Shown here piece by piece: positions 1 through 64,000 of a stretch of DNA of 64,000 bases. The stretch is taken from contig NZ_JAKIKW010000027.1 in NCBI RefSeq assembly GCF_023283945.1, forward strand, positions 1 to 64,000. Direction: 5' to 3'. This DNA comes from Shewanella gelidimarina (GTDB taxonomy: Bacteria; Pseudomonadota; Gammaproteobacteria; Enterobacterales; Shewanellaceae). Positions within the stretch are counted from its first letter, which is position 1. Each line of letters opens with the position of its first letter. The notes under the pieces were generated by a model, which saw nothing but the letters and a program-made list of their open reading frames with translations, was not told the DNA's origin and ran no database searches. Both the position numbers and the translations under genes were made by a program.

Positions 1-23
1 GAGTGCTTGAGATACGTCCATAA

Positions 24-56
24 AAAATCCGAATGTAAGGAATACATTCGGATTTT
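24..56 (-). terminator. Rho-independent terminator of trxB
   Basis: A 14-bp perfect stem (24-37 with 43-56) encloses a 5-base loop. Read on the minus strand it is followed by a run of T (the A-run at 22-27 on the plus strand). It sits about 90 bases downstream of the trxB stop codon. The stem is flanked by A and T on both sides, so it could also stop transcription arriving from the left. Confidence 0.8.
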
Positions 57-145
57 CGCATGCTGAGAAGATCGGTCAACCGATCAAATATTGACTAACT
101 GATCGGCATTAAGGCTTAAAGCCTGCTTTTTATCGAAACAACCAA

Positions 146-1153
<1,008 letters not shown>

Positions 1154-1365
1154 CTATCTCTAGGAATTGCAGCGATTGTATGGAATTTAAGGTTGTGGGT
1201 AAAGCCCTGTATTGAGAGAACACTGCAACGGAAAGCTTACACAGCGTCGATTTTTAGGGGTTTTTACACTGTTTAGGCTGCTCCTTATCACATTTTGGTT
1301 TATTCTATAGCGCAAAGATTGAAATCGAGCTGGATCACAGCCTAAAACAGTAGAAAGGAAGTGTT

Positions 1366-2493
1366 ATGCGTATTAGCGCGAATTTTGATGGCGGAAACAT
1401 AGAAGTAATCAATGCTGACAATAAAGACGATGTGCAGTTGGCCATTCGTCCTGATGAAGGTGGAGAGTTTTTTCAATGGTTTAATTTCAAACTCGATGGT
1501 GTTGTTGGTACTCAGTACACGCTTAATATTGTTAATGCGGACAAAGCTTCTTACGTTAAAGGTTGGGATGATTACCAAGCGGTCGCCACTTATGATAGAC
1601 AGAACTGGTTTAGACTGCCTACGACTTACCAAGATGGTAAGTTAACGATTGCGGTGGATCTTGATTGCGATGCGATTCAAATTGCCTATTTTGCACCGTA
1701 CAGCTATGAGCGTCATCAAGACTTATTAGCGGCCGTACAGGTACATCCACAAGTCAGCTTAGAGCATTTAGGCCTGACATTGGATGAACGTGACATGACG
1801 CTCATCAAAGTCGGTGACGGTGACGAAGAGAAAGCCAATATCTGGATCACTGCGCGTCAGCATCCTGGTGAAACGATGGCTGAATGGTTGGTTGAAGGAT
1901 TAATTAACAACCTGCTTGATAGCGATTGCCCTACGGCTAAATCACTTTTAGACAAAGCCAACTTCTATATTGTGCCAAACATGAACCCAGATGGAAGTGT
2001 TCGAGGGCATTTGCGCACCAATGCAGTAGGAACAAATCTTAACCGTGAGTGGCAGTCTCCCTCTTTAGAGAAAAGCCCTGAAGTATTTTATGTGGTTAAT
2101 AAAATGAAAGAAACGGGTGTCGACCTTTTCTATGATGTGCATGGCGATGAAGGCTTACCGTTTGTATTCCTTGCTGGCTGTGAAGGTGTCCCAGCCTATA
2201 CCAAAGAAGATGCAGTACGTCAGCAAGCATTTGTAGATGCATTACAAATGGCGAGCCCTGATTTTCAAACTGAATTTGGATATGATAAAGACGCGCCAGG
2301 TCAAGCCAACTTAACCGTCGGTTCTAACTGGGTGGCACATACGTTTGGTTGTCTTTCTAACACGTTAGAAATGCCATTCAAAGACAACGACAATATGCCT
2401 GATCTTATGGCAGGTTGGTCGCCTGAACGCTGTATTTACCTTGGTGAAGCATCGTTGATTGCGATGAACGCTGTGGTTGACAAATTAAAGTAA
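1366..2493 (+). CDS. M14-family zinc carboxypeptidase (cytosolic CCP-like)
   Basis: This is a 375-residue metallo-carboxypeptidase. It has an N-terminal beta-rich domain (about 1-130) typical of the cytosolic carboxypeptidase (M14D) group, then the catalytic domain. The zinc ligands are visible as H166 and E169 in RQHPGETMAEW, and H259 in YDVHGDEG. NPDGSVRGH and the arginine in NLNREW form the substrate pocket, and E335 in NTLEMPFKD is the general base. There is no signal peptide, so it should act in the cytoplasm on peptide or protein C-termini; the true substrate is unknown. An AAGGAAG ribosome site precedes the ATG. A 9-bp inverted repeat (1272-1280 with 1338-1346) spans its likely promoter. 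Two small genes follow on the same strand. Confidence 0.9.
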   Translation: MRISANFDGGNIEVINADNKDDVQLAIRPDEGGEFFQWFNFKLDGVVGTQYTLNIVNADKASYVKGWDDYQAVATYDRQNWFRLPTTYQDGKLTIAVDLDCDAIQIAYFAPYSYERHQDLLAAVQVHPQVSLEHLGLTLDERDMTLIKVGDGDEEKANIWITARQHPGETMAEWLVEGLINNLLDSDCPTAKSLLDKANFYIVPNMNPDGSVRGHLRTNAVGTNLNREWQSPSLEKSPEVFYVVNKMKETGVDLFYDVHGDEGLPFVFLAGCEGVPAYTKEDAVRQQAFVDALQMASPDFQTEFGYDKDAPGQANLTVGSNWVAHTFGCLSNTLEMPFKDNDNMPDLMAGWSPERCIYLGEASLIAMNAVVDKLK

Positions 2494-2529
2494 GTGGTAC
2501 GTTTATTTAATGAGTATTGAGGGGAGTAA

Positions 2530-2847
2530 ATGGCATTAGTTAAGTGTCCTAGCTGTGGTGAGCGCATTTCAAGCATGGCCAAAGAGTGCTCGCATTGTAA
2601 AGCTAGCATTTCTGCCAACAATGAAAGCCTGCAAGTTATTAGTCATATAAAGCGCTCTAATCAGTTAATGAATCAGAGCTTTTTGGCATTAACGTTATTT
2701 ATTGGCGGTGTAGTCACTTGGTTTTGGGGGGGAGAACCTGCAGAGGGGACCCGTTCTATTATTGCAGTGTCTGCTTTCACGCTGGGTTTTGTTGGCTACT
2801 TGGTTACTCGAATGCAAATCGTGCTACATAAACGGAAAAGAGTATGA
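2530..2847 (+). CDS. Small zinc-ribbon membrane protein
   Basis: The product has 105 residues. An N-terminal zinc ribbon carries two CxxC pairs (CPSC at about 6-9 and CSHC at about 21-24). Two hydrophobic segments follow (about 50-66 and 75-93), then a basic tail HKRKRV. This suggests an inner-membrane protein with a cytosolic zinc knuckle. I do not recognise a specific function. It starts 36 bases after the carboxypeptidase, has a GGGGAG ribosome site, and its stop overlaps the next start by four bases (ATGA), so the two small genes are translationally coupled. A 7-G run (2726-2732) lies inside the gene. Confidence 0.8.
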   Translation: MALVKCPSCGERISSMAKECSHCKASISANNESLQVISHIKRSNQLMNQSFLALTLFIGGVVTWFWGGEPAEGTRSIIAVSAFTLGFVGYLVTRMQIVLHKRKRV

Positions 2848-3125
2848 CCGATATTAATAAAGTCATTAATGATATGCCGGCTGAAGTTTACCAGCGCTTA
2901 CTGAGTGCAGTAGAACTGGGTAAGTGGGAAGATGGTACCGTGCTAACACAAGAGCAGCGTGCATCGACTCAACAGGTCGTTATGCTTTATCAGGCTAGAA
3001 AGCTTACACAAACGGAACACTTCACCATTAACAGTGAAGGTAACGTAAACGAGCTCTCTAAGTCGGAATTAAAGAAGCAGTTCAAAGGCGAGACTATCGC
3101 TGAGTTTCAAGAAAAAGAGCTGTAG
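2844..3125 (+). CDS. yeaC: YeaC-like DUF1315 protein
   Basis: The 93-residue soluble protein matches the DUF1315/YeaC family from its opening (INKVINDMPAEVYQRLLSAVELGKW) and the conserved LTQEQR segment. The family function is unknown. It overlaps the preceding zinc-ribbon gene by four bases. Its stop codon is directly followed by the left end of a MITE-like element, so the element has replaced whatever 3' end the operon once had. Confidence 0.85.
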   Translation: MTDINKVINDMPAEVYQRLLSAVELGKWEDGTVLTQEQRASTQQVVMLYQARKLTQTEHFTINSEGNVNELSKSELKKQFKGETIAEFQEKEL

Positions 3126-3126
3126 A

Positions 3127-3395
3127 TTAGGGGCTGTTGATCTTTCACGGTTGTTTTTGCCGCAGTTTATTGGCTATTTTGACAAGGCGGAGGCTATGTC
3201 GTTTAATCATTCTCCACAAATAGTCTACAACACCGTAAAAATAGCCAAGAAGCGCGGCCCTTCGGGTTCGTTTCAATGCTTTTATTACTGTGTTACGAGC
3301 TTTTCGCTTAGCCAGCTAAGCATCATCGCTCAAGCCTTGTACTAAAACCATTGAATTCGAACAAAAACTAAGCTCGAAAGATCAACAGCCCCTAA
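3127..3395. mobile_element. MITE-like non-coding element with 20-bp terminal inverted repeats
   Basis: A 269-base segment is bounded by a perfect 20-bp inverted repeat: TTAGGGGCTGTTGATCTTTC at 3127-3146 and its reverse complement at 3376-3395. If the outer TA is counted as a duplicated target, the mobile part runs from G3130 to C3392 (263 bp). The inner similarity continues imperfectly on both sides (a T-rich stretch next to each repeat). The only open frame inside (3151-3345) has no ribosome site and no recognisable protein features. Small size, perfect ends, no transposase and a possible TA duplication fit a miniature inverted-repeat element mobilised in trans by a related transposase. It sits one base after the yeaC stop codon. 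Confidence 0.75.
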
Positions 3396-3400
3396 CCATA

Positions 3401-3434
3401 AAAGCCCTGTGCTAATTTATTAGCGCAGGGCTTT
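3401..3434. terminator. Bidirectional terminator between the MITE and ansA
   Basis: A 14-base stem (3401-3414 with 3421-3434, one T/G position imperfect) built on AAAGCCCTG encloses a 6-base loop. It lies 24 bases beyond the ansA stop and is flanked by A and T on both sides. It most likely ends ansA transcription and may also stop transcription leaving the element. Confidence 0.7.
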
Positions 3435-3457
3435 ATCTATTTCTAGAAGCTGAATGT

Positions 3458-4474
3458 CTAATCTTGGGTTAACTCACCTACAATGGATACTTGCATGGCT
3501 TTTCGGATGGCATCAGGGGTGAGATCCGTTGATAATAAATAATGTAGCTTAGCCAGTGCAGCTTCTGTCGTCATGTCGTAGCCACTGATCACACCTGCTG
3601 ATGCAAGCGCATTACCCGTCGCATAACCGCCCATATTCACTTTACCTTGCAAACACTGGGTTAAATTCACCAGTACAATCCCACGCTCGTGTGCATCACG
3701 TAACGTTTTAAGTAACGCGGGTGTTTGTGGTGCATTGCCGACACCAAAAGTCAGCAATATTAGCGCTTTTACGGGCTGCTGTAATATATTGGCGAAGATT
3801 TCTGTACTAATACCAGGGTAAAGAGTCACGACACCTATCGGTTGTGGACTGATATTAATCACGTTAAGTGTTTGGCTCGGATTCTCCTTTGCGAGTTTAC
3901 CGGCATGCCAGCGGATCTTAATTCCAGCTTCTAACAATAATGGGAAATTCGGCGAAGCAAACGCATTAAAGCCATCAGCATGCGCTTTAGTCGTACGGTT
4001 ACCTCTAAACAGTTTGTTATTGAAGAATAAGCACACTTCATCGACAGGGTAATTTGCTGCGATATAGAGCGCATTAAGTAAGTTAGTTTGTCCATCGGAG
4101 CGTAATTGTGCCAGTGGGATCTGTGAGCCGGTAACAATAACGGGTTTAGAAAGCCCTTGTAGCATGAACGATAAAGCCGATGCGGTATATGCCATGGTAT
4201 CGGTACCATGCAAAATCACGAAGCCATCGTATAGGTCATAATTGGCTTTGATATCATTAGCGATCATCTGCCAATCAGTCGGTGCCATATCTGATGAGTC
4301 GATTAGGGGAGAGTATTCGCTGATGACAAAGTCTGGCATTTCTTCATGGTAAAACTCAGGCATTGCTTTGATACATCCAGTCAAAAATCCTGCAACAGGG
4401 GCAAAGCCTTGTTCCGTTTTTTGCATACCGATAGTACCGCCTGTGTAGGCTACATATATACAGCGTTTAGTCAT
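3458..4474 (-). CDS. ansA: L-asparaginase I (cytoplasmic)
   Basis: This enzyme hydrolyses L-asparagine to aspartate and ammonia. The 338-residue protein aligns along its length with E. coli AnsA: YVAYTGGTIGM with the catalytic Thr near the N-terminus, ILHGTDTMAYTASALSFML with the second catalytic Thr-Asp pair, VTGSQIPL, RGNRTTKAHADGF and a C-terminal GELT. No signal peptide is present, which agrees with the cytoplasmic low-affinity type. The frame opens at a GTG at 4501, but the ATG at 4474 (MTKRCIYVAYTGG) matches the family start; neither has a strong ribosome site. It follows sppA on the same strand, an order also known in E. coli. Confidence 0.95.
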   Translation of the reverse strand: MTKRCIYVAYTGGTIGMQKTEQGFAPVAGFLTGCIKAMPEFYHEEMPDFVISEYSPLIDSSDMAPTDWQMIANDIKANYDLYDGFVILHGTDTMAYTASALSFMLQGLSKPVIVTGSQIPLAQLRSDGQTNLLNALYIAANYPVDEVCLFFNNKLFRGNRTTKAHADGFNAFASPNFPLLLEAGIKIRWHAGKLAKENPSQTLNVINISPQPIGVVTLYPGISTEIFANILQQPVKALILLTFGVGNAPQTPALLKTLRDAHERGIVLVNLTQCLQGKVNMGGYATGNALASAGVISGYDMTTEAALAKLHYLLSTDLTPDAIRKAMQVSIVGELTQD

Positions 4475-4529
4475 GTTGGTTTTGATTTTGTTTTTGAACA
4501 CAATGGGATGATTATAAAGGTGTGGATAT

Positions 4530-4558
4530 AATAAAGCCCAGTAAAACTGGGCTTTATT
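4530..4558 (-). terminator. Terminator downstream of sppA
   Basis: A 13-bp perfect stem (4530-4542 with 4546-4558) around AAAGCCCAGT has a 3-base loop. It lies 36 bases beyond the sppA stop codon, with A/T-rich flanks on both sides. It separates sppA from ansA transcription. Confidence 0.75.
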
Positions 4559-4593
4559 TAATAAAACTTTAGTGAGTGATACAGCTTGATGAC

Positions 4594-6435
4594 TTAGTCA
4601 CTGCAAGTATCACAGTAAAGGTAGACACCATTTGGATCATCAAACGTCTGCAATGTCTGAGCAACTGTTGAAAACTGACCTAAAAGTTGTTCAATTAGCG
4701 TGGTTTTTGCCAAACTTTGTGGCATGTATACTGACGCGCTAGCAAACATCTCTTGTACAAACAGATCTTGCGGTGATAGCTCTTGCTCAATGACTTCGGT
4801 ATCAAAATGTTCGATTGATGCCATATCCGCCGCTCGCGATACTGCGTCTTGTAGATCACCTAGTTCATCTACCAAACCAAGCTCAAGTGCCTTACGGCCA
4901 GTCCAAACGCGGCCCTGTGCAATACTATCGACTTGCTCAAGACTCATATCACGCTCTTTAGCGACTAATGAAATGAAGTCGTTATATCCGCGTTCAATAT
5001 GGCGCTGAATAATAGCACTGATCCCTGGAGAGAGACCTTTGGTGACAGAAAAGCCTGCCCAGTCAGAAGTTGCAACACCATCGGTATGGACACCTATGCT
5101 CGCAAGTGAGTCTTCAAAGGTGGTAACCATTCCGAAAATGCCGATAGAGCCTGTCAACGTTGTTGGGGTGGCGTAGATATAATCTGCACTGGCTGATATC
5201 CAGTATCCACCGGACGCTGCATAGCTGCCCATACTGACAACAACGGGTTTGTTGGCTGTTTTAAGGGCTAATACTTCTTGGCGGATCTGCTCTGATGCGA
5301 ATGCACTGCCACCAGGGCTATCAACACGAAGTACCACGGCTTTAATGGAATCATCAAAACGTGCTTTACGAAGCAACTTAGCGGTGCTTTCTCCGCCAAT
5401 CTGCCCAGCAGGTTGCGAGCCATTCATGATAGTGCCTTTGGCAACGATGATCCCGACTTTAGCGTCTGATAAAAGCAGTGGATGACTTGCCGTTACTGAA
5501 AGGTAATCATAGAAATCGATCTGCTTGAATGACTCACCATCGGCAGATTCACCGACGGCATCAACCATGCTCAATCGAAAGCCTTCCGCCGTTTTAAGAT
5601 CATCAACCCAATTCATATTGAGCGCCATTTGGCTAGACTGACCTTCAGCTTTCTCTAACTGGGCCAAATAGTCCTCTGCGCTCAAAGATAGACTGCTTGC
5701 AGTGATATCTCGGTTTTGCCCAACCGTAGTACTGTAGCTTTCCCATAAATCGTTTAATAAGGTTAAGTTAGCCTCTTTAGCCGCGTCTGACATGTCATCA
5801 CGAATAAAGGGTTCTACTGCAGACTTGAATGTACCGACGCGGAAGACATGAGCTTTAATTTTAAGCTTGTCTAAGGCAGACTTAAAATATTGGCGATAAC
5901 GACCTAAGCCTTCAATTTCAACGCTGCCCTGTGGGTTTAAGGTGATGCTATCTGCAAAGCTGGCGAGGAAGTACTGATTTTGTCCGTACCAATTGGCGTG
6001 AGCAACAATGGGTTTACCAGACTCTTTAAAGTTGTTTAAGGCATCACCAATCGATTGTAGCTTACTCATGCCTGTGCCACTAAGGTGACCTAAGTCGAGT
6101 ACTAACTGACTTATCCGATTGTCGGACGCGGCATTGTTAACAACATCAATGACATCTGCTAATAGGATCTCGCCACCAGCATCTTTACCATTACCACTTT
6201 TCATTGCCGCTTCAAAAGGGTCTACATGGCGTTTTTGATCAACGATTGCTCCAGAAAGGTTCAACACCAGTGCTGAACCATCTTCTACTTCTATGCTCTC
6301 TTCACCGCTTAATACTACGATGAGTGCGATGACAATACCGAAAAAGAAAAGGTTTAAAAATAGTTTTCTTGTGCCGTTGATTACATTCCAGCTAAGCAGG
6401 AATATCTTTTTAAATATTGAGGGTTTAGCGGGCAT
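4594..6435 (-). CDS. sppA: Signal peptide peptidase SppA, 67K type
   Basis: This is an inner-membrane serine protease that degrades cleaved signal peptides. It has 613 residues (E. coli 618). One N-terminal membrane anchor lies at about 24-42, followed by two tandem ClpP-fold halves. The Ser/Lys dyad is visible: K204 in VGTFKSAVEPF in the first half, and S408 in GSYAASGGYW in the second. DSPGGSAFAS and TGSIGIFG are further family motifs. Start is the ATG at 6435. The gene is divergent from fadH. The C-terminus ends in a Cys-containing tail (YCDTCSD), which I have not seen as a family feature. Confidence 0.95.
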   Translation of the reverse strand: MPAKPSIFKKIFLLSWNVINGTRKLFLNLFFFGIVIALIVVLSGEESIEVEDGSALVLNLSGAIVDQKRHVDPFEAAMKSGNGKDAGGEILLADVIDVVNNAASDNRISQLVLDLGHLSGTGMSKLQSIGDALNNFKESGKPIVAHANWYGQNQYFLASFADSITLNPQGSVEIEGLGRYRQYFKSALDKLKIKAHVFRVGTFKSAVEPFIRDDMSDAAKEANLTLLNDLWESYSTTVGQNRDITASSLSLSAEDYLAQLEKAEGQSSQMALNMNWVDDLKTAEGFRLSMVDAVGESADGESFKQIDFYDYLSVTASHPLLLSDAKVGIIVAKGTIMNGSQPAGQIGGESTAKLLRKARFDDSIKAVVLRVDSPGGSAFASEQIRQEVLALKTANKPVVVSMGSYAASGGYWISASADYIYATPTTLTGSIGIFGMVTTFEDSLASIGVHTDGVATSDWAGFSVTKGLSPGISAIIQRHIERGYNDFISLVAKERDMSLEQVDSIAQGRVWTGRKALELGLVDELGDLQDAVSRAADMASIEHFDTEVIEQELSPQDLFVQEMFASASVYMPQSLAKTTLIEQLLGQFSTVAQTLQTFDDPNGVYLYCDTCSD

Positions 6436-6528
6436 CAGCCACTCCTTTGAATCCGAATTATGACAATGCTAACTGAAAACAGTCTCGAAAGGAAAATTCA
6501 ATTGTAAAGGAATCTAATCACTCACTTA

Positions 6529-6557
6529 TTGAGCTTATGGTTTACACAATGTATGCT
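6529..6557 (+). promoter_or_regulatory. Candidate sigma-70 promoter of fadH
   Basis: TTGAGC (6529-6534) and TATGCT (6552-6557) are separated by 17 bases and lie 34 bases before the fadH ATG. The 18-bp palindrome at 6561-6578 starts just downstream, over the expected transcription start. That arrangement suits repression. Confidence 0.5.
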
Positions 6558-6560
6558 GAA

Positions 6561-6578
6561 TTAAATCACTTGTTTAAA
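6561..6578. promoter_or_regulatory. Palindromic candidate fatty-acid regulator site upstream of fadH
   Basis: TTAAATCACTTGTTTAAA fits TTnAAACAnnTGTTTnAA at 13 of 14 fixed positions. The same pattern occurs without mismatch upstream of the acyl-CoA dehydrogenase gene (30717-30734). A PsrA-type repressor of fatty-acid degradation is the natural candidate; this is inference from the target genes and the AAAC...GTTT core. Confidence 0.5.
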
Positions 6579-6590
6579 AAGGACGTTTGA

Positions 6591-8606
<2,016 letters not shown>

Positions 8607-8627
8607 GCTTCTGTTCTATATTCCATT

Positions 8628-8670
8628 AAAAGCCTGTTTAGTTCGCGTATTGAACTAAACAGGCTTTTTT
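8628..8670 (+). terminator. Terminator of fadH
   Basis: A 17-bp perfect stem (8628-8644 with 8652-8668) encloses a 7-base loop and continues into a T-run. It lies 22 bases after the fadH stop. Confidence 0.9.
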
Positions 8671-9077
8671 GTTATTGATGCTTTGTGTTTAGATAAATAA
8701 GTTAAAAAGAGCGTTAATATTTTCCCGAATAATGAGGCAGATAGTGGTTATTGCAGTGTAACCTCCTAATCGCTAATCGCTAATCGCTAATCGCTAATCG
8801 CTAATCGGTATGCACGAGAGCGCGAGAGCATATGGATAAGGTGAGGAAGCCGGTATTAGCGGGGGCTTGTTTAGGTTATAGAGAGCTTGGAGGAGTCTAT
8901 AGTTTGATATGCCGAGCATTGATGAGGCTCGAGTGTTCAGGGTTGTGTACTCGCGGAGTGTTTAATGGTGGACTTATGTCTAGGTAGGGTAGTGCGTTAT
9001 GCACTGAAATAAATGAACTACAGAGATTAATGTCATAAAACTGCTGTCATGACTCTCTGCAATCTAAACTGTTGCCG
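8671..9077. other. Non-coding stretch between fadH and the nrd operon
   Basis: No convincing gene is present. The stretch holds a 7-bp tandem repeat (8766-8807), and its second half is unusually purine- and G-rich (many GAGAG, GGAGG and GGTGG blocks). An imperfect stem around 9017-9058 could end nrd operon transcription but lacks a T-run. I see nothing else in it. Confidence 0.5.
8766..8807. repeat. Tandem repeat of CTAATCG, six perfect copies
   Basis: Six uninterrupted copies of the 7-mer CTAATCG occupy 42 bases. They lie between two convergent transcription units, about 160 bases past fadH and 270 bases before the end of the ferredoxin gene. The copy number is likely to vary between strains; no gene depends on it here. 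Confidence 0.95.
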
Positions 9078-9431
9078 TTAATCTATAGATTCGTGAGTTT
9101 CAGGTTGCTTGTGTTTGGGGGCCCTAACAACGACTTCGGCACCTTCCCCTGAAAGTTCCAAATTTATATCGGTCGTTGGAATACAACAACATGGCAGACA
9201 TTCGTCTGCTTCTAATGTCACTAGCGGTTCAGTTATATAGCTAACGGAACCACTAATCACTTTAGTTTTGCATTGCCCACAAAATCCATTTCGGCATTCA
9301 GAAAAAGTCTTCACTTTCTTCTGCTCTAATGCTTCAAGCAAGGTCAGGTGCTGTTGATTAAACAACAGCACCGGTTGGCCTTGCAGGCTAACGATGGGGG
9401 CTTTTTTTAAGCTGAGGTGCTTAAAGGTCAA
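9078..9431 (-). CDS. yfaE: 2Fe-2S ferredoxin, YfaE-like (cofactor maintenance of NrdB)
   Basis: The 117-residue plant-type ferredoxin has cluster ligands C-x4-C-x2-C in [12 protein letters not shown] and the fourth cysteine in the LPCCCIP segment. YfaE in E. coli delivers electrons for assembly and repair of the NrdB diiron-tyrosyl centre. Here it is the third gene of nrdA-nrdB-yfaE, the same order as in E. coli. The only sensible start is a TTG at 9431, which lies inside the end of nrdB (11-base overlap), so translation is probably coupled. It is longer than E. coli YfaE (84 residues) because of a C-terminal tail of about 30 residues ending [12 protein letters not shown], of unknown role. 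Confidence 0.9.
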
Positions 9432-10551
9432 AGTCTAAAAACTCATCTTCATCAATAGAAGCATCGATTTGGCCAACTAAATATGATGAAACTTCAACTT
9501 CTTGAGGTGCCACCTGAACCGCGTCACTCTCGAGCCAGTTCTTCATCCATGGAAGTGGGTTCGTTATCTCCGCGTACGGTGATTCAAAGTTAACTGACTT
9601 CATACGTTCGTTAGTGATGTACTCGACGTACTGACAAAGGATGTGTTCATTTAGGCCGATCATTGAACCGTCTTTGAATAGGTATTTAGCCCACTCTTTT
9701 TCTTGCTCAGCAGCTTTGACAAAGATGTCGATGGCAGTTTGTTTGCATTCTTTAGCAATCTCTGCCATTTCAGGATCATCTTTACCAGCATGCATGATTT
9801 TTAAAATGTGTTGCGTGCTGTTCAAATGCAATGCTTCATCGCGGGCGATTAGGCGAATGATTTTTGCATTGCCTTCCATAACGTTGCGCTCTGCAAATGC
9901 AAACGAGCAAGCAAAACTAACATAGAAACGAATGGCTTCAAGCACGTTAACAGACACCATACATAAGTAGAGTGCTTTCTTTATTTCTCGCTTAGTGACT
10001 TCAACGATTTCGCCATTAATGTGATGGCTACCTTCACCGTGCAAGTGGAATGCTTGGCTAAGTATGATGAGCTCGTCGTAATAAGCTGCAATGTCAGTTG
10101 CGCGCTTAAGGATCTCTTTATTCTCAACGATATCGTCAAAAACAACCGATGGGTCATTAACGATATTACGGATGATATGAGTGTATGAGCGCGAATGAAT
10201 CGTTTCTGAAAACGACCATGTCTCAATCCATGTCTCTAATTCAGGCAGAGATACTAACGGTAAAAATGCGACGTTGGGTGAACGACCTTGAATTGAATCA
10301 AGTAGAGTCTGGTATTTTAAGTTTGAAATGAAAATATGTTTTTCATGTTCAGGCAGTGCGGCGTAATCAATTTTATCTTTGCTGACGTCAACTTCTTCAG
10401 GGCGCCAAAAGAATGAAAGTTGTTTTTCAATCAGTTTTTCAAATACTTCATATTTCTGTTGGTCATAACGCGCAACGTTAACTGACTGCCCAAGGAACAT
10501 AGGTTCAAGCAGTGCATTGTTAGGTGTTTGACAAAATGTAGAATAGGCCAT
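9421..10551 (-). CDS. nrdB: Ribonucleoside-diphosphate reductase 1, beta subunit
   Basis: This is the class Ia radical-generating subunit. It has 376 residues, identical in length to E. coli NrdB. Counting the initiator Met, the diiron ligands D85, E116 and H119 and the radical tyrosine Y123 (in [10 protein letters not shown]) fall exactly where expected, and the second ligand set lies in [13 protein letters not shown]. The conserved C-terminal tail that docks to NrdA is acidic ([12 protein letters not shown]). It is 73 bases downstream of nrdA and overlaps the ferredoxin gene, so all three should be one operon controlled from the nrdA promoter. Confidence 0.97.
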
Positions 10552-10624
10552 TTTTCTATCTTCCGATAATGGGGGCTTTGCCCCCTTTAATTAACGTTTA
10601 ATACTCATGAATAACTGCTTGAGA

Positions 10625-12913
10625 CTAGATTTTACATGCGCCGCCTTCGCAGCTGTCATCTTCTACTTCAATGGAAGTAATGTCATCATGATTATCTGAA
10701 GCACCATCACGAGTATTGTGATAGTAAAGTGTCTTCACACCGTATTTATAAGCAGTCAATAAGTCTTTCAGCAGTACCTTCATTGGCACTCTTCCACCCT
10801 CAAAACGAGATGGGTCATAGTTGGTGTTAGCTGAAATAGATTGATCAACAAACTTCTGCATCAAACCAACTAACTGTATGTAACCATCGTTATTAGGCAT
10901 CTGCCACAATAGTTCATAACTATGCTGATATTTTTCAAAGTCAGGAACAACTTGCTTTAATTGACCATCTTTACTGGCTTTAACGCTGATGAGACCGCGC
11001 GGTGGCTCAATGCCGTTAGTGGCGTTAGAGATCTGCGAAGAGGTCTCTGAAGGCATCAATGCCGATAATGTTGAGTTACGCAAACCGTGAGTCTTAATCT
11101 CTTCACGTAACGTTTCCCAATCCATATGCAATGGCTCGTCACAGATTTTGTCCAAGTCACGCTTATAAGTATCGATAGGTAAGATCCCTTTCGAATACGT
11201 GGTTTCGTGGAACGCTGGGCAAGCCCCTTGCTCTTTAGCCAAGTTCATTGACGCTTTCAATAGATAGTACTGAATTGCTTCAAATGTCTTATGAGTAAGA
11301 CCATTTGCTGAACCATCTGAATAGCGCACACCTTCTTTCGCAAGATAGTTAGCGAAGTTGATCACTCCTATCCCTAAAGTACGACGATTCATCGATGCTT
11401 TTTCAGCAGAGATAATCGGATAATCTTGATAATCTAACAAGTTATCGAGCGCACGTACGGCAAGATCTGCCAATGGCTCTAGCTCTTCAAGCTTTTTAAT
11501 CGCGCCTAAGTTCAACGCTGAAAGCGTACAAAGGGCAATTTCACCGTCAGGATCATTGATGTTGTTCAATGGCTTAGTCGGCAGCGCTATTTCTAAACAT
11601 AAGTTAGATTGGCGGATTGGTGCTACTTTTGAATCAAATGGACTGTGCGTGTTGCAGTGATCCACATTCTGAATGTAGATCCTGCCTGTTGAGGCACGCT
11701 CTTGCATCATCAATGAAAACAGCTCTACCGCTTTAATCTGTTGCTTACGGATACTGTCATCAGCTTCATATTTAAGGTAGAGACGCTCGAACTCATCTTG
11801 GTCTTCAAAGAACGCATCATACATGCCTGGCACATCTGATGGGCTGAACAAACTGATCATGCCACCTTGGATAAGACGCTGGTACATAAGCTTGTTTATT
11901 TGTACGCCGTAATCTAAGTGACGAATACGGTTGTCATCCACACCACGGTTATTCTTAAGTACCAGTAATGATTCAACTTCTAGATGCCACATTGGGTAGA
12001 AGAGGGTGGCTGCACCGCCGCGTACGCCGCCTTGTGAACACGATTTGACCGCTGTTTGGAAATACTTATAAAACGGTAAACAACCGGTGTGGAATGCTTC
12101 ACCACCACGAATAGGGCTACCTAGCGCGCGAATACGACCGGCATTCACACCAATCCCCGCTCGCTGAGAGACGTATTTAACGATTGAAGATGCAGTGGCA
12201 TTAATTGAATCTAAGCTGTCACCACATTCAATTAGCACACAAGAGCTGAATTGACGTGTTGGTGTACGTACACCCGCCATAATCGGTGTGGGTAGTGAAA
12301 TCTTAAACGTCGATGTAGCATCGTAAAAATCTTTTACGTACTTAAGACGTGTTTCTTTTGGATATTTAGCAAACAAACACGCTGCAACCAAAATATAAAG
12401 AAACTGTGCACTTTCATAAATCTCATGAGTGACACGGTTTTGAACTAAATACTTACCTTCTAGCTGCTTAACGGCTGCATAAGAGAAGTTCATGTCACGC
12501 CAATGATCAATGTAGCTACCTAATATTTCGATCTCTTCGCGGCTATAGTCCTGCAGTATGTGGGCATCGTACTTACCCAGTTCTACTAAGTGAACGACAT
12601 GTTCGTAAAGTTTTGGTGGTTCAAACTGACCAAACGCTTTTTTACGAAGATGGAAAATGGCCAGTCTTGCAGATAAAAACTGATAGTCAGGTGACTCAGG
12701 GGAAATTAAGTCTGCAGCGGCTTTAATGATAGTCTCGTGGATCGCTTCGGTTGGGATCCCTTCGAAAAACTGTAGGTGAGAACGTAGTTCAACTTCAGAC
12801 ACCGAAACATTAGTCAGTCCCTTTGCCGCCCATTCAATAACACGATGGATTTTTTCGAGATCGATTGTCTCACGTTCGCCACTGCGTTTTGTGACTGTCA
12901 TATTACTATTCAT
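10625..12913 (-). CDS. nrdA: Ribonucleoside-diphosphate reductase 1, alpha subunit
   Basis: This is the catalytic and allosteric subunit of class Ia ribonucleotide reductase, 762 residues (E. coli 761). It has an N-terminal ATP-cone (TKRSGERETIDLEKIHRVIEWAAKGL), the first active-site cysteine in RQFSSCVLIECGD, the active-site loop NLCLEIALPTKPLN with LCTLSALNLGAI, and the C-terminal redox pair in CEGGACKI that is re-reduced by thioredoxin or glutaredoxin. The frame is open 52 codons upstream, but MNSNMTVTKRSG matches E. coli MNQNLLVTKRDG, so I use the ATG at 12913. NrdR-box-like and DnaA-box-like sites lie upstream. Confidence 0.97.
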   Translation of the reverse strand: MNSNMTVTKRSGERETIDLEKIHRVIEWAAKGLTNVSVSEVELRSHLQFFEGIPTEAIHETIIKAAADLISPESPDYQFLSARLAIFHLRKKAFGQFEPPKLYEHVVHLVELGKYDAHILQDYSREEIEILGSYIDHWRDMNFSYAAVKQLEGKYLVQNRVTHEIYESAQFLYILVAACLFAKYPKETRLKYVKDFYDATSTFKISLPTPIMAGVRTPTRQFSSCVLIECGDSLDSINATASSIVKYVSQRAGIGVNAGRIRALGSPIRGGEAFHTGCLPFYKYFQTAVKSCSQGGVRGGAATLFYPMWHLEVESLLVLKNNRGVDDNRIRHLDYGVQINKLMYQRLIQGGMISLFSPSDVPGMYDAFFEDQDEFERLYLKYEADDSIRKQQIKAVELFSLMMQERASTGRIYIQNVDHCNTHSPFDSKVAPIRQSNLCLEIALPTKPLNNINDPDGEIALCTLSALNLGAIKKLEELEPLADLAVRALDNLLDYQDYPIISAEKASMNRRTLGIGVINFANYLAKEGVRYSDGSANGLTHKTFEAIQYYLLKASMNLAKEQGACPAFHETTYSKGILPIDTYKRDLDKICDEPLHMDWETLREEIKTHGLRNSTLSALMPSETSSQISNATNGIEPPRGLISVKASKDGQLKQVVPDFEKYQHSYELLWQMPNNDGYIQLVGLMQKFVDQSISANTNYDPSRFEGGRVPMKVLLKDLLTAYKYGVKTLYYHNTRDGASDNHDDITSIEVEDDSCEGGACKI

Positions 12914-13030
12914 TAAAGATAAACCTTGGTTCTTATATTGATGAAAGTGACCTGCATAGGTGCACCGTACATTTCCCTGTAAACAATCCAAACGAAACCG
13001 TAAAACAGTGGCTTCCAATTTATTGACACA

Positions 13031-13079
13031 AACTGCTAAATAGTGTCTCTGATCGCCACTTACACACAATATATGGTGT
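13031..13079 (-). promoter_or_regulatory. NrdR-box pair upstream of nrdA
   Basis: On the minus strand 13064-13079 reads ACACCATATATTGTGT, one mismatch from the NrdR consensus ACACTATATATTGTGT. A second, half-conserved box (ACACTATTTAGCAGTT, 13031-13046) begins 33 bases away, close to the three-turn spacing normal for NrdR. NrdR represses ribonucleotide reductase operons when dATP/ATP is bound. The boxes lie about 120-165 bases before the nrdA start codon. Confidence 0.75.
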
Positions 13080-13148
13080 TTTTAAATTTCTTAGGTACAA
13101 GATAGTGAGGTTCGGGGTTTTTTGCAAGTGTGAATTCTGGGAACAAGT

Positions 13149-13168
13149 TGTGGATATCTTGAGGATAA
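13149..13168. promoter_or_regulatory. Two DnaA-box-like 9-mers upstream of nrdA
   Basis: Read on the minus strand, 13149-13157 is ATATCCACA and 13160-13168 is TTATCCTCA. Each is one mismatch from the DnaA box TTATCCACA, in the same orientation and 2 bases apart. In E. coli, DnaA binds paired boxes upstream of nrdAB to tie nucleotide supply to replication. The function here is inferred from that parallel. Confidence 0.45.
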
Positions 13169-13259
13169 ATTTGACAGTTAGTAACAGCTAACCCTTAAAG
13201 CTTGTTTTGATTTGGGTTCCTAGCGGAAGATGAATATTTATACAGCCAAAAATGGATTT

Positions 13260-13288
13260 GAAGATCGCAGGATCCTTGAGCGATCTTC
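13260..13288 (-). terminator. Probable terminator of the ubiG-HAD operon
   Basis: A 9-bp perfect stem GAAGATCGC (13260-13268) pairs with 13280-13288, and an internal GGATCC lies in the loop. It is 27 bases beyond the HAD phosphatase stop. The minus-strand T-run comes about 10 bases late, so termination may be imperfect. Confidence 0.5.
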
Positions 13289-13314
13289 ACTTATCAATAT
13301 ACTGATAATGTAAC

Positions 13315-14010
13315 TCAGTCATTAAGCTGAAGGGTGAACCATTTTATCAACTCATCTGGGTTAGCAAAGCAAATGTCTGTTGGCCAGGCATTAATATCAT
13401 CGTTGGGCGCTATATAACCCCATGCTGCTAAGCCAGCTTGCATATTGGCTGCTCGAGCAGCAACCATATCTCTTTCTGCATCGCCCAGATAAAGAATATG
13501 TTGGCAACTAACACCTATTTGCTGAGCCGCCAGTAGCATAGGGGCGGTATGAGGCTTTGAATAAAGTGTTGAATCGCCACTCACAATGGCGGGCATCTGT
13601 TTGTCGAGGCCTAATTTAATCAGCAGTGGCCGAGTAAAACGAGCAGGCTTATTGGTGACCACGCCGTAGGGAATATTATTAAGCTTTAACAAGCTGAGAA
13701 AAGGCCACAGCCCAGAGAATAAGTCACAGTTGTTACCGTTAACCTTTTCATAATTCTCTAGCAGCGCCAATTGTATTTGTCGTTGAATATCATCGTTGGC
13801 ATTAGGAAGGGCAGCGCGAACCATGGCTAAGCTGCCATGAGATGCGTGATTACGCTGTTGACTTAAGGTGACTGTCGAGTAACCAAATTGGCTCAGGCTG
13901 ATATTTAGCGCATCAACCATATCCGGAGCGGTGTCTGCAAGTGTGCCATCAAGATCAAAAAGCACCGCTTTAATGGCACGGTGCTTTGTAGAAGGGTTAC
14001 TGTCAGTCAT
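13315..14010 (-). CDS. HAD phosphatase (phosphoglycolate phosphatase / MupP-like)
   Basis: The 231-residue haloacid dehalogenase hydrolase has motif [10 protein letters not shown] with the nucleophile Asp, motif II VVTNKP, a lysine in YSKPHTAP and motif [11 protein letters not shown] four-helix cap follows motif I. Genes like this are usually named gph (2-phosphoglycolate phosphatase). However, in Pseudomonas the phosphatase encoded next to ubiG is MupP, which removes phosphate from MurNAc 6-phosphate in cell-wall recycling, and the same position next to ubiG is seen here. Sequence alone does not decide between them. It overlaps ubiG by 8 bases, so the two are co-translated. Confidence 0.85.
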
Positions 14011-14713
14011 TCTTTACTGTGGTAATCATATAATTGACTTCTAAGCTTTTAGTATACTTAAACACATCCGTAATGGGGTTGTAGGTTATCCCTACGGCAT
14101 CATTACAGATAAGCTCGGCGTTATCCGCAAGTGCTATGAGTTCAGAAGGCTTAATGAACTTTTTGTGGTCATGAGTACCAACAGGCAATATTTTCAGCAA
14201 ATATTCTGCGCCGAGTATTGTTTCGACATAAGCTCTCATATTTCTATTAATTGTAGAGAAGAAAACAAAGCCACCCGGTTTTACCATATCTGCGCAGGCT
14301 TGGATCACTGAGCTTGGATCGGGTACATGCTCGAGCATCTCCATACACGTAATGACATCATATTGTTGTCTGTGCTCATCGCGATGATTTTCTGCGGTGT
14401 TCTTTATATAGTTAACCGAAACACCCATTTCTAATGCATGTAAACGAGCGACGTCGAGTGGCTCATCACCCATATCTAAACCGGTCACGTTTGCGCCGAT
14501 ACGAGCCATGCTTTCAGACAAAATACCGCCACCGCAACCAACATCAAGTACGTTCTTGCCAAAAATGCCACCAGCGGTTTGATCTATATAATTGAGGCGA
14601 AGTGGATTTAAATTGTGCAGAGGCTTGAATTCACCGTTTAGATCCCACCAAGTGGCGGCCATTTTTTCAAATTTAGCAATCTCTTCAGGATCGACATTAT
14701 GATTGTTTTGCAC
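14003..14713 (-). CDS. ubiG: Ubiquinone biosynthesis O-methyltransferase
   Basis: This SAM-dependent enzyme performs both O-methylation steps of ubiquinone synthesis. The 236-residue product has the SAM motif [16 protein letters not shown] near residue 56, an acidic LDMGDEPL motif II, and the characteristic N-terminal [19 protein letters not shown] and [10 protein letters not shown] segments. It is divergent from gyrA, an arrangement conserved with E. coli, and overlaps the downstream HAD phosphatase gene. Confidence 0.95.
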
Positions 14714-14930
14714 TATTAATTACCTCAGATCGATTAATTCGTCTTTTGTGCTCATTATAATGATTAGTGCCAATAAACAAAGCGGATATCGCGTGGTTTC
14801 TTAGGAATCATTAAAAGTGACCAAAAAATACACTTATGCCTTGATTTTAATCAATAGTATTGCCTATTACTTCATATAGTAAATGAATGCTGTATTGGGT
14901 CTAGCGCCGTCAAATAACTGTGTTAGAATG

Positions 14931-14939
14931 CCAAATCAC
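14931..14939 (+). promoter_or_regulatory. Candidate extended -10 promoter of gyrA
   Basis: TGTTAGAAT is an extended -10 element (TGn plus TAGAAT) 67 bases before the gyrA ATG, with no good -35 hexamer at standard spacing. Extended -10 promoters need no strong -35. Confidence rests on sequence alone. Confidence 0.4.
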
Positions 14940-15005
14940 GTTTTCAAGCATGACTATTCTTATCTGTAAGGATTGCGTGCTAAATTTCAAGGGATCGAGC
15001 GGTTT

Positions 15006-17726
15006 ATGACTGATCTGGCTTCATCTATAACACCAATTAATATTGAAGACGAATTAAAAAATTCATACCTAGATTACGCCATGAGCGTAATTGTAGGACG
15101 GGCACTGCCCGATGTTCGTGATGGCTTAAAGCCTGTTCATCGTCGCGTATTGTTCGCCATGAGCGAATTGAAAAACGACTGGAACAAGCCTTATAAAAAG
15201 TCTGCTCGTGTCGTTGGTGACGTTATCGGTAAATATCATCCACATGGTGATACTGCGGTATATGACACTATTGTTCGTCTGGCACAGCCATTCTCAATGA
15301 GATATCCACTTATCGATGGCCAAGGTAACTTTGGTTCTGTCGATGGTGATGCTGCAGCAGCAATGCGTTATACCGAAATCCGCATGGATAAAGTTGCGCA
15401 TCAATTATTAGCGGATCTTGAAAAAGAGACCGTTGACTTTGTCCCTAACTACGATGGTACTGAGTTTATTCCTGCTGTATTACCTACGCGCATTCCTACG
15501 TTACTTGTTAACGGTTCATCAGGTATTGCGGTCGGTATGGCAACTAACATTCCACCTCATAATATGAGTGAAGTGATTGCAGGTTGTTTAGCGCTGATTG
15601 AAGATCCGGCTTTATCAATTGAACAGTTGATGGAGTACATTCCTGGTCCAGATTTCCCAACTGCAGCAATCATTAACGGTCGTAAAGGCATTATTGATGC
15701 TTATAACACGGGCCGTGGTCGCGCCATTATGCGCGCACTTGCAGAGGTTGAAACGGAAGATAATGGACGTGAGCGAATTATTGTTCATGAAATTCCTTAT
15801 CAAGTTAACAAAGCGCGCTTAATCGAAAAGATTGCGGAGCTTGTTAAAGATAAAAAGATTGAAGGCATTAGTGGCCTACGTGATGAGTCTGATAAAGACG
15901 GCATGCGTATTGTCATTGAGATCAAGCGTGGTGAAGTAGGCGAGGTTGTACTTAACAACCTATATGCTCAAACACAAATGCAGTGCTCTTTTGGTATCAA
16001 TATGGTTGCGTTGACAAATGGTCAGCCAAAACTGTTTAACCTTAAGGAAATGCTAGAGTGCTTTATTCTTCACCGCCGTGAAGTGGTTACTCGTCGTACT
16101 GTATTTGAACTTCGTAAAGCACGTGAAAGAGCTCACCTTTTGGAAGCTCTCGCCGTTGCACTTGCAAACATTGACCCTATTATTGCGCTAATTAAAGCGT
16201 CACCTACTCCTGCAGAAGCCAAAGTTAAGCTAATTGCACAGGGATGGGAGCTCGGTCATGTTAAAGGCATGCTCGAAAAGGCCGGTGATGATGCTGCTCG
16301 TCCTGAATGGTTAGAACCAGAATATGGTATCCGTGATGACAAGTATTATCTGACTGAGCAACAAGCACAAGCCATCCTTGAGCTTCGTCTGCACCGTCTA
16401 ACGGGCCTCGAACATGACAAGATCATTGCTGAATATGAAGAGCTACTTGAAGTTATTGCAGCACTACTTCTTATTCTAAGCAGCCCACAACGTCTGATGG
16501 AGATCATCACTGAAGAGCTTCATGAAGTATTAGAGAACTTTGGTGATAAACGCCGTACGGTTATCAATGCTAACGAAGTTGATATGAGTCTTGAAGATCT
16601 TATTAACGAAGAAGATGTTGTTGTTACGCTTTCTCATCTTGGTTATGCGAAATACCAAGTGTTAAGTGATTATCAAGCGCAGCGTCGTGGTGGTAAAGGT
16701 AAAGCAGCGACTAAAGTGAAGGACGAAGATTTCGTTGAAAAGCTTTTGGTTGCTAATACCCATGACACGATTTTGTGCTTCTCAGATTTTGGTAAGATGT
16801 ACTGGCTTAAGGTTTATCAATTACCACTAGCAAGCAGAACTGCTCGTGGTCGTCCCATTGTGAACCTGCTACCGTTATCAGAAGGTGAGCGCATCACTGC
16901 AATCTTGCCTGTACGTGAATACGCAGATGATAAGTATATTATCATGGCGACATCACACGGTACGGTGAAGAAAACAGCGTTAACGGCATACAGCAATCCA
17001 CGTGCTAACGGCATTATTGCGGTAAACCTTAAAGATGGCGATCAGTTAATTGGTGTAGATATTACCGATGGTAACGACGACATCATGCTGTTCTCTAATG
17101 AAGGTAAAGTGGTTCGCTTTAACGAGAAAGCCCGTAATGCAGAAACGGGTGAAGTTAAAATCGATCCGGAAACCGGCGAAGAGATTATCGCGCTACGTGC
17201 TATGGGGCGTACTGCTACCGGTGTTCGCGGTATTAAACTTGAAGCTGGCCAGTCTGTTGTATCATTGATTGTACCTAAAGAAGATGGTGCGATTCTAACG
17301 GTGACAGAGAACGGTTACGGTAAACGAACTTCGTTATCTGAGTATCCGGCTAAGAGTCGTGGCACTAAAGGTGTGGTTTCAATTAAAGTCAGCGACCGTA
17401 ATGGTGCTGTAGTTGGTGCCGTGCAAGTTGGCGACAATGACGAAATCATGTTGATTAGTGACAAAGGTACCTTAGTCCGTACTCCGGCTACTGGCGTATC
17501 AAGTATTGGTCGTAATACACAAGGTGTAACGATTATCCGTACTGCTGATGACGAGAAAGTTGTTGGTCTACAGCGTATTGATGAAATACAAGATGAAGAC
17601 GTTGAGCTTGATGAAGAGGGTAATCCTATCATCACTGAAGCGCTTGATACTGAAGCCACAACTATTACTGAAGTGCCAGATACTGAAGCACCAGCGACAG
17701 ATGAGAAACCTGAAGACGACGCATAA
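15006..17726 (+). CDS. gyrA: DNA gyrase subunit A
   Basis: This is the breakage-reunion subunit that supercoils DNA with GyrB. It has 906 residues from the ATG at 15006 ([20 protein letters not shown]); an in-frame TTG lies 11 codons upstream but is not supported by family alignment. The active-site Y122 sits in AAAMRYTE. The quinolone region reads [10 protein letters not shown], so position 83 is Thr and 87 is Asp. Thr83 occurs naturally in some genera, such as Pseudomonas, so I do not read it as resistance. The GyrA-box QRRGGKG is at 559-565. The beta-pinwheel carries an insertion of about 20 residues ([14 protein letters not shown], near 712) compared with E. coli. The C-terminal tail is acidic with EALDTEA/EVPDTEA repeats. 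Confidence 0.97.
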
Positions 17727-17745
17727 CGCGGTTGTTTAAGTCAAT

Positions 17746-17774
17746 AAAAAGGATGCCAATTGGCATCCTTTTTT
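17746..17774 (+). terminator. Terminator of gyrA
   Basis: GGATGCC pairs with GGCATCC (17751-17757 with 17762-17768) across an AATT loop, preceded by A5 and followed by T6. It lies 20 bases after the gyrA stop and can work in both directions for the convergent hydrolase gene. Confidence 0.9.
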
Positions 17775-17838
17775 AGTTCTGCTGTTTATACATTTCTAAT
17801 ACAATCAAGATGATTAATCGCAGTCATTACGGCTCGCA

Positions 17839-18984
17839 TTACTTTTGCTGTTTAAATACGTCGTGCCAAAAGGTAGCGCTTAATTTTGCGATGACTCTCG
17901 ATTCACCATTCAATAGCATCACCATGCCGATATTGAGCTCTGGTGAATAGGAAATTTCAGCGACGTAACCTGCAACCCAACCCGCATGATAAATGAGTGG
18001 GCGCCCGTCAAACTCATAAACTCGCCAACCTTTACCATAATGTGCATCATCAAGATAAACCTTCCAATCTCGGCGGCGGAGTTCTTTGGTGGTTTTAACC
18101 CCTGGTGTCGTTACATCTGCAATGACCGCTGGAGATAACACCGCGGGTCTTTCCCCTAAGTTAGCTATCAGCCATTTGGACATATCCGTAATACTTGCGT
18201 TTACACCCACAGCAGGAGCCAGTTTGTAATAGTTAGCTTTAACTTTTACTTTTTTAAAACCTGACTTTGTTTTTACATGTGGCTCAGCTCTATTACTTTC
18301 TTGTTTGAAAGCTTCAAAACCTACTGAGGCGTTGTTCATGTTTAATGGTCTAAATATTCGTTCATTGATGTAACTCTCATAAGTTTGTCCGCTTTTTTGT
18401 TCAATCGCGGACTCTATGAATGAAAAAGCCACATTTTGATAGCTGTAACACACTCCTGGTTTACACATAGGTGTTAACTCAGAGAACTTACTGATAATTT
18501 TTTCTATGTTCACATCAGCATTCACTAAGTTATCGTAGCTGTTAGGCATTAACCCTGTACTTTGGCCAATAATATGTCCCAAATTAATTTGCTTACTACC
18601 ATTAGGGTCCGCTAATGAAAATGAGGGAAGGTAAGCGTTTATCGATTGTTTCCAATCCAATTTATTTTCTTGAACCAACATACTCGCGAGAGAGCCTGCA
18701 AAGGTTTTTGATACTGATGCTAATCTAAACACGGTATTCGCATTAACGTTTAGTGAGCCTCCTTTACTGCGTTTTCCGTAGTAGCTGAGCTTTAATATCT
18801 TGTCTCCTTCGACAATAACAAATGCACCACCGGGCACTTTTCTCTTTTTTAATTGACTATGAAAACTCTGTTTGAACTTATCTGATACCGTATCAAATTG
18901 TGAGGCTTGTACTTGTTGAGTGTTTAGCAAGGCACTTAAAGATAATGAGATAGTGCCAAAGAAAAAGGCTGATTTTAAAAACAT
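17839..18984 (-). CDS. Secreted serine hydrolase, class C beta-lactamase/esterase family
   Basis: The protein has 381 residues from the ATG at 18984. The open frame begins 19 codons earlier, but this ATG directly precedes a classic signal peptide (MFLKSAFFFGTISLSLSALL, cleavage near QQVQASQ). The penicillin-recognising serine hydrolase fold is shown by S90-x-x-K93 (SVSK), Y182-x-N184 (YQN) and HAG near residue 344. Members hydrolyse esters, D-amino peptides or beta-lactams; the substrate here cannot be read from sequence. A pair of cysteines (MCKPGVC) probably forms a disulfide. It is convergent with gyrA. Confidence 0.85.
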   Translation of the reverse strand: MFLKSAFFFGTISLSLSALLNTQQVQASQFDTVSDKFKQSFHSQLKKRKVPGGAFVIVEGDKILKLSYYGKRSKGGSLNVNANTVFRLASVSKTFAGSLASMLVQENKLDWKQSINAYLPSFSLADPNGSKQINLGHIIGQSTGLMPNSYDNLVNADVNIEKIISKFSELTPMCKPGVCYSYQNVAFSFIESAIEQKSGQTYESYINERIFRPLNMNNASVGFEAFKQESNRAEPHVKTKSGFKKVKVKANYYKLAPAVGVNASITDMSKWLIANLGERPAVLSPAVIADVTTPGVKTTKELRRRDWKVYLDDAHYGKGWRVYEFDGRPLIYHAGWVAGYVAEISYSPELNIGMVMLLNGESRVIAKLSATFWHDVFKQQK

Positions 18985-19411
18985 GTAAATATCCAGTTGA
19001 CCATTTATTTTTATTATTTCAATTAAAAGTGAGACTTCCACGAGCCCTGAGTAACAGTTTATAACAACTAAAGTGTTGTTATCATTCTAATTTTTATTAG
19101 TCGACTCAACATGTGAACTCAAGTGCTCATTAAGGGAACTCAGCGAAGTTTTATCGTGCAAACAGTGTGAAGCTGTTCGATGAATAAGCAATAATGTTCA
19201 CCTCCACACTCATATATAAGATTGACTATTGTTGTTCAAAAAGCAGGACTTTACTAGTGCTTACTGATTTTGTTTTAGCGTAAAATAATGGACTATTTTT
19301 ACTTGATGACTAATTTGTTTCTAACCACTAATCAGCTGTTAGTTACGATATACTGTAGATTATTGAATAACCTATTAATGTGTTAGCTGAAAATGATATA
19401 AGGACAATGCT
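18985..19411. other. Divergent upstream region between the serine hydrolase and serC
   Basis: These 427 bases hold the promoters of both flanking genes. The stretch is A/T-rich with several TATA-like elements. I see no further gene, repeat or conserved site in it. Confidence 0.4.
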
Positions 19412-20503
19412 GTGAGCGCTATTTATAATTTCTGTGCCGGACCTGCTATGTTGCCTCAAGCTGTTATGCAAAAAGCACAACGAGAATTATTAGATTGGAA
19501 CGACATGGGCACTTCGGTGATGGAAATAAGCCATCGCAGTAAAGAGTTCATTGCATTAACGGAGCAAGCAGAAACAGATCTTCGAGCGTTAATGGATATC
19601 CCGGCAAATTATCATGTTCTTTTTATGCATGGTGGTGGACGAGGTCAGTTCTCAGCAGTCGTTAATAACTTTCTTGGTGAAGATGGGCGCGCTTTATATC
19701 TAGTTGACGGCAGTTGGTCTTCTGCAGCGGTTGATGAGGCAAAAAAACTTGCCGGCGATAGGAACATCGACACGATTAACATTGTCGAAAAATCTACCGG
19801 GAAAAATGTTATCGCCTTACCTGATTTATCTCAAATCGATAAAGATTATCGCTATTTACATTACTGCCCGAATGAAACCGTCGATGGTATTGAAATTTTT
19901 GAACCATTAAACAGTCCATGGCCTGTGATTGCCGATATGTCTTCAAATATCTTATCGCGCAAAATTGACGTTAGCCAGTTTAGCCTCATCTATGCTGGCG
20001 CCCAGAAAAATATCGGGCCATCAGGTCTCAGTATCGTTATTGTGCGAGACGATATGCTGGCGCTGCCTAGCTTACCGCAATCTTCAATCATGGATTATAC
20101 GCTGGCAGTCAAACATGGCTCTATGTATAACACCCCACCAACATTTGCTTGGTATTTGGCTGCAGAGGTCTTTAGCTGGCTAAAATCAATGGGAGGTGTT
20201 GCGGCGATTGAGCAAATTAATATAGAAAAAGCAAAGCTGCTTTATCAGTGTATTGATGAACTTGATTTTTATACCAGTGGTGTTGCAATAGAAAACCGCT
20301 CGCGCATGAATGTCACATTTCAGTTGGTAAATACTGAACTTGATAGTGTGTTTCTTGAAGCCGCCAAAGGGGCTGGTTTGGTCGCCCTAAAAGGTCACCG
20401 TAGTGTCGGTGGTATGCGGGCAAGTTTGTATAATGCGATGCCTTTAGAGGGCGTTATCGCACTTGTTGGCTTTATGCGAGAATTTGCTGAGAAGAATGCT
20501 TAA
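19412..20503 (+). CDS. serC: Phosphoserine aminotransferase
   Basis: This PLP enzyme converts 3-phosphohydroxypyruvate to phosphoserine in serine synthesis and also acts in pyridoxal phosphate synthesis. It has 363 residues (E. coli 362), starting at a GTG at 19412 after an AAGGA site. FCAGPAMLP opens the protein, [10 protein letters not shown] binds the cofactor phosphate, K199 in [12 protein letters not shown] is the PLP lysine, and the C-terminus carries [11 protein letters not shown]. In E. coli serC and aroA form an operon. Here an aminotransferase on the opposite strand separates them and serC has its own terminator. Confidence 0.96.
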
Positions 20504-20520
20504 GCTTATAGATTGAGTAT

Positions 20521-20548
20521 AAAAAAGCCGCTGCTTAGCGGCTTTTTT
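20521..20548. terminator. Bidirectional terminator between serC and the aminotransferase gene
   Basis: A 12-bp perfect stem AAAAAAGCCGCT (20521-20532) pairs with 20537-20548 across a GCTT loop. A-runs and T-runs on both sides let it end both serC and the convergent aminotransferase gene. Confidence 0.92.
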
Positions 20549-20565
20549 ATTTAGCGGGCTGGCCG

Positions 20566-21756
20566 TTAAAGAATTTTTGCAATCGACTTTGCTAAGTAAT
20601 CCACATTTCCAGTGCCAATACCGGCGATGCTAATACGGCTTGAATCTACCATATAAACACTGTATTCGCTTTGAAGTTGTGCCACTTGTGCAGGCGTAAT
20701 ACCAAGAAAAGAGAACATCCCTTTTTGGTGGGTAATAAAGTCAAAGTTACGAGTAACGCCTATCTCTTTTAGTTTGTTAACCAGCATGGTGCGATTGCCA
20801 TTTATTCTATCGCGCATGACCGTTAACTCATCAAGCCACTCTTGCTTCAACTCTTCAGAACCTAAAATTGTTTCAACAATTGCGGCACCATGGGCTGGGG
20901 GCATTGAATAAATGCAGCGCACGACATAAAGCAAAACTGAAAATGCGATATCACTTGCCGCTGCGTTTTTGCCTATGATTGAACACGCGCCAATACGCTC
21001 ACGGTAAAGACCAAAGTTTTTAGAGCAAGAGCTACACAAAATCATGTTGCTAACACTGGCGGCCATTTTTCTAACGCCATAAGCATCTTCATCAACACCG
21101 TCACCAAAGCCTTGGTAAGCCATGTCGATTAATGGTGTGAAGCCTTGCTCAACCGTCAACGCGATAATTTCATCCCATTGCTGTTGATTAAGATCCATAC
21201 CACTTGGGTTATGGCAGCATGCATGCAATAACACCACATCATTGCTACCGACTTGAGATAGCGCGGCTTTCATTTCATCGAACTTGAGTGATTTAGTCTT
21301 ATAATCGTAATATGGGTAGGTCTTGACCGTGATGCCTGCCGCTTCAAATAAACCAGTATGATTTGCCCAGGTCGGATCGCTAACCCACAGTACAGCGTTA
21401 GGATTGCAACGCTTGATAAAGTCTGCCGCGACTCTTAAGGCGCCTGTGCCACCGGGGGTGGATACTGTGCGAACTCTATTGGCCATAATGGCAGGGTTTT
21501 CGGTGCCAAAAGCAAGCTCTGACATTAGGCGATTAAAATCAGCAGAACCGGTAGGGCCGATGTAAACTTTAGTTGACTCGGTGTCTAATCTGTACTTTTC
21601 AGCCTTTTTTACACAAGACAAAATAGGTGTGTGACCAGTTTCATCTTTGTACACACCAACGCCTAAATCGACTTTCTGCACATGGTTGTCTTCTCGGTAT
21701 TTTGTAAGTAAACCCAAAATAGGGTCTGCTGGCATAGCGGTCAGTTTGTTGAACAT
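20566..21756 (-). CDS. Aspartate/aromatic amino acid aminotransferase
   Basis: This class I PLP aminotransferase (396 residues) belongs to the AspC/TyrB family. The PLP lysine K246 sits in CSSCSKNFGLYRERIG. PGGTGALR, HACCHNPSGMD with the ring-binding Asn and IDMAYQGFGDG with D211 complete the cofactor pocket. SSRISIAGIG near the C-terminus holds the Arg that binds the substrate carboxylate. Length and motifs do not separate aspartate (aspC) from aromatic (tyrB) preference. Its place between serC and aroA suits amino-acid synthesis, including the last step for tyrosine and phenylalanine. Confidence 0.92.
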   Translation of the reverse strand: MFNKLTAMPADPILGLLTKYREDNHVQKVDLGVGVYKDETGHTPILSCVKKAEKYRLDTESTKVYIGPTGSADFNRLMSELAFGTENPAIMANRVRTVSTPGGTGALRVAADFIKRCNPNAVLWVSDPTWANHTGLFEAAGITVKTYPYYDYKTKSLKFDEMKAALSQVGSNDVVLLHACCHNPSGMDLNQQQWDEIIALTVEQGFTPLIDMAYQGFGDGVDEDAYGVRKMAASVSNMILCSSCSKNFGLYRERIGACSIIGKNAAASDIAFSVLLYVVRCIYSMPPAHGAAIVETILGSEELKQEWLDELTVMRDRINGNRTMLVNKLKEIGVTRNFDFITHQKGMFSFLGITPAQVAQLQSEYSVYMVDSSRISIAGIGTGNVDYLAKSIAKIL

Positions 21757-22171
21757 AGCTCCATCTACCTCATGTTGATTAGCCTAATTGGCCCAATTTA
21801 ATTATTATTTTTTGTTAAACCTAGGGTAACGTAAATTAGGGGGGAGTTAATAGCACTTGTGATTAATTTCATGTGTATTTAAAGTGGCAAAAAAACATTC
21901 CACCGTTCTAAGTTCAGCCTCAAGCGAGCTTATTTACCGCTATTAATGTTCAGTTTTACCCTCTTGAGTAACATTTAGCAGCTAAAGGGCATTTTTTAGC
22001 AGAAAAGTGTTGAATACTTCGCAGCAATCAGTAAATTTGTAACTACGAAGTTCAAACAATCGCTAAACCAGCTGTCATTTTGTCGTGGTGACATAAAAAG
22101 CTTTTAGCATGAACATCTACTGTTAACCCGCAGGTGAGTTTGACTCCTGCAGTCATATAAAGAAGTTATCA
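21757..22171. other. Divergent upstream region of the aminotransferase gene and aroA
   Basis: The 415 bases are A/T-rich and hold the two promoters. A gapped inverted repeat GTTA...CCTAGG...TAAC lies near 21814-21830, close to the aminotransferase gene, and could be an operator; it does not match the TyrR box well. I see nothing else. Confidence 0.35.
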
Positions 22172-23452
22172 ATGAATCAATTACGTTTAGAGCCGATCGA
22201 ACAAGTCAACGGGACTATCAATATCCCTGGATCTAAAAGCATTTCTAATCGCGCTTTATTGCTAGCAACGCTAGCTGAAGGGACCACGACATTAACAAAC
22301 TTACTCGACTCTGATGATATTCGATATATGCTCGCATCGCTTAAACAGCTCGGTGTGAACTATCGTTTATCAAACAACAATACTGTTTGTGAACTTGACG
22401 GTATTGCGGGCACACTCAACAGTGAGAAAGCCCAAACTCTGTTTCTTGGCAATGCAGGTACTGCAATGCGGCCTTTATGCGCCGCTTTGACGCTGGGTAA
22501 CGGTGAGTTTACTTTGACGGGTGAACCGAGAATGGAAGAGCGACCTATTGGTGACCTTGTTGATTCACTGCGTCAGCTAGGGGCTGATGTTGCCTATTTG
22601 AAAAATGAAGGCTTTCCACCGTTAACCATCAATGCCACTGGGCTTAGGGGGGGGGACGTAGAAATAGCGGGAGATTTATCTAGTCAGTTTCTGACGGCAC
22701 TATTAATGGTCGCTCCTCTCGCGAAAGGCGACGTTAATATTCAAATTAAAGGCGAGTTAGTATCAAAGCCTTACATTGATATCACCCTAGCATTGATGGA
22801 ACAATTTGGTGTTAAAGTCACCAACAATGATTATGCCTCTTTTGAAATTAAAACCGGTCAGCGTTATATCTCACCGGGCAAAATTTTAGTCGAAGGCGAT
22901 GCATCTTCTGCATCTTACTTTCTCGCCGCTGGCGCGATTAAAGGCGGCGAAGTTAAAGTCACTGGCGTGGGTAAGCTCAGCATTCAAGGCGACGTTAAGT
23001 TTGCCGATGTCCTCGCACAAATGGGCGCTGATATAGAATGGGGGGATGATTACATTATTGCCCGAGGCTCTAAACTGAAGGCGGTTGATCTCGATATGAA
23101 CCATATCCCTGATGCAGCGATGACAATAGCAACCGCGGCTTTGTTTGCAGAGGGAACGACCCATATCCGTAATATCTATAACTGGCGCATTAAAGAAACG
23201 GATCGCCTTGCTGCAATGGCGACAGAGCTGCGCAAAGTTGGTGCTATTGTCGATGAAGGGCATGATTATATTAGTGTGACTCCGCCAGCAAAGCTACAGA
23301 CTGCTAATATTGACACTTATAATGACCACAGAATGGCGATGTGCTTTTCTATGTTGGCATTTGCCGATTGTGGTATCACCATTAACGAACCAGAATGTAC
23401 CTCTAAAACCTTCCCTGATTATTTTAATCAGTTTAAGGCCCTCGCTAAGTAG
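22172..23452 (+). CDS. aroA: 3-phosphoshikimate 1-carboxyvinyltransferase (EPSP synthase)
   Basis: This shikimate-pathway enzyme transfers enolpyruvyl from PEP to shikimate 3-phosphate. It has 426 residues (E. coli 427). Visible motifs are [14 protein letters not shown] at the N-terminus, [14 protein letters not shown] in the PEP site (class I, glyphosate-sensitive type), [11 protein letters not shown], and [21 protein letters not shown]9 homopolymer (22647-22655) lies inside the coding region; the frame is intact here. A GAAG-type ribosome site precedes the ATG. Confidence 0.97.
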
Positions 23453-23630
23453 CCTCAGTACTAATACCTTTGATTAGTTGGTTCAGACTCATTTCAGTAG
23501 TCTGAACCATTGCTTAATGGGATCCTTGAATATTTGAATTAGATGCCGCTTTCTAGTGTTAGATGGTTTATAATACGCGCGCTCATTTTCGGTTATATCA
23601 AGGAAGATTGAATTTCTTGTGGAGGATTTT

Positions 23631-24323
23631 ATGTTAAAACGGGCTCCTGTTGTCACTGTTGACGGCCCTAGCGGTGCGGGAAAAGGTACTATTAGTCAAT
23701 TGCTTGCCGAAAGGTTAGGCTACAAGCTATTAGATAGTGGTGCAATTTACCGCGTATTAGCATTGGCTGCTATTCATCACAACGTAGAACTTGATAATGA
23801 AGAATCATTAACGCTACTTGCAGCACATTTAGATGTGCAGTTCATTACTGGTAATGGAAGTAGAGGCATCAAAGTGGTCCTCGAAGGCGAAGATGTATCC
23901 ATCACGATACGTAGTCAAGAGTGCTCGAATGCGGCATCAAAAGTGGCTGCATTTCCACGTGTTAGAGAAGCATTGTTGCGTCGCCAACGCGCATTTGCTG
24001 AAACACCGGGATTGATTGCAGATGGTCGTGATATGGGAACCGTTGTATTCCCAGCAACGCCTGCGAAACTTTTTTTAACTGCTACGGCAGAGGAAAGAGC
24101 GCAAAGACGCTATAATCAGTTGCAGGACAATGGCTTCGATGTTAAAATTGATCAACTTTTGTCTGAGATAAAAGAGCGAGACGACCGCGATATGAATCGT
24201 AGCGTCGCACCTTTGGTTCCTGCCGAGGACGCACTTATTATCGATACGACCGATATTTCTATAGAAGATGTGTTAGACATGGCGCTAACGCATATTCATA
24301 AAAGTTTTCGAGTACCTGCGTAA
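23631..24323 (+). CDS. cmk: Cytidylate kinase
   Basis: This enzyme phosphorylates CMP and dCMP. It has 230 residues from the ATG at 23631; the frame opens at a GTG four codons upstream, but a perfect GGAGG ribosome site lies directly before the ATG. The P-loop GPSGAGKGT is near the N-terminus, and [11 protein letters not shown] and [13 protein letters not shown] are CMP-kinase signatures. The cmk-rpsA-ihfB order is conserved in gammaproteobacteria and links nucleotide supply with ribosomal protein S1. Confidence 0.96.
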
Positions 24324-24420
24324 GCAGGTATTTAACTATTTGCCCCAAGGATGAGGCAAATTATTATACTGACTCCGCGTCTAGGATGGACTGTGGTTTA
24401 TTAAAGAAAGTAACCTAAAC
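24324..24420 (+). promoter_or_regulatory. rpsA leader with hairpin and weak ribosome site
   Basis: The 97-base gap after cmk holds an imperfect hairpin built on TTTGCC/GGCAAA (about 24341-24361), a TATTATACT -10-like element just after it, and an A-rich translation start region without a strong Shine-Dalgarno site. In E. coli the rpsA start region also lacks one and is folded and autoregulated by S1. The same control is inferred here. Confidence 0.45.
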
Positions 24421-26088
24421 ATGACTGAATCTTTTGCTGATCTATTTGAACAATCCCTTGAAACTTTGGAGTTCCGTCCAGGTTCTATCGTAACTGGTGT
24501 CGTTGTACGCATCGAAAACGGTACTGTACTTGTTGACGCAGGTCTTAAGTCTGAAAGCCCAATCCCAGCTGAAGAATTCAAGAACGCCAATGGCGAACTT
24601 GAAATTTCTGTTGGCGATACCGTGCACGTTGCTCTCGACTCTGTTGAAGATGGCTTCGGTGAGACTCAATTGTCTCGCGAAAAAGCTAAGCGTCACGAAG
24701 CTTGGATCGTTCTAGAAAAAGCGTACGAAGATGCTGAAACTGTAATCGGTGTCATCAATGGTAAGGTTAAAGGCGGTTTCACTGTTGAATTAAACGGTAT
24801 CCGTGCATTCCTACCAGGTTCTCTAGTTGACGTTCGCCCTGTTCGCGATACAGCTCACCTAGAAAACAAAGAATTAGAATTCAAAGTTATCAAGCTTGAC
24901 CAGAAGCGCAACAACGTTGTTGTTTCTCGTCGTGCAGTTATCGAATCTGAAAGCAGCGCAGAGCGTGATGCTCTTCTTGAGAACCTTCAAGAAGGTCAAT
25001 CAGTTAAAGGTATCGTTAAGAACCTTACTGACTACGGTGCATTCGTTGATCTTGGTGGTGTTGATGGTCTTCTACATATCACTGATATGGCTTGGAAGCG
25101 TGTTAAGCATCCATCAGAAATCGTTAATGTTGGTGACGAAATCAACGTTAAAGTTCTTAAGTACGACCGTGAGCGCACACGTGTATCACTAGGTCTTAAG
25201 CAACTTGGCGAAGATCCATGGTTAGAAATCAGCAAACGCTACCCAGAAAACACACGTTTGACTGGTCGCGTAACTAACCTAACAGACTACGGTTGTTTCG
25301 TTGAAATTGAAGAAGGCGTTGAAGGTCTTGTTCACGTTTCTGAAATGGATTGGACTAACAAGAACATCCACCCATCAAAGGTTGTTAACCTAGGTGATGA
25401 AGTTGAAGTTCTAGTTCTTGACATCGATGAAGAGCGTCGTCGTATTTCTCTAGGTCTTAAGCAATGTAAAGTTAACCCATGGGATGACTTCGCAGAGCGC
25501 TTCAATAAAGGCGACAAGGTTTCTGGTAAGATCAAGTCAATCACTGACTTCGGTATCTTCATCGGTCTTGACGGCGGCATCGACGGTCTAGTTCACCTTT
25601 CTGATATTTCTTGGAATGGTACTGGCGAAGACGCAGTTGCTGAGTTCAAGAAAGGCGACGAAATCCACGCAGTGGTACTTTCTGTTGACCCAGAACGTGA
25701 ACGTATCAGCTTAGGCGTTAAGCAAACTGAAGACGATCCATTCAATGCATACCTTGCTGATAAGAAGAAAGGTGTTGTTGTACATGGTGTTGTTACAGCA
25801 GTTGACGCAAAAGGTGTTACAATTGAACTAGCTGAGACTGTTGAAGGTTACCTTCGTGTTTCAGATATCTCTCGTGAACGTATCGAAGATGCATCAACAG
25901 TTTACTCTGTAGGTGACAAAGTCGAGTCTAAGTTCATGGGTGTGGATCGTAAGAACCGCACTATCAGCCTTTCTATCCGTGCTAAGGATGAAGCTGAAGA
26001 GAAAGAAGCAATGGCTAGCTTGAACAAGCAAGAAGATGACGTCATGAGCAGTGCTATGGCTGAAGCGTTCAAAGCAGCTCGTAAATAA
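24421..26088 (+). CDS. rpsA: 30S ribosomal protein S1
   Basis: This large RNA-binding ribosomal protein helps mRNA docking. It has 555 residues (E. coli 557) with six S1 (OB-fold) repeats. The last four are easy to see from repeated [22 protein letters not shown]-like cores and RISLGLKQ ends. The first two bind the ribosome and diverge. Codon use is strongly biased to favoured codons (GGT, CGT, GAA, AAC), unlike its neighbours, as expected for a highly expressed gene. Confidence 0.98.
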
Positions 26089-26102
26089 TCGCCTTGAAGT
26101 TC

Positions 26103-26120
26103 AGGGGTGCATGCACCCCT
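26103..26120 (+). other. Perfect palindrome between rpsA and ihfB
   Basis: AGGGGTGCATGCACCCCT is an 18-bp perfect palindrome 15 bases after the rpsA stop and 42 before the ihfB start. As RNA it forms a 6-bp stem with a 6-base loop and no T-run, so it looks more like an mRNA processing or stabilising hairpin than a terminator. Confidence 0.5.
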
Positions 26121-26161
26121 AAAAGGTGACTGTGTTTGGCTTGATAAATAGAGGGTATAGG

Positions 26162-26449
26162 ATGACAAAATCCGAACTGATCGAAAAACTTGCCACTAGG
26201 CAGTCGCAGCTGTCTGCGAAAGAAGTGGAAAGTGCCATTAAAGAGATGTTAGAGCAAATGGCCGAGACATTGGAAGGTGGAGATCGAATAGAGATCCGCG
26301 GCTTTGGTAGTTTCTCGCTTCATTATCGTGCACCACGCACTGGCCGTAATCCTAAGACTGGAACATCAGTTGATTTGGAAGGCAAGTACGTACCGCACTT
26401 TAAGCCAGGCAAAGAACTGCGCGAACGTGTTGACGCGCTCAACGCGTAA
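26162..26449 (+). CDS. ihfB: Integration host factor, beta subunit
   Basis: This DNA-bending nucleoid protein works as a heterodimer with IhfA. It has 95 residues from the ATG at 26162 ([11 protein letters not shown]), preceded by AGAGGGTATAGG; the frame opens 12 codons earlier without family support. The DNA-binding arm shows [26 protein letters not shown] with the intercalating Pro. It follows rpsA, as in E. coli, and ends at a strong terminator. Confidence 0.97.
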
Positions 26450-26462
26450 TTTACAAAGTATT

Positions 26463-26488
26463 AAAAGCCTCCCTCGGGAGGCTTTTTT
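26463..26488 (+). terminator. Terminator of ihfB
   Basis: AAAAGCCTCC (26463-26472) pairs with 26477-26486 across a CTCG loop and runs into T6. It lies 14 bases after the ihfB stop. Confidence 0.92.
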
Positions 26489-26571
26489 ATATCTAAAACT
26501 TAGGTATCACTAGCTAGTTCGCTCTTTTTCTTAGATAATCAAAGCTTACCAACACGTGTCTGGAGCTTAAC

Positions 26572-26892
26572 GTGAAGTCATTCATCATTGCCGTTTTAGT
26601 TGCCGCCTTTTTCTTCATCGCGCTTATTTTTGGCGCTCGGAACGAACAAGTCGTCACCATCAGTTACTTTGTTGCTCAGGGTGAATTTAGGTTGCCAGTC
26701 GTGCTTGCGTTTGTATTTCTATCTGGTTTTTTAGTGAGCTGGATATTTGCGATGTATCATATTGCAGGACTTAAGTTTTCAATTAGGCGTTTAAAAAAAC
26801 AGTTGGCAGCATCAGCTAATCCAAACGATACTAAGACATCGGATAATAGCACTGCTGTTATTGAAAGCGCAGCAAAGGAAGTAGACGCTTAA
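26572..26892 (+). CDS. lapA: Lipopolysaccharide assembly protein A (DUF1049)
   Basis: This small inner-membrane protein (106 residues, GTG start after TGGAG) acts with LapB in balancing LPS synthesis through FtsH and LpxC. Two membrane segments (about 3-22 and 42-64) flank a short periplasmic loop GARNEQVVTISYFVAQGEFRL. The hydrophilic tail is rich in Ala, Ser and Asp. It lies one base before lapB. Confidence 0.9.
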   Translation: MKSFIIAVLVAAFFFIALIFGARNEQVVTISYFVAQGEFRLPVVLAFVFLSGFLVSWIFAMYHIAGLKFSIRRLKKQLAASANPNDTKTSDNSTAVIESAAKEVDA

Positions 26893-26893
26893 T

Positions 26894-28054
26894 ATGTTAG
26901 AAATCCTCTTTCTGCTTCTTCCTATCGCCGCCGGTTACGGTTGGTATATGGGGCGCAGAAGTGTCAGGCAAAAGCAGAGTAATCAGAGAGAACAGCTGAG
27001 TCGTGATTATTTCACCGGCTTAAACTTTTTACTGTCTAATGAGTCTGATAAAGCCGTTGATCTGTTTATATCTATGCTAGATGTCGATGACGACACCATA
27101 GATACTCACCTTTCGTTGGGCTCCCTGTTTAGAAAACGCGGCGAAGTCGACCGCTCCATCAGAATTCATCAAAACCTTATCGCAAGACCTAGCTTAACCA
27201 CAGAGCAAAGAGATATTGCGATGATGGAGTTGGGTAAAGATTATTTAGCCGCCGGCTTTTATGATCGCGCTGAAGAAATTTTTATTAACCTTGTAAACCA
27301 AGACGATCATAGCGAAGAGTCTGAGACTCATCTTATTGCCATTTACCAAGTGACTAAAGATTGGCAAAAGGCTATCGACATCATTAAAAAGCTTAAGCGT
27401 AAACGCCAACAAGTGTTAAAGCATGACAGTGCTCATTTTTATTGTGAATTGGCTGCTGAAACGGATGATGATGCCATTAAACTTAAGCGTTTACATGCGG
27501 CGATTAAACTTGATGCTAGTTGCGGAAGAGCCTTACTGACACTCGCTGAACTTTACTTAAAATTAGAAGATTTTAAAGCGTGTAAGCAATCGATAGAGAA
27601 GTTGCTTACCTGCAACATTGACCTGTTTCCTGACTGCTTAACAATTGCTAAGCAGGTTTATTTACTGACTGATGACAGTATTGGATATCAAGAGCTCCTA
27701 AGAGAAGCTATCGAGAAGGGCGCAGGCGCCAGTATTTCGGTGACATTAGCCCAGCATATGATATCTCAGGGTAATGAACAGGATGCAGAGAAACTCATTC
27801 TAGAAGGCTTAATTCGACACCCAACGATGAAAAGCTTTCAACATTTAATGAAAATGCACGTCAAACAGGCTGAAAATGGTCAAGCAAAAAAGAGCCTATC
27901 GATGCTTGAGCAACTTGTTGAACAGCAAATAAAATTTCGACCTGGATACCGCTGCAGCGAATGTGGTTTCCCATCCCATCGACTGTATTGGCACTGTCCC
28001 TCTTGTAAAAATTGGGGAAGTATAAAAAGAGTTCGAGGGTTAGACGGAGAGTAA
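26894..28054 (+). CDS. lapB: Lipopolysaccharide assembly protein B (YciM)
   Basis: The 386-residue product has one N-terminal membrane anchor (about 2-18), then tetratricopeptide repeats across about 35-340, then a C-terminal rubredoxin-like metal domain with two CxxC pairs (CSEC and CPSC, about residues 356-376). LapB bridges LPS synthesis and export and promotes FtsH-dependent turnover of LpxC. It follows lapA by one base and precedes pyrF, the same lapA-lapB-pyrF order as in E. coli. Confidence 0.95.
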   Translation: MLEILFLLLPIAAGYGWYMGRRSVRQKQSNQREQLSRDYFTGLNFLLSNESDKAVDLFISMLDVDDDTIDTHLSLGSLFRKRGEVDRSIRIHQNLIARPSLTTEQRDIAMMELGKDYLAAGFYDRAEEIFINLVNQDDHSEESETHLIAIYQVTKDWQKAIDIIKKLKRKRQQVLKHDSAHFYCELAAETDDDAIKLKRLHAAIKLDASCGRALLTLAELYLKLEDFKACKQSIEKLLTCNIDLFPDCLTIAKQVYLLTDDSIGYQELLREAIEKGAGASISVTLAQHMISQGNEQDAEKLILEGLIRHPTMKSFQHLMKMHVKQAENGQAKKSLSMLEQLVEQQIKFRPGYRCSECGFPSHRLYWHCPSCKNWGSIKRVRGLDGE

Positions 28055-28120
28055 TGTGATTTTCTCCTCCGCTAAAAATACGATCAGTAAAATGATAAAC
28101 GCAAAGCGATTGGAGACAAA

Positions 28121-28816
28121 ATGACAAACAAACCTATTTTGGTTGCCTTAGATTACGATAATAGAAATGATGCTTTGCAGCTAATAGACAAGCTCGATCC
28201 TGATATGTGCCGACTTAAGATTGGCAAAGAGATGTTTACCTTGTTCGGCCCACAAATCGTTAATGATATTCATAGCCGCGGCTTCGATCTCTTTCTAGAT
28301 CTGAAGTTTCACGATATCCCTAACACGGTAGCAAAAGCCGTTACAGCGGCAGCTGAACTGGGTGTGTGGATGACAAACGTGCATGCCTCAGGTGGCCTTG
28401 CCATGATGGAAGCCGCTAAGCGTGCACTTGAGACTTATGGTGATAAAGCTCCGCTGTTAATCGCTGTCACCGTATTAACCTCAATGAGTGACGAAGAGCT
28501 TAAATTGTTAGGCATTAACGTCCCGGTTTCTGAACATGTATTGCGCTTGGCTGCCTTAACTCAACGCGCAGGGCTCGACGGAGTAGTCTGCTCGGCGCAG
28601 GAATCGAGCTTATTGAAAACAAAGTTTGGCCAAGAGTTTAAACTCATCACTCCAGGCATTAGACCTGTCGGTAGCGACAAAGGCGACCAACATCGAGTCA
28701 TGACGCCACCACAAGCACTGGCAGCCGGTTCAGATTATTTAGTGATAGGTCGGCCAATCACTAAGGCTGCTGATCCGCTAAAAGCATTGCATGATATTCA
28801 TCAGTCAATAGCGTAG
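28121..28816 (+). CDS. pyrF: Orotidine 5'-phosphate decarboxylase
   Basis: This enzyme catalyses the last step of UMP synthesis. The 231-residue TIM barrel carries the catalytic tetrad in [12 protein letters not shown] (D60, K62, D65) and the phosphate-binding [12 protein letters not shown] and [12 protein letters not shown] loops. A TGGAG ribosome site precedes the ATG. It is 66 bases after lapB. Confidence 0.97.
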
Positions 28817-28915
28817 CAGTATCGATTAAATGCTTTAATAAAAGAGTGCAGTCATATAAGTTACAAGTTAGTTAGATAATTAACCGTAATTTATACCGCA
28901 AGTGGAGTGCACTCT

Positions 28916-29728
28916 ATGTTTGATTACCAAGGAAAAAACGTTGTTGTCGTCGGTGGCACCAGTGGCATTAATTTAGGTATAGCGCTTAGTTTTGCAAAAG
29001 CAGGGGCTAACGTCGCGGTGGCTAGCCGCAGCAAAGACAAGGTCGATGCCGCAGTCGCCAAATTAACAGCGACAAATCCTCAAGGTCACCATATTGGAGC
29101 TTGCTTCGATGTACGTGATTTAGACGCATTATCCTTAGGTTTTGATTATATTCGCGCTTCTTATAGCGTTATTGACGTGCTTGTGAGTGGCGCGGCGGGT
29201 AATTTCCCAGCTTCGGCCGAAAAGTTATCAGAAAACGGCTTTAAGTCAGTGATGGATATTGATTTACTGGGTAGTTTTCAAGTATTAAAGCAAGCCTTAC
29301 CTTTGATGGCAGAACATGGTGGCGCCATCATTCAGATCTCAGCGCCGCAAGCTTTTGTCCCTATGGCAATGCAAGTCCATGTTTGTGCTGCAAAAGCGGG
29401 TGTAGACATGCTGACTAAAACGTTAGCCATTGAATGGGGCAATAAAGGCATTAGAATAAACTCAATTGTGCCAGGCCCCATCGCAGGTACAGAAGGCTTT
29501 AATCGATTAGCACCAACAGAAGAGTTACAAAATCATGTCGCTAAAGGTGTTCCTTTAAGACGCAATGGTCGCTGTGAAGATATCGCCAACGCAGCACTGT
29601 TTCTAGCCTCTGATATGGCGTCTTACATTACTGGCGCTGTATTGCCGGTAGATGGTGGCTGGTCACTCGGTGGTGCTGGCGCGGCAATGGCCGAAATCGG
29701 TCAATTAGCGAAACAAAAACAACGTTAA
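28916..29728 (+). CDS. Short-chain dehydrogenase resembling DECR-type 2,4-dienoyl-CoA reductase
   Basis: The Rossmann-fold reductase has 270 residues from the ATG at 28916 (GGAG site 8 bases upstream; a GTG three codons earlier is less likely). The cofactor motif is GGTSGINLGIA, with SRSKDKV favouring NADP. The usual YxxxK pair is incomplete: the lysine in HVCAAKAGVDML is present but a Val stands where Tyr is expected. The surrounding NSIVPGPIAGTEGFNRL strongly resembles mitochondrial and peroxisomal 2,4-dienoyl-CoA reductases, which also lack the classic spacing. I infer a role in unsaturated acyl-CoA reduction, parallel to the FMN-type fadH at 6.6 kb. The GAGTGCACTC palindrome overlaps its ribosome site. 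Confidence 0.8.
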   Translation: MFDYQGKNVVVVGGTSGINLGIALSFAKAGANVAVASRSKDKVDAAVAKLTATNPQGHHIGACFDVRDLDALSLGFDYIRASYSVIDVLVSGAAGNFPASAEKLSENGFKSVMDIDLLGSFQVLKQALPLMAEHGGAIIQISAPQAFVPMAMQVHVCAAKAGVDMLTKTLAIEWGNKGIRINSIVPGPIAGTEGFNRLAPTEELQNHVAKGVPLRRNGRCEDIANAALFLASDMASYITGAVLPVDGGWSLGGAGAAMAEIGQLAKQKQR

Positions 29729-29745
29729 AGTAGAGAAAACAAGAT

Positions 29746-30288
29746 ATGGCAAATCCTTTTCAGGAACAGCTACTTAAGGCTGGCTTGGTTAGCAAGCAAA
29801 AAGTAAGAGATACAAAGACTCAAAAACGTCGTGACAAAAAAGCAAAAGTCGATGATGGTAGCGATGAGCTCAAACAAGAGATTGCCGCTAAGAAGCTAGC
29901 GCAAATTGAAATAGATAAGCAGTTAAACGAAAAACGTTTTTCTGAAGCTTCTGAAAAAGGGCTTGTGCGTGGGTTAGTGACCGAATTTAAGAAACTTGCC
30001 ATCACGCCATCTAGATCGGCAGAGATTAAATTCAACTACACCTTCGAGAAAAAGATTTTCTCTCTTTATGTTGATGATAAGCTCCAAGCGCAGCTATTAA
30101 ATGGACGCCTTGGCATTATCAGACATGAAGATGTGAGTTATTTGGCGCCGCACAAGCTTGTTGAGCGAGTCAATCTATTAGTGCCAGCTTGGATTGGTTA
30201 CTTATGGACTCAAGAAGATAATGTTACTGCGGTAGAGGCGGATGATCCTTACGCTGACTACGTTATTCCAGACGACCTGATGTGGTAA
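29746..30288 (+). CDS. yaiL: YaiL-like DUF2058 nucleoid-associated protein
   Basis: The 180-residue highly charged protein belongs to the DUF2058/YaiL family. It begins NPFQEQLLKAGLVSKQKVRD, continues with a Lys/Gln-rich coiled region (about 24-75), and ends in a compact domain with FNYTFEKKIFSLYVDD and YADYVIPDDLMW. Family members are described as polynucleotide-associated; the function is unknown. It follows the short-chain reductase by 17 bases and shares its transcript. Confidence 0.9.
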   Translation: MANPFQEQLLKAGLVSKQKVRDTKTQKRRDKKAKVDDGSDELKQEIAAKKLAQIEIDKQLNEKRFSEASEKGLVRGLVTEFKKLAITPSRSAEIKFNYTFEKKIFSLYVDDKLQAQLLNGRLGIIRHEDVSYLAPHKLVERVNLLVPAWIGYLWTQEDNVTAVEADDPYADYVIPDDLMW

Positions 30289-30320
30289 CTTAAGAAACTG
30301 TTATTTACAGTTAAGTGTGG

Positions 30321-30352
30321 AAGCCGTAATACGACATGATTACGGCTTTTTT
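30321..30352 (+). terminator. Terminator after the DUF2058 gene
   Basis: AAGCCGTAAT (30321-30330) pairs with ATTACGGCTT (30339-30348) across an 8-base loop and runs into T6. It ends the short-chain reductase-DUF2058 unit. Confidence 0.9.
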
Positions 30353-30716
30353 ATAACGACTATTGCCGTTAGTCTTTCGGATTGTCGGTCATTATCAGTC
30401 TTAGTGTTCAACCCTGCATACCGTCAGCCTCGGCATTAAAAGCAACGTCATCAAACACCGCGACAACCCAAACTCGCTCCATTTCCATTTCATCTAATTG
30501 AGCGATACTGCTAGCCAACTAAATCCTTTTGGCTGCTTTCATAATCTACTTTTGTACTATTAATATCAGTATTAGTTTCATTTCTAAAACTTAAACATCA
30601 ATTTTTTTGCGCATTGAGACGATCATTTGAATGCCGATTAGGCACATGAATTCGTGATGTTGTAGCTTAAAGATAGAGCAAGAAAAGGCTTTCTTTTTTG
30701 GTGTTATCTGGTAGAT
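30353..30716. other. Non-coding stretch before the acyl-CoA dehydrogenase
   Basis: There is no supported gene. On the minus strand a short open stretch of about 30 codons (about 30405-30505) has protein-like composition but lacks a ribosome site and ends quickly; it may be a gene remnant. The last 100 bases hold the promoter region of the acyl-CoA dehydrogenase. Confidence 0.4.
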
Positions 30717-30734
30717 TTGAAACAACTGTTTTAA
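30717..30734. promoter_or_regulatory. Palindromic candidate fatty-acid regulator site upstream of fadE
   Basis: TTGAAACAACTGTTTTAA fits TTnAAACAnnTGTTTnAA at every fixed position and lies 22 bases before the ATG. The fadH upstream site (6561-6578) has the same pattern. A PsrA-like repressor is the likely binder (inference). Confidence 0.55.
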
Positions 30735-30755
30735 TCTATCGTTTGAGAGTTGAGT

Positions 30756-32516
30756 ATGAACCCATATAACGCCCCATTAGCTGAGATGCGCTTTCTGCTA
30801 GAAAAAGTATTTAATGCCCCTAAAACATGGGCTTCTATGCCTGCAATGGCCGAATCTGTCGATATGGACACGGCGGCAGCGATTTTAGATGAAGCAGACA
30901 AAATCAGCCGTGAACTTATCCATCCTATTAACCGCAGCGGCGATGAGCAAGGTGTTCGTCACGAAGGTGATAAGGTGATCACACCTGATGGTTATAAAGC
31001 GGTATACAACCAGTATGCAGAAGGTGGCTGGGTGGGTTTATGTGGCGACCCAGAGCTTGGTGGCATGGGAATGCCTAAAATGCTCGGTGTGCTTGTTGAT
31101 GAAATGGCTTATAGCGCGTGTAATGCTTTTACCCTTTATGGTTCGTTAACCGCTGGTGCCGCATTGGCGATTCATGCGCATGGCACTGAAGCGATCAAAG
31201 AGCAGTACTTGCCGATGATGTACAGCGGAGAGTGGGCTGGGGCGATGGATATGACAGAGCCTCAGGCGGGTTCTGATCTGCGTAATATTCGCACCAAAGC
31301 CGTTCCCAACGAAGAGGGTAGTTATAACATCACTGGCAGCAAAATATTTATTACTGGTGGCGACCACGATCTCACTGACAATGTCATTCACTTAGTATTG
31401 GCTAAGTTGCCTAACACCAATGGTATTTCGCTGTTCTTAGTACCTAAAATAAAGGTTGATGCAGACAACAACCTGGGTGATGCCAATGGTGTTACCGTGG
31501 GGTCTATTGAACACAAAATGGGCCTTAAAGGCTCGGCAACTTGTGTGATGAATTTTGACGATGCTGAAGGTTATTTGATTGGTAAGCCAAACCGCGGATT
31601 AGTGTGCATGTTCACTATGATGAATTATGAGCGACTCGCCATTGGTATTCAAGGGCTGGGCACGTCACAAGCGGCTTACCAAATGGCGTCGGAATATGCA
31701 AAAGAGCGTGTTCAAGGTGTTGCTGCAGGCGGTTCACCTACGGGCGCGACGTGCGATCCCATCTTAGTGCATGGCGATGTCAGACGCATGCTCCTCACTG
31801 TCCGTACGTTAACGGAAGCTGGGCGAGCGTTATCTGTTTATACCGGGCAGCAATTAGATTTAGCGAAATTTTCTGATAACGCAGATGAAAAAGCGAAAGC
31901 GAGTCGCTATGTCGGCTTACTCACTCCAGTTTCAAAAGCATTTTTGAGCGATCGTGGATTAGATGCCGCGATTATGGCGCAACAAGTGTTTGGCGGTCAT
32001 GGTTATATTCGTGAAACGGGTATAGAGCAACTGGTACGTGATACCCGTATTGCACAGATTTATGAAGGTACCAATGGCATTCAAGCTATTGATTTCTTAG
32101 GGCGTAAAGTCACTGGTGATAATCTTAAAGCGTTAACCGAATTTGTTGCAGAACAGACTGCCAACATTAACCAGTTTGAGCATGTATCCAGCGCCGATAA
32201 AGCCAGTGTATTGGGCTTATTTGAGAAGCTATTAGTGATTGGTCGTGAAGTGAATGAGCATAAGCTTACCCAGCCAGCATTAATTAATGCGTGTGCAGTT
32301 GATTACCTCGATGCGTTTGGCTATAGCCTTTATGGTTATTTCTGGCTGGCGATGGCAGATGCAGCAAATGACCATGAAGACAATAACTTCAAGGTACAAA
32401 AGCAACATTTAAGCCGTTTCTATTTCGATAAATTGTTAGCAAAAGCAGATTATCATTTGTCTCAAGTTGCGACAGGCGACGCTTCAATAATGAATATTGA
32501 TGAATCACTTTTTTAA
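30756..32516 (+). CDS. Acyl-CoA dehydrogenase, long type with C-terminal extension
   Basis: This FAD enzyme catalyses the first step of beta-oxidation. It has 586 residues from the ATG at 30756; a TTG two codons earlier is less likely. Domain order is an N-terminal helical domain, a middle beta domain (MDMTEPQAGSDLRNIRTKA, KIFITGGDHD), a C-terminal helical domain with RIAQIYEGTNGIQAIDFLGRK carrying the catalytic Glu, and a final helical domain of about 120 residues typical of the 580-600-residue ACAD group. It stands alone between a fatty-acid type operator and a strong terminator. Confidence 0.93.
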   Translation: MNPYNAPLAEMRFLLEKVFNAPKTWASMPAMAESVDMDTAAAILDEADKISRELIHPINRSGDEQGVRHEGDKVITPDGYKAVYNQYAEGGWVGLCGDPELGGMGMPKMLGVLVDEMAYSACNAFTLYGSLTAGAALAIHAHGTEAIKEQYLPMMYSGEWAGAMDMTEPQAGSDLRNIRTKAVPNEEGSYNITGSKIFITGGDHDLTDNVIHLVLAKLPNTNGISLFLVPKIKVDADNNLGDANGVTVGSIEHKMGLKGSATCVMNFDDAEGYLIGKPNRGLVCMFTMMNYERLAIGIQGLGTSQAAYQMASEYAKERVQGVAAGGSPTGATCDPILVHGDVRRMLLTVRTLTEAGRALSVYTGQQLDLAKFSDNADEKAKASRYVGLLTPVSKAFLSDRGLDAAIMAQQVFGGHGYIRETGIEQLVRDTRIAQIYEGTNGIQAIDFLGRKVTGDNLKALTEFVAEQTANINQFEHVSSADKASVLGLFEKLLVIGREVNEHKLTQPALINACAVDYLDAFGYSLYGYFWLAMADAANDHEDNNFKVQKQHLSRFYFDKLLAKADYHLSQVATGDASIMNIDESLF

Positions 32517-32535
32517 CTAAAAAGCGCTAACAATC

Positions 32536-32571
32536 AAAAGGCGGATTAAGTTAACTTAATCCGCCTTTTTT
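32536..32571 (+). terminator. Terminator between the acyl-CoA dehydrogenase gene and dacB
   Basis: A 15-bp perfect stem (32536-32550 with 32555-32569) around AAGGCGGATTAAG has a TTAA loop and a following T-run. Its flanks allow it to serve the convergent dacB as well. Confidence 0.92.
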
Positions 32572-32590
32572 ATCTTTTAATACTGTGAAT

Positions 32591-33994
32591 CTAGTGCTTA
32601 GCGTTATTAACAAGCTGTTTTAAGATAGAGACATCATAAGTGGGGACATTGGCCTTAACAGGTATCGGACTGACGCCGTTTTGCAAAATCACAACAATAG
32701 ACGGCAAAGCATCATTTTGTTTTATAAACCCTGCAATATTCACCACGCCCAGCATAGAACCTGTTTTGGCCACTATCTGGCCTTTAAGGGGGGCTTGAGC
32801 GTAGCCATGACGATATTTAAGCGTGCCTGTGATACCTGCAACAGGAAGTGCATCAATGATGTATTTGTAGTGTTCGTTTTGTTGTATGAGTGCTAAAACC
32901 TGAGCTAACTGGTTGGCGCTGAGTAAGTTATAGCGAGATAAGCCTGAACCATCAACAATATTGGCACTGCTTAAGTCAACACCTTGCTCAGATAATATCT
33001 GAGTCATTGCAGCGCTACCGTTGGCAAATGTTCCAGAGGATCCAAATAGATACAGCCCCATGCGTTTTAAGAGGCTGTCTGCGATTAAGTTATCAGACTT
33101 TAATAGCATGGTTGTTATTAAACTAGATAAGGGCTCTGATTGATGCTGAGCGACTAACAGAGCATTACCTGCGCGTTGCTGAGTTAAGGTAATACTGCCG
33201 TTAACACTCATGCCATTGTGTTTAATGATTTGAGTCAGTTTATCTATTGCGTATAGACCAGGGTCTGTGATGGCGACAGATAACTTCAAGGCTTTATTTC
33301 CTGGATAGCAACCGTCTAAGCGATATTGGTTTTTCTCAAATCTTGCCAGCGTTAAATTGCAAATCGCTCGCTGACCACTTTTATCAAATGTAGCGCGGCT
33401 TTCAATTACTACAGGTTCACTTTCTAACAGTTCAACCATACCAGCATTGTCTGCCAGTCTTGGCTTAAACTGAGCTTGTATACAATTTCTATTGAGTACA
33501 TAACTTGATACCGGTGCGGCGTAACAGATCCCTAAATCGTCCCATACTCGGCCCGGAGCATGTTGGATCTCGTATTGTTCACCGACAAGATAAAGGTTAC
33601 CGGTAATGTGCTTTAAACCTTGTTGTTTAAGTTGGTTCAACAACGCTTGAATATCTTCAGTTGTCAGAGTGGGATCACCGGTAAAAGAGAGATAGACATC
33701 GCCTTCAATTTGGCCATCTTGGATAGGGTTATCGGCGTATAGATCAGTGTGGTACCGAAAGTCCTTACCGAGTGCCGCAGTAGCGGACACTGCTGTGAGT
33801 AGTTTCATCGTGCTTGCCGGGATAAATAATTTATCCGCATTTTGACGCTGGGTTACGCCACTTGGATTAGTCGCGATAACGGTTAATGCTGTGAGTGTGG
33901 TGCGCGGTGGGGATACAAGCTTGAGTTCTGCGGTGACTCCTATGCCTGGGAGGGTCATCAAGAGCGCTGCAGAAATGATATGCCGAAGTATCAA
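32591..33994 (-). CDS. dacB: D-alanyl-D-alanine carboxypeptidase/endopeptidase (PBP4)
   Basis: This periplasmic S13 serine peptidase trims peptidoglycan. The active site is complete: SxxK in PASTMKLL, SxN in LKSDNLIAD, and KTG in IVAKTGSMLG. An N-terminal signal sequence covers HIISAALLMTLPGIGVTAE. The frame is open from a TTG at 34018. I prefer the TTG at 33994 because AAGGA lies 7 bases before it and the product starts with a short basic n-region, giving 467 residues. No ATG precedes the signal peptide core. The two SxxK-SxN blocks are far apart (about 260 residues), as is usual for PBP4 with its inserted domains. Confidence 0.93.
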   Translation of the reverse strand: MILRHIISAALLMTLPGIGVTAELKLVSPPRTTLTALTVIATNPSGVTQRQNADKLFIPASTMKLLTAVSATAALGKDFRYHTDLYADNPIQDGQIEGDVYLSFTGDPTLTTEDIQALLNQLKQQGLKHITGNLYLVGEQYEIQHAPGRVWDDLGICYAAPVSSYVLNRNCIQAQFKPRLADNAGMVELLESEPVVIESRATFDKSGQRAICNLTLARFEKNQYRLDGCYPGNKALKLSVAITDPGLYAIDKLTQIIKHNGMSVNGSITLTQQRAGNALLVAQHQSEPLSSLITTMLLKSDNLIADSLLKRMGLYLFGSSGTFANGSAAMTQILSEQGVDLSSANIVDGSGLSRYNLLSANQLAQVLALIQQNEHYKYIIDALPVAGITGTLKYRHGYAQAPLKGQIVAKTGSMLGVVNIAGFIKQNDALPSIVVILQNGVSPIPVKANVPTYDVSILKQLVNNAKH

Positions 33995-34024
33995 TGTACT
34001 GTCCTTTATAAGAAACAAAGCGGA

Positions 34025-34201
34025 TTACTCAGGTTTGTCGCCGTCATCATGGCTCATTAAATGATACAGTTTGAGTGTGACAAACAACACCAATCCAAAA
34101 AATAGCGGGAACATCAGTAACCCTAACTGCGCTTTAAAATGAAAGATAGCCCATGCGCCTAACAAAACACCTATCAAGGTTAATAATGATTTAAAATTCA
34201 T
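34025..34201 (-). CDS. Small two-helix membrane protein
   Basis: The product has 58 residues from the ATG at 34201 (AGAGA ribosome-like site). Two hydrophobic helices (about 4-19 and 26-44) are followed by an acidic tail (HDDGDKPE). I do not recognise the family. It ends just before dacB on the same strand and probably shares its transcript. Confidence 0.65.
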   Translation of the reverse strand: MNFKSLLTLIGVLLGAWAIFHFKAQLGLLMFPLFFGLVLFVTLKLYHLMSHDDGDKPE

Positions 34202-34463
34202 CGCGATCTCTGCTGTGAAATAAATGAATAGTGATGATAACAAACGACGCTTAGCTAAGCTGTGATCATTGTGTAAATCACCGACAGCTTGGCGAATAAA
34301 AGCACAGAGATAACATTGATATGTAGACGTTGTTTGTCTAATTATTTACCGAATAGTGACACTTAGTGCTGTTTTATGCACTCAAGAGGGCTAAACAGTA
34401 GAAATGACTTGCCGAGAGCGTGTTAAATCGGTAATTTCTATGCCCTTATCTAGGAGGATCTTG

Positions 34464-34796
34464 ATGCCACATATTAAAGTGTATGGAATGCCAGAAAGCG
34501 TCGTTGCTAACTTAAGTGACCAGCTGATTGAGGTTCTAGCTGAAATTTGTCAGGCAAATGCAGAATCATTCATTATCGATTGTATTAGTAGTCAGAGTTA
34601 TAGACGCGGACAATGCGTCAACGATACAGCGCAAGTCGAAGTGCTATGGTTCCCTAAAGATCCCGAAACACACCATCGTGCAGAAAAGGTGATCCGTGAA
34701 GCCGTTATACGTGCCTATCCTGGACTTAAACATACCATTGTTATGTTTAGAGAGTTAACACCTAGCACCTATTATAAAGATGGTACGCATTATTAA
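34464..34796 (+). CDS. DUF1904 protein
   Basis: The 110-residue protein starts at the ATG at 34464, which has a perfect AGGAGG site; the open frame upstream is not used. MPHIKVYGMPESVVANLSDQL and the C-terminal HTIVMFRELTPSTYYKDGTHY are DUF1904 signatures. The fold resembles small tautomerase-like proteins, but the function is unknown. Its stop lies 10 bases before the pssA start, and the pssA ribosome site lies inside its final codons. Confidence 0.88.
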   Translation: MPHIKVYGMPESVVANLSDQLIEVLAEICQANAESFIIDCISSQSYRRGQCVNDTAQVEVLWFPKDPETHHRAEKVIREAVIRAYPGLKHTIVMFRELTPSTYYKDGTHY

Positions 34797-34806
34797 GGAG
34801 AGAGCC

Positions 34807-36120
34807 TTGCTGAGTAAGCTAGGTGGTATACCGCTACAGTCTGATTCACTGCAATGGTTATTAACACCAAAAGCGTTGAAAACAGAGCTGCTTAAGCGGA
34901 TCGAAAATGCGACACATTCTGTCTATATCGCAGCCCTTTATCTTGAAGATGATGAAGCGGGCAGAGAAGTACTGCAAGCGTTAATGGATGCAAAGCAAAA
35001 TAATCCAGCACTCGATATCAAAGTCTTAGTCGATTTTCATCGAGCAAGGCGTGGGCTTATTGGTCACAAAGGCGACAGCGGTAATTATTTGATGTACCGC
35101 AAGGTCATCGAAGCTGCAGAGCATCCGATTGAGATCTTGGGTGTGCCGGTAAAATCTCGAGAATTTATGGGTGTGTTACACCTAAAAGGCTTCATTGTTG
35201 ATGATGCGGTGATCTTTAGTGGCGCTAGCATTAACAATATCTATCTCCATCAAGAGGAGAAGTATCGATTCGATCGCTACCATGTCATCGAATCCGCTGA
35301 GCTTGCCCGCAGTATGCGAGACATGATCCAAACTTACTTAGTTGATGATGTTGCGGTGAGCTCTTTGACTCAACCAAAAGAGTTAGAGCATCTGCCGACT
35401 AAAACGGAAGTGAGCAGTTTAAAGCACCGTTTGTCTAAAGCTGAATACACATTCAATTCAACAAAAATAGGCAACCGTGTCACGCCACTTGTAGGGCTGG
35501 GCCGTAAAAAGAACATTTTAAACAAAGTTATTGTGGCGATGGTGGAAGAATCAGCAGATGCATTGTTTATCTGTACTCCCTACTTTAATCCGCCTTATAT
35601 CTTAGTGCGTGCCTTGGCGAAGCATTTAAGACAAGGCAAGAAAATCGATATTGTTGTCGGAGATAAAACAGCTAACGATTTTTATATTCCACCAGAAGAG
35701 GCATTCTCGACTATTGGTGCACTGCCGTATATGTACGAACAGTCACTGCGAAAGTTTGCTAAGCGTCAGCAGTGGGCAATCGATAATGGTCAGTTAAATA
35801 TTCACTTATGGAAAGATGGTCGTAATAGTTTTCATCTTAAAGGGATCAGCGCTGATAGCAAACGTCATTTAATCACTGGCAGTAATCTTAATCCTCGCGC
35901 CTGGGCACTTGATTTAGAGAATGGATTGTTACTGCAAGATGATAACGAAAGCTGGAAAGAGCAGTTCGAAGCGGAACAAACTCATATTTTGCAGCATACA
36001 GAGCGACTGTACCACTATAGTCAAATCGAGACGCTGCATAATTATCCCGAACCTGTTCGTAAAATTATGACGCGGATTAAACGCTTACGCGCTGATTTTT
36101 TATTACGCCGTATACTATAG
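34807..36120 (+). CDS. pssA: CDP-diacylglycerol-serine O-phosphatidyltransferase
   Basis: This enzyme makes phosphatidylserine, the precursor of phosphatidylethanolamine. It belongs to the phospholipase D superfamily with two HKD motifs: H125-x-K127-x4-D132 in GVLHLKGFIVDD, and the second in FHLKGISADSKRHLITGSNLNPRA. It has 437 residues from a TTG start at 34807: AAGGAGAG precedes it and MLSKL matches the E. coli start MLSKF. An ATG nine codons upstream lies inside the preceding gene. The neighbouring DTW gene is also a pssA neighbour in E. coli. Confidence 0.94.
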   Translation: MLSKLGGIPLQSDSLQWLLTPKALKTELLKRIENATHSVYIAALYLEDDEAGREVLQALMDAKQNNPALDIKVLVDFHRARRGLIGHKGDSGNYLMYRKVIEAAEHPIEILGVPVKSREFMGVLHLKGFIVDDAVIFSGASINNIYLHQEEKYRFDRYHVIESAELARSMRDMIQTYLVDDVAVSSLTQPKELEHLPTKTEVSSLKHRLSKAEYTFNSTKIGNRVTPLVGLGRKKNILNKVIVAMVEESADALFICTPYFNPPYILVRALAKHLRQGKKIDIVVGDKTANDFYIPPEEAFSTIGALPYMYEQSLRKFAKRQQWAIDNGQLNIHLWKDGRNSFHLKGISADSKRHLITGSNLNPRAWALDLENGLLLQDDNESWKEQFEAEQTHILQHTERLYHYSQIETLHNYPEPVRKIMTRIKRLRADFLLRRIL

Positions 36121-36154
36121 TTATTGAACGATAGTGAGCAACCGACGACCAATG

Positions 36155-36180
36155 AGCCTGCTGATTAAGTAGGCTTTTTT
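36155..36180 (+). terminator. Terminator of pssA
   Basis: AGCCTGC pairs with GTAGGCT (one G-T wobble) around a 7-base loop and is followed by T6. It lies 35 bases after the pssA stop. Confidence 0.8.
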
Positions 36181-36206
36181 ATTTCCTATAGAGGCTCAAC
36201 CGTAGC

Positions 36207-36959
36207 ATGCATTTGCCAGATCACGCTGTTCATCGTTTATACCAATACCGTAAAGCCATATCATCTAAGCCGTTTACGGCCCGCGGCAAAAATGTTGTCC
36301 GCTGTGAACGTTGTTTATTAGCCAAAAGGTATTGCACCTGTGCCTATCGCAAATTGGTTAATACGCAGCTAGCCTTTATGCTGATCATGTATGACGATGA
36401 AGTCCTTAAGCCCAGTAATAGTGGCCGTCTCATTGCCGATGTTGTGCCAGATACTCATGCCTATATCTGGTCCAGAAATGAACCTAACCGTAAGATGTTA
36501 TCGATAATTGCAGACTCAAAATACCAAGCCTATGTGGTTTTCCCTTCAGAGTACGCGGTTGAAAATCAGCAGATCGTAGCTCAGGTGGATCAAACGGAAT
36601 TAGCTGACGGTAAAACACCCTTGCTGATCGTACTGGATGGTAGTTGGCGAGAAGCGATTAAAATGTTCAGGAAAAGTCCCTATTTACATGGATTACCTAT
36701 GTTGTCTTTCTCTCCAAAAGCAGCAGCATCTTATGCACTTAGAAAAGGTAGCCGCGACTTTCAACTGGGCACTGCCGAAGTGGCTTCATTGGCTATTGCC
36801 GCAGCAGGTGAACCCCTAAATGCTAGCGTATTGGAAACTTGGTTTAGCTATTTTGTAGAGTCCTCTTTGCATGGCCGTAGCCGCAATAAACGTGATGAAC
36901 TCGGACTATTGAGTCAATTGAAACAAGAATATTTAGCGGCTAGGAAACAAATCGAATAG
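36207..36959 (+). CDS. tapT: DTW-domain tRNA-uridine aminocarboxypropyltransferase
   Basis: This DTW-family enzyme modifies uridine in the tRNA variable loop (acp3U47) using SAM. The 250-residue protein has an N-terminal cysteine cluster (C33, C36, C43, C45 in RCERCLLAKRYCTC) that probably binds zinc, and the domain signature as DGSWREA (D-x-S-W form) near residue 149. KGSRDFQLGTAEVASLAI is the conserved C-terminal block. The E. coli homologue YfiP/TapT is also encoded close to pssA, which supports the name. Confidence 0.88.
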   Translation: MHLPDHAVHRLYQYRKAISSKPFTARGKNVVRCERCLLAKRYCTCAYRKLVNTQLAFMLIMYDDEVLKPSNSGRLIADVVPDTHAYIWSRNEPNRKMLSIIADSKYQAYVVFPSEYAVENQQIVAQVDQTELADGKTPLLIVLDGSWREAIKMFRKSPYLHGLPMLSFSPKAAASYALRKGSRDFQLGTAEVASLAIAAAGEPLNASVLETWFSYFVESSLHGRSRNKRDELGLLSQLKQEYLAARKQIE

Positions 36960-37203
36960 TTGCTGCGGTGACTCGATTCAGTTTTGTAGGCCCAAGCTAG
37001 AGCAGGTTATATTGCTGACAAAGTGTTAGAAGTAGATCGAAGCTGTTGCTAACGGTAAACAGCGAGCTGGACATTTAACTAAAAACTTAACTAAGAACAG
37101 AACTCTGAAAACAGTGACTAGGATTCATCCGTAAGCGAGTTGCAATTAAATGGAGATCCGTTAACCTTAAATGAAGCCCAATAGACAGGAGGCCTTACTC
37201 AGT

Positions 37204-37446
37204 ATGAATACACCTTATTACCAGCCGAGCTATGGCTTAAAAGGGCATAACGTAAAAGCTTATTGCTTTACTTTAATGCTGTCGATTTTTGGTTTACTTT
37301 TCACCGTTCTCAATGCGCCTAGTGACCATGAGTCCATCTTGGCTAAAAGTCGCTACAGTGCTGGATTAGTCTGCCAAGTTAAAGGTTGGGAGTTTTGTGC
37401 TACATGGGCAAATTCTGTCCGCAGTCCAGGGAGTCGCATTGCATAG
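37204..37446 (+). CDS. Small single-pass membrane protein of unknown function
   Basis: The product has 80 residues from the ATG at 37204, which has GGAGG 13-17 bases upstream; an ATG at 37171 is possible but has no ribosome site. One hydrophobic helix (about 20-40, FTLMLSIFGLLFTVLNA) is followed by a tail with two cysteines (VCQVKGWEFCATW) that would face the periplasm and could pair. I know no family for it. It is convergent with the response regulator gene. Confidence 0.5.
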   Translation: MNTPYYQPSYGLKGHNVKAYCFTLMLSIFGLLFTVLNAPSDHESILAKSRYSAGLVCQVKGWEFCATWANSVRSPGSRIA

Positions 37447-37499
37447 CTAAGGGGTGATCTCTCACGCAAGGATAACTGTTAACTTTGATTTTTGAGGCT

Positions 37500-38099
37500 C
37501 TAATCAATATTTTTCCCCATTAAAAATGCCAGTTCCGCGACATTGCTGACCTGCATTTTTTGCATGACTTTTTGGCGATGTAACTCTAGAGTACGTTGGG
37601 CAACGTTAAGTTCAGCAGCAATGACTTTATTCAGTTTTCCTTCCAACACCTTTTCCATCACTTCTTGTTCTCGTGGAGTTAGTGTTGCGAGCTTATTAGC
37701 TAACGCTTGCCGTGTCGCTTTACGGAGCATGTTTTGTTCCGTCTGTGCGCTCGCTTGTTCGAGCAGTAACACCAGCTTGTCACCGTCAACCGGTTTTTCT
37801 AAAAAATCGAGCGCGCCTTTTTGAATGGCTTGTACTGCCATAGCAATATTGCCGTGACCGCTTAACATAATAACGGTAATAGGACTGCCGGCCTTTGTCA
37901 TATGATTCAATAACGCGCTGCCATCCATTCCTGGCATTTGTACATCTAAAATCGCGATAGCGCTTTGTTGCAGATCGACTGTTTGCAGAAAACTATCTGC
38001 TGATAAAAAACCTTTTGGTTGATAACCCAGCCCGGTTAGCATCCAGGTTAATGAATCCAATACAGCCTGATCGTCGTCGACAAGGTACAGGTTATTCAC
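37500..38099 (-). CDS. FixJ/TtrR-like response regulator
   Basis: The 199-residue regulator has an N-terminal receiver domain (acidic pair VDDD, phospho-acceptor Asp in ILDVQMPG, Lys in EKPVDGD) and a C-terminal LuxR-type helix-turn-helix (LTPREQEVMEKVLEGKLNKVIAAELNVAQRTLELHRQKVMQKM). It starts at a GTG at 38099 with AAGGAGG upstream and overlaps the sensor kinase gene by 8 bases, so the pair is translated together. The layout matches TtrR/ThsR regulators that answer tetrathionate or thiosulfate, but the signal here is unknown. The palindrome TTGCGG-N4-CCGCAA found in two nearby promoters is its likely binding site (inference). Confidence 0.9.
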   Translation of the reverse strand: MNNLYLVDDDQAVLDSLTWMLTGLGYQPKGFLSADSFLQTVDLQQSAIAILDVQMPGMDGSALLNHMTKAGSPITVIMLSGHGNIAMAVQAIQKGALDFLEKPVDGDKLVLLLEQASAQTEQNMLRKATRQALANKLATLTPREQEVMEKVLEGKLNKVIAAELNVAQRTLELHRQKVMQKMQVSNVAELAFLMGKNID

Positions 38100-39873
38100 T
38101 AGAAGCCTCCTTCGTGGGTAAGATTATCGTTATGGTTAAACCAGACGCTCTATTATCTGTCTCTTTATCAGTATTATTGTGTGCTTTAATCTCGCCATGG
38201 TGCTCTTCAATGATGCGCTTACAGATTATCATGCCAAGGCCTAAGCCATTTTCTTTTGATGTCTCAAAGGGGAAGAACAAACGTTCTAAGGCGCTCTCTG
38301 TGAGCCCGCTGCCCTTATCTTTGAAATCAATTTGTGCATACTGCTCGTTTTTAGTCAGTGAAATAACCAATTGGGGTGAACTGACACCTTCCATTGCGTC
38401 CAATGCATTGCGGATAATATTAACAAAAACTTGCTGTAGCAGACTCGGATCGGCATTGAGAGAGACTTGCTCTGCATTTAACTCTGGAACAATCTGCATC
38501 CTGCCAAACTCTGCAGCCATTAAGCTTAAAGTTTCATCCAAGATCTGATTGAGACTGCAATGGTTCATGACACTGGGCTGTTGGCAGAAATGCCTAAATC
38601 GTTTAATGGTCGATTGCGCTCGATCGACCTGCTGTATCGCCTTTGTCATCGCTTCTTTTAAATCGACTTGTTCATCGGATAAACGATAAATACAGCCCTG
38701 TGTTAAATAGCGGATCCCCGCTAAGGGTTGGGTTAACTCATGGGCGATACCTGATGCCATCTCTCCGGTTAACAGTACTCGCTGAGCCTTGTAGAATTGT
38801 TTTGTCTGTTCTAATAGCGCTTTTTGGGTTTGAGTATGCAGCTGAGTTTCAGCTTGTAGATCTTGGGTGCGTAAAACCACCAGACGTTTTACCCGCAAAT
38901 GGTGGATATAACCCAACAAAAGTAAAATGGCTGCAAAACATGCCCAGGGTAGTGCGCTTTTAAATATCGAGGTCCAGTTGGTGACAAATGGCCATCGCTG
39001 TAACTGTTTTAATAATTTAAACACCTCACTATCATTGACGGTCGCTGACCATGAATCATAACGGCCTTGAATTGCCGCGGAGTCTTCGGCATGGATCGAT
39101 AGTAAGGAGCGAATGACATTGGTTGCTAAGCGGTGATCTGTTTTACCCAATTTTGAAAAAGAGTAGTAAGGATACAGCTCGCTTGAGCGTTGGCAGTTAA
39201 AACCAGAGGTTTGCTTAGGTAGAACAACATGTAAGCTATCGGGATCTATCTCACCGTTACTGATAGCGTTCTCAAGGACGCAGGTCGGTAAAATGGCGAT
39301 ATCGGCTTCGCCGTTAACAACTAATTTAAGTAATTTTTTCTGTGGGAACCCAACAAACTTAAGTTGCTTAAAGTCACTGAAAGGGTTGAGGCCGTTATGG
39401 GCCATCTCTCCGGCAAAAATTTGAAAGCCACCAAACGCTTGTTTATCACTTGAGACTGCATTCAGCTGTTTTAAATCGTTAAAGCTAGTGACCTCTAGGT
39501 TCGAACGAGTAATTAATGCCGAGCCAACGGAGTAGTTTGGATCTTTGTTACCTAAAGGAATGAGTGTCAGTATGCTACTACTGCCAAAATCCTTCTTGTA
39601 GCTCACCCCTGTTAAGGCATTGGTGATTAAGAAATCTAACTTGCCTTCGGCAACGCTACGATCAAGTTGACTGGGCGTTAAGGCCATCAGTTTAAAGGAC
39701 TTATTGAGGTCTTGTTCTAACTTATCTATCGTTGGCTGCCAACGTTGCTTGACCTTATCAGGATGCGTGAAGGTCAATACACCGACACGAACCGGTTCGG
39801 TATTATCGGCGTAGCTACAATATGAAAGCACGATAGTACTTAAGATGATGAGTTTGCGAAGCTTGGCTATCAT
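38092..39873 (-). CDS. Sensor histidine kinase with PhnD-like periplasmic domain (TtrS/ThsS-like)
   Basis: The kinase has 593 residues. An N-terminal signal or anchor (about 7-22) is followed by a periplasmic PhnD-type solute-binding domain (about 25-290; VRVGVLTF, KLDFLITNA, GEADIAILPTCVLE). A membrane helix lies at about 302-326, then a short coiled linker, an H-box with H378 in GIAHELTQPLAG, and an HATPase domain (NIIRNALDAM, DKGSGL, GLGLGM). Two periplasmic cysteines, C198 and C227, could form a redox-sensitive pair. The same domain order occurs in tetrathionate sensor TtrS and thiosulfate sensor ThsS. No tetrathionate or thiosulfate reductase gene is nearby; the neighbours are an ApbE gene, an FMN lipoprotein gene and a porin gene. 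Confidence 0.92.
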   Translation of the reverse strand: MIAKLRKLIILSTIVLSYCSYADNTEPVRVGVLTFTHPDKVKQRWQPTIDKLEQDLNKSFKLMALTPSQLDRSVAEGKLDFLITNALTGVSYKKDFGSSSILTLIPLGNKDPNYSVGSALITRSNLEVTSFNDLKQLNAVSSDKQAFGGFQIFAGEMAHNGLNPFSDFKQLKFVGFPQKKLLKLVVNGEADIAILPTCVLENAISNGEIDPDSLHVVLPKQTSGFNCQRSSELYPYYSFSKLGKTDHRLATNVIRSLLSIHAEDSAAIQGRYDSWSATVNDSEVFKLLKQLQRWPFVTNWTSIFKSALPWACFAAILLLLGYIHHLRVKRLVVLRTQDLQAETQLHTQTQKALLEQTKQFYKAQRVLLTGEMASGIAHELTQPLAGIRYLTQGCIYRLSDEQVDLKEAMTKAIQQVDRAQSTIKRFRHFCQQPSVMNHCSLNQILDETLSLMAAEFGRMQIVPELNAEQVSLNADPSLLQQVFVNIIRNALDAMEGVSSPQLVISLTKNEQYAQIDFKDKGSGLTESALERLFFPFETSKENGLGLGMIICKRIIEEHHGEIKAHNNTDKETDNRASGLTITIILPTKEASSE

Positions 39874-39975
39874 TATTTAGTTCAACAAAGAGACACCTGA
39901 GTATTATGACGCCATTATCATAAAATGTACTTATAAACAGCGACACGAAGAGAAATAAATCACAGTCTCCTCTAT

Positions 39976-39993
39976 ATTGCGGAAAACCACTAC
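39976..39993. promoter_or_regulatory. Imperfect copy of the TTGCGG palindrome upstream of the sensor kinase
   Basis: TTGCGGAAAACCACTA (39977-39992) matches 14 of 16 bases of the reverse complement of the perfect palindrome at 41392-41409. It lies about 105 bases before the kinase start in the 230-base gap after apbE. It suggests autoregulation of the two-component operon. A TTATTT-like -10 lies at roughly the right distance on the minus strand, but weakly. Confidence 0.55.
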
Positions 39994-40103
39994 AGCATTC
40001 CTAAAAAATCTCATTTATAATAAATGAGCGGTGTGCCTTTATTTTAATAAACGTCACCGCCTAAAGTTAGATGGTAGTAAATTATTATTTGGTTAACGTT
40101 AGT

Positions 40104-41276
40104 CTAAAATGATTTTTTGTATCTATTAAACTTCTCAGATTCCACTTTATCTCCTTGTACATTCAAATACCAAACGGCTTCTACATCTTTATTTTTATTA
40201 GCATAGGCAAGTGCTTCTTTTAAAGGCATTAGGAATAGAGCAGTAGAAATAACATCCGCGAAAAGTTGGTTGTTATTTACCACTATCGTTGTCGATATTC
40301 CAGTACTTTTTGGATACAGTGTTTTTGGGTTGATAATGTGATGATACTCTTTACCTTTTACTCGGTAGTAACGTAAATAATTTCCACTTGAGACGATGGC
40401 TAAATCTTTACCTGTCACCACTTCATGATATTGGCCTTCAAAGCTCTGGCACTGTTCGAGTGTATTATTGTATTTTTTGCAAATGGGATTCTCGACCGCA
40501 GTGGTAAAATTTCGGCCCTCGGGGTGAACGCCGTAATGCCGTATATTACCTCCGGCATTTATCATGAAGTTCTCAACACCATCTGCTTTTAACTGCCTAT
40601 AAACCATTTCAGCCATCCAGCCTTTCGCGATCCCACCAAGGTCGATACTCATGCCCGCTTTCATCTGTATGGTGTTGTTGGTTAGATCTAAGTCTATGTC
40701 TTTAATATTAATCAATAGCTTAGCCTGCGCTAACTCGGCCTCCGTCGGAATGCTGCAACGGTCTTGTAGCTTACGTTCACCTTTACATTTGGCCCGATAC
40801 CCGCGCCAGATATCGATGACAGGCGATAGGGCGATGTTAAAGTAACCATGGGTTTTATCATGCCAATCAATACTCGCCTGGATCAGTTCCGTCAACTTTG
40901 GGTCAATTTTATGTTTTTTATCAGGTTGATTATTGATGCTTTTAATATTGGTGACATGGGGGTAAGTACTGTAGTTTGATGCTAGGTAATGATATTCCTG
41001 AATAACATGTAGTGCGTTGCAGAATGCACTGTTTATATCTTTATCGTTATTATCATATATATCAATACTAATGGATGTGCCAAAATATTTAAGGGTGGTG
41101 AGATTACTGCTAACAGCATTATTAGTGATTAATGCATTCCCTTCACACCGATAAGGTTCTCCCTTAGTGTCGACTTTAATAATATTAAAGTCTGGCGCTA
41201 CTGGTTGTGTAATGACATTCGCATAGTTATAACTAGAAAGAAATAATAGCGTTAATATAGGAAGTGATATTTTCAC
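40104..41276 (-). CDS. apbE: Secreted ApbE-like FAD:protein FMN transferase
   Basis: ApbE enzymes attach FMN covalently to Thr or Ser of FMN-binding domains outside the cytoplasm. The 390-residue protein has a signal peptide (ISLPILTLLFLSSYNYA) but no lipobox, so it should be periplasmic and soluble rather than a lipoprotein. Family blocks are TKYFG-like LKYFGTSISIDIYD, DLGGIAKGWMAEMVYRQL, INAGGNIRHYG, SSGNYLRYYRVKGKEYHHIINPKT and the Mg-binding FADVISTALFLMP. Seven cysteines in the mature part, several in inserted loops (RAKCKGERKLQDRC, ICKKYNNTLEQC), are unusual and suggest disulfides. It is divergent from the gene of its probable substrate, the FMN lipoprotein. Confidence 0.9.
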   Translation of the reverse strand: MKISLPILTLLFLSSYNYANVITQPVAPDFNIIKVDTKGEPYRCEGNALITNNAVSSNLTTLKYFGTSISIDIYDNNDKDINSAFCNALHVIQEYHYLASNYSTYPHVTNIKSINNQPDKKHKIDPKLTELIQASIDWHDKTHGYFNIALSPVIDIWRGYRAKCKGERKLQDRCSIPTEAELAQAKLLINIKDIDLDLTNNTIQMKAGMSIDLGGIAKGWMAEMVYRQLKADGVENFMINAGGNIRHYGVHPEGRNFTTAVENPICKKYNNTLEQCQSFEGQYHEVVTGKDLAIVSSGNYLRYYRVKGKEYHHIINPKTLYPKSTGISTTIVVNNNQLFADVISTALFLMPLKEALAYANKNKDVEAVWYLNVQGDKVESEKFNRYKKSF

Positions 41277-41391
41277 AAAATGGCCTAGGCATGTTGGTTA
41301 GCTTTAATAAGTATCATAACAAGTAAGTAAAAATGAAAAAATTATTTTATTTATGTTAACCCGATCAAATAAATAAACATCAACTCATCAC

Positions 41392-41409
41392 ATTGCGGTT
41401 TTCCGCAAT
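41392..41409. promoter_or_regulatory. Perfect palindrome in the apbE/FMN-lipoprotein divergent promoter
   Basis: ATTGCGGTTTTCCGCAAT is an 18-bp perfect inverted repeat (7-bp arms, 4-base centre). Its centre is about 41 bases before the start point predicted from the TATATT -10 at 41429-41434, and it covers the -35 position. That is the usual place for an activator. The TtrR-like response regulator encoded nearby is the likely binder. Confidence 0.7.
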
Positions 41410-41428
41410 TGTGTAGAATTTTAAAACT

Positions 41429-41434
41429 TATATT
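41429..41434 (+). promoter_or_regulatory. Candidate -10 element of the FMN-lipoprotein/porin operon
   Basis: TATATT lies 39 bases before the lipoprotein ATG. The bases at -35 (CAATTG) do not resemble a sigma-70 -35 hexamer and overlap the palindrome, as expected for an activator-dependent promoter. Confidence 0.45.
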
Positions 41435-41472
41435 CTGGCCACAATGAAATAACACTTCTAAAGGCTGACAGA

Positions 41473-42816
41473 ATGAAAAGCTTAAACATCTTTAATAAAA
41501 CATTAGTAAGCAGCGCTGTACTACTCGCCACTATGACGCTTGCAGGTTGTGCTGGCAGCGTGGATCACGGCAAATACGCCGATGGCGTTCATGATGTATC
41601 TGCTAAAGGTAAGAAAAGTCTTATTACCTTAACCGTGGAGGTTAAGAACGGTAATATTGTTGATATTAAAACAAAATCCCAAAAAGAAACGGAATCTCTC
41701 TATCTCAATGCAGAGCGTTTATTAGCGAAAGTTGTCGCGAATAACGGCCATGAAGGCATTGATGCCGTTTCCGGAGCGACTTACTCTTCTAACGGGATCT
41801 TAAAAGCCATTAACAGCCTTCCGAGAGCGGACGGTAGTCAGCCTGAATATGTTGCTGTCGGTTCTAAAGAAGAATCTGCAGACGATAATTTTAACCTTAA
41901 ATGGTCTATTCAGCCTCAATTGGGTTTATTGAAAGGGGATTATTACTTCCAAGAAGCCCGCTTTCGTCAAGGTCATATGGGCAGTGTTGCTATCGTCACT
42001 GAGAGCAATAATGCTGATAATGTGATTTTTGCCGAATTTAATGAGAGTGGTCGCCCAAATTACTACACTCGTCTTTACCAAAATGTGCCTAAGCGCATGT
42101 CTGAATACAACTTCTCTATGGGTAAAAAGAAAGGGACTGCTTGGGTACAGTCTGCGTTGACCATGGAAAAGCTCATGGTAGAGCAGGACAAGTTAACCTT
42201 CGAGCTTAATCCCGATTTTGATCCTGCTTTAGGCAATAAGTTAAAAGAGCCGAATCGATTAAAATATGCCGGTATCGATATTGTTGCGGGTGCCTCTAAC
42301 AGCGTTCAACAGTCTATGGTGCCGCTTACGGCTAAAATCCATGCGCAGATTAATGGTGAGGGCACAAATGAGCTGTTTTACCAGAACGCAGAAAAGTTAC
42401 TTGATGCAAAAGGCAAATGGACCGGTGTGACCGCCGTTTTACGCCTAGTGGTTAATCGCGACAGCAAGCAAATTACTAAAGCCCATTATGACGAAATCTT
42501 CGCTGATGAAAAGACTCAGATAAAAGATGCATCGTTAAAGAAATTTTACCGCCAGTCAAAATATGAATCGATTAACTATGTAGAACCCGCTCGTATTGGC
42601 TTTAACGTCATGTTCGATGCGTTAAATGTCCACCTTCAGCAAGGCGGCTCTCTATTCTCAATCAATGATTTACCAGCAACCGGTGATACCGGCAGCTATG
42701 CCGCAACGGGCTTTACCAAGCGCTCAGATTCTTGGGATATCTATTTACATCAAGCTGACATTTTGTATCGGCAGATGCGTCAAGACGGCGTGATCGTAGC
42801 ACACAATAAAATCTAA
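41473..42816 (+). CDS. FMN-binding (flavinylated) lipoprotein with repeated FMN_bind-like domains
   Basis: The 447-residue lipoprotein has lipobox L23-A-G-C26. The first domain (about 34-115) carries D97-AVSGAT-103, the ApbE flavinylation motif Dxx(S/T)GAT, with T103 as expected FMN acceptor. A second region (about 155-290) has the same rhythm (GHMGSVAIVTESN, NVIFAEFNESGRPNYYT) and ends in DIVAGAS (269-275), a near-match with Ser as possible acceptor. A third region (about 315-445) again shows WTGVTAVLRLVVNRDSKQI and YDE. Similar two-domain lipoproteins carry electrons in Listeria (PplA). No redox partner is fused. It heads an operon with the porin and faces apbE across a shared palindrome. 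Confidence 0.88.
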   Translation: MKSLNIFNKTLVSSAVLLATMTLAGCAGSVDHGKYADGVHDVSAKGKKSLITLTVEVKNGNIVDIKTKSQKETESLYLNAERLLAKVVANNGHEGIDAVSGATYSSNGILKAINSLPRADGSQPEYVAVGSKEESADDNFNLKWSIQPQLGLLKGDYYFQEARFRQGHMGSVAIVTESNNADNVIFAEFNESGRPNYYTRLYQNVPKRMSEYNFSMGKKKGTAWVQSALTMEKLMVEQDKLTFELNPDFDPALGNKLKEPNRLKYAGIDIVAGASNSVQQSMVPLTAKIHAQINGEGTNELFYQNAEKLLDAKGKWTGVTAVLRLVVNRDSKQITKAHYDEIFADEKTQIKDASLKKFYRQSKYESINYVEPARIGFNVMFDALNVHLQQGGSLFSINDLPATGDTGSYAATGFTKRSDSWDIYLHQADILYRQMRQDGVIVAHNKI

Positions 42817-42895
42817 ACTTGCGCTGAAAAGGCTCCTAACCGCCTTAGAGCAGGGGAGTCATCTTCGTTTTAAACCAATAATAATGTTAAGAGAT

Positions 42896-43939
42896 ATGAT
42901 GATGAAAACAGTTCAATTGACTTTACTTGCCGCGGCAATCCTAGCTTCACCCACTGTTATGGCTGACGCCTACAAATTTTATGGCCGTATCGATTACTCG
43001 ATTACAAACTCTGACAGTGGTAGTGCGACTCATAGCGGTAAAAGTGGCACCATTCTAGAAAACAACTGGAGTCGATTAGGCATTAAGGGTAATGCAGCGC
43101 TAAATGATGATTTTACGGTATTTTATCAAATCGAAGTGGGCGTAAATGGTGCCAGCGAAGGTAAGCAAAATAATCCATTTTCGGCGCGTCCTACATTCTT
43201 AGGGTTAAAGCATTCTACAGTCGGTCAACTTGCTGCAGGTCGTATGGATCCAGTATTTAAAATGGCTAAAGGTACCGCTGATGCAATGGACATGTATTCA
43301 CTAAAGCATGACCGTTTGTTTGCCGGTGATAAGCGTTGGGGTGATTCTCTAGAATATAAAACCGTTAAATGGAACAAATTACAATTTGGCGCCAGCTATA
43401 TTCTAGAAGATAACTATTACGCAGAAGACGATGTTCATCGTGATAACGGTAACTACCAAGTCGCAGTGACTTACGGTGACAAACTGTTTAAAAGCGGTGA
43501 TTTTTATCTCGCCGCTGCTTACACTGATGGTGTTGAAGACATCAAAGGTTTCCGCGCGGTTGCCCAGTATAAGTATGGTAACTTAAAACTCGGCTCTATC
43601 TACCAGAGTGCCAAAATCGTTAACCCTAACTTAGATAATTGGCAGCAACGTGATGGCGATGGTTTTATCATAAGTGCTAAGTATCAAATTGATAAACTCA
43701 CGTTAAAAGCGCAGTACGGTCAGGACGACTCGGGTACCGGTAAAATTGCCGGCCGAGTTTACGATCAATACGGCGCCGCGGCCACTGACGTACCAGAAGT
43801 GTCACAATGGGCCATTGGTGCCGAGTACCGTTTATCAAAGTCGACGCGAGTGCATACCGAGCTGGGTCAGTTTGATGTGAAACAATATTCTGATTTTGAT
43901 GACACCATTATGAGTGTTGGTTTTAGAATCGATTTCTAA
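42896..43939 (+). CDS. Outer-membrane general porin
   Basis: The protein has about 347 residues. The frame offers three adjacent ATG codons (42896, 42899, 42902), each next to a TAAGAG site; any gives a signal peptide ending TVMADA. The mature protein begins YKFYGRIDYSITN and ends in the aromatic VGFRIDF, the C-terminal signature for beta-barrel assembly. Alternating strands and a 16-strand porin length fit the OmpC-like Gram-negative porin group. It lies 80 bases after the FMN lipoprotein gene without a terminator, so it is probably co-induced with it to let the substrate of the system in. Confidence 0.88.
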   Translation: MMMKTVQLTLLAAAILASPTVMADAYKFYGRIDYSITNSDSGSATHSGKSGTILENNWSRLGIKGNAALNDDFTVFYQIEVGVNGASEGKQNNPFSARPTFLGLKHSTVGQLAAGRMDPVFKMAKGTADAMDMYSLKHDRLFAGDKRWGDSLEYKTVKWNKLQFGASYILEDNYYAEDDVHRDNGNYQVAVTYGDKLFKSGDFYLAAAYTDGVEDIKGFRAVAQYKYGNLKLGSIYQSAKIVNPNLDNWQQRDGDGFIISAKYQIDKLTLKAQYGQDDSGTGKIAGRVYDQYGAAATDVPEVSQWAIGAEYRLSKSTRVHTELGQFDVKQYSDFDDTIMSVGFRIDF

Positions 43940-44363
43940 CATCGATTTATATGTCTAATCCCAGAGAGCGTGTAAAGCAGCGCGCTCTCTATCTCAATTT
44001 TCACCACTGTCTTACTCACTTTTCCTACTCTCCTTTCTAAAATTCTACCATTGTGGCTATTATTTTTAGTATAAGCGCCGCACTATACAGACATCACCAC
44101 TGAAATGTTAAGCGTTAATGTGACTTTTTATTCACCAAAATGAAAAAATCCTCGGGGTTCTATTTTAATAAATGGATATAAATTCAATAATATGACTATA
44201 GCGACTCTGCGCTACACTATGCCATAAATATTGCGATTACTTAAGCAGAGTAAGTTGCGCCACAATAAGATTATTTATCGGTCGGCACCTTCTCAATCCC
44301 CAATAGAGTTAAGTCTGGTAAACTCCTGCATCAGTAACCGTTTTAACGCCCCAGGAATGTTAT
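43940..44363. other. Intergenic region after the porin gene
   Basis: The 424-base gap holds a hairpin (AGAGAGCG at 43963-43970 with CGCTCTCT at 43983-43990) that may end the porin transcript but lacks a clear T-run. The rest is A/T-rich and holds the promoter of the pseudouridine synthase gene. I see no gene in it and no further TTGCGG palindrome. Confidence 0.45.
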
Positions 44364-45098
44364 ATGCCGCCATCGGCTGATGATTTTATTGCACCTCCTT
44401 GTTTTGAAGATATTTCAATTATCTATCAGGATGAAAATTTATTATTGATCAATAAACCCTCCGGCCTTTTATCCTTGTCCGGTAAACACCCCGCAAACTG
44501 GGATTCTGTACATTACCGTCTAGTTAAAGATTATCCAGATTGTACGCTAGTGCACCGACTCGATTTGGGAACCTCTGGGATTATGGTGGTCGCGAAAAAC
44601 AAAGCGATTAATGCCGCCTTATGTAAGCAATTTAGTGAGCGCAATGTGCTTAAGCGGTACACCGCATTATTGTTGGGTGACTTGCCAAATGACGAGGGTG
44701 AGATAGCACTGCCGATAGCGAAGGATAAGCCAAACTTTCCATTAATGAAGATTTGTGAGAAAGAGGGCAAACCAGCCCTTTCAATATATAAAGTCTTGTC
44801 TCGAGAACATTTGGTTGTGAGTCCTTTAGGCAATGCTGTCACTACAGAAAACACCCCTGAGACGGCCGCCACTGCAACCGTCGTGACCAGAGTCGAACTA
44901 ACACCCGAGACCGGTCGCACCCATCAATTGCGGATCCATAGTCAGCAAATAGGTCATCCTATTATTGGCTGTGATCTATATGGTACAAGTGACTCTTATA
45001 AGATGGCGCCGAGATTAATGCTACATGCCACACGTTTAGAGTTTGATCACCCGGTGACAGGATTGCGCGTACTCGGCTTTAGCCCTTGTCCTTTCTAG
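44364..45098 (+). CDS. RluA-family RNA pseudouridine synthase
   Basis: The 244-residue enzyme isomerises uridine in rRNA or tRNA. The catalytic Asp is in HRLDLGTSGIMVVAKN. INKPSGLLSL and ETGRTHQLRIHSQQIGHPIIGCDLYG are the other family blocks. No S4 domain is present, and the size fits RluA itself (219 residues in E. coli), but the insertion with an Ala/Thr-rich stretch (TTENTPETAATATVV) is extra. The RNA target cannot be assigned from sequence alone. Confidence 0.88.
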   Translation: MPPSADDFIAPPCFEDISIIYQDENLLLINKPSGLLSLSGKHPANWDSVHYRLVKDYPDCTLVHRLDLGTSGIMVVAKNKAINAALCKQFSERNVLKRYTALLLGDLPNDEGEIALPIAKDKPNFPLMKICEKEGKPALSIYKVLSREHLVVSPLGNAVTTENTPETAATATVVTRVELTPETGRTHQLRIHSQQIGHPIIGCDLYGTSDSYKMAPRLMLHATRLEFDHPVTGLRVLGFSPCPF

Positions 45099-45445
45099 TG
45101 CGCAAATTCAAGCCGCGTTTGCCAAATTATATTGTTACTTATACCGCGATTTCTATCGGTACATGAGGGTGATTTATTGCTGTGCTTTAAATTTATTAGC
45201 GGTTTGATACGGACGGAGACCTTTACTATTTTGGAGAGGGCTCACCAACATCATTAGAACGGCAATGAATTGTTACAACAAGGTGGCCTTTCTGTTCTCA
45301 ATCGACTGCCGTTACCGTTAAAGTTTTGTTATCTTATAGCGGCAAAGGACGCTAGGTAAACAGCCGTCCTTAATCGATTAAATTGTAGCAATAGATCATT
45401 ACATTAAATGGTGATCTATTGGAATACTGGATAACAGGGAATCAT
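45099..45445. other. Upstream region of the M1 aminopeptidase gene
   Basis: No gene is present in these 347 bases. A 9-bp perfect inverted repeat AATAGATCA/TGATCTATT (45390-45398 with 45412-45420) ends 25 bases before the aminopeptidase ATG and could be an operator or an mRNA leader hairpin. Nothing else stands out. Confidence 0.5.
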
Positions 45446-48025
45446 ATGTATCGAATAGTTACGGCTTCTTTAGTCACGCTGACATGTGCAACTAGCTTTA
45501 ATGTACTCGCCAATGAGTATGTACTGAGCAAAGTTGCCAAACCTATAACGCAAAGCGTTAAGCTGAATTTAGATCCAGCAAAGGATAGTTTTTCAGGCAG
45601 TACTTCAATAAAGCTTGAAGTGACGGAGGCCACTAAGCAATTACAACTCAATGGCTTGGAATACAGTACCAGCAATATCGTATTAGATGGCAGCAAAGAT
45701 TGTGAAATGAAAGCCACCATGCAATCGACGGGTGTGGTGTTGTTTGATTGCCCACATATCATTGAGCCTGGCCAATATACGTTATCGATGGACTTTACTG
45801 CGCCTTATAACAGGCAGTCTGTCGGCCTCTATAAGACCATTGATGCTGGCCAACCCTATCTATTTACTCAGTTTGAAATGAGTGATGCTCGCCGTGCATT
45901 TCCAAGCTTCGATGAACCTGCATATAAGATCCCTTTTCAAGTAACGATTACGGCTCCAAGCACTGAGAAGGTGTATAGCAATACTCCAGAAGTGTCAGTG
46001 ACGGATAAAAATGGCGCAACGACTCATGTCTTTAAACAAACTAAACCATTGCCATCATACTTAGTGGCTTTTGCTGTCGGTCAATTTGAAGAGATAGCAG
46101 TTAAAGGTATGAAAGTGCCCGGTAGAGTCATTACCACTAAAGGCAAAATTGAGCTAGCGCACTACGCAGCCAAGAAAATGCCTGAAGTACTTTCAGCGTT
46201 AGAAACCTATTTTGGTGTCGACTATCCTTATGAAAAATTGGATACCATTGCGGTGCCGGAGTTTCCTTTTGGTGCGATGGAAAATGCTGGGTTAGTGACG
46301 TATAGAGAAGATATTCTTTTAGTCGATGAAAAAACAGCGAGCCAAAACAGTAAAGAGCGCGCCGTATCTATCATTGCTCATGAGTTAGCACACCAATGGT
46401 ACGGTAACTTAGTGACGATGCAATGGTGGAATGACCTCTGGTTAAATGAAGCATTTGCAAGTTGGATGGCATCAAAAATCACTCATCAGCTCCATCCTGA
46501 ATTTGAATCTGACCTGTCACTTTCAAAAAACTATGTGATGGCAATGGATGCAAGAGTCTCAACTAAACCGATTCGAAAGCCGATCAAGACCGAAGCCGAT
46601 ATCATGGATGGTTTAGGCTTAGCCTACAGTAAAGGAGAAGCCGTACTTGCTATGGTTGAAAACTATATTGGTGAAGATGAGTTTAAGGCTGGGATCCGCC
46701 AATATATTAAAGATAATGCCTTTAAAAATACTCAAGCGGATGATCTATGGAGCGCGCTGTCAAAATCATCAGGTAAAGATGTTGGGTCTGTACTCAGTAC
46801 TTTCATCGAGCAATCTTCTTACCCGTTGGTAAAAGTGTCGCTGGTGGGTAATAAGTTAACACTAAAACAAAGTCGCTTTGTTTCCGCAGGCACTAAAGCT
46901 GACCCGCAATCTTGGACTGTGCCGGTATCGATTAAATACGGTAAAGGTACCGAGGTTTCACAACAAACCATTTTGTTAAGCAGTGACACACAAACGGTTG
47001 AGCTCGCGTATACCCCAGAGTGGATCTATCCAGATTCTGACGCTATGGGTTATTACCGCTGGTTGTTAGATGAAACAGAAATGGCAGCACTTTTACAGAA
47101 TGCCCAAGCTCATTTAACGGCACGTGAACGTAAAGCACTTATATCTTCTGCTGATGCCTTACTCGACGGTGGATTTATTTCAGGTGGTGAATTGCTTAAT
47201 ATTTTGGGCGAGTTCATTGCTGACCCACATCCAGAAATAGTATCGACTGCCCTCGGTTATTTGCAATCCCAGAAACGTACTTTTATTGATGAGAGTAATC
47301 AACAGCAGTGGGCCAAGTTTATTGCAAAACGTGCTAATAGTGCGATAGAAAAGTATGGAGTTGCAGCCAAATCCGGTGAAAGTCCAGCAATCAGTAAACT
47401 GCGTCCAACATTGATTAACTTGTTAGCATTTGAAGCAAAAGATAATGCGATTATTGCGACAGCAACAAAAGAAGCAAAATCTTACATTGCTGGAAATAAT
47501 GACGTTGATCCATACTTGATTGGTAACTATCTCACTATTGCAGTTTATTACGGTGACGCTAAATTATTGTCACTGGTTAAGAGTGAGTTTGAGACCACCA
47601 AAGATCCTCAAAAGCGGACTCGATTAATGTCAGCACTAGGTTATGCACCTACTGATAAACTGCAAACAGAAGTGTTAGCTTATACATTAACAGATAAAAT
47701 TAATGCGCCAGACTTGAGATATATTTTATCAGGTCAAACTTATACTAACGTGCGTAAGCAAAGATTCAGAGATTGGGTTTATGCCAATTACGAGACCATA
47801 AAGGAAAAGCTACCTCCGTTTGCGGTGGCGAGTATTCCTTATTATACCGGTAGCGGTTGTGATATTGCTGCACTTGACACTACGGTGCAGTTTTTCACAC
47901 CTAAAATGGAACAAACTCCAGAGTATGCTCGAACGTTAGCCAAGCTTGATGAGAGTGTACGAAACTGTGTTAGTCTGAAAAAACGTGAACAAGCCAGTGT
48001 AGAAGACTACTTAAGTCGCTACTAA
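45446..48025 (+). CDS. Secreted M1-family aminopeptidase
   Basis: The zinc aminopeptidase has 859 residues from the ATG at 45446, with AGGGA upstream; the frame opens at a TTG nine codons earlier. A signal peptide (YRIVTASLVTLTCATSFNVLA) is followed by an N-terminal beta domain. The catalytic domain carries GAMENAG and HELAHQWYGN with the third zinc ligand Glu in LWLNEAFASW. An ERAP1-like helical C-terminal domain completes it. The layout matches aminopeptidases of the Ape2/PepN type directed to the periplasm. It probably supplies amino acids from peptides. Confidence 0.93.
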   Translation: MYRIVTASLVTLTCATSFNVLANEYVLSKVAKPITQSVKLNLDPAKDSFSGSTSIKLEVTEATKQLQLNGLEYSTSNIVLDGSKDCEMKATMQSTGVVLFDCPHIIEPGQYTLSMDFTAPYNRQSVGLYKTIDAGQPYLFTQFEMSDARRAFPSFDEPAYKIPFQVTITAPSTEKVYSNTPEVSVTDKNGATTHVFKQTKPLPSYLVAFAVGQFEEIAVKGMKVPGRVITTKGKIELAHYAAKKMPEVLSALETYFGVDYPYEKLDTIAVPEFPFGAMENAGLVTYREDILLVDEKTASQNSKERAVSIIAHELAHQWYGNLVTMQWWNDLWLNEAFASWMASKITHQLHPEFESDLSLSKNYVMAMDARVSTKPIRKPIKTEADIMDGLGLAYSKGEAVLAMVENYIGEDEFKAGIRQYIKDNAFKNTQADDLWSALSKSSGKDVGSVLSTFIEQSSYPLVKVSLVGNKLTLKQSRFVSAGTKADPQSWTVPVSIKYGKGTEVSQQTILLSSDTQTVELAYTPEWIYPDSDAMGYYRWLLDETEMAALLQNAQAHLTARERKALISSADALLDGGFISGGELLNILGEFIADPHPEIVSTALGYLQSQKRTFIDESNQQQWAKFIAKRANSAIEKYGVAAKSGESPAISKLRPTLINLLAFEAKDNAIIATATKEAKSYIAGNNDVDPYLIGNYLTIAVYYGDAKLLSLVKSEFETTKDPQKRTRLMSALGYAPTDKLQTEVLAYTLTDKINAPDLRYILSGQTYTNVRKQRFRDWVYANYETIKEKLPPFAVASIPYYTGSGCDIAALDTTVQFFTPKMEQTPEYARTLAKLDESVRNCVSLKKREQASVEDYLSRY

Positions 48026-48043
48026 TCTAAGTTGATTTAATAT

Positions 48044-48070
48044 AAAGCCAGTCTTCGTACTGGCTTTTTT
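48044..48070 (+). terminator. Terminator of the M1 aminopeptidase gene
   Basis: AAAGCCAGT (48044-48052) pairs with ACTGGCTTT (48059-48067) across a 6-base loop and continues into T. It lies 18 bases after the stop. Confidence 0.92.
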
Positions 48071-48421
48071 TAACTTCAAATATCATTAAATCAATCAAAA
48101 CAAACTATTTTCACTTTTATTAGCGCTACAAAATTACAACCACCAAGGAGCGTAAGTAACACGCTTACGTAACCATTAGTCGGGTGGGAAATTAATATTC
48201 AAAATGTTAATCGAATTTTGTATTTAGCAAGTACCCGTTCAATCATCTTCAGTGTAACAATACCTTTTTTATTTACCCCCTCAATTTTTGGCATCGAAAC
48301 AACCTTCCATTTTGTAACTATCTTGTTGTATTTTTTCAATTTACAAGCTGTTAACGCTGGTGGTTTATTTTATTATCTTCTGTTATTTTGTCGTCGGGTC
48401 CTTTACAAAGAAGAAATAAAA
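48071..48421. other. Upstream region of the broken 5'-nucleotidase gene
   Basis: No separate gene is supported in these 351 bases. The nucleotidase frame stays open through part of it, but the sequence there lacks a start site. A small inverted repeat CGTAAG/CTTACG (48151-48156 with 48164-48169) is the only structure I see. The region is T-rich near the gene. Confidence 0.4.
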
Positions 48422-50421
48422 ATGAAACTACAAAAGACGGTATTAGCTGTAGCCCTACTGGCTGCATTATCAGCCTGTTCAAATGATGATGACAATAACC
48501 AAACTACCGATGGCTTTAACTTAACTATTGCTCATGTTAATGACACCCATTCAAATTTCGATCCTGTTAAGTCTAGTTTTACCATGGGTAAAGACGGAGA
48601 AATTGTATTCAATGAGTTTGGTGGTTATCCAAGAATACTTGAAGCTGCAAATGAAATTAAAGAAGATGCTACTGACGCAAAGCAACCACTGCTTTTTTTA
48701 CATGGCGGTGATGCATGGCAGGGAACAGCTTACTTCAAACTCAATGAAGGTACGGCAAACGCAGATCTATTATCACGAATGGGACTAGATGCCATGGCAC
48801 TAGGTAACCACGAATTCGATTTAGATACGGCGAAACTGGCTAGTTTTATCGATAGTGTTAACTTCCCTCTACTGGCAAATAATATAGATACGGGTCTTGA
48901 CGCTAACCTTAGTGGTTCTACAAATCTAAAACCTTATCAACTGTTTGCATTTGATGGAGTGTTGAAACGTAAAATAACTGAAGTTTCTGATGCTAAAGAA
49001 AATGAGCAAATCGTAGCAGTGATTGGCGTGGTCTTAGAAGATATGCCCACTATCGCTACAGGTACAGGCGATGTTAAATTTGAAAGCGAGATAGTATTAA
49101 CTCAAATAACAGTCAATAGTCTTAAAGCCCAAGGGGTTAATAAGATTGTCGTTCTATCTCATATTGGTAATGCACGAGACATCGTACTAGCGGAAGGCAC
49201 AACTGATATTGATGTTATTGTCGGTGGACATTCCCATACGTTACTCGGTGACTTTACAGAACTAGGTCAGGGCGATAATGGGATCTATGCTCAATTAGTA
49301 AATCAAAAAGATGAAGTTGGAAAAACCTGTATTGTTCAAGCCGGTCAATATGCGCAAGCAATAGGTCAAGTTGATATTAAATTTAACAATGAAGGTGATC
49401 TTTTGTCATGTGTAGGGCAGAACACACTGCTGACTAATGAAACCTTTTATCGTGATGGCAAGCGTGAACCTAGTGACCTATTAACTGGCGCTGAGCATGA
49501 AAAGGTCGAAACCTTTATTGATAATAATAATCTTATTGATGACGTCGATGAGAATGATGCCATGCGGGTGCATATAGATGCTATTTATAAACCAGCTTTA
49601 GAAAAAGCCTATGGCGATGTGATTGCTAATTCTCCAACAGATATTAATCATGAACGTCGACCTGGTGATGCTGGTACTGACGAGCATGGATCTGACGTCG
49701 CACCATTGATTGCTCAAGGCATGGTGTTTTGGGCAAATCAAGAAAGTGTAAATTCAGTTATTGGAAAGAAAGTTCAAATTGGTCTTGTGGGTGCTGGTGG
49801 TGTGAGAACTGATATCACATCTGGTGATTTCAGAGAGGGAAACGCAGCTTAGAGTTATTGCCTTTCTCAAACTATCTATCCGTTTTGACTATTAATGGCA
49901 CAACGCTTAAAAATCTTCTAACAACGACAATTATCGATACGCTTCCACAAGGCAGTCATGCAGGTAAGTTTCCATATGTTGGCGGAATGCGTTATACATT
50001 CACCGAAGATAATAAGAACGTCAGCGGTAGCATAACTGCAATTGAAGTTAATACTGGCACCGAAACTGATCCTAAGTGGGCTGCTGTAACCGGTGATGCT
50101 GAATATGTAGTGATCGTTAATAATTATAATGCTAGCGGTAATGATGGTTGGAATGCGTTAGGGAATGCGCAGCTGTCTACAACTGATCGTGTTGATCTGG
50201 TTAAAACGGCAACTGGATATAAAGCTTACCCAGTAGACCATTTAACTTTCAATGCCGATAAGAATACATATAGTGTCGTTTACACCGGAGATGTTCCTAG
50301 TTGTGATGATGGTGGTGTTGATATTTGTAATACTGATGCATTATCTTTTATCGATTATGCCAAAGATAAAGTAGTATTAAAAAGTCTTCCATTTGAAACG
50401 ACGACTGTTATTTATAAATAG
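48422..50421 (+). pseudogene. 5'-nucleotidase/metallophosphatase lipoprotein, broken by a one-base frameshift
   Basis: The gene encodes a UshA-like protein in two frames: 48422-49852, then continuing to 50421. The N-terminal part has lipobox LSAC, then metallophosphatase motifs HVNDTHSNF, GGDAWQGT, GNHEFD, LSHIGNA and VGGHSHTLLG, and the start of the C-terminal nucleotide-binding domain up to GDFREGNAA. The stop at 49850-49852 comes from a missing base: adding one T after GCT restores ALELLPFSNYLSVLTINGTTL, the normal family continuation, through the rest of the domain. The rest of both frames is undamaged, so the lesion is recent or a sequencing error. A working protein would degrade extracellular nucleotides to nucleosides and phosphate. 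Confidence 0.85.
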
Positions 50422-50449
50422 TAAGTAACGTCAAAATATTTTTATTAGG

Positions 50450-50475
50450 AAGGGCATCTAAATTGATGCCCTTTA
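50450..50475 (+). terminator. Terminator after the 5'-nucleotidase gene
   Basis: AAGGGCATC (50450-50458) pairs with GATGCCCTT (50465-50473) across a 6-base loop, followed by a T-rich tail. It also faces the convergent recombinase gene. Confidence 0.82.
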
Positions 50476-50548
50476 TTATTATAGGTTTACTTCAGTTACT
50501 ATTTTTATAGATCACAAAATATTTCAATTAACAAGTCATTGGGATCTG

Positions 50549-51592
50549 TTATTCATTCGGCTTCAAATAATGATTCAATGAACGCGGATCCGTATGTCCT
50601 GTACGACCCATAATGTACAGGTGATCTTTTTTATTTTCATGTAGTTGCGTTACACATCCACTACGTAAACTGTGCGCCCCATAGTACTGAGGATCTAACC
50701 CAGCCTTATTACAATATCGTTTAATCAGTTGATAAATATCATCACCACGTAGAAATCCTTTTCCCAAATGAGTATCGGTAATCTGGTAGTCTCTAATTTG
50801 ATTTCCATCTCTTGTTAACGATCTAAATAAGTGACCTTCTTTAATTTCTGCAGCAGAGAGCCACTCTTTAACGGCATCAAATGCAGAGAATGGTTCTTCT
50901 TTCGGTAGTACTTTCCATTCTCTTTGTCCTTGCTGATTACTTTTAGAGTAGGGTAGTCTTACTTTAAGTTTATCGCGTAAAAAGCTTAAGTGGTTCACTT
51001 TAATATTCGCGAGTTCAGAACGTCGAAACCCTCCTTGAAACCCTAACTGAAGAATCGCCTTATCTCGTTTTTTTGTGAGATTTTGATTTCGTTCATCAAT
51101 TGTTTGTATCAGTAATTCAAGCTCATCGTACATGATGGGCTGTTGATCATAATCCGCAACCGTTCTATTTTGATTGCGCATAAGTCCACGCATTACTCTA
51201 ATGACCAAAGGGTGTTCCGTCGGCGATGGCGATCCAGATTGAATATGAAAAAATCGTATAGCAGCTAATCGACTATTAATGGTTTGTGTTGAAAGCTGGG
51301 GGCCGCTGTTAGCTTGATAAATATCTTTTTGATGACCGATAAACGAAATAACACTTCTTGGATCTGCGGGCAATGAACTTAAACCATGTGATTCGCAATA
51401 GGTAACAAAAATCCCAAAACTAGACTGATATACCCGTCTGGTATTATGAGAAATTTCATAACGAGTTTCTTTAGCTGCGCTTTCAAAATCATTGAGGATA
51501 GAAAGAGGTAACTCTTGCTCCTGGTAAAAACCGTCGTCTGCAACAGTCTTTAACGCCTTATTAGAAATAGGGCTAATACGCTTTCCACTCAT
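50549..51592 (-). CDS. Tyrosine recombinase (site-specific integrase)
   Basis: The 347-residue recombinase has all catalytic residues: R190 (GGFRRSEL), K217, H307-x-x-R310 (HSLR), H333 (TGHTD) and nucleophile Y342 (LNHYLK). An N-terminal SAM-like core-binding domain lies at about 30-120. The catalytic domain is followed by only five residues, so there is no long C-terminal swap tail. It is not obviously IntI or XerC/D. The start is the ATG at 51592. A perfect 16-bp-arm inverted repeat lies about 85 bases upstream and could be its target. No phage genes or tRNA gene lie beside it, so it may belong to a small integrated element or be a stand-alone recombinase. Confidence 0.9.
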   Translation of the reverse strand: MSGKRISPISNKALKTVADDGFYQEQELPLSILNDFESAAKETRYEISHNTRRVYQSSFGIFVTYCESHGLSSLPADPRSVISFIGHQKDIYQANSGPQLSTQTINSRLAAIRFFHIQSGSPSPTEHPLVIRVMRGLMRNQNRTVADYDQQPIMYDELELLIQTIDERNQNLTKKRDKAILQLGFQGGFRRSELANIKVNHLSFLRDKLKVRLPYSKSNQQGQREWKVLPKEEPFSAFDAVKEWLSAAEIKEGHLFRSLTRDGNQIRDYQITDTHLGKGFLRGDDIYQLIKRYCNKAGLDPQYYGAHSLRSGCVTQLHENKKDHLYIMGRTGHTDPRSLNHYLKPNE

Positions 51593-51676
51593 TAGATGAT
51601 ATTTCCTCGATTAGCACTGTGGTTGTGGGTTTTTATAAGACGTTATAGGGCCACTATTTTAACGATTTAACGCTAC

Positions 51677-51712
51677 CTCTACCAGTGATAATCGTCATTA
51701 TCACTGGTAGAG
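51677..51712. repeat. Perfect 16-bp inverted repeat with a 4-base centre upstream of the recombinase
   Basis: CTCTACCAGTGATAAT (51677-51692) and its exact complement (51697-51712) flank CGTC. There is no T-run on either side, so it is not a terminator. Viewed as a recombinase site, it gives about 11-14-bp arms around a 6-8-bp centre, typical for tyrosine recombinases. It could also be an operator of the recombinase gene. Confidence 0.9.
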
Positions 51713-51949
51713 AGTGATAGACCAACAGTGTGCTCGATAAGTAAGCTGTTTTGTTTGGGCTTATCGATAATAGAGTAAAGTTAGACACTTTTTAAAGGGA
51801 TATAATTAACTACGACTAATCCTTTAGTGTTCTAGATTGGATGATAAAACATCATTTTAAACAGTGAAAAATATCAAATGTTAAAATCGGTGAGTTACGC
51901 TAAAGGCATTAGCAATATAATGGTGAGTCAGCCGCTACAAATAAGGATA

Positions 51950-52472
51950 ACTGTGCTGCATTACCGCTCAAAATGGTTTAACCATATATTAAATATAAAG
52001 GGACTATATGATGAATGATACTAATCGTGAATGGTATGTCCTGATAAAAAGCTAACAAAATTCCCGAAAGTTATGGCTACTACAACAAAGATAACCCATT
52101 CGCTAATAATAAAATTGGTCACCAGTGTCATAAGTGTTAGCAATAGAACGCTGAATAAAGCGCTATTAATGCAGATTATTTTGGCACATTATCATTCAAA
52201 AAGAGTTAACCATACTTTTAATCGAAGGGGTCAATATGATGTGATAACTAAGCATCAATGGAAATATCATGATAAGGGGCAAGCATCAATCCGGAAGTTA
52301 TGACAACGGCAACAAAGACAATCAGTACATGGTCTGTCGCTAATATTAAGATTTGTCTCTAATGCGGTAAATGCCAACAATAGAATATTGAATAAGCCCC
52401 TATTAATGCAGACTATTATGCCGTATTATCGCTCAGAATGGTTTAACCATACTTTAATAGCAAAAGGTCTAC
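51950..52472 (+). repeat. Two decayed tandem copies of the 5' part of the downstream gene
   Basis: Units of about 228 and 237 bases, marked by ATGATG at 52008, 52236 and 52473, repeat the same leader (CATTAC/TATCGCTCA, GTTTAACCAT, purine-rich ribosome-like site) and the same opening (TACTAA, GAATGG, GATAA, a CTAATAATAA-like stretch). The third copy is the intact gene at 52473. The first two are damaged by stops and small deletions. Copies keep leader and start but not the gene's 3' half. Confidence 0.75.
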
Positions 52473-52988
52473 ATGATGAATCATACTAAGCATGAATGGC
52501 AATATCATGATAAAAAGCCAACAAAGGGCCGCAAGTTATTACTACTGCAACCAGATGAACTGGTGTACGCGTTACCGCTGATAATAAGATTGTTACCCAT
52601 GCGTGAAACGGCGAAAAGGTTAGATTGGTTTCTACCGTTTGAAAGTAAGATGGAGTTACAAGCCCAGCATATGCCATTATCAACACAGCTGACAGTAATC
52701 GCGACAAGCCTTCCTACAGACGACAGTGGTTTATCATTAGATTTAGATGCGGTAAATCTAGCGTTAAACAATTACTTTAGTGATTATGGCTGGCGCATGG
52801 TAAGAAAAGAATTGTCGCAGATAAAAAAACGGAAAAAGAAATCACATATTGAACTGAGTAACGATCTAATACATCGGCTAAAAGCGTTTATGACGTTGAA
52901 GCAATTAGATAGCTTTGATCAAGCAATGGACCATTTACTCAGTAATGAAGAGCAAGACCATGATATTGACTTGATTGAGATGGGTTGA
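52473..52988 (+). CDS. Ribbon-helix-helix-like protein beside the recombinase
   Basis: The protein has 171 residues (start ATG at 52473 or the adjacent one at 52476, both after AAAGG). I recognise no named family. The N-terminal half is mixed. A basic segment (QIKKRKKKSH) introduces a C-terminal stretch HIELSNDLIHRLKAFMTLKQLDSFDQAMDHLL that looks like a ribbon-helix-helix DNA-binding fold: a beta strand with alternating residues, then two helices. It may regulate or direct the recombinase, or be cargo. Two decayed copies of its 5' end lie directly upstream. Confidence 0.6.
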   Translation: MMNHTKHEWQYHDKKPTKGRKLLLLQPDELVYALPLIIRLLPMRETAKRLDWFLPFESKMELQAQHMPLSTQLTVIATSLPTDDSGLSLDLDAVNLALNNYFSDYGWRMVRKELSQIKKRKKKSHIELSNDLIHRLKAFMTLKQLDSFDQAMDHLLSNEEQDHDIDLIEMG

Positions 52989-53028
52989 AAACGGTCACTT
53001 AGTTGACCGATAAAGACTATTTTCATGA

Positions 53029-54162
53029 TTATTTATTGAGTGTAGCAATAGCTGCAACAGTTAGGCGGTGGCTAAACGTTGTGCGTTTTGCATGTAAAGG
53101 TGCCCAACCTGCCAGAAAACGTTCGAAGTCAGCCCACGCTATATTCACTAGTGGGCGCCACTCCTTTTCTATTTCTCGGCGACTAAATGCACTTTGGAAT
53201 AAACACAGAGCCGTGTGAAGTTCAGTAAAGTAGTCGTCGATAAGTTGCTCAAACTGACGTTCAAGAGTCGTTTCATCTAAGCAACTACCTAAAAAATAAA
53301 CCACATCTTTAATACCACAACCGCCACCAATATATTGAAAATCGACTGCTGCAACATGGGCTAAGTCATTGGAAAAACAAAAGTTAGCGATCTTTGCATC
53401 ACCATGGACTAACGTTTTATATCTGCAATTATTAAGGCGTTTATCAAGCTCAACTGCAGCATCTTTTAACGGTCCTTTTTCCATAGCATCAAATTCTTTC
53501 GCTCTTGTTGCTAGGTGCCAATACGTCCCTATTGGCCAAAGTTTGTTGGGCCAATTGTCTAGCGGATCATGTTGCATATTGAGTGCATGAAAACGTGCTA
53601 GCCAACGTAAGCAGATTTTTGAGTTTTCCGCAGAGACAGTGGTTAATCGAGTCGGAAACCCTTCGCGATCTAAATCGGACATAACGATCATTTTTGAAGA
53701 GAGACAAGACTGACTTAAACTTGCTTGGCCGATAAACTGAGGTAATGCACAAAAGGGTTTTGTTTTATTGGCCCAATGTTGATAAAACTCTGCTTCAACA
53801 TCATAAGATGCCAGCTTTCGTTGATGTGATATGGTGCCACTCCAACCTCTCGGGTGCTGCTGAATAACAGGGGGATTAATATGTTTAACGACAAAAGTCA
53901 TATCGGGACCATTGCTGAACTTGTCTAAATCTGGTTCTACTGTTTCAAAACGTGCGATTTCACCATAACCAGACCAGAGCGTCTGAATCACTTCCGTTTT
54001 AACGAAGTGAGTTGTTTTAATTATCGCTGACAATAGTTGGTTAAACTCGTGCTCATTATTTTTCAATGTTTTGAACCTAAGTGGCGTCAATGCACCATAA
54101 TCTAAATAACGAGTCCTTTTGTAGGCGTGCAGACATAGCTTATATAAGTTAAGGCCTGCCAC
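53029..54162 (-). CDS. APH/choline-kinase-like phosphotransferase
   Basis: The 377-residue protein has the kinase-fold signatures of the aminoglycoside phosphotransferase/ecdysteroid-kinase-like group: the catalytic loop HGDAKIANF (HGDxxxxN), then AVDFQYIG as the metal-binding DFG equivalent. The N-lobe has VVKHINPP with the likely ATP-binding Lys. It starts at a GTG at 54162; no ATG precedes the conserved core. Members phosphorylate small alcohols or antibiotics; the substrate here is unknown and there is no reason to call it a resistance gene. It is convergent with the ribbon-helix-helix gene. Confidence 0.82.
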   Translation of the reverse strand: MAGLNLYKLCLHAYKRTRYLDYGALTPLRFKTLKNNEHEFNQLLSAIIKTTHFVKTEVIQTLWSGYGEIARFETVEPDLDKFSNGPDMTFVVKHINPPVIQQHPRGWSGTISHQRKLASYDVEAEFYQHWANKTKPFCALPQFIGQASLSQSCLSSKMIVMSDLDREGFPTRLTTVSAENSKICLRWLARFHALNMQHDPLDNWPNKLWPIGTYWHLATRAKEFDAMEKGPLKDAAVELDKRLNNCRYKTLVHGDAKIANFCFSNDLAHVAAVDFQYIGGGCGIKDVVYFLGSCLDETTLERQFEQLIDDYFTELHTALCLFQSAFSRREIEKEWRPLVNIAWADFERFLAGWAPLHAKRTTFSHRLTVAAIATLNK

Positions 54163-54470
54163 TCTTTTTTGAACTCAATAAAGGACATTTTAACAGTTTG
54201 TTTCAGTTAATATTATCGAAAATATGAATGTTGATATAGCCGTGGCGAATCAAGAATATGGTATTTTCCATCGACATCAATATCCTGAATTATTTCACTA
54301 TGTAACATATTCTAGTCTTGCTGTCATTGATAGTGCAGCTAAAGGCACCCTCATTGTTTGAGGTGCTAAAGAAGATACTGATAAACAAGCATCGACGATA
54401 GGGTGGTGATTTGGAATTTTATCTAACGGCGGAATAAAATAGTGCAGTGCGAATGAATTTTCAATAATAA
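54163..54470. other. Non-coding stretch with a possible gene remnant
   Basis: A plus-strand open stretch (54224-54361, 45 codons) has protein-like composition (NQEYGIFHRHQYPELF) and appears to continue past its TGA in the same frame to a second TGA. It has no ribosome site. It looks like a decayed gene end, not a working gene. Nothing else is seen. Confidence 0.3.
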
Positions 54471-54505
54471 AAAGGCTAAGTCACTGATGTGCCTTAGCCT
54501 TTATG
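54471..54505 (-). terminator. Terminator of the M1 peptidase/DUF6702 unit
   Basis: AAAGGCTAAG (54471-54480) pairs with CTTAGCCTTT (54493-54502) across a 12-base loop. On the minus strand the stem is followed by T-rich sequence. It lies just beyond the stop of the DUF6702-like gene. Confidence 0.75.
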
Positions 54506-54510
54506 CTTTT

Positions 54511-55008
54511 CTATTCTGGTAGTGAAACTGTTAACCAACGGTCACTGTGTTCAAAAAGGAGTGACTGTAACTTACCTTGTCCCTCAATATTAACTAAGTT
54601 AACCTGCGAGGGCCAAAGATCCTGTAATGCTCCATTTGAAATAGACATACCTGATATTTTTTCGGGTATGTTTGTTTCCTGGTAGATCCACAAGTATTTG
54701 CCGTCTAACTCTAAGCCGACAAAGGTTAAAGGTAACGGTTTACCATCGTTAGATTCAATTGCAAACTGATGTTGAACATAGTCTGCAAAAGTATTTTGAG
54801 TGGCTTTGCTGCTTAAGATATCTGCACTAGGGTCAAAAAGATCTCTTACTGCGTGTTCGGCATCATGTAGATAGAACTTATGCATGACTTCAATAGTGTT
54901 AACCCTATGGTTAAAACTAATCGTTGTTACCGCCGTTTTTTGTTGATGAGCATTCACATTGCCGATCATAAAGAAAAATAAACTAGCGATTAATACACGG
55001 ATCTTCAT
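54511..55008 (-). CDS. Secreted DUF6702-like protein
   Basis: The 165-residue protein has a signal peptide (KIRVLIASLFFFMIGNVNAHQQ). The mature part has HKFYLHDAEHAVRD, LDGKYLWIYQET and DLWPSQVNLVNIEGQGKLQSLLF, matching DUF6702, a family of small secreted proteins often encoded beside M1 metallopeptidases. Function is unknown. It starts 3 bases after the stop of the M1 gene, so the two are one operon and the protein probably assists the peptidase. Confidence 0.8.
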   Translation of the reverse strand: MKIRVLIASLFFFMIGNVNAHQQKTAVTTISFNHRVNTIEVMHKFYLHDAEHAVRDLFDPSADILSSKATQNTFADYVQHQFAIESNDGKPLPLTFVGLELDGKYLWIYQETNIPEKISGMSISNGALQDLWPSQVNLVNIEGQGKLQSLLFEHSDRWLTVSLPE

Positions 55009-55011
55009 TTC

Positions 55012-57468
55012 TTAAGCAGCCTTATCTGTTTTTAAAGTATTGTCATCGTCTTCACTTTTAAGCTCTGTCTTAATGTCCTGCATAATATCGCGCTTAAGTT
55101 TTTGCTTACTTTTCTCTTTCTTGTAGGCTTCAATCCTAGACTCAATGATACGACGAGGAAAATAGTTGTTGTTTAGGTCCACATCTGCCGTTTGCCAGCT
55201 CGGGTCAATTTCAACTTCTTTAAGTACTTTGTCAGTAACAATGAGTTTATTGACTGAAGTAGGACTTCTACGCCAGATCTCTGCCGGAATATTAATAGAT
55301 TCAATCGAACCATCTTCATAAGTGAGCTGCAGAAGGATCGGCATTACTAGGCCGCCAATATTGGAAAACTCGAGTACATAATAGTTTTTGTCTTCCTTCA
55401 CTGCTCTTTCTATTACGGCAAGCTCCCAAGGCTTAAGGTCTTTTACTAACTTGTTATACTTATTACGTTCTTTATTCGTAACTGTATACTCATCATTTTT
55501 ATCATAAAAATCAGTAACATCTTGATTTAGCTCAACCCAAGTTTTTATACCTTGTTGCTGATCTTTTATTATCGCCATTGGCACTGGCTTGTCTTGTTCC
55601 ATTTGACGTTCACGAGCAAAATCAATATCTGGATTTTTGGTATTCATTTGTAACTTATAGATTTTGTCTATTGAGATATCAACATGATCTGTAGTGTAAA
55701 ACCAGCCTCGCCAAAACCAATCTAAATCGATACCGGATGCTTCTTCCATTGTTCTAAAAAAATCGGACGGAGTAGGGCGTTTATACTTCCACCGAGTGGC
55801 ATACTCTTTAAAAGCAAAATCGAACAATTCACGACCCAGTACGATTTCCCGAAGAATGTTCAAGGCGATTGCAGGTTTGGTATAGGCGTTAGGTCCAAAC
55901 TTTAAAATACTGTCAGATTGTGTCATCACCGGCACTTGTACCGTTGACTTCATGTACTCAATTATATCTCTCGGTTCTCTAGCCCAATGGGCGTCTGTTT
56001 CCCACTCTCTCACTGCTAAAGATTCTAAAAAACTGTTAAGCCCTTCGTCCATCCAAGTCCATTGACGTTCATCAGAATTAACGATCATAGGAAAATATAT
56101 ATGGCCGATTTCATGGATCACTACACCAATTAGGAAACGTTTTTCAGACAATGTATAGGTACGACTACCATCATCTTGCAATTCTGTACGTGGCCCATTG
56201 AAGGTTATCATTGGGTATTCCATGCCACCAACAGGTCCATTTATTGATTGGGCTGTCGGATATGGGTAATCAAAAGAATACTTTGAATAAACTTCCATGG
56301 TATGGATGACCGATTCTGTTGAATATTTTTTCCAGAGATCGCCACCTTCCTTTGGATAGAAAGACATCGCCATAACCAGTGGCCGCTCTGATGATTTTTG
56401 CTCATAACCTTTAGCATCCCACATGAATTTTCTTGATGAAGCCCAGGCGAAATCTCTTACATTTTCAGCTTCAAAGTGCCATGTTTTTGTTTTACTGGTG
56501 GCGTTCGCCTCATTTTCTAAAGCTTCTACTTCAGTCACAATAAAGACGGGTTTTTGACTACTTTTTGCTTTTTCAAAACGCTTACGCTGTTTTTTATTTA
56601 GCACAGAACTGGCGTTTACTAATTCACCAGTAGCAGCAACAATATGGTCTGCTGGTACCGTGATTTCAACATCATAATCGCCAAACTCTAAGGTAAATTC
56701 ACCACTCCCCAGAAAGGCTTTATTGGTCCAAGCTTCGTAATCAGTATAGGCGTGGAGGCGTGGAAACCATTGAGCTAATTGGAAAATATCATTGCCACCG
56801 TCACGTTTATCTTTAGGGAAATGTTCATAACCAGAGCGACCGCCCATCGCTTTTTGATCCGTTATGTTAAAAGCATAATCGAGCTCAAATTCTGTTGTCT
56901 TACCTGGCTTCAATGGTTTCAGCAAATCGATACGCATATTGGTGCCAACGATAGTCGCTGTTAACGGTTTGCCATTGATGGTCACTTTACCTATTTCGTA
57001 GCCGACGTCGTTATCCGCTAAAAATTGTTGTCCGCGTAGGGTTTTTAAGCTTATTTTTGTTGGTTTTCCATCGACACTTTTTGCCAGCTCTGAAGGGCTA
57101 GAAAATGTACGAGTACGACTCGCGATAGAGTCTGCCTTGTAATAATTCTGGTCCAGTTGTAACCATAAATATTTTAGTGTATCGGGAGAATTATTTGTAT
57201 AGGTCACCGTTTGTGTGGCTTCTAAGCGTCTTTTATCTTCTAAAAGAGACGCTTTAATATGATAGTCAACTTGCTGTTGCCAATACTGATGTCCAGGTTC
57301 CCCAGCGGCATTTCGGTAAACATTCGGTGTGGGTAGATCCGCATCTAATTGACGAAATTTATCTTCAAAATCGCCTTTAGACTGCTTTATTGCTGAGGCG
57401 TAGGCTGGAAGTGCCACACCTGACAAAATCGTAAACGCTACGATTGATGACGTTAGTATTCTGTTCAC
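55012..57468 (-). CDS. Secreted M1-family metallopeptidase
   Basis: The 818-residue peptidase has a signal peptide (NRILTSSIVAFTILSGVALPAYASA). The zinc site is HEIGHIYFP with the downstream Glu in WMDEGLNSFLE. The exopeptidase signature is GGMEYPM rather than GAMEN, the form typical of this DUF6702-linked subgroup. A long charged C-terminal tail rich in Lys and Glu closes the protein. It differs from the other M1 enzyme at 45.4 kb in signature and lacks the ERAP1-like domain. Both probably work on external peptides. Confidence 0.92.
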   Translation of the reverse strand: MNRILTSSIVAFTILSGVALPAYASAIKQSKGDFEDKFRQLDADLPTPNVYRNAAGEPGHQYWQQQVDYHIKASLLEDKRRLEATQTVTYTNNSPDTLKYLWLQLDQNYYKADSIASRTRTFSSPSELAKSVDGKPTKISLKTLRGQQFLADNDVGYEIGKVTINGKPLTATIVGTNMRIDLLKPLKPGKTTEFELDYAFNITDQKAMGGRSGYEHFPKDKRDGGNDIFQLAQWFPRLHAYTDYEAWTNKAFLGSGEFTLEFGDYDVEITVPADHIVAATGELVNASSVLNKKQRKRFEKAKSSQKPVFIVTEVEALENEANATSKTKTWHFEAENVRDFAWASSRKFMWDAKGYEQKSSERPLVMAMSFYPKEGGDLWKKYSTESVIHTMEVYSKYSFDYPYPTAQSINGPVGGMEYPMITFNGPRTELQDDGSRTYTLSEKRFLIGVVIHEIGHIYFPMIVNSDERQWTWMDEGLNSFLESLAVREWETDAHWAREPRDIIEYMKSTVQVPVMTQSDSILKFGPNAYTKPAIALNILREIVLGRELFDFAFKEYATRWKYKRPTPSDFFRTMEEASGIDLDWFWRGWFYTTDHVDISIDKIYKLQMNTKNPDIDFARERQMEQDKPVPMAIIKDQQQGIKTWVELNQDVTDFYDKNDEYTVTNKERNKYNKLVKDLKPWELAVIERAVKEDKNYYVLEFSNIGGLVMPILLQLTYEDGSIESINIPAEIWRRSPTSVNKLIVTDKVLKEVEIDPSWQTADVDLNNNYFPRRIIESRIEAYKKEKSKQKLKRDIMQDIKTELKSEDDDNTLKTDKAA

Positions 57469-57755
57469 TGAGTACTTCTCTTATTTTATTGGAGTGATAA
57501 TGCATCACTACTTATAGTTATTTTTTTATACAGTTCAGATAATTATACAATAGACAATGGGTAAGCAGTCAATGTAACTTAATACTTTGTAACGATTAAT
57601 CTGGTTTAAGAGCCCGTCTTTTTGTAAAGTTTCATGACATTAATGTGTAGATACTTCTATAAACTATCGTTAGAGAAGCCTTCCGTAAGCAGCGTATTAA
57701 TGGAAATATCGACAGTCTCATTTATAGAGTTAGTTTATGACTTTACGTTTTTATC

Positions 57756-58874
57756 TCAGTCATCCTTTGCTGGAAATGCAGGCGATATGCAGGCTTTAAC
57801 TTCAAATTTATAACCGTGAGGCATAGTGCTGTCAGGTGTTATTTGCAAAATTTCATAGTCATTTAATTCAACAACATGCGCATTATTCGTAATCAGGCAA
57901 CGGGACTTTTCATTCGCTTCCAATTGATAGGCAAAATGCGCAATCAAATCACGTATTTTTTTTGAGTAAAATGTTTTAATTTTTGCTGAATTATTGACTT
58001 CATTTTTTATATTTTTCTCTCGTTCTGAGATCTTTTCATCATCTGTATTCATCGTCATATCAAGATTATTAGCAGAATGTATTGTTGGCTTTGTGTCTTC
58101 ATTTCCTGACGTTAGGCTCAATCCTTCCACATTATCTTTGTTTTCTGTTGTGAGTATTTTAACGATGGTATCTTCTATCGTTGGATTATTATTGGCCAAT
58201 GCGGGAGGCGTTATCATCGGTTGTTCGTTGGTTAGGAAGAATGATGAACTATTAAAATTATCTTCGATGACAGAATCAACATCACTGAGTAAAGAAAGGT
58301 TAAAGATAAGAATGCTAGAGAGGATAAGACGGACAAACATGGTCCACTTTTGAAAGTGTTGATGGCTGGTGATCCTAAAACCTTTAATGCCAAAGGGCCT
58401 TGCTATAAGCAATAGAAAGAGATAAATCGGCGCAATTATCTGTAGTAAAAGTAATGCAATAATACTCATGGCTAAAGCCCAAGAGGGCAAGAAGAGTAAA
58501 ATGGCAAAGTTATGAGTGTAGTTAAAGTGTGATGATGAAACACCGACAACCTCATTGACTACAGAGGCAGATCCAGCCAGTGCAAAATTGGCTATGATCG
58601 CGTAAAAAAGCAACAGAATAGCTTTGCCTGCCAGTGAATGCCATACACGATTAAATAGGGGCCAGAATTCAGCAGTGAGACCCAGCACCGTTAGCACGGC
58701 CACAAAAACCAAACTATCAGAGAAAATAAGCACGACTATTGCGAGTAGATACAGCTTTTGAACCGTACTTAGTTTTCCAGACAAAGAGGTAATAGCGTCA
58801 TAAATACTATTGTTTATTGCCATAATTCTTTTTGCTAAATTGAACGCCGGTGGCAGAATCTTCTTTATGGTCAC
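57756..58874 (-). CDS. Membrane protein of unknown function with soluble C-terminal domain
   Basis: The 372-residue protein has four or five hydrophobic helices in the first half (about 37-65, 83-105, 125-165, 180-197), then a low-complexity Asn/Thr/Asp-rich linker (about 200-290) and a compact C-terminal domain (FYSKKIRDLIAHFAYQLEANEKSRCLITN...KFEVKACISPAF). I do not recognise a family. Start is uncertain: a GTG at 58874 with AAGGA upstream, or the ATG at 58823. It sits between peptidase genes on the same strand without clear coupling. Confidence 0.65.
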   Translation of the reverse strand: MTIKKILPPAFNLAKRIMAINNSIYDAITSLSGKLSTVQKLYLLAIVVLIFSDSLVFVAVLTVLGLTAEFWPLFNRVWHSLAGKAILLLFYAIIANFALAGSASVVNEVVGVSSSHFNYTHNFAILLFLPSWALAMSIIALLLLQIIAPIYLFLLLIARPFGIKGFRITSHQHFQKWTMFVRLILSSILIFNLSLLSDVDSVIEDNFNSSSFFLTNEQPMITPPALANNNPTIEDTIVKILTTENKDNVEGLSLTSGNEDTKPTIHSANNLDMTMNTDDEKISEREKNIKNEVNNSAKIKTFYSKKIRDLIAHFAYQLEANEKSRCLITNNAHVVELNDYEILQITPDSTMPHGYKFEVKACISPAFPAKDD

Positions 58875-59005
58875 TAATCCAGTATCCTTGTGATCGCTAA
58901 TGTCGATTTAATTTTATGAAAAATCCAGTTCATTACGATAATGCATATGAGTACATCAGTTCAAGAGGAAGTAGGCCGGAGGTTCATTTACAAACGAGTT
59001 TATAT

Positions 59006-59027
59006 AAAAAAACGCATGAAACATGCG
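59006..59027 (-). terminator. Terminator of the M49-like peptidase gene
   Basis: CGCATG (59013-59018) pairs with CATGCG (59022-59027) across AAA, and the minus strand continues into T7. It lies 35 bases beyond the stop. Confidence 0.8.
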
Positions 59028-59061
59028 CTTTTTAACATTAGGATCTCAGCCTCTAACGAGG

Positions 59062-60777
59062 TTAGATCTTAGGGTAATTTGGACGAATATCAGTCGGTAT
59101 AGTTTCCATTTTACTGTTTAACTGCGCAACTTCTGGTGCAAGTACAGCGTAAGTATCTAGGAATATCTTTGACTGCTGGTAATCACCTAACGCTTGGATC
59201 ATACAGACATCATGTACTAACTCTGTAATGGCTAAGACCATTTTGTCAAAATTAACACTGTACGTCTGTGTGGTTCCATCAAAGGTAAATGCTTGTTTTT
59301 GCTTGAAGTAATTATACTGATATGCGGCTCCAGCACCATGAGCTTCATGCACTCCAAAACGCATTGAGCGAAATAGCCCCGCAAAATAAGTCACTAGCAT
59401 GTTGTCTCTTTCTGCAATGGGAAGCTCACCTTTATCCATTAAGAACAACATGTTGTAAGCCCCCATTACATCTGCTTTACCTTCCTCAATCTTTGAATAG
59501 GTTTCTTCAAGCTGGGCTGAGACTGTCGTTGTTTTACCGTCAACAATAATCGTACCAGGGCCTAGACCATGTGATAGTTCGTGGAAAAGAGTTTCATTGA
59601 AAAAATATTTTTCCATCAACAGTGACTGTTGCGACTCGGCAATGATTAGATCAGAAATTGGTTTCATAACGGCTTGATATTTGGCATTAAGCACGTTTTT
59701 GAGCATGACTTTTTTACTGCCTTTAACTTCTCTAACATATTCATCATTAGGTAGGTTAAATGCAGTTGTCTGTACGCCAGGTTTATTATCGCCGCCACCA
59801 GCAACCTGTTCTACGACAGAGATAGGGGATTCAGAGCCTCGATTAACATTTTTATGTTCATCTGGGATCGGTAAGTTAGATTCCATTGCCGTTAGATACT
59901 TTTTATAGATATCTAACTTAGCGCTATCTTCTGGATTTCTGACGGTGATAAACGCTTCAAAAAATGTTTTATAACCAAAGAGTTTATCGGTATAGGTTTC
60001 GTAAGGTCCAATCGCAATTTCTAAAGATCCATTGAGGTCCATCCAAGCCATTTCTGAGTCACGGTATTCATCATTAAGAAAAGCATCGGCGCGTTTAGAC
60101 AAAAAAGTTTTTAATGACTGGTCTTCGGTTAACTCAGCTGCTTCGCGCATGAGCTTTGCCGCTTCGGTCAGCTCTTTTTTGTAGTAGATACTATATGGGA
60201 TAGCCTTTAATTGTGCTTTATCTCTAACAATAACGGTATAGCCACTTTTAAAGCTTTTTTCATCTTCTGGATGTGCAGCAATCCATTGATTAAACTCATT
60301 CTTAGTTAAATCAACCGGATAAACACCTGCGCCATCTGGGCGAGCTAGGTTACCAAAAAATGCTTTATCACCATCTAAGGTGTCCCAAGCGCCATAATGC
60401 AGATCAAACAAGGATAATATTTCCGACTTATTGGCATCATTTGAGGCCAATATCTGTTGCCGAACTTGGGCATTATTTTCAAATGTCTGCTTAAAGTAGA
60501 TCCCATCTAATATATCTGCAACTTCGATTATTTTACGCAACACAAGCATGTCAGTCACGGTTAAACTGGATAGATCTGCTTCCATTTTCACATCTACAAA
60601 ACGGTCAAGCATTGCTTGGTAAGTAACAGATTGCTTTGTTTCTATTAGATTTTTATTGACGTTATTTTCTGTGGTAACTTTGGATGCTAAAGTGTCATCA
60701 GCGGCTTGAGTTTGCTCTGGTTGGGAACAACCCGTAATGGCAACGGCGAGTGCTAAAGTGATTAATGAGCGTTTCAT
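59062..60777 (-). CDS. Peptidase M49-like (dipeptidyl-peptidase III family) lipoprotein
   Basis: The 571-residue lipoprotein (lipobox ITGC at the N-terminus) resembles bacterial dipeptidyl-peptidase III-type proteins. The zinc site reads HELSHGLGPG, that is HExxH in place of the classical HExxGH, and the third ligand is in LEETYSKIEEGKADVMGAYN. Other family-like blocks are GGDNKPGVQTTAFNLPND and FGVHEAHGAGAAYQYNY. The substrate is unknown; a role in peptide breakdown at the cell surface fits its neighbours. The start is the ATG at 60777. Confidence 0.85.
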   Translation of the reverse strand: MKRSLITLALAVAITGCSQPEQTQAADDTLASKVTTENNVNKNLIETKQSVTYQAMLDRFVDVKMEADLSSLTVTDMLVLRKIIEVADILDGIYFKQTFENNAQVRQQILASNDANKSEILSLFDLHYGAWDTLDGDKAFFGNLARPDGAGVYPVDLTKNEFNQWIAAHPEDEKSFKSGYTVIVRDKAQLKAIPYSIYYKKELTEAAKLMREAAELTEDQSLKTFLSKRADAFLNDEYRDSEMAWMDLNGSLEIAIGPYETYTDKLFGYKTFFEAFITVRNPEDSAKLDIYKKYLTAMESNLPIPDEHKNVNRGSESPISVVEQVAGGGDNKPGVQTTAFNLPNDEYVREVKGSKKVMLKNVLNAKYQAVMKPISDLIIAESQQSLLMEKYFFNETLFHELSHGLGPGTIIVDGKTTTVSAQLEETYSKIEEGKADVMGAYNMLFLMDKGELPIAERDNMLVTYFAGLFRSMRFGVHEAHGAGAAYQYNYFKQKQAFTFDGTTQTYSVNFDKMVLAITELVHDVCMIQALGDYQQSKIFLDTYAVLAPEVAQLNSKMETIPTDIRPNYPKI

Positions 60778-60931
60778 TTATTAAGATCCTTGTATTTCTT
60801 CTACTTTTTTTATAGTTATCGTTACTTTGTTCTAGCAAACAATCTACACCTTCATAAAAGTAAGGAGAAGCTAAACTTTGCGCTAGCGGTGTAAGTGTTG
60901 GATCTCTAGACAGCCAGTAGGCTATGGGATC

Positions 60932-61963
60932 TTACTCAGGACGTAAAGGACCACAAGTATCCTGCACTGCTTGCCACCATTTTACGTGTCGTTTTATCTC
61001 TAAGGTGAGTGTGGCAGGCAAGGCTGTTGGGTCTTCGGAAAAGTAATGCTCAATCAACTGTTGATATTGGGTTTCTTCAAACAAAGCGATTAAAGGTTTA
61101 TTTAGTCTAAAATACACGCTATTCATACGCGAAAGGTATGCTTGAATGTCTGCTAAATAGTATTTAGTAAATATATTTTTAAGTATTGGCAGCTTTTGAT
61201 TTGACCGGCCTGTTTGACATTGCACTAGGGTAGAATACGATTCCAAAAGATCGTTAGTCATTTTAAGCTGATACCTATTAATCGCGAGGCTGCGCATATA
61301 CTTCTTTAGAAATGAGTGTTGATGCAGCAAACTCAAATGTTTCTCGAGCTCCTCTATGTCGGCGTCCTCCCACCGTTGCTGTTTAATCGCTACCTTTACA
61401 CTCAGTAATCTAGCCAACGCGTTTTCTAGTGAGTTGATGCCTTTAAGTGTTCCGTCAAACGGCAACGATTCATGGCTGCTAAACAGCAGAGCCGCTATGG
61501 TTCTATCCGAATGTATAAAAGTATTGAATTGGGAATAAGCATGCTGTTTTTTACTGATTAACTCTTCGCGAAGCTGATCCGCTAACATTGGGTGCTTAAT
61601 TGATAACGTTTCAATACATGCTGGGGCCAATTGAATAAACTTAACATGATAGATAAGTTGTTGGCTTGATAAAGCGACTTTCCCTAGGATACTATTTTTA
61701 TTAGCGATTAATTGACCAAGATGACATTCACTAAGTTTAAAACTATCAAGTAACGATATAGTCTGCTTTTTCTCAGGTGCTTCCTTTAACGCTGAGTTAA
61801 ACCTTTTAAAAGAGGTGGGTTGCAACCTTATCTCATGGCCTAAAACGGTACTTAAGCGCTTTTGGTAATTATTCCACAGAAATTCTGCATCTTTGACCGG
61901 ACGCTGTAATATCACGCTTAATAACAAAGCAAATATGGCTAAATATCCAAGGGTTTTTAACAC
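60932..61963 (-). CDS. DUF3080 protein
   Basis: The product has 343 residues from a GTG at 61963, which has a GAG site 7 bases upstream; a TTG at 61990 lies upstream without one. One N-terminal hydrophobic helix (about 4-20) acts as anchor or signal. The rest is helical. Matching DUF3080 features are the opening FLWNNYQKRLSTVLG, the SLLDSFKLSECHLGQLIANKNS block, and the end WWQAVQDTCGPLRP. Function is unknown. Cysteines (SEC, PAC, VQC, DTC) may pair in the periplasm. Confidence 0.82.
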   Translation of the reverse strand: MLKTLGYLAIFALLLSVILQRPVKDAEFLWNNYQKRLSTVLGHEIRLQPTSFKRFNSALKEAPEKKQTISLLDSFKLSECHLGQLIANKNSILGKVALSSQQLIYHVKFIQLAPACIETLSIKHPMLADQLREELISKKQHAYSQFNTFIHSDRTIAALLFSSHESLPFDGTLKGINSLENALARLLSVKVAIKQQRWEDADIEELEKHLSLLHQHSFLKKYMRSLAINRYQLKMTNDLLESYSTLVQCQTGRSNQKLPILKNIFTKYYLADIQAYLSRMNSVYFRLNKPLIALFEETQYQQLIEHYFSEDPTALPATLTLEIKRHVKWWQAVQDTCGPLRPE

Positions 61964-62189
61964 TGATAGTCTCGTTATTGGTAGCGTCAAAATATTAATA
62001 CGTTAACAGCTAAGTTTAGATCTCTTTGTGTAATGACAGTACATATTGAGCATAAATTATGCTTGAACACTAGATGGTAATTTGAAGTGGGAACGCTTTC
62101 CTATTAACGGTTCAAGTCATAAGAATCTGAGATAAACACTTCGACTATGGTAAAATAGTTACAGGATAAAAATAATAATTAGAAAAAAC

Positions 62190-62741
62190 ATGATCCAACC
62201 CCTTGAACCACAACACTTTAATGATGTCATTGAATTAGGTAATTTAGTTCATGGTAATGGCTACTTGGACAGAGCCTCACTACAAAGCATTGTCGATAAA
62301 GGCAATAATAACGGCATCAACAGTTGTTTTGTTGCCATTGAATCTGGTCGATTACTGGGCTTTAGATTAACGTATGCCGCTGACCAATGGCCAATCGACC
62401 CATGGTGTACACCAAATCGTTGGGGAGTAAATCAAACTCAAGTTGGCTACTTTAAATGCAACACCGTAGCATCTGATGCTCGCGGCAAGGGTATTGGTGG
62501 TTTGTTACTTAATGCTGCTATTGGCGCACTAAAACAGCAAGGTGCAATCGCGGGTGTGAGTCATTTGTGGCAACAAAGCCCGCATAATTCAGCTGTTCGC
62601 TATTTTACCAAGGCTGGCGGTGTACTGATAAAAGAACATCCTGACCGTTGGAATAATACCCTTGAGCACCCAGATTATAATTGCGTGCTTTGTGGACCTA
62701 GTTGTCACTGTGTTGCTTGTGAAATGCTACTTATTTTCTAA
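62190..62741 (+). CDS. GNAT-family N-acetyltransferase
   Basis: The 183-residue GNAT enzyme has the acetyl-CoA motif SDARGKGIGGLLLNAAI near residue 94, preceded by GYFKCNTVAS on strand four. The C-terminal part WNNTLEHPDYNCVLCGPSCHCVACEML is cysteine-rich (four cysteines within 12 residues), which suggests a metal site not normal for the family. The substrate is unknown. It is 36 bases before the oxidoreductase gene on the same strand, so the two probably act on the same amine or amino acid. Confidence 0.85.
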   Translation: MIQPLEPQHFNDVIELGNLVHGNGYLDRASLQSIVDKGNNNGINSCFVAIESGRLLGFRLTYAADQWPIDPWCTPNRWGVNQTQVGYFKCNTVASDARGKGIGGLLLNAAIGALKQQGAIAGVSHLWQQSPHNSAVRYFTKAGGVLIKEHPDRWNNTLEHPDYNCVLCGPSCHCVACEMLLIF

Positions 62742-62777
62742 TAATAAACTCTTTTGAATCCGTTAAAAAGCCTCATT

Positions 62778-64000
62778 ATGAATAGCAGAATATTTGATCC
62801 TTTAAAACATAAGTCACCAGCGAACCTAAGCCCCTGCGATTCTTATTGGGCTAGTACAGCGTCTTTAGGTGAGGCAAATAAAAGTCTCCGTGGCAGTCAC
62901 ACTGCAGACGTTGCTATTATCGGTGGCGGGTATACAGGCCTACTAACGGCGCATTATTTGGCAGAACGTTATAATGTAGATGTATGTGTTCTCGAGGCAA
63001 ATCAGGTTGGTTTTGGTGCAAGCGCTCGCAATGCGGGTTTTGTTCTAAAAGGGGCTGGCCGTTTAGGTTATTCTCAAATGGCCAAGCGTTGGGACTTGAA
63101 TACGGCTAAGGGGATCTATAACGAATTTAGCCAAGCCGTTGAACGCGTAGAGGGGCTAATTCAAGACTATGATATCAGATGTGACCCGCAACCTAAGGGT
63201 TACATTAAAGTCGCGCACAACCTAAAAGCACTGACGCAGCTAAGAGATACAGCTTCATTTATATCAACACATCTCGGTGAAGATGCCCAATTCATAGATG
63301 CGTCTACACTTAAAAACGAGTACATGGATCATCACCAAGCTTATGGCGCGTTACGACTTGAAGACGGGTTTGGCGTCAATCCACTAAAGCTGCTTCTGGG
63401 TTATAAGTCCATGTTAAAGAAGCAGAGTGTAACGCTCTGTGAGCATAGTTGTGTTGAAAACTGGATAGAGGAAAATGGAAAACATCGTTTAATCACCTCA
63501 GAGGGTGAGTTAACGGTCAATAAAGTCATTACCGCAGGTAATGCCTATACCCCAAATGAATTTAACCCTCGCATCGATAATCGATTCCTGCCTATATTAA
63601 GTAATGTGATAGTCACGGAACCATTAACAGAAGACGAGTTGGTTGCTTGTGGATTGAAAACACACCAAGTCACCATGGATACGCGTATTCTAAAGTACTA
63701 TTATCGACTATTGCCTGATAATCGCTTACTGTTTGGGGGCCGGGGCGCTATATGGGGGAGGGATGCATACGACGCTGTCTTTCAACGCCGATTAAAGTTT
63801 GCGATGACACAATGCTTCCCCTCGTTAGCAAATAAGTCGATTGCTTATAACTGGACTGGATGGATAGCTGCAACTTTAGATGATATGCCGCATGTTTTTT
63901 GTCATAATAGCGTGGGTTATAGTCTAGGTTACTGCGGTTCTGGTGTATCATTTAGTACGCAAGCCGCTTTTCGATTGGCGCAACAGATTACGGGTCATAA
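62778..64000 (+). CDS. DAO-type FAD-dependent oxidoreductase (partial, runs off the window)
   Basis: The reading frame is open from the ATG at 62778 to the window end (407 codons so far). The FAD-binding motif AIIGGGYTGLLTAHYLAE lies near residue 50, followed by LEANQVGFGASARNAGFV, typical of PuuB/gamma-glutamylputrescine oxidase-like and glycine-oxidase-like enzymes. YRLLPDNRLLFGGRG and the C-terminal GYCGSGVSFSTQAA are further family blocks. About the last 20-30 residues are missing. With the GNAT gene it suggests amine or amino-acid catabolism. Confidence 0.9.
   Translation, partial: MNSRIFDPLKHKSPANLSPCDSYWASTASLGEANKSLRGSHTADVAIIGGGYTGLLTAHYLAERYNVDVCVLEANQVGFGASARNAGFVLKGAGRLGYSQMAKRWDLNTAKGIYNEFSQAVERVEGLIQDYDIRCDPQPKGYIKVAHNLKALTQLRDTASFISTHLGEDAQFIDASTLKNEYMDHHQAYGALRLEDGFGVNPLKLLLGYKSMLKKQSVTLCEHSCVENWIEENGKHRLITSEGELTVNKVITAGNAYTPNEFNPRIDNRFLPILSNVIVTEPLTEDELVACGLKTHQVTMDTRILKYYYRLLPDNRLLFGGRGAIWGRDAYDAVFQRRLKFAMTQCFPSLANKSIAYNWTGWIAATLDDMPHVFCHNSVGYSLGYCGSGVSFSTQAAFRLAQQITGH

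Follow-up and report, generated by a model that had tools for sequence, protein, structure and literature searches.

A co-conserved sensor kinase, ApbE, flavin lipoprotein and porin block of Shewanella as a possible substrate-induced periplasmic flavin respiration module

We detected a real, co-conserved module of five genes at 37500-43939 of the window (the whole stretch of 64,000 nucleotides from Shewanella gelidimarina that was analysed), encoding a TtrR-like regulator, a TtrS-like PhnD-type kinase, a periplasmic ApbE, an FMN_bind lipoprotein and a porin. The explanation that we favour, as a good possibility somewhat short of an even chance, is a substrate-induced periplasmic flavin respiration module with a regulated two-flavin reductase, the terminal step of which would be carried out by two lipoprotein domains, D2 and D3. 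An earlier note on the sequence had placed a TtrS/TtrR-like pair, a secreted ApbE, a lipoprotein with the motif DAVSGAT and a porin in one block; its coordinates proved exact and Pfam identified each component, while its "six-gene arrangement" was a miscount. The features are as follows.

37500..38099, minus strand: FixJ/TtrR-like response regulator (Pfam Response_reg and GerE, a receiver and a LuxR-type HTH)
38092..39873, minus strand: PhnD-type periplasmic sensor histidine kinase (Pfam Phosphonate-bd, 1.1e-25, with HisKA and HATPase)
39977..39992, minus strand: regulator box TAGTGGTTTTCCGCAA, 103 bp upstream of the kinase start
40104..41276, minus strand: secreted ApbE, FAD:protein FMN transferase (Pfam ApbE, 6e-67)
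41393..41408, plus strand: regulator box TTGCGGTTTTCCGCAA, between the divergent apbE and lipoprotein genes
41473..42816, plus strand: predicted flavinylated lipoprotein, 447 aa (FMN_bind, 7e-13, residues 46-115 only)
41569..41826, plus strand: lipoprotein domain D1, residues 33-118 (FMN_bind; DAVSGAT acceptor Thr103, codon 41779-41781)
41914..42357, plus strand: lipoprotein domain D2, residues ~148-295 (no Pfam match; ApbE-like site DIVAGAS, Ser275, codon 42295-42297)
42358..42813, plus strand: lipoprotein domain D3, residues ~296-447 (probable repeat of D2 lacking the acceptor motif)
42884..43939, plus strand: outer-membrane porin (Pfam Porin_4, 3e-39)

The kinase and regulator genes share an 8-bp overlap, and the porin gene follows the lipoprotein gene after 67 bp, with no box or terminator-like site found between the two. 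The flanking genes encode DacB-like, DUF1904, phospholipase-D-like, DTW, pseudouridine-synthase-like and aminopeptidase-like proteins, and Pfam found no reductase or cytochrome among them (some product names rest on sequence only), in agreement with the earlier note. No electron donor gene is present in the five-gene block, and an Rfam search gave no match.

The Shewanella survey covered 129 genomes, with the lipoprotein counted if full-length and at least 70% identical. It was present in 41, and there were no intermediate homologues among the 129, all carriers lying at or above 70% identity. One locus was broken by a contig end, leaving 40 assessable, the window's genome included. All 40 keep regulator, kinase, ApbE, lipoprotein and porin in the same order and orientation, which argues that the grouping is not due to chance; the flanks are quite different in about half of these loci. 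Ferrimonas, the sister group, shows at least two other arrangements of these genes; one of the records in this group carries the label Marinobacter. In nine of the ten distinct loci there, a stretch of at most 10 kb holds the regulator pair, ApbE and lipoprotein, and the remaining locus is cut by a contig end. Co-conservation across Shewanella and its relatives, suggested earlier as a check, was thus borne out. The porin is present in seven Ferrimonas-type loci, and two have no porin nearby, so it is not strictly required. The carriers named are marine species, among them S. abyssi, S. hanedai, S. benthica, S. colwelliana and several Ferrimonas. A homologue search over 369 Gammaproteobacteria genomes gave a match in the own genome only. 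Between the five genes, distance matrices show correlations of 0.86-0.92, and the values with a flanking gene are similar, which indicates vertical co-inheritance and no more; the lipoprotein evolves the slowest of the five.

The ApbE domain scored 226.4 bits (Pfam gathering score 25.6), and its Ser, His and Asp stand 16 and 28 residues apart in the translated sequence, exactly as in the Vibrio cholerae triad S241-H257-D285 (PMC12052999), so both domain and triad identify the protein as ApbE. The lipoprotein has the lipobox LAGC at residues 23-26 and, with Ala/Ser at +2, is expected to be sorted to the outer membrane. The ApbE target motif DAVSGAT occupies residues 97-103 of D1, and the form D-x-[VI]-S-G-[AS]-T was found in all but two of 84 rows, the exceptions being Ferrimonas variants with GST. 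FMN_bind (PF04205) matched D1 at 49.5 bits (threshold 22), with no match in D2 and D3, and the nearest PDB relative of D1 is domain 1 of the multi-flavin protein CbFMN4. Residues 125-447 gave no Pfam match and no PDB relative by sequence search; Foldseek returned matches for D1 only, together with weak FMN_bind ones. No FAD-binding reductase domain of the fumarate/urocanate reductase type was found in the lipoprotein by Pfam and NCBIfam, FMN_bind being its sole domain.

D2-D3, which the earlier note had missed, makes up about two thirds of the lipoprotein and is its best-conserved part, with many invariant polar residues: in comparison with lipoproteins of gut Clostridia, it is 47-57% identical and D1 29-34%. 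The protein is thus more unusual than the plain FMN_bind carrier described earlier, and D2-D3 may be the terminal reductase that appeared to be missing, although its strong conservation could also stem from an interacting protein and not from catalysis. AlphaFold2 predicted three beta-beta-beta-alpha repeats in the lipoprotein at moderate confidence (pLDDT 67 and 72). D2 and D3 aligned weakly to each other when more diverse sequences were used (hhalign probability 58.6%), in line with a published account in which FMN-bind2 domains come in pairs (PMC11334425), and hhalign of D2 or D3 against FMN_bind gave no significant alignment; D3 is probably a repeat of D2 without the acceptor motif. The D2 site reads D-x-[VI]-[AS]-GASNS in all 84 tabulated rows, the records being partly redundant. 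Shewanella and Ferrimonas have D-x-V-A-GAS, which departs once, through the Ala in its fourth position, from the ApbE target motif D-x-x-[S/T]-G-A-[S/T] given in a review; some Clostridia have the full DCVSGAS, DTVSGAS or D[LF]LTGAS. We suggest that D2-D3 probably holds a second FMN, with Ser275 as the candidate site.

Support for D2-D3 as an ApbE target came from stand-alone homologues. Proteins consisting of D2-D3 without D1 and without an evident signal peptide were detected in five genomes of one Clostridial family (Lachnospiraceae-type), four besides the query genome and one from a further search, and most carry D[LF]LTGAS. At four loci (L198, L199, L201 and L206) the D2-D3 gene adjoins genes for an ApbE without an evident signal peptide, a PyrK-like protein and a PyrD-like protein, the last scoring 124.7 bits for DHO_dh in L198. 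At L200 and L207, D2-D3 is fused to a PyrK-like part, with a PyrD-like gene adjoining and an ApbE-like gene about 7 kb away. For L200 and L201 the PyrK-like label is based on a match to an iron-sulfur domain, and for the other loci on gene order. A search over 295 genomes of a Clostridial order found homologues in the query genome only. This association with ApbE, PyrK-like and PyrD-like genes points to D2-D3 itself as an ApbE target, and the simplest reading would be a domain pair modified at Ser that partners flavin/iron-sulfur oxidoreductases.

Multi-flavinylated FMN-bind1/FMN-bind2 proteins (PMC8238504, PMC11334425, PMC10339131) likewise have ApbE motifs and paired units of ~150 residues. 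The module lipoprotein differs in combining one FMN-bind1-like domain with a strongly conserved pair that has one acceptor-like Ser, and in having its own two-component system and porin.

The nearest curated NCBIfam families are TtrS for the kinase and FixJ/TtrR for the regulator, with the equivalog cut-offs far from reached: the kinase scored 303.6 bits with tetrathio_HK (cut-off 750) and the regulator 189.7 bits with tetrathio_RR (cut-off 290), so that the latter is not a TtrR equivalog. Two other PhnD-type pairs are encoded in the same genome, one beside ttrBCA-like and one beside phsABC/psr-like genes, with the reductases assigned by sequence features and by the layout in PMC5408782. The sensor domains of these TtrS and ThsS proteins are 27-31% identical to that of the module kinase, and in the module kinases the pocket loop, an invariant TNPGQ in the aligned TtrS/ThsS, is [TGQ]N[AVS] with variable residues after it. 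Judged by its sequence, the module kinase is a third paralogue, separate from TtrS and ThsS, and its ligand is probably a small anion other than tetrathionate or thiosulfate. A sulfur-oxyanion sensor, as the earlier note had assumed, was rejected in view of the genome's own TtrSR and ThsSR loci and the different pocket loop and box. The module shares with TtrSR-ttrBCA and ThsSR-phsABC (PMC5408782, PMC11293645) a PhnD-type sensor kinase, a FixJ-like regulator and a common box layout in the promoters of adjacent targets; those systems sit with a molybdoenzyme, whereas the module pair sits with ApbE, a flavin lipoprotein and a porin, has its own pocket loop and box, and lacks a reductase operon.

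A 16-bp dyad was found upstream of lipoprotein/apbE (TTGCGG-N4-CCGCAA) and of the ttrS-like kinase gene (TAGTGG-N4-CCGCAA). A conserved-dyad search detected TGCGG-N4-CCGCA between apbE and the lipoprotein gene in 32 of 40 cases, compared with at most 7 in shuffles. At up to two mismatches the box occurs in 33/40 lipoprotein/apbE regions, compared with 0.15% in shuffles, and in 18/40 kinase-promoter regions (0.4% in shuffles). Its position upstream of the lipoprotein gene is nearly constant across most other genomes, and in two Ferrimonas-type loci (L110 and L113) an identical 16-mer stands at both places, before lipoprotein/apbE and before the kinase. The copy upstream of the kinase in the window is a probable, predicted autoregulation site. 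The exact palindrome upstream of the lipoprotein has one copy in the 5.03 Mb genome and so points to no further target at a distance, a reductase for instance; no wider box-defined regulon was found, one-mismatch matches genome-wide being fewer than those for a reversed control pattern. For V. parahaemolyticus, the TtrR box has been published as GTGG-N4-CCAC (PMC11293645); in the present genome we detected ATGTGGTTTACCACAA and TTGTGGATTTCCACAT upstream of the reductase genes of the thiosulfate and tetrathionate types. The module half-site is one base apart from the ths/ttr half-site (GCGG vs GTGG), and the layout GYGG-N4-CCRC is common to all these boxes, suggesting that the module regulator probably uses a TtrR-type dyad with one base changed.

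These results bear on the other functions that could be assigned to the block. The nearest curated families and the shared box layout would suit an accessory of tetrathionate/thiosulfate utilisation under TtrSR/ThsSR-type control, but both genuine systems are located elsewhere in the genome, each with its reductase, and the replaced TNPGQ loop and the half-site difference also speak against this function, which we regard as very improbable. In place of soluble-compound respiration, an envelope redox or metal role, for instance flavin-based repair or the reduction of ferric iron in the periplasm, could be proposed since many flavinylated systems are tied to iron uptake (PMC8238504). Such a role is improbable, if less so than the sulfur function: the block contains neither an iron transporter nor a TonB receptor, shows no Fur context and is controlled by an anion-type PhnD sensor.

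More weight, while still on the unlikely side, is due to a lipoprotein that acts as an electron relay only, a PplA-like flavin wire from periplasmic or inner-membrane donors to a constitutive reductase elsewhere or to an extracellular acceptor. D1 resembles known carrier domains, and longer-distance electron carriage has been proposed for multi-FMN proteins (PMC8238504, PMC11334425). PplA, of Gram-positive extracellular electron transfer, is flavinylated, as predicted here for the module lipoprotein, and has more than one FMN_bind-like unit, and the PplA profile picked up a Clostridial homologue, weakly, at 40.3 bits, far below the cut-off of 325; D2-D3 falls outside Pfam FMN_bind. Also in keeping with a relay, genes for a PepSY protein and a PepSY-ferredoxin/NAD-reductase fusion adjoin the module in nine genomes, recalling PepSY-type flavinylation clusters (PMC8238504), which likewise combine periplasmic flavin proteins with ApbE. 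In most genomes, though, these genes are not beside the module, the fusion is also present in at least seven genomes without it, and the window's block has neither a PepSY gene nor DUF2271; an obligate PepSY partner was therefore rejected. The conservation of D2-D3 far above that of D1, with its invariant polar residues, would also be unusual for a simple relay.

For the favoured explanation, the regulated two-flavin reductase, the strongest argument is this conservation pattern together with the lack of a box-marked reductase, which point to D2-D3 as the active unit. The PhnD-type kinase would sense a small anion in the periplasm, and the regulator, by presumed binding to the GYGG-N4-CCRC boxes, would switch on the lipoprotein-porin genes, apbE and its own operon. 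ApbE would load FMN onto Thr103 of D1 and probably onto Ser275 of D2. In the outer-membrane-anchored lipoprotein, D1 would accept electrons from a general periplasmic donor and hand them to D2-D3, which would act as the terminal reductase or as an electron-transfer unit docking the substrate or its reductase, and the porin would admit the compound. The signal-induced periplasmic flavin redox device proposed in the earlier note gains from the dedicated porin, the co-conservation and the conserved promoter dyads, and loses its sulfur-oxyanion character. No publication on this module or on a PyrDK/ApbE/D2-D3 cluster was found in the literature, subscription papers being mostly outside the scope of the search, so that the novelty of both is provisional.

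Taken together, the module appears as a self-contained unit in which a dedicated sensor and a defined DNA box are joined by a single candidate redox protein and, as a rule, a porin, and the sensor box offers a direct route to the inducer, and hence the substrate, by reporter. A broader and more doubtful proposal, which we still consider possible, would make D2-D3 a new flavinylated oxidoreductase domain with two uses: in marine Gammaproteobacteria it would serve as a secreted terminal reductase with two flavins and a sensor of its own, and in gut-type Clostridia as a cytosolic protein that works with PyrD/PyrK-like ones and has a cytosolic ApbE dedicated to it. If true, the Shewanella lipoprotein would be a one-protein respiratory reductase, for which a cytochrome or molybdoenzyme in the operon is unnecessary, and the recurrence of this domain pair, outside Pfam, with ApbE in two cellular settings would widen the range of covalent flavin chemistry.

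D2-D3, the probably duplicated C-terminal two thirds of the module lipoprotein, was also detected at six loci of one Clostridial family, each an ApbE/D2-D3/PyrK-like/PyrD-like cluster:
L198:8619-12335, cluster
L199:7541-12046, cluster
L200:6700-9222, cluster
L201:5821-9458, cluster
L206:6675-11314, cluster
L207:3850-6408, cluster
The ApbE of these clusters is apparently cytosolic, most of their D2-D3 proteins carry the motif D[LF]LTGAS, and the PyrK-like part is joined to D2-D3 as one fusion in two of the six loci (L200 and L207). ABC transporter and two-component genes lie close by.

The genome of S. gelidimarina has three paralogous PhnD-type two-component systems (L178 and L179), and their boxes, with GTGG or GCGG half-sites, are distinguishable from one another. 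An additional stretch of about 1.2 kb splits the regulator gene in one genome (L062:4139-5966), and the kinase gene is broken into two frames in another (L075:5672-7443), possibly representing decayed or insertion-hit regulators.

Two carrier records have doubtful species labels. In the L113 record, labelled Marinobacter nauticus DP3N21-5, both the locus and its flanks resemble those of Ferrimonas balearica; the record is probably mislabelled, or else the locus may have been transferred. The module is also present in L106, labelled Shewanella xiamenensis JCM 16212; the other named carriers include no S. oneidensis-group species, and this label may be wrong.

In nine genomes two further genes adjoin the module, convergent to the porin gene (seven inspected: L065, L066, L067, L069, L071, L072, L075). 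One encodes a PepSY protein of ~250 aa, the other a PepSY-ferredoxin-NAD reductase fusion of ~630 aa, and this pair is a possible inner-membrane electron donor in the genomes that carry it.
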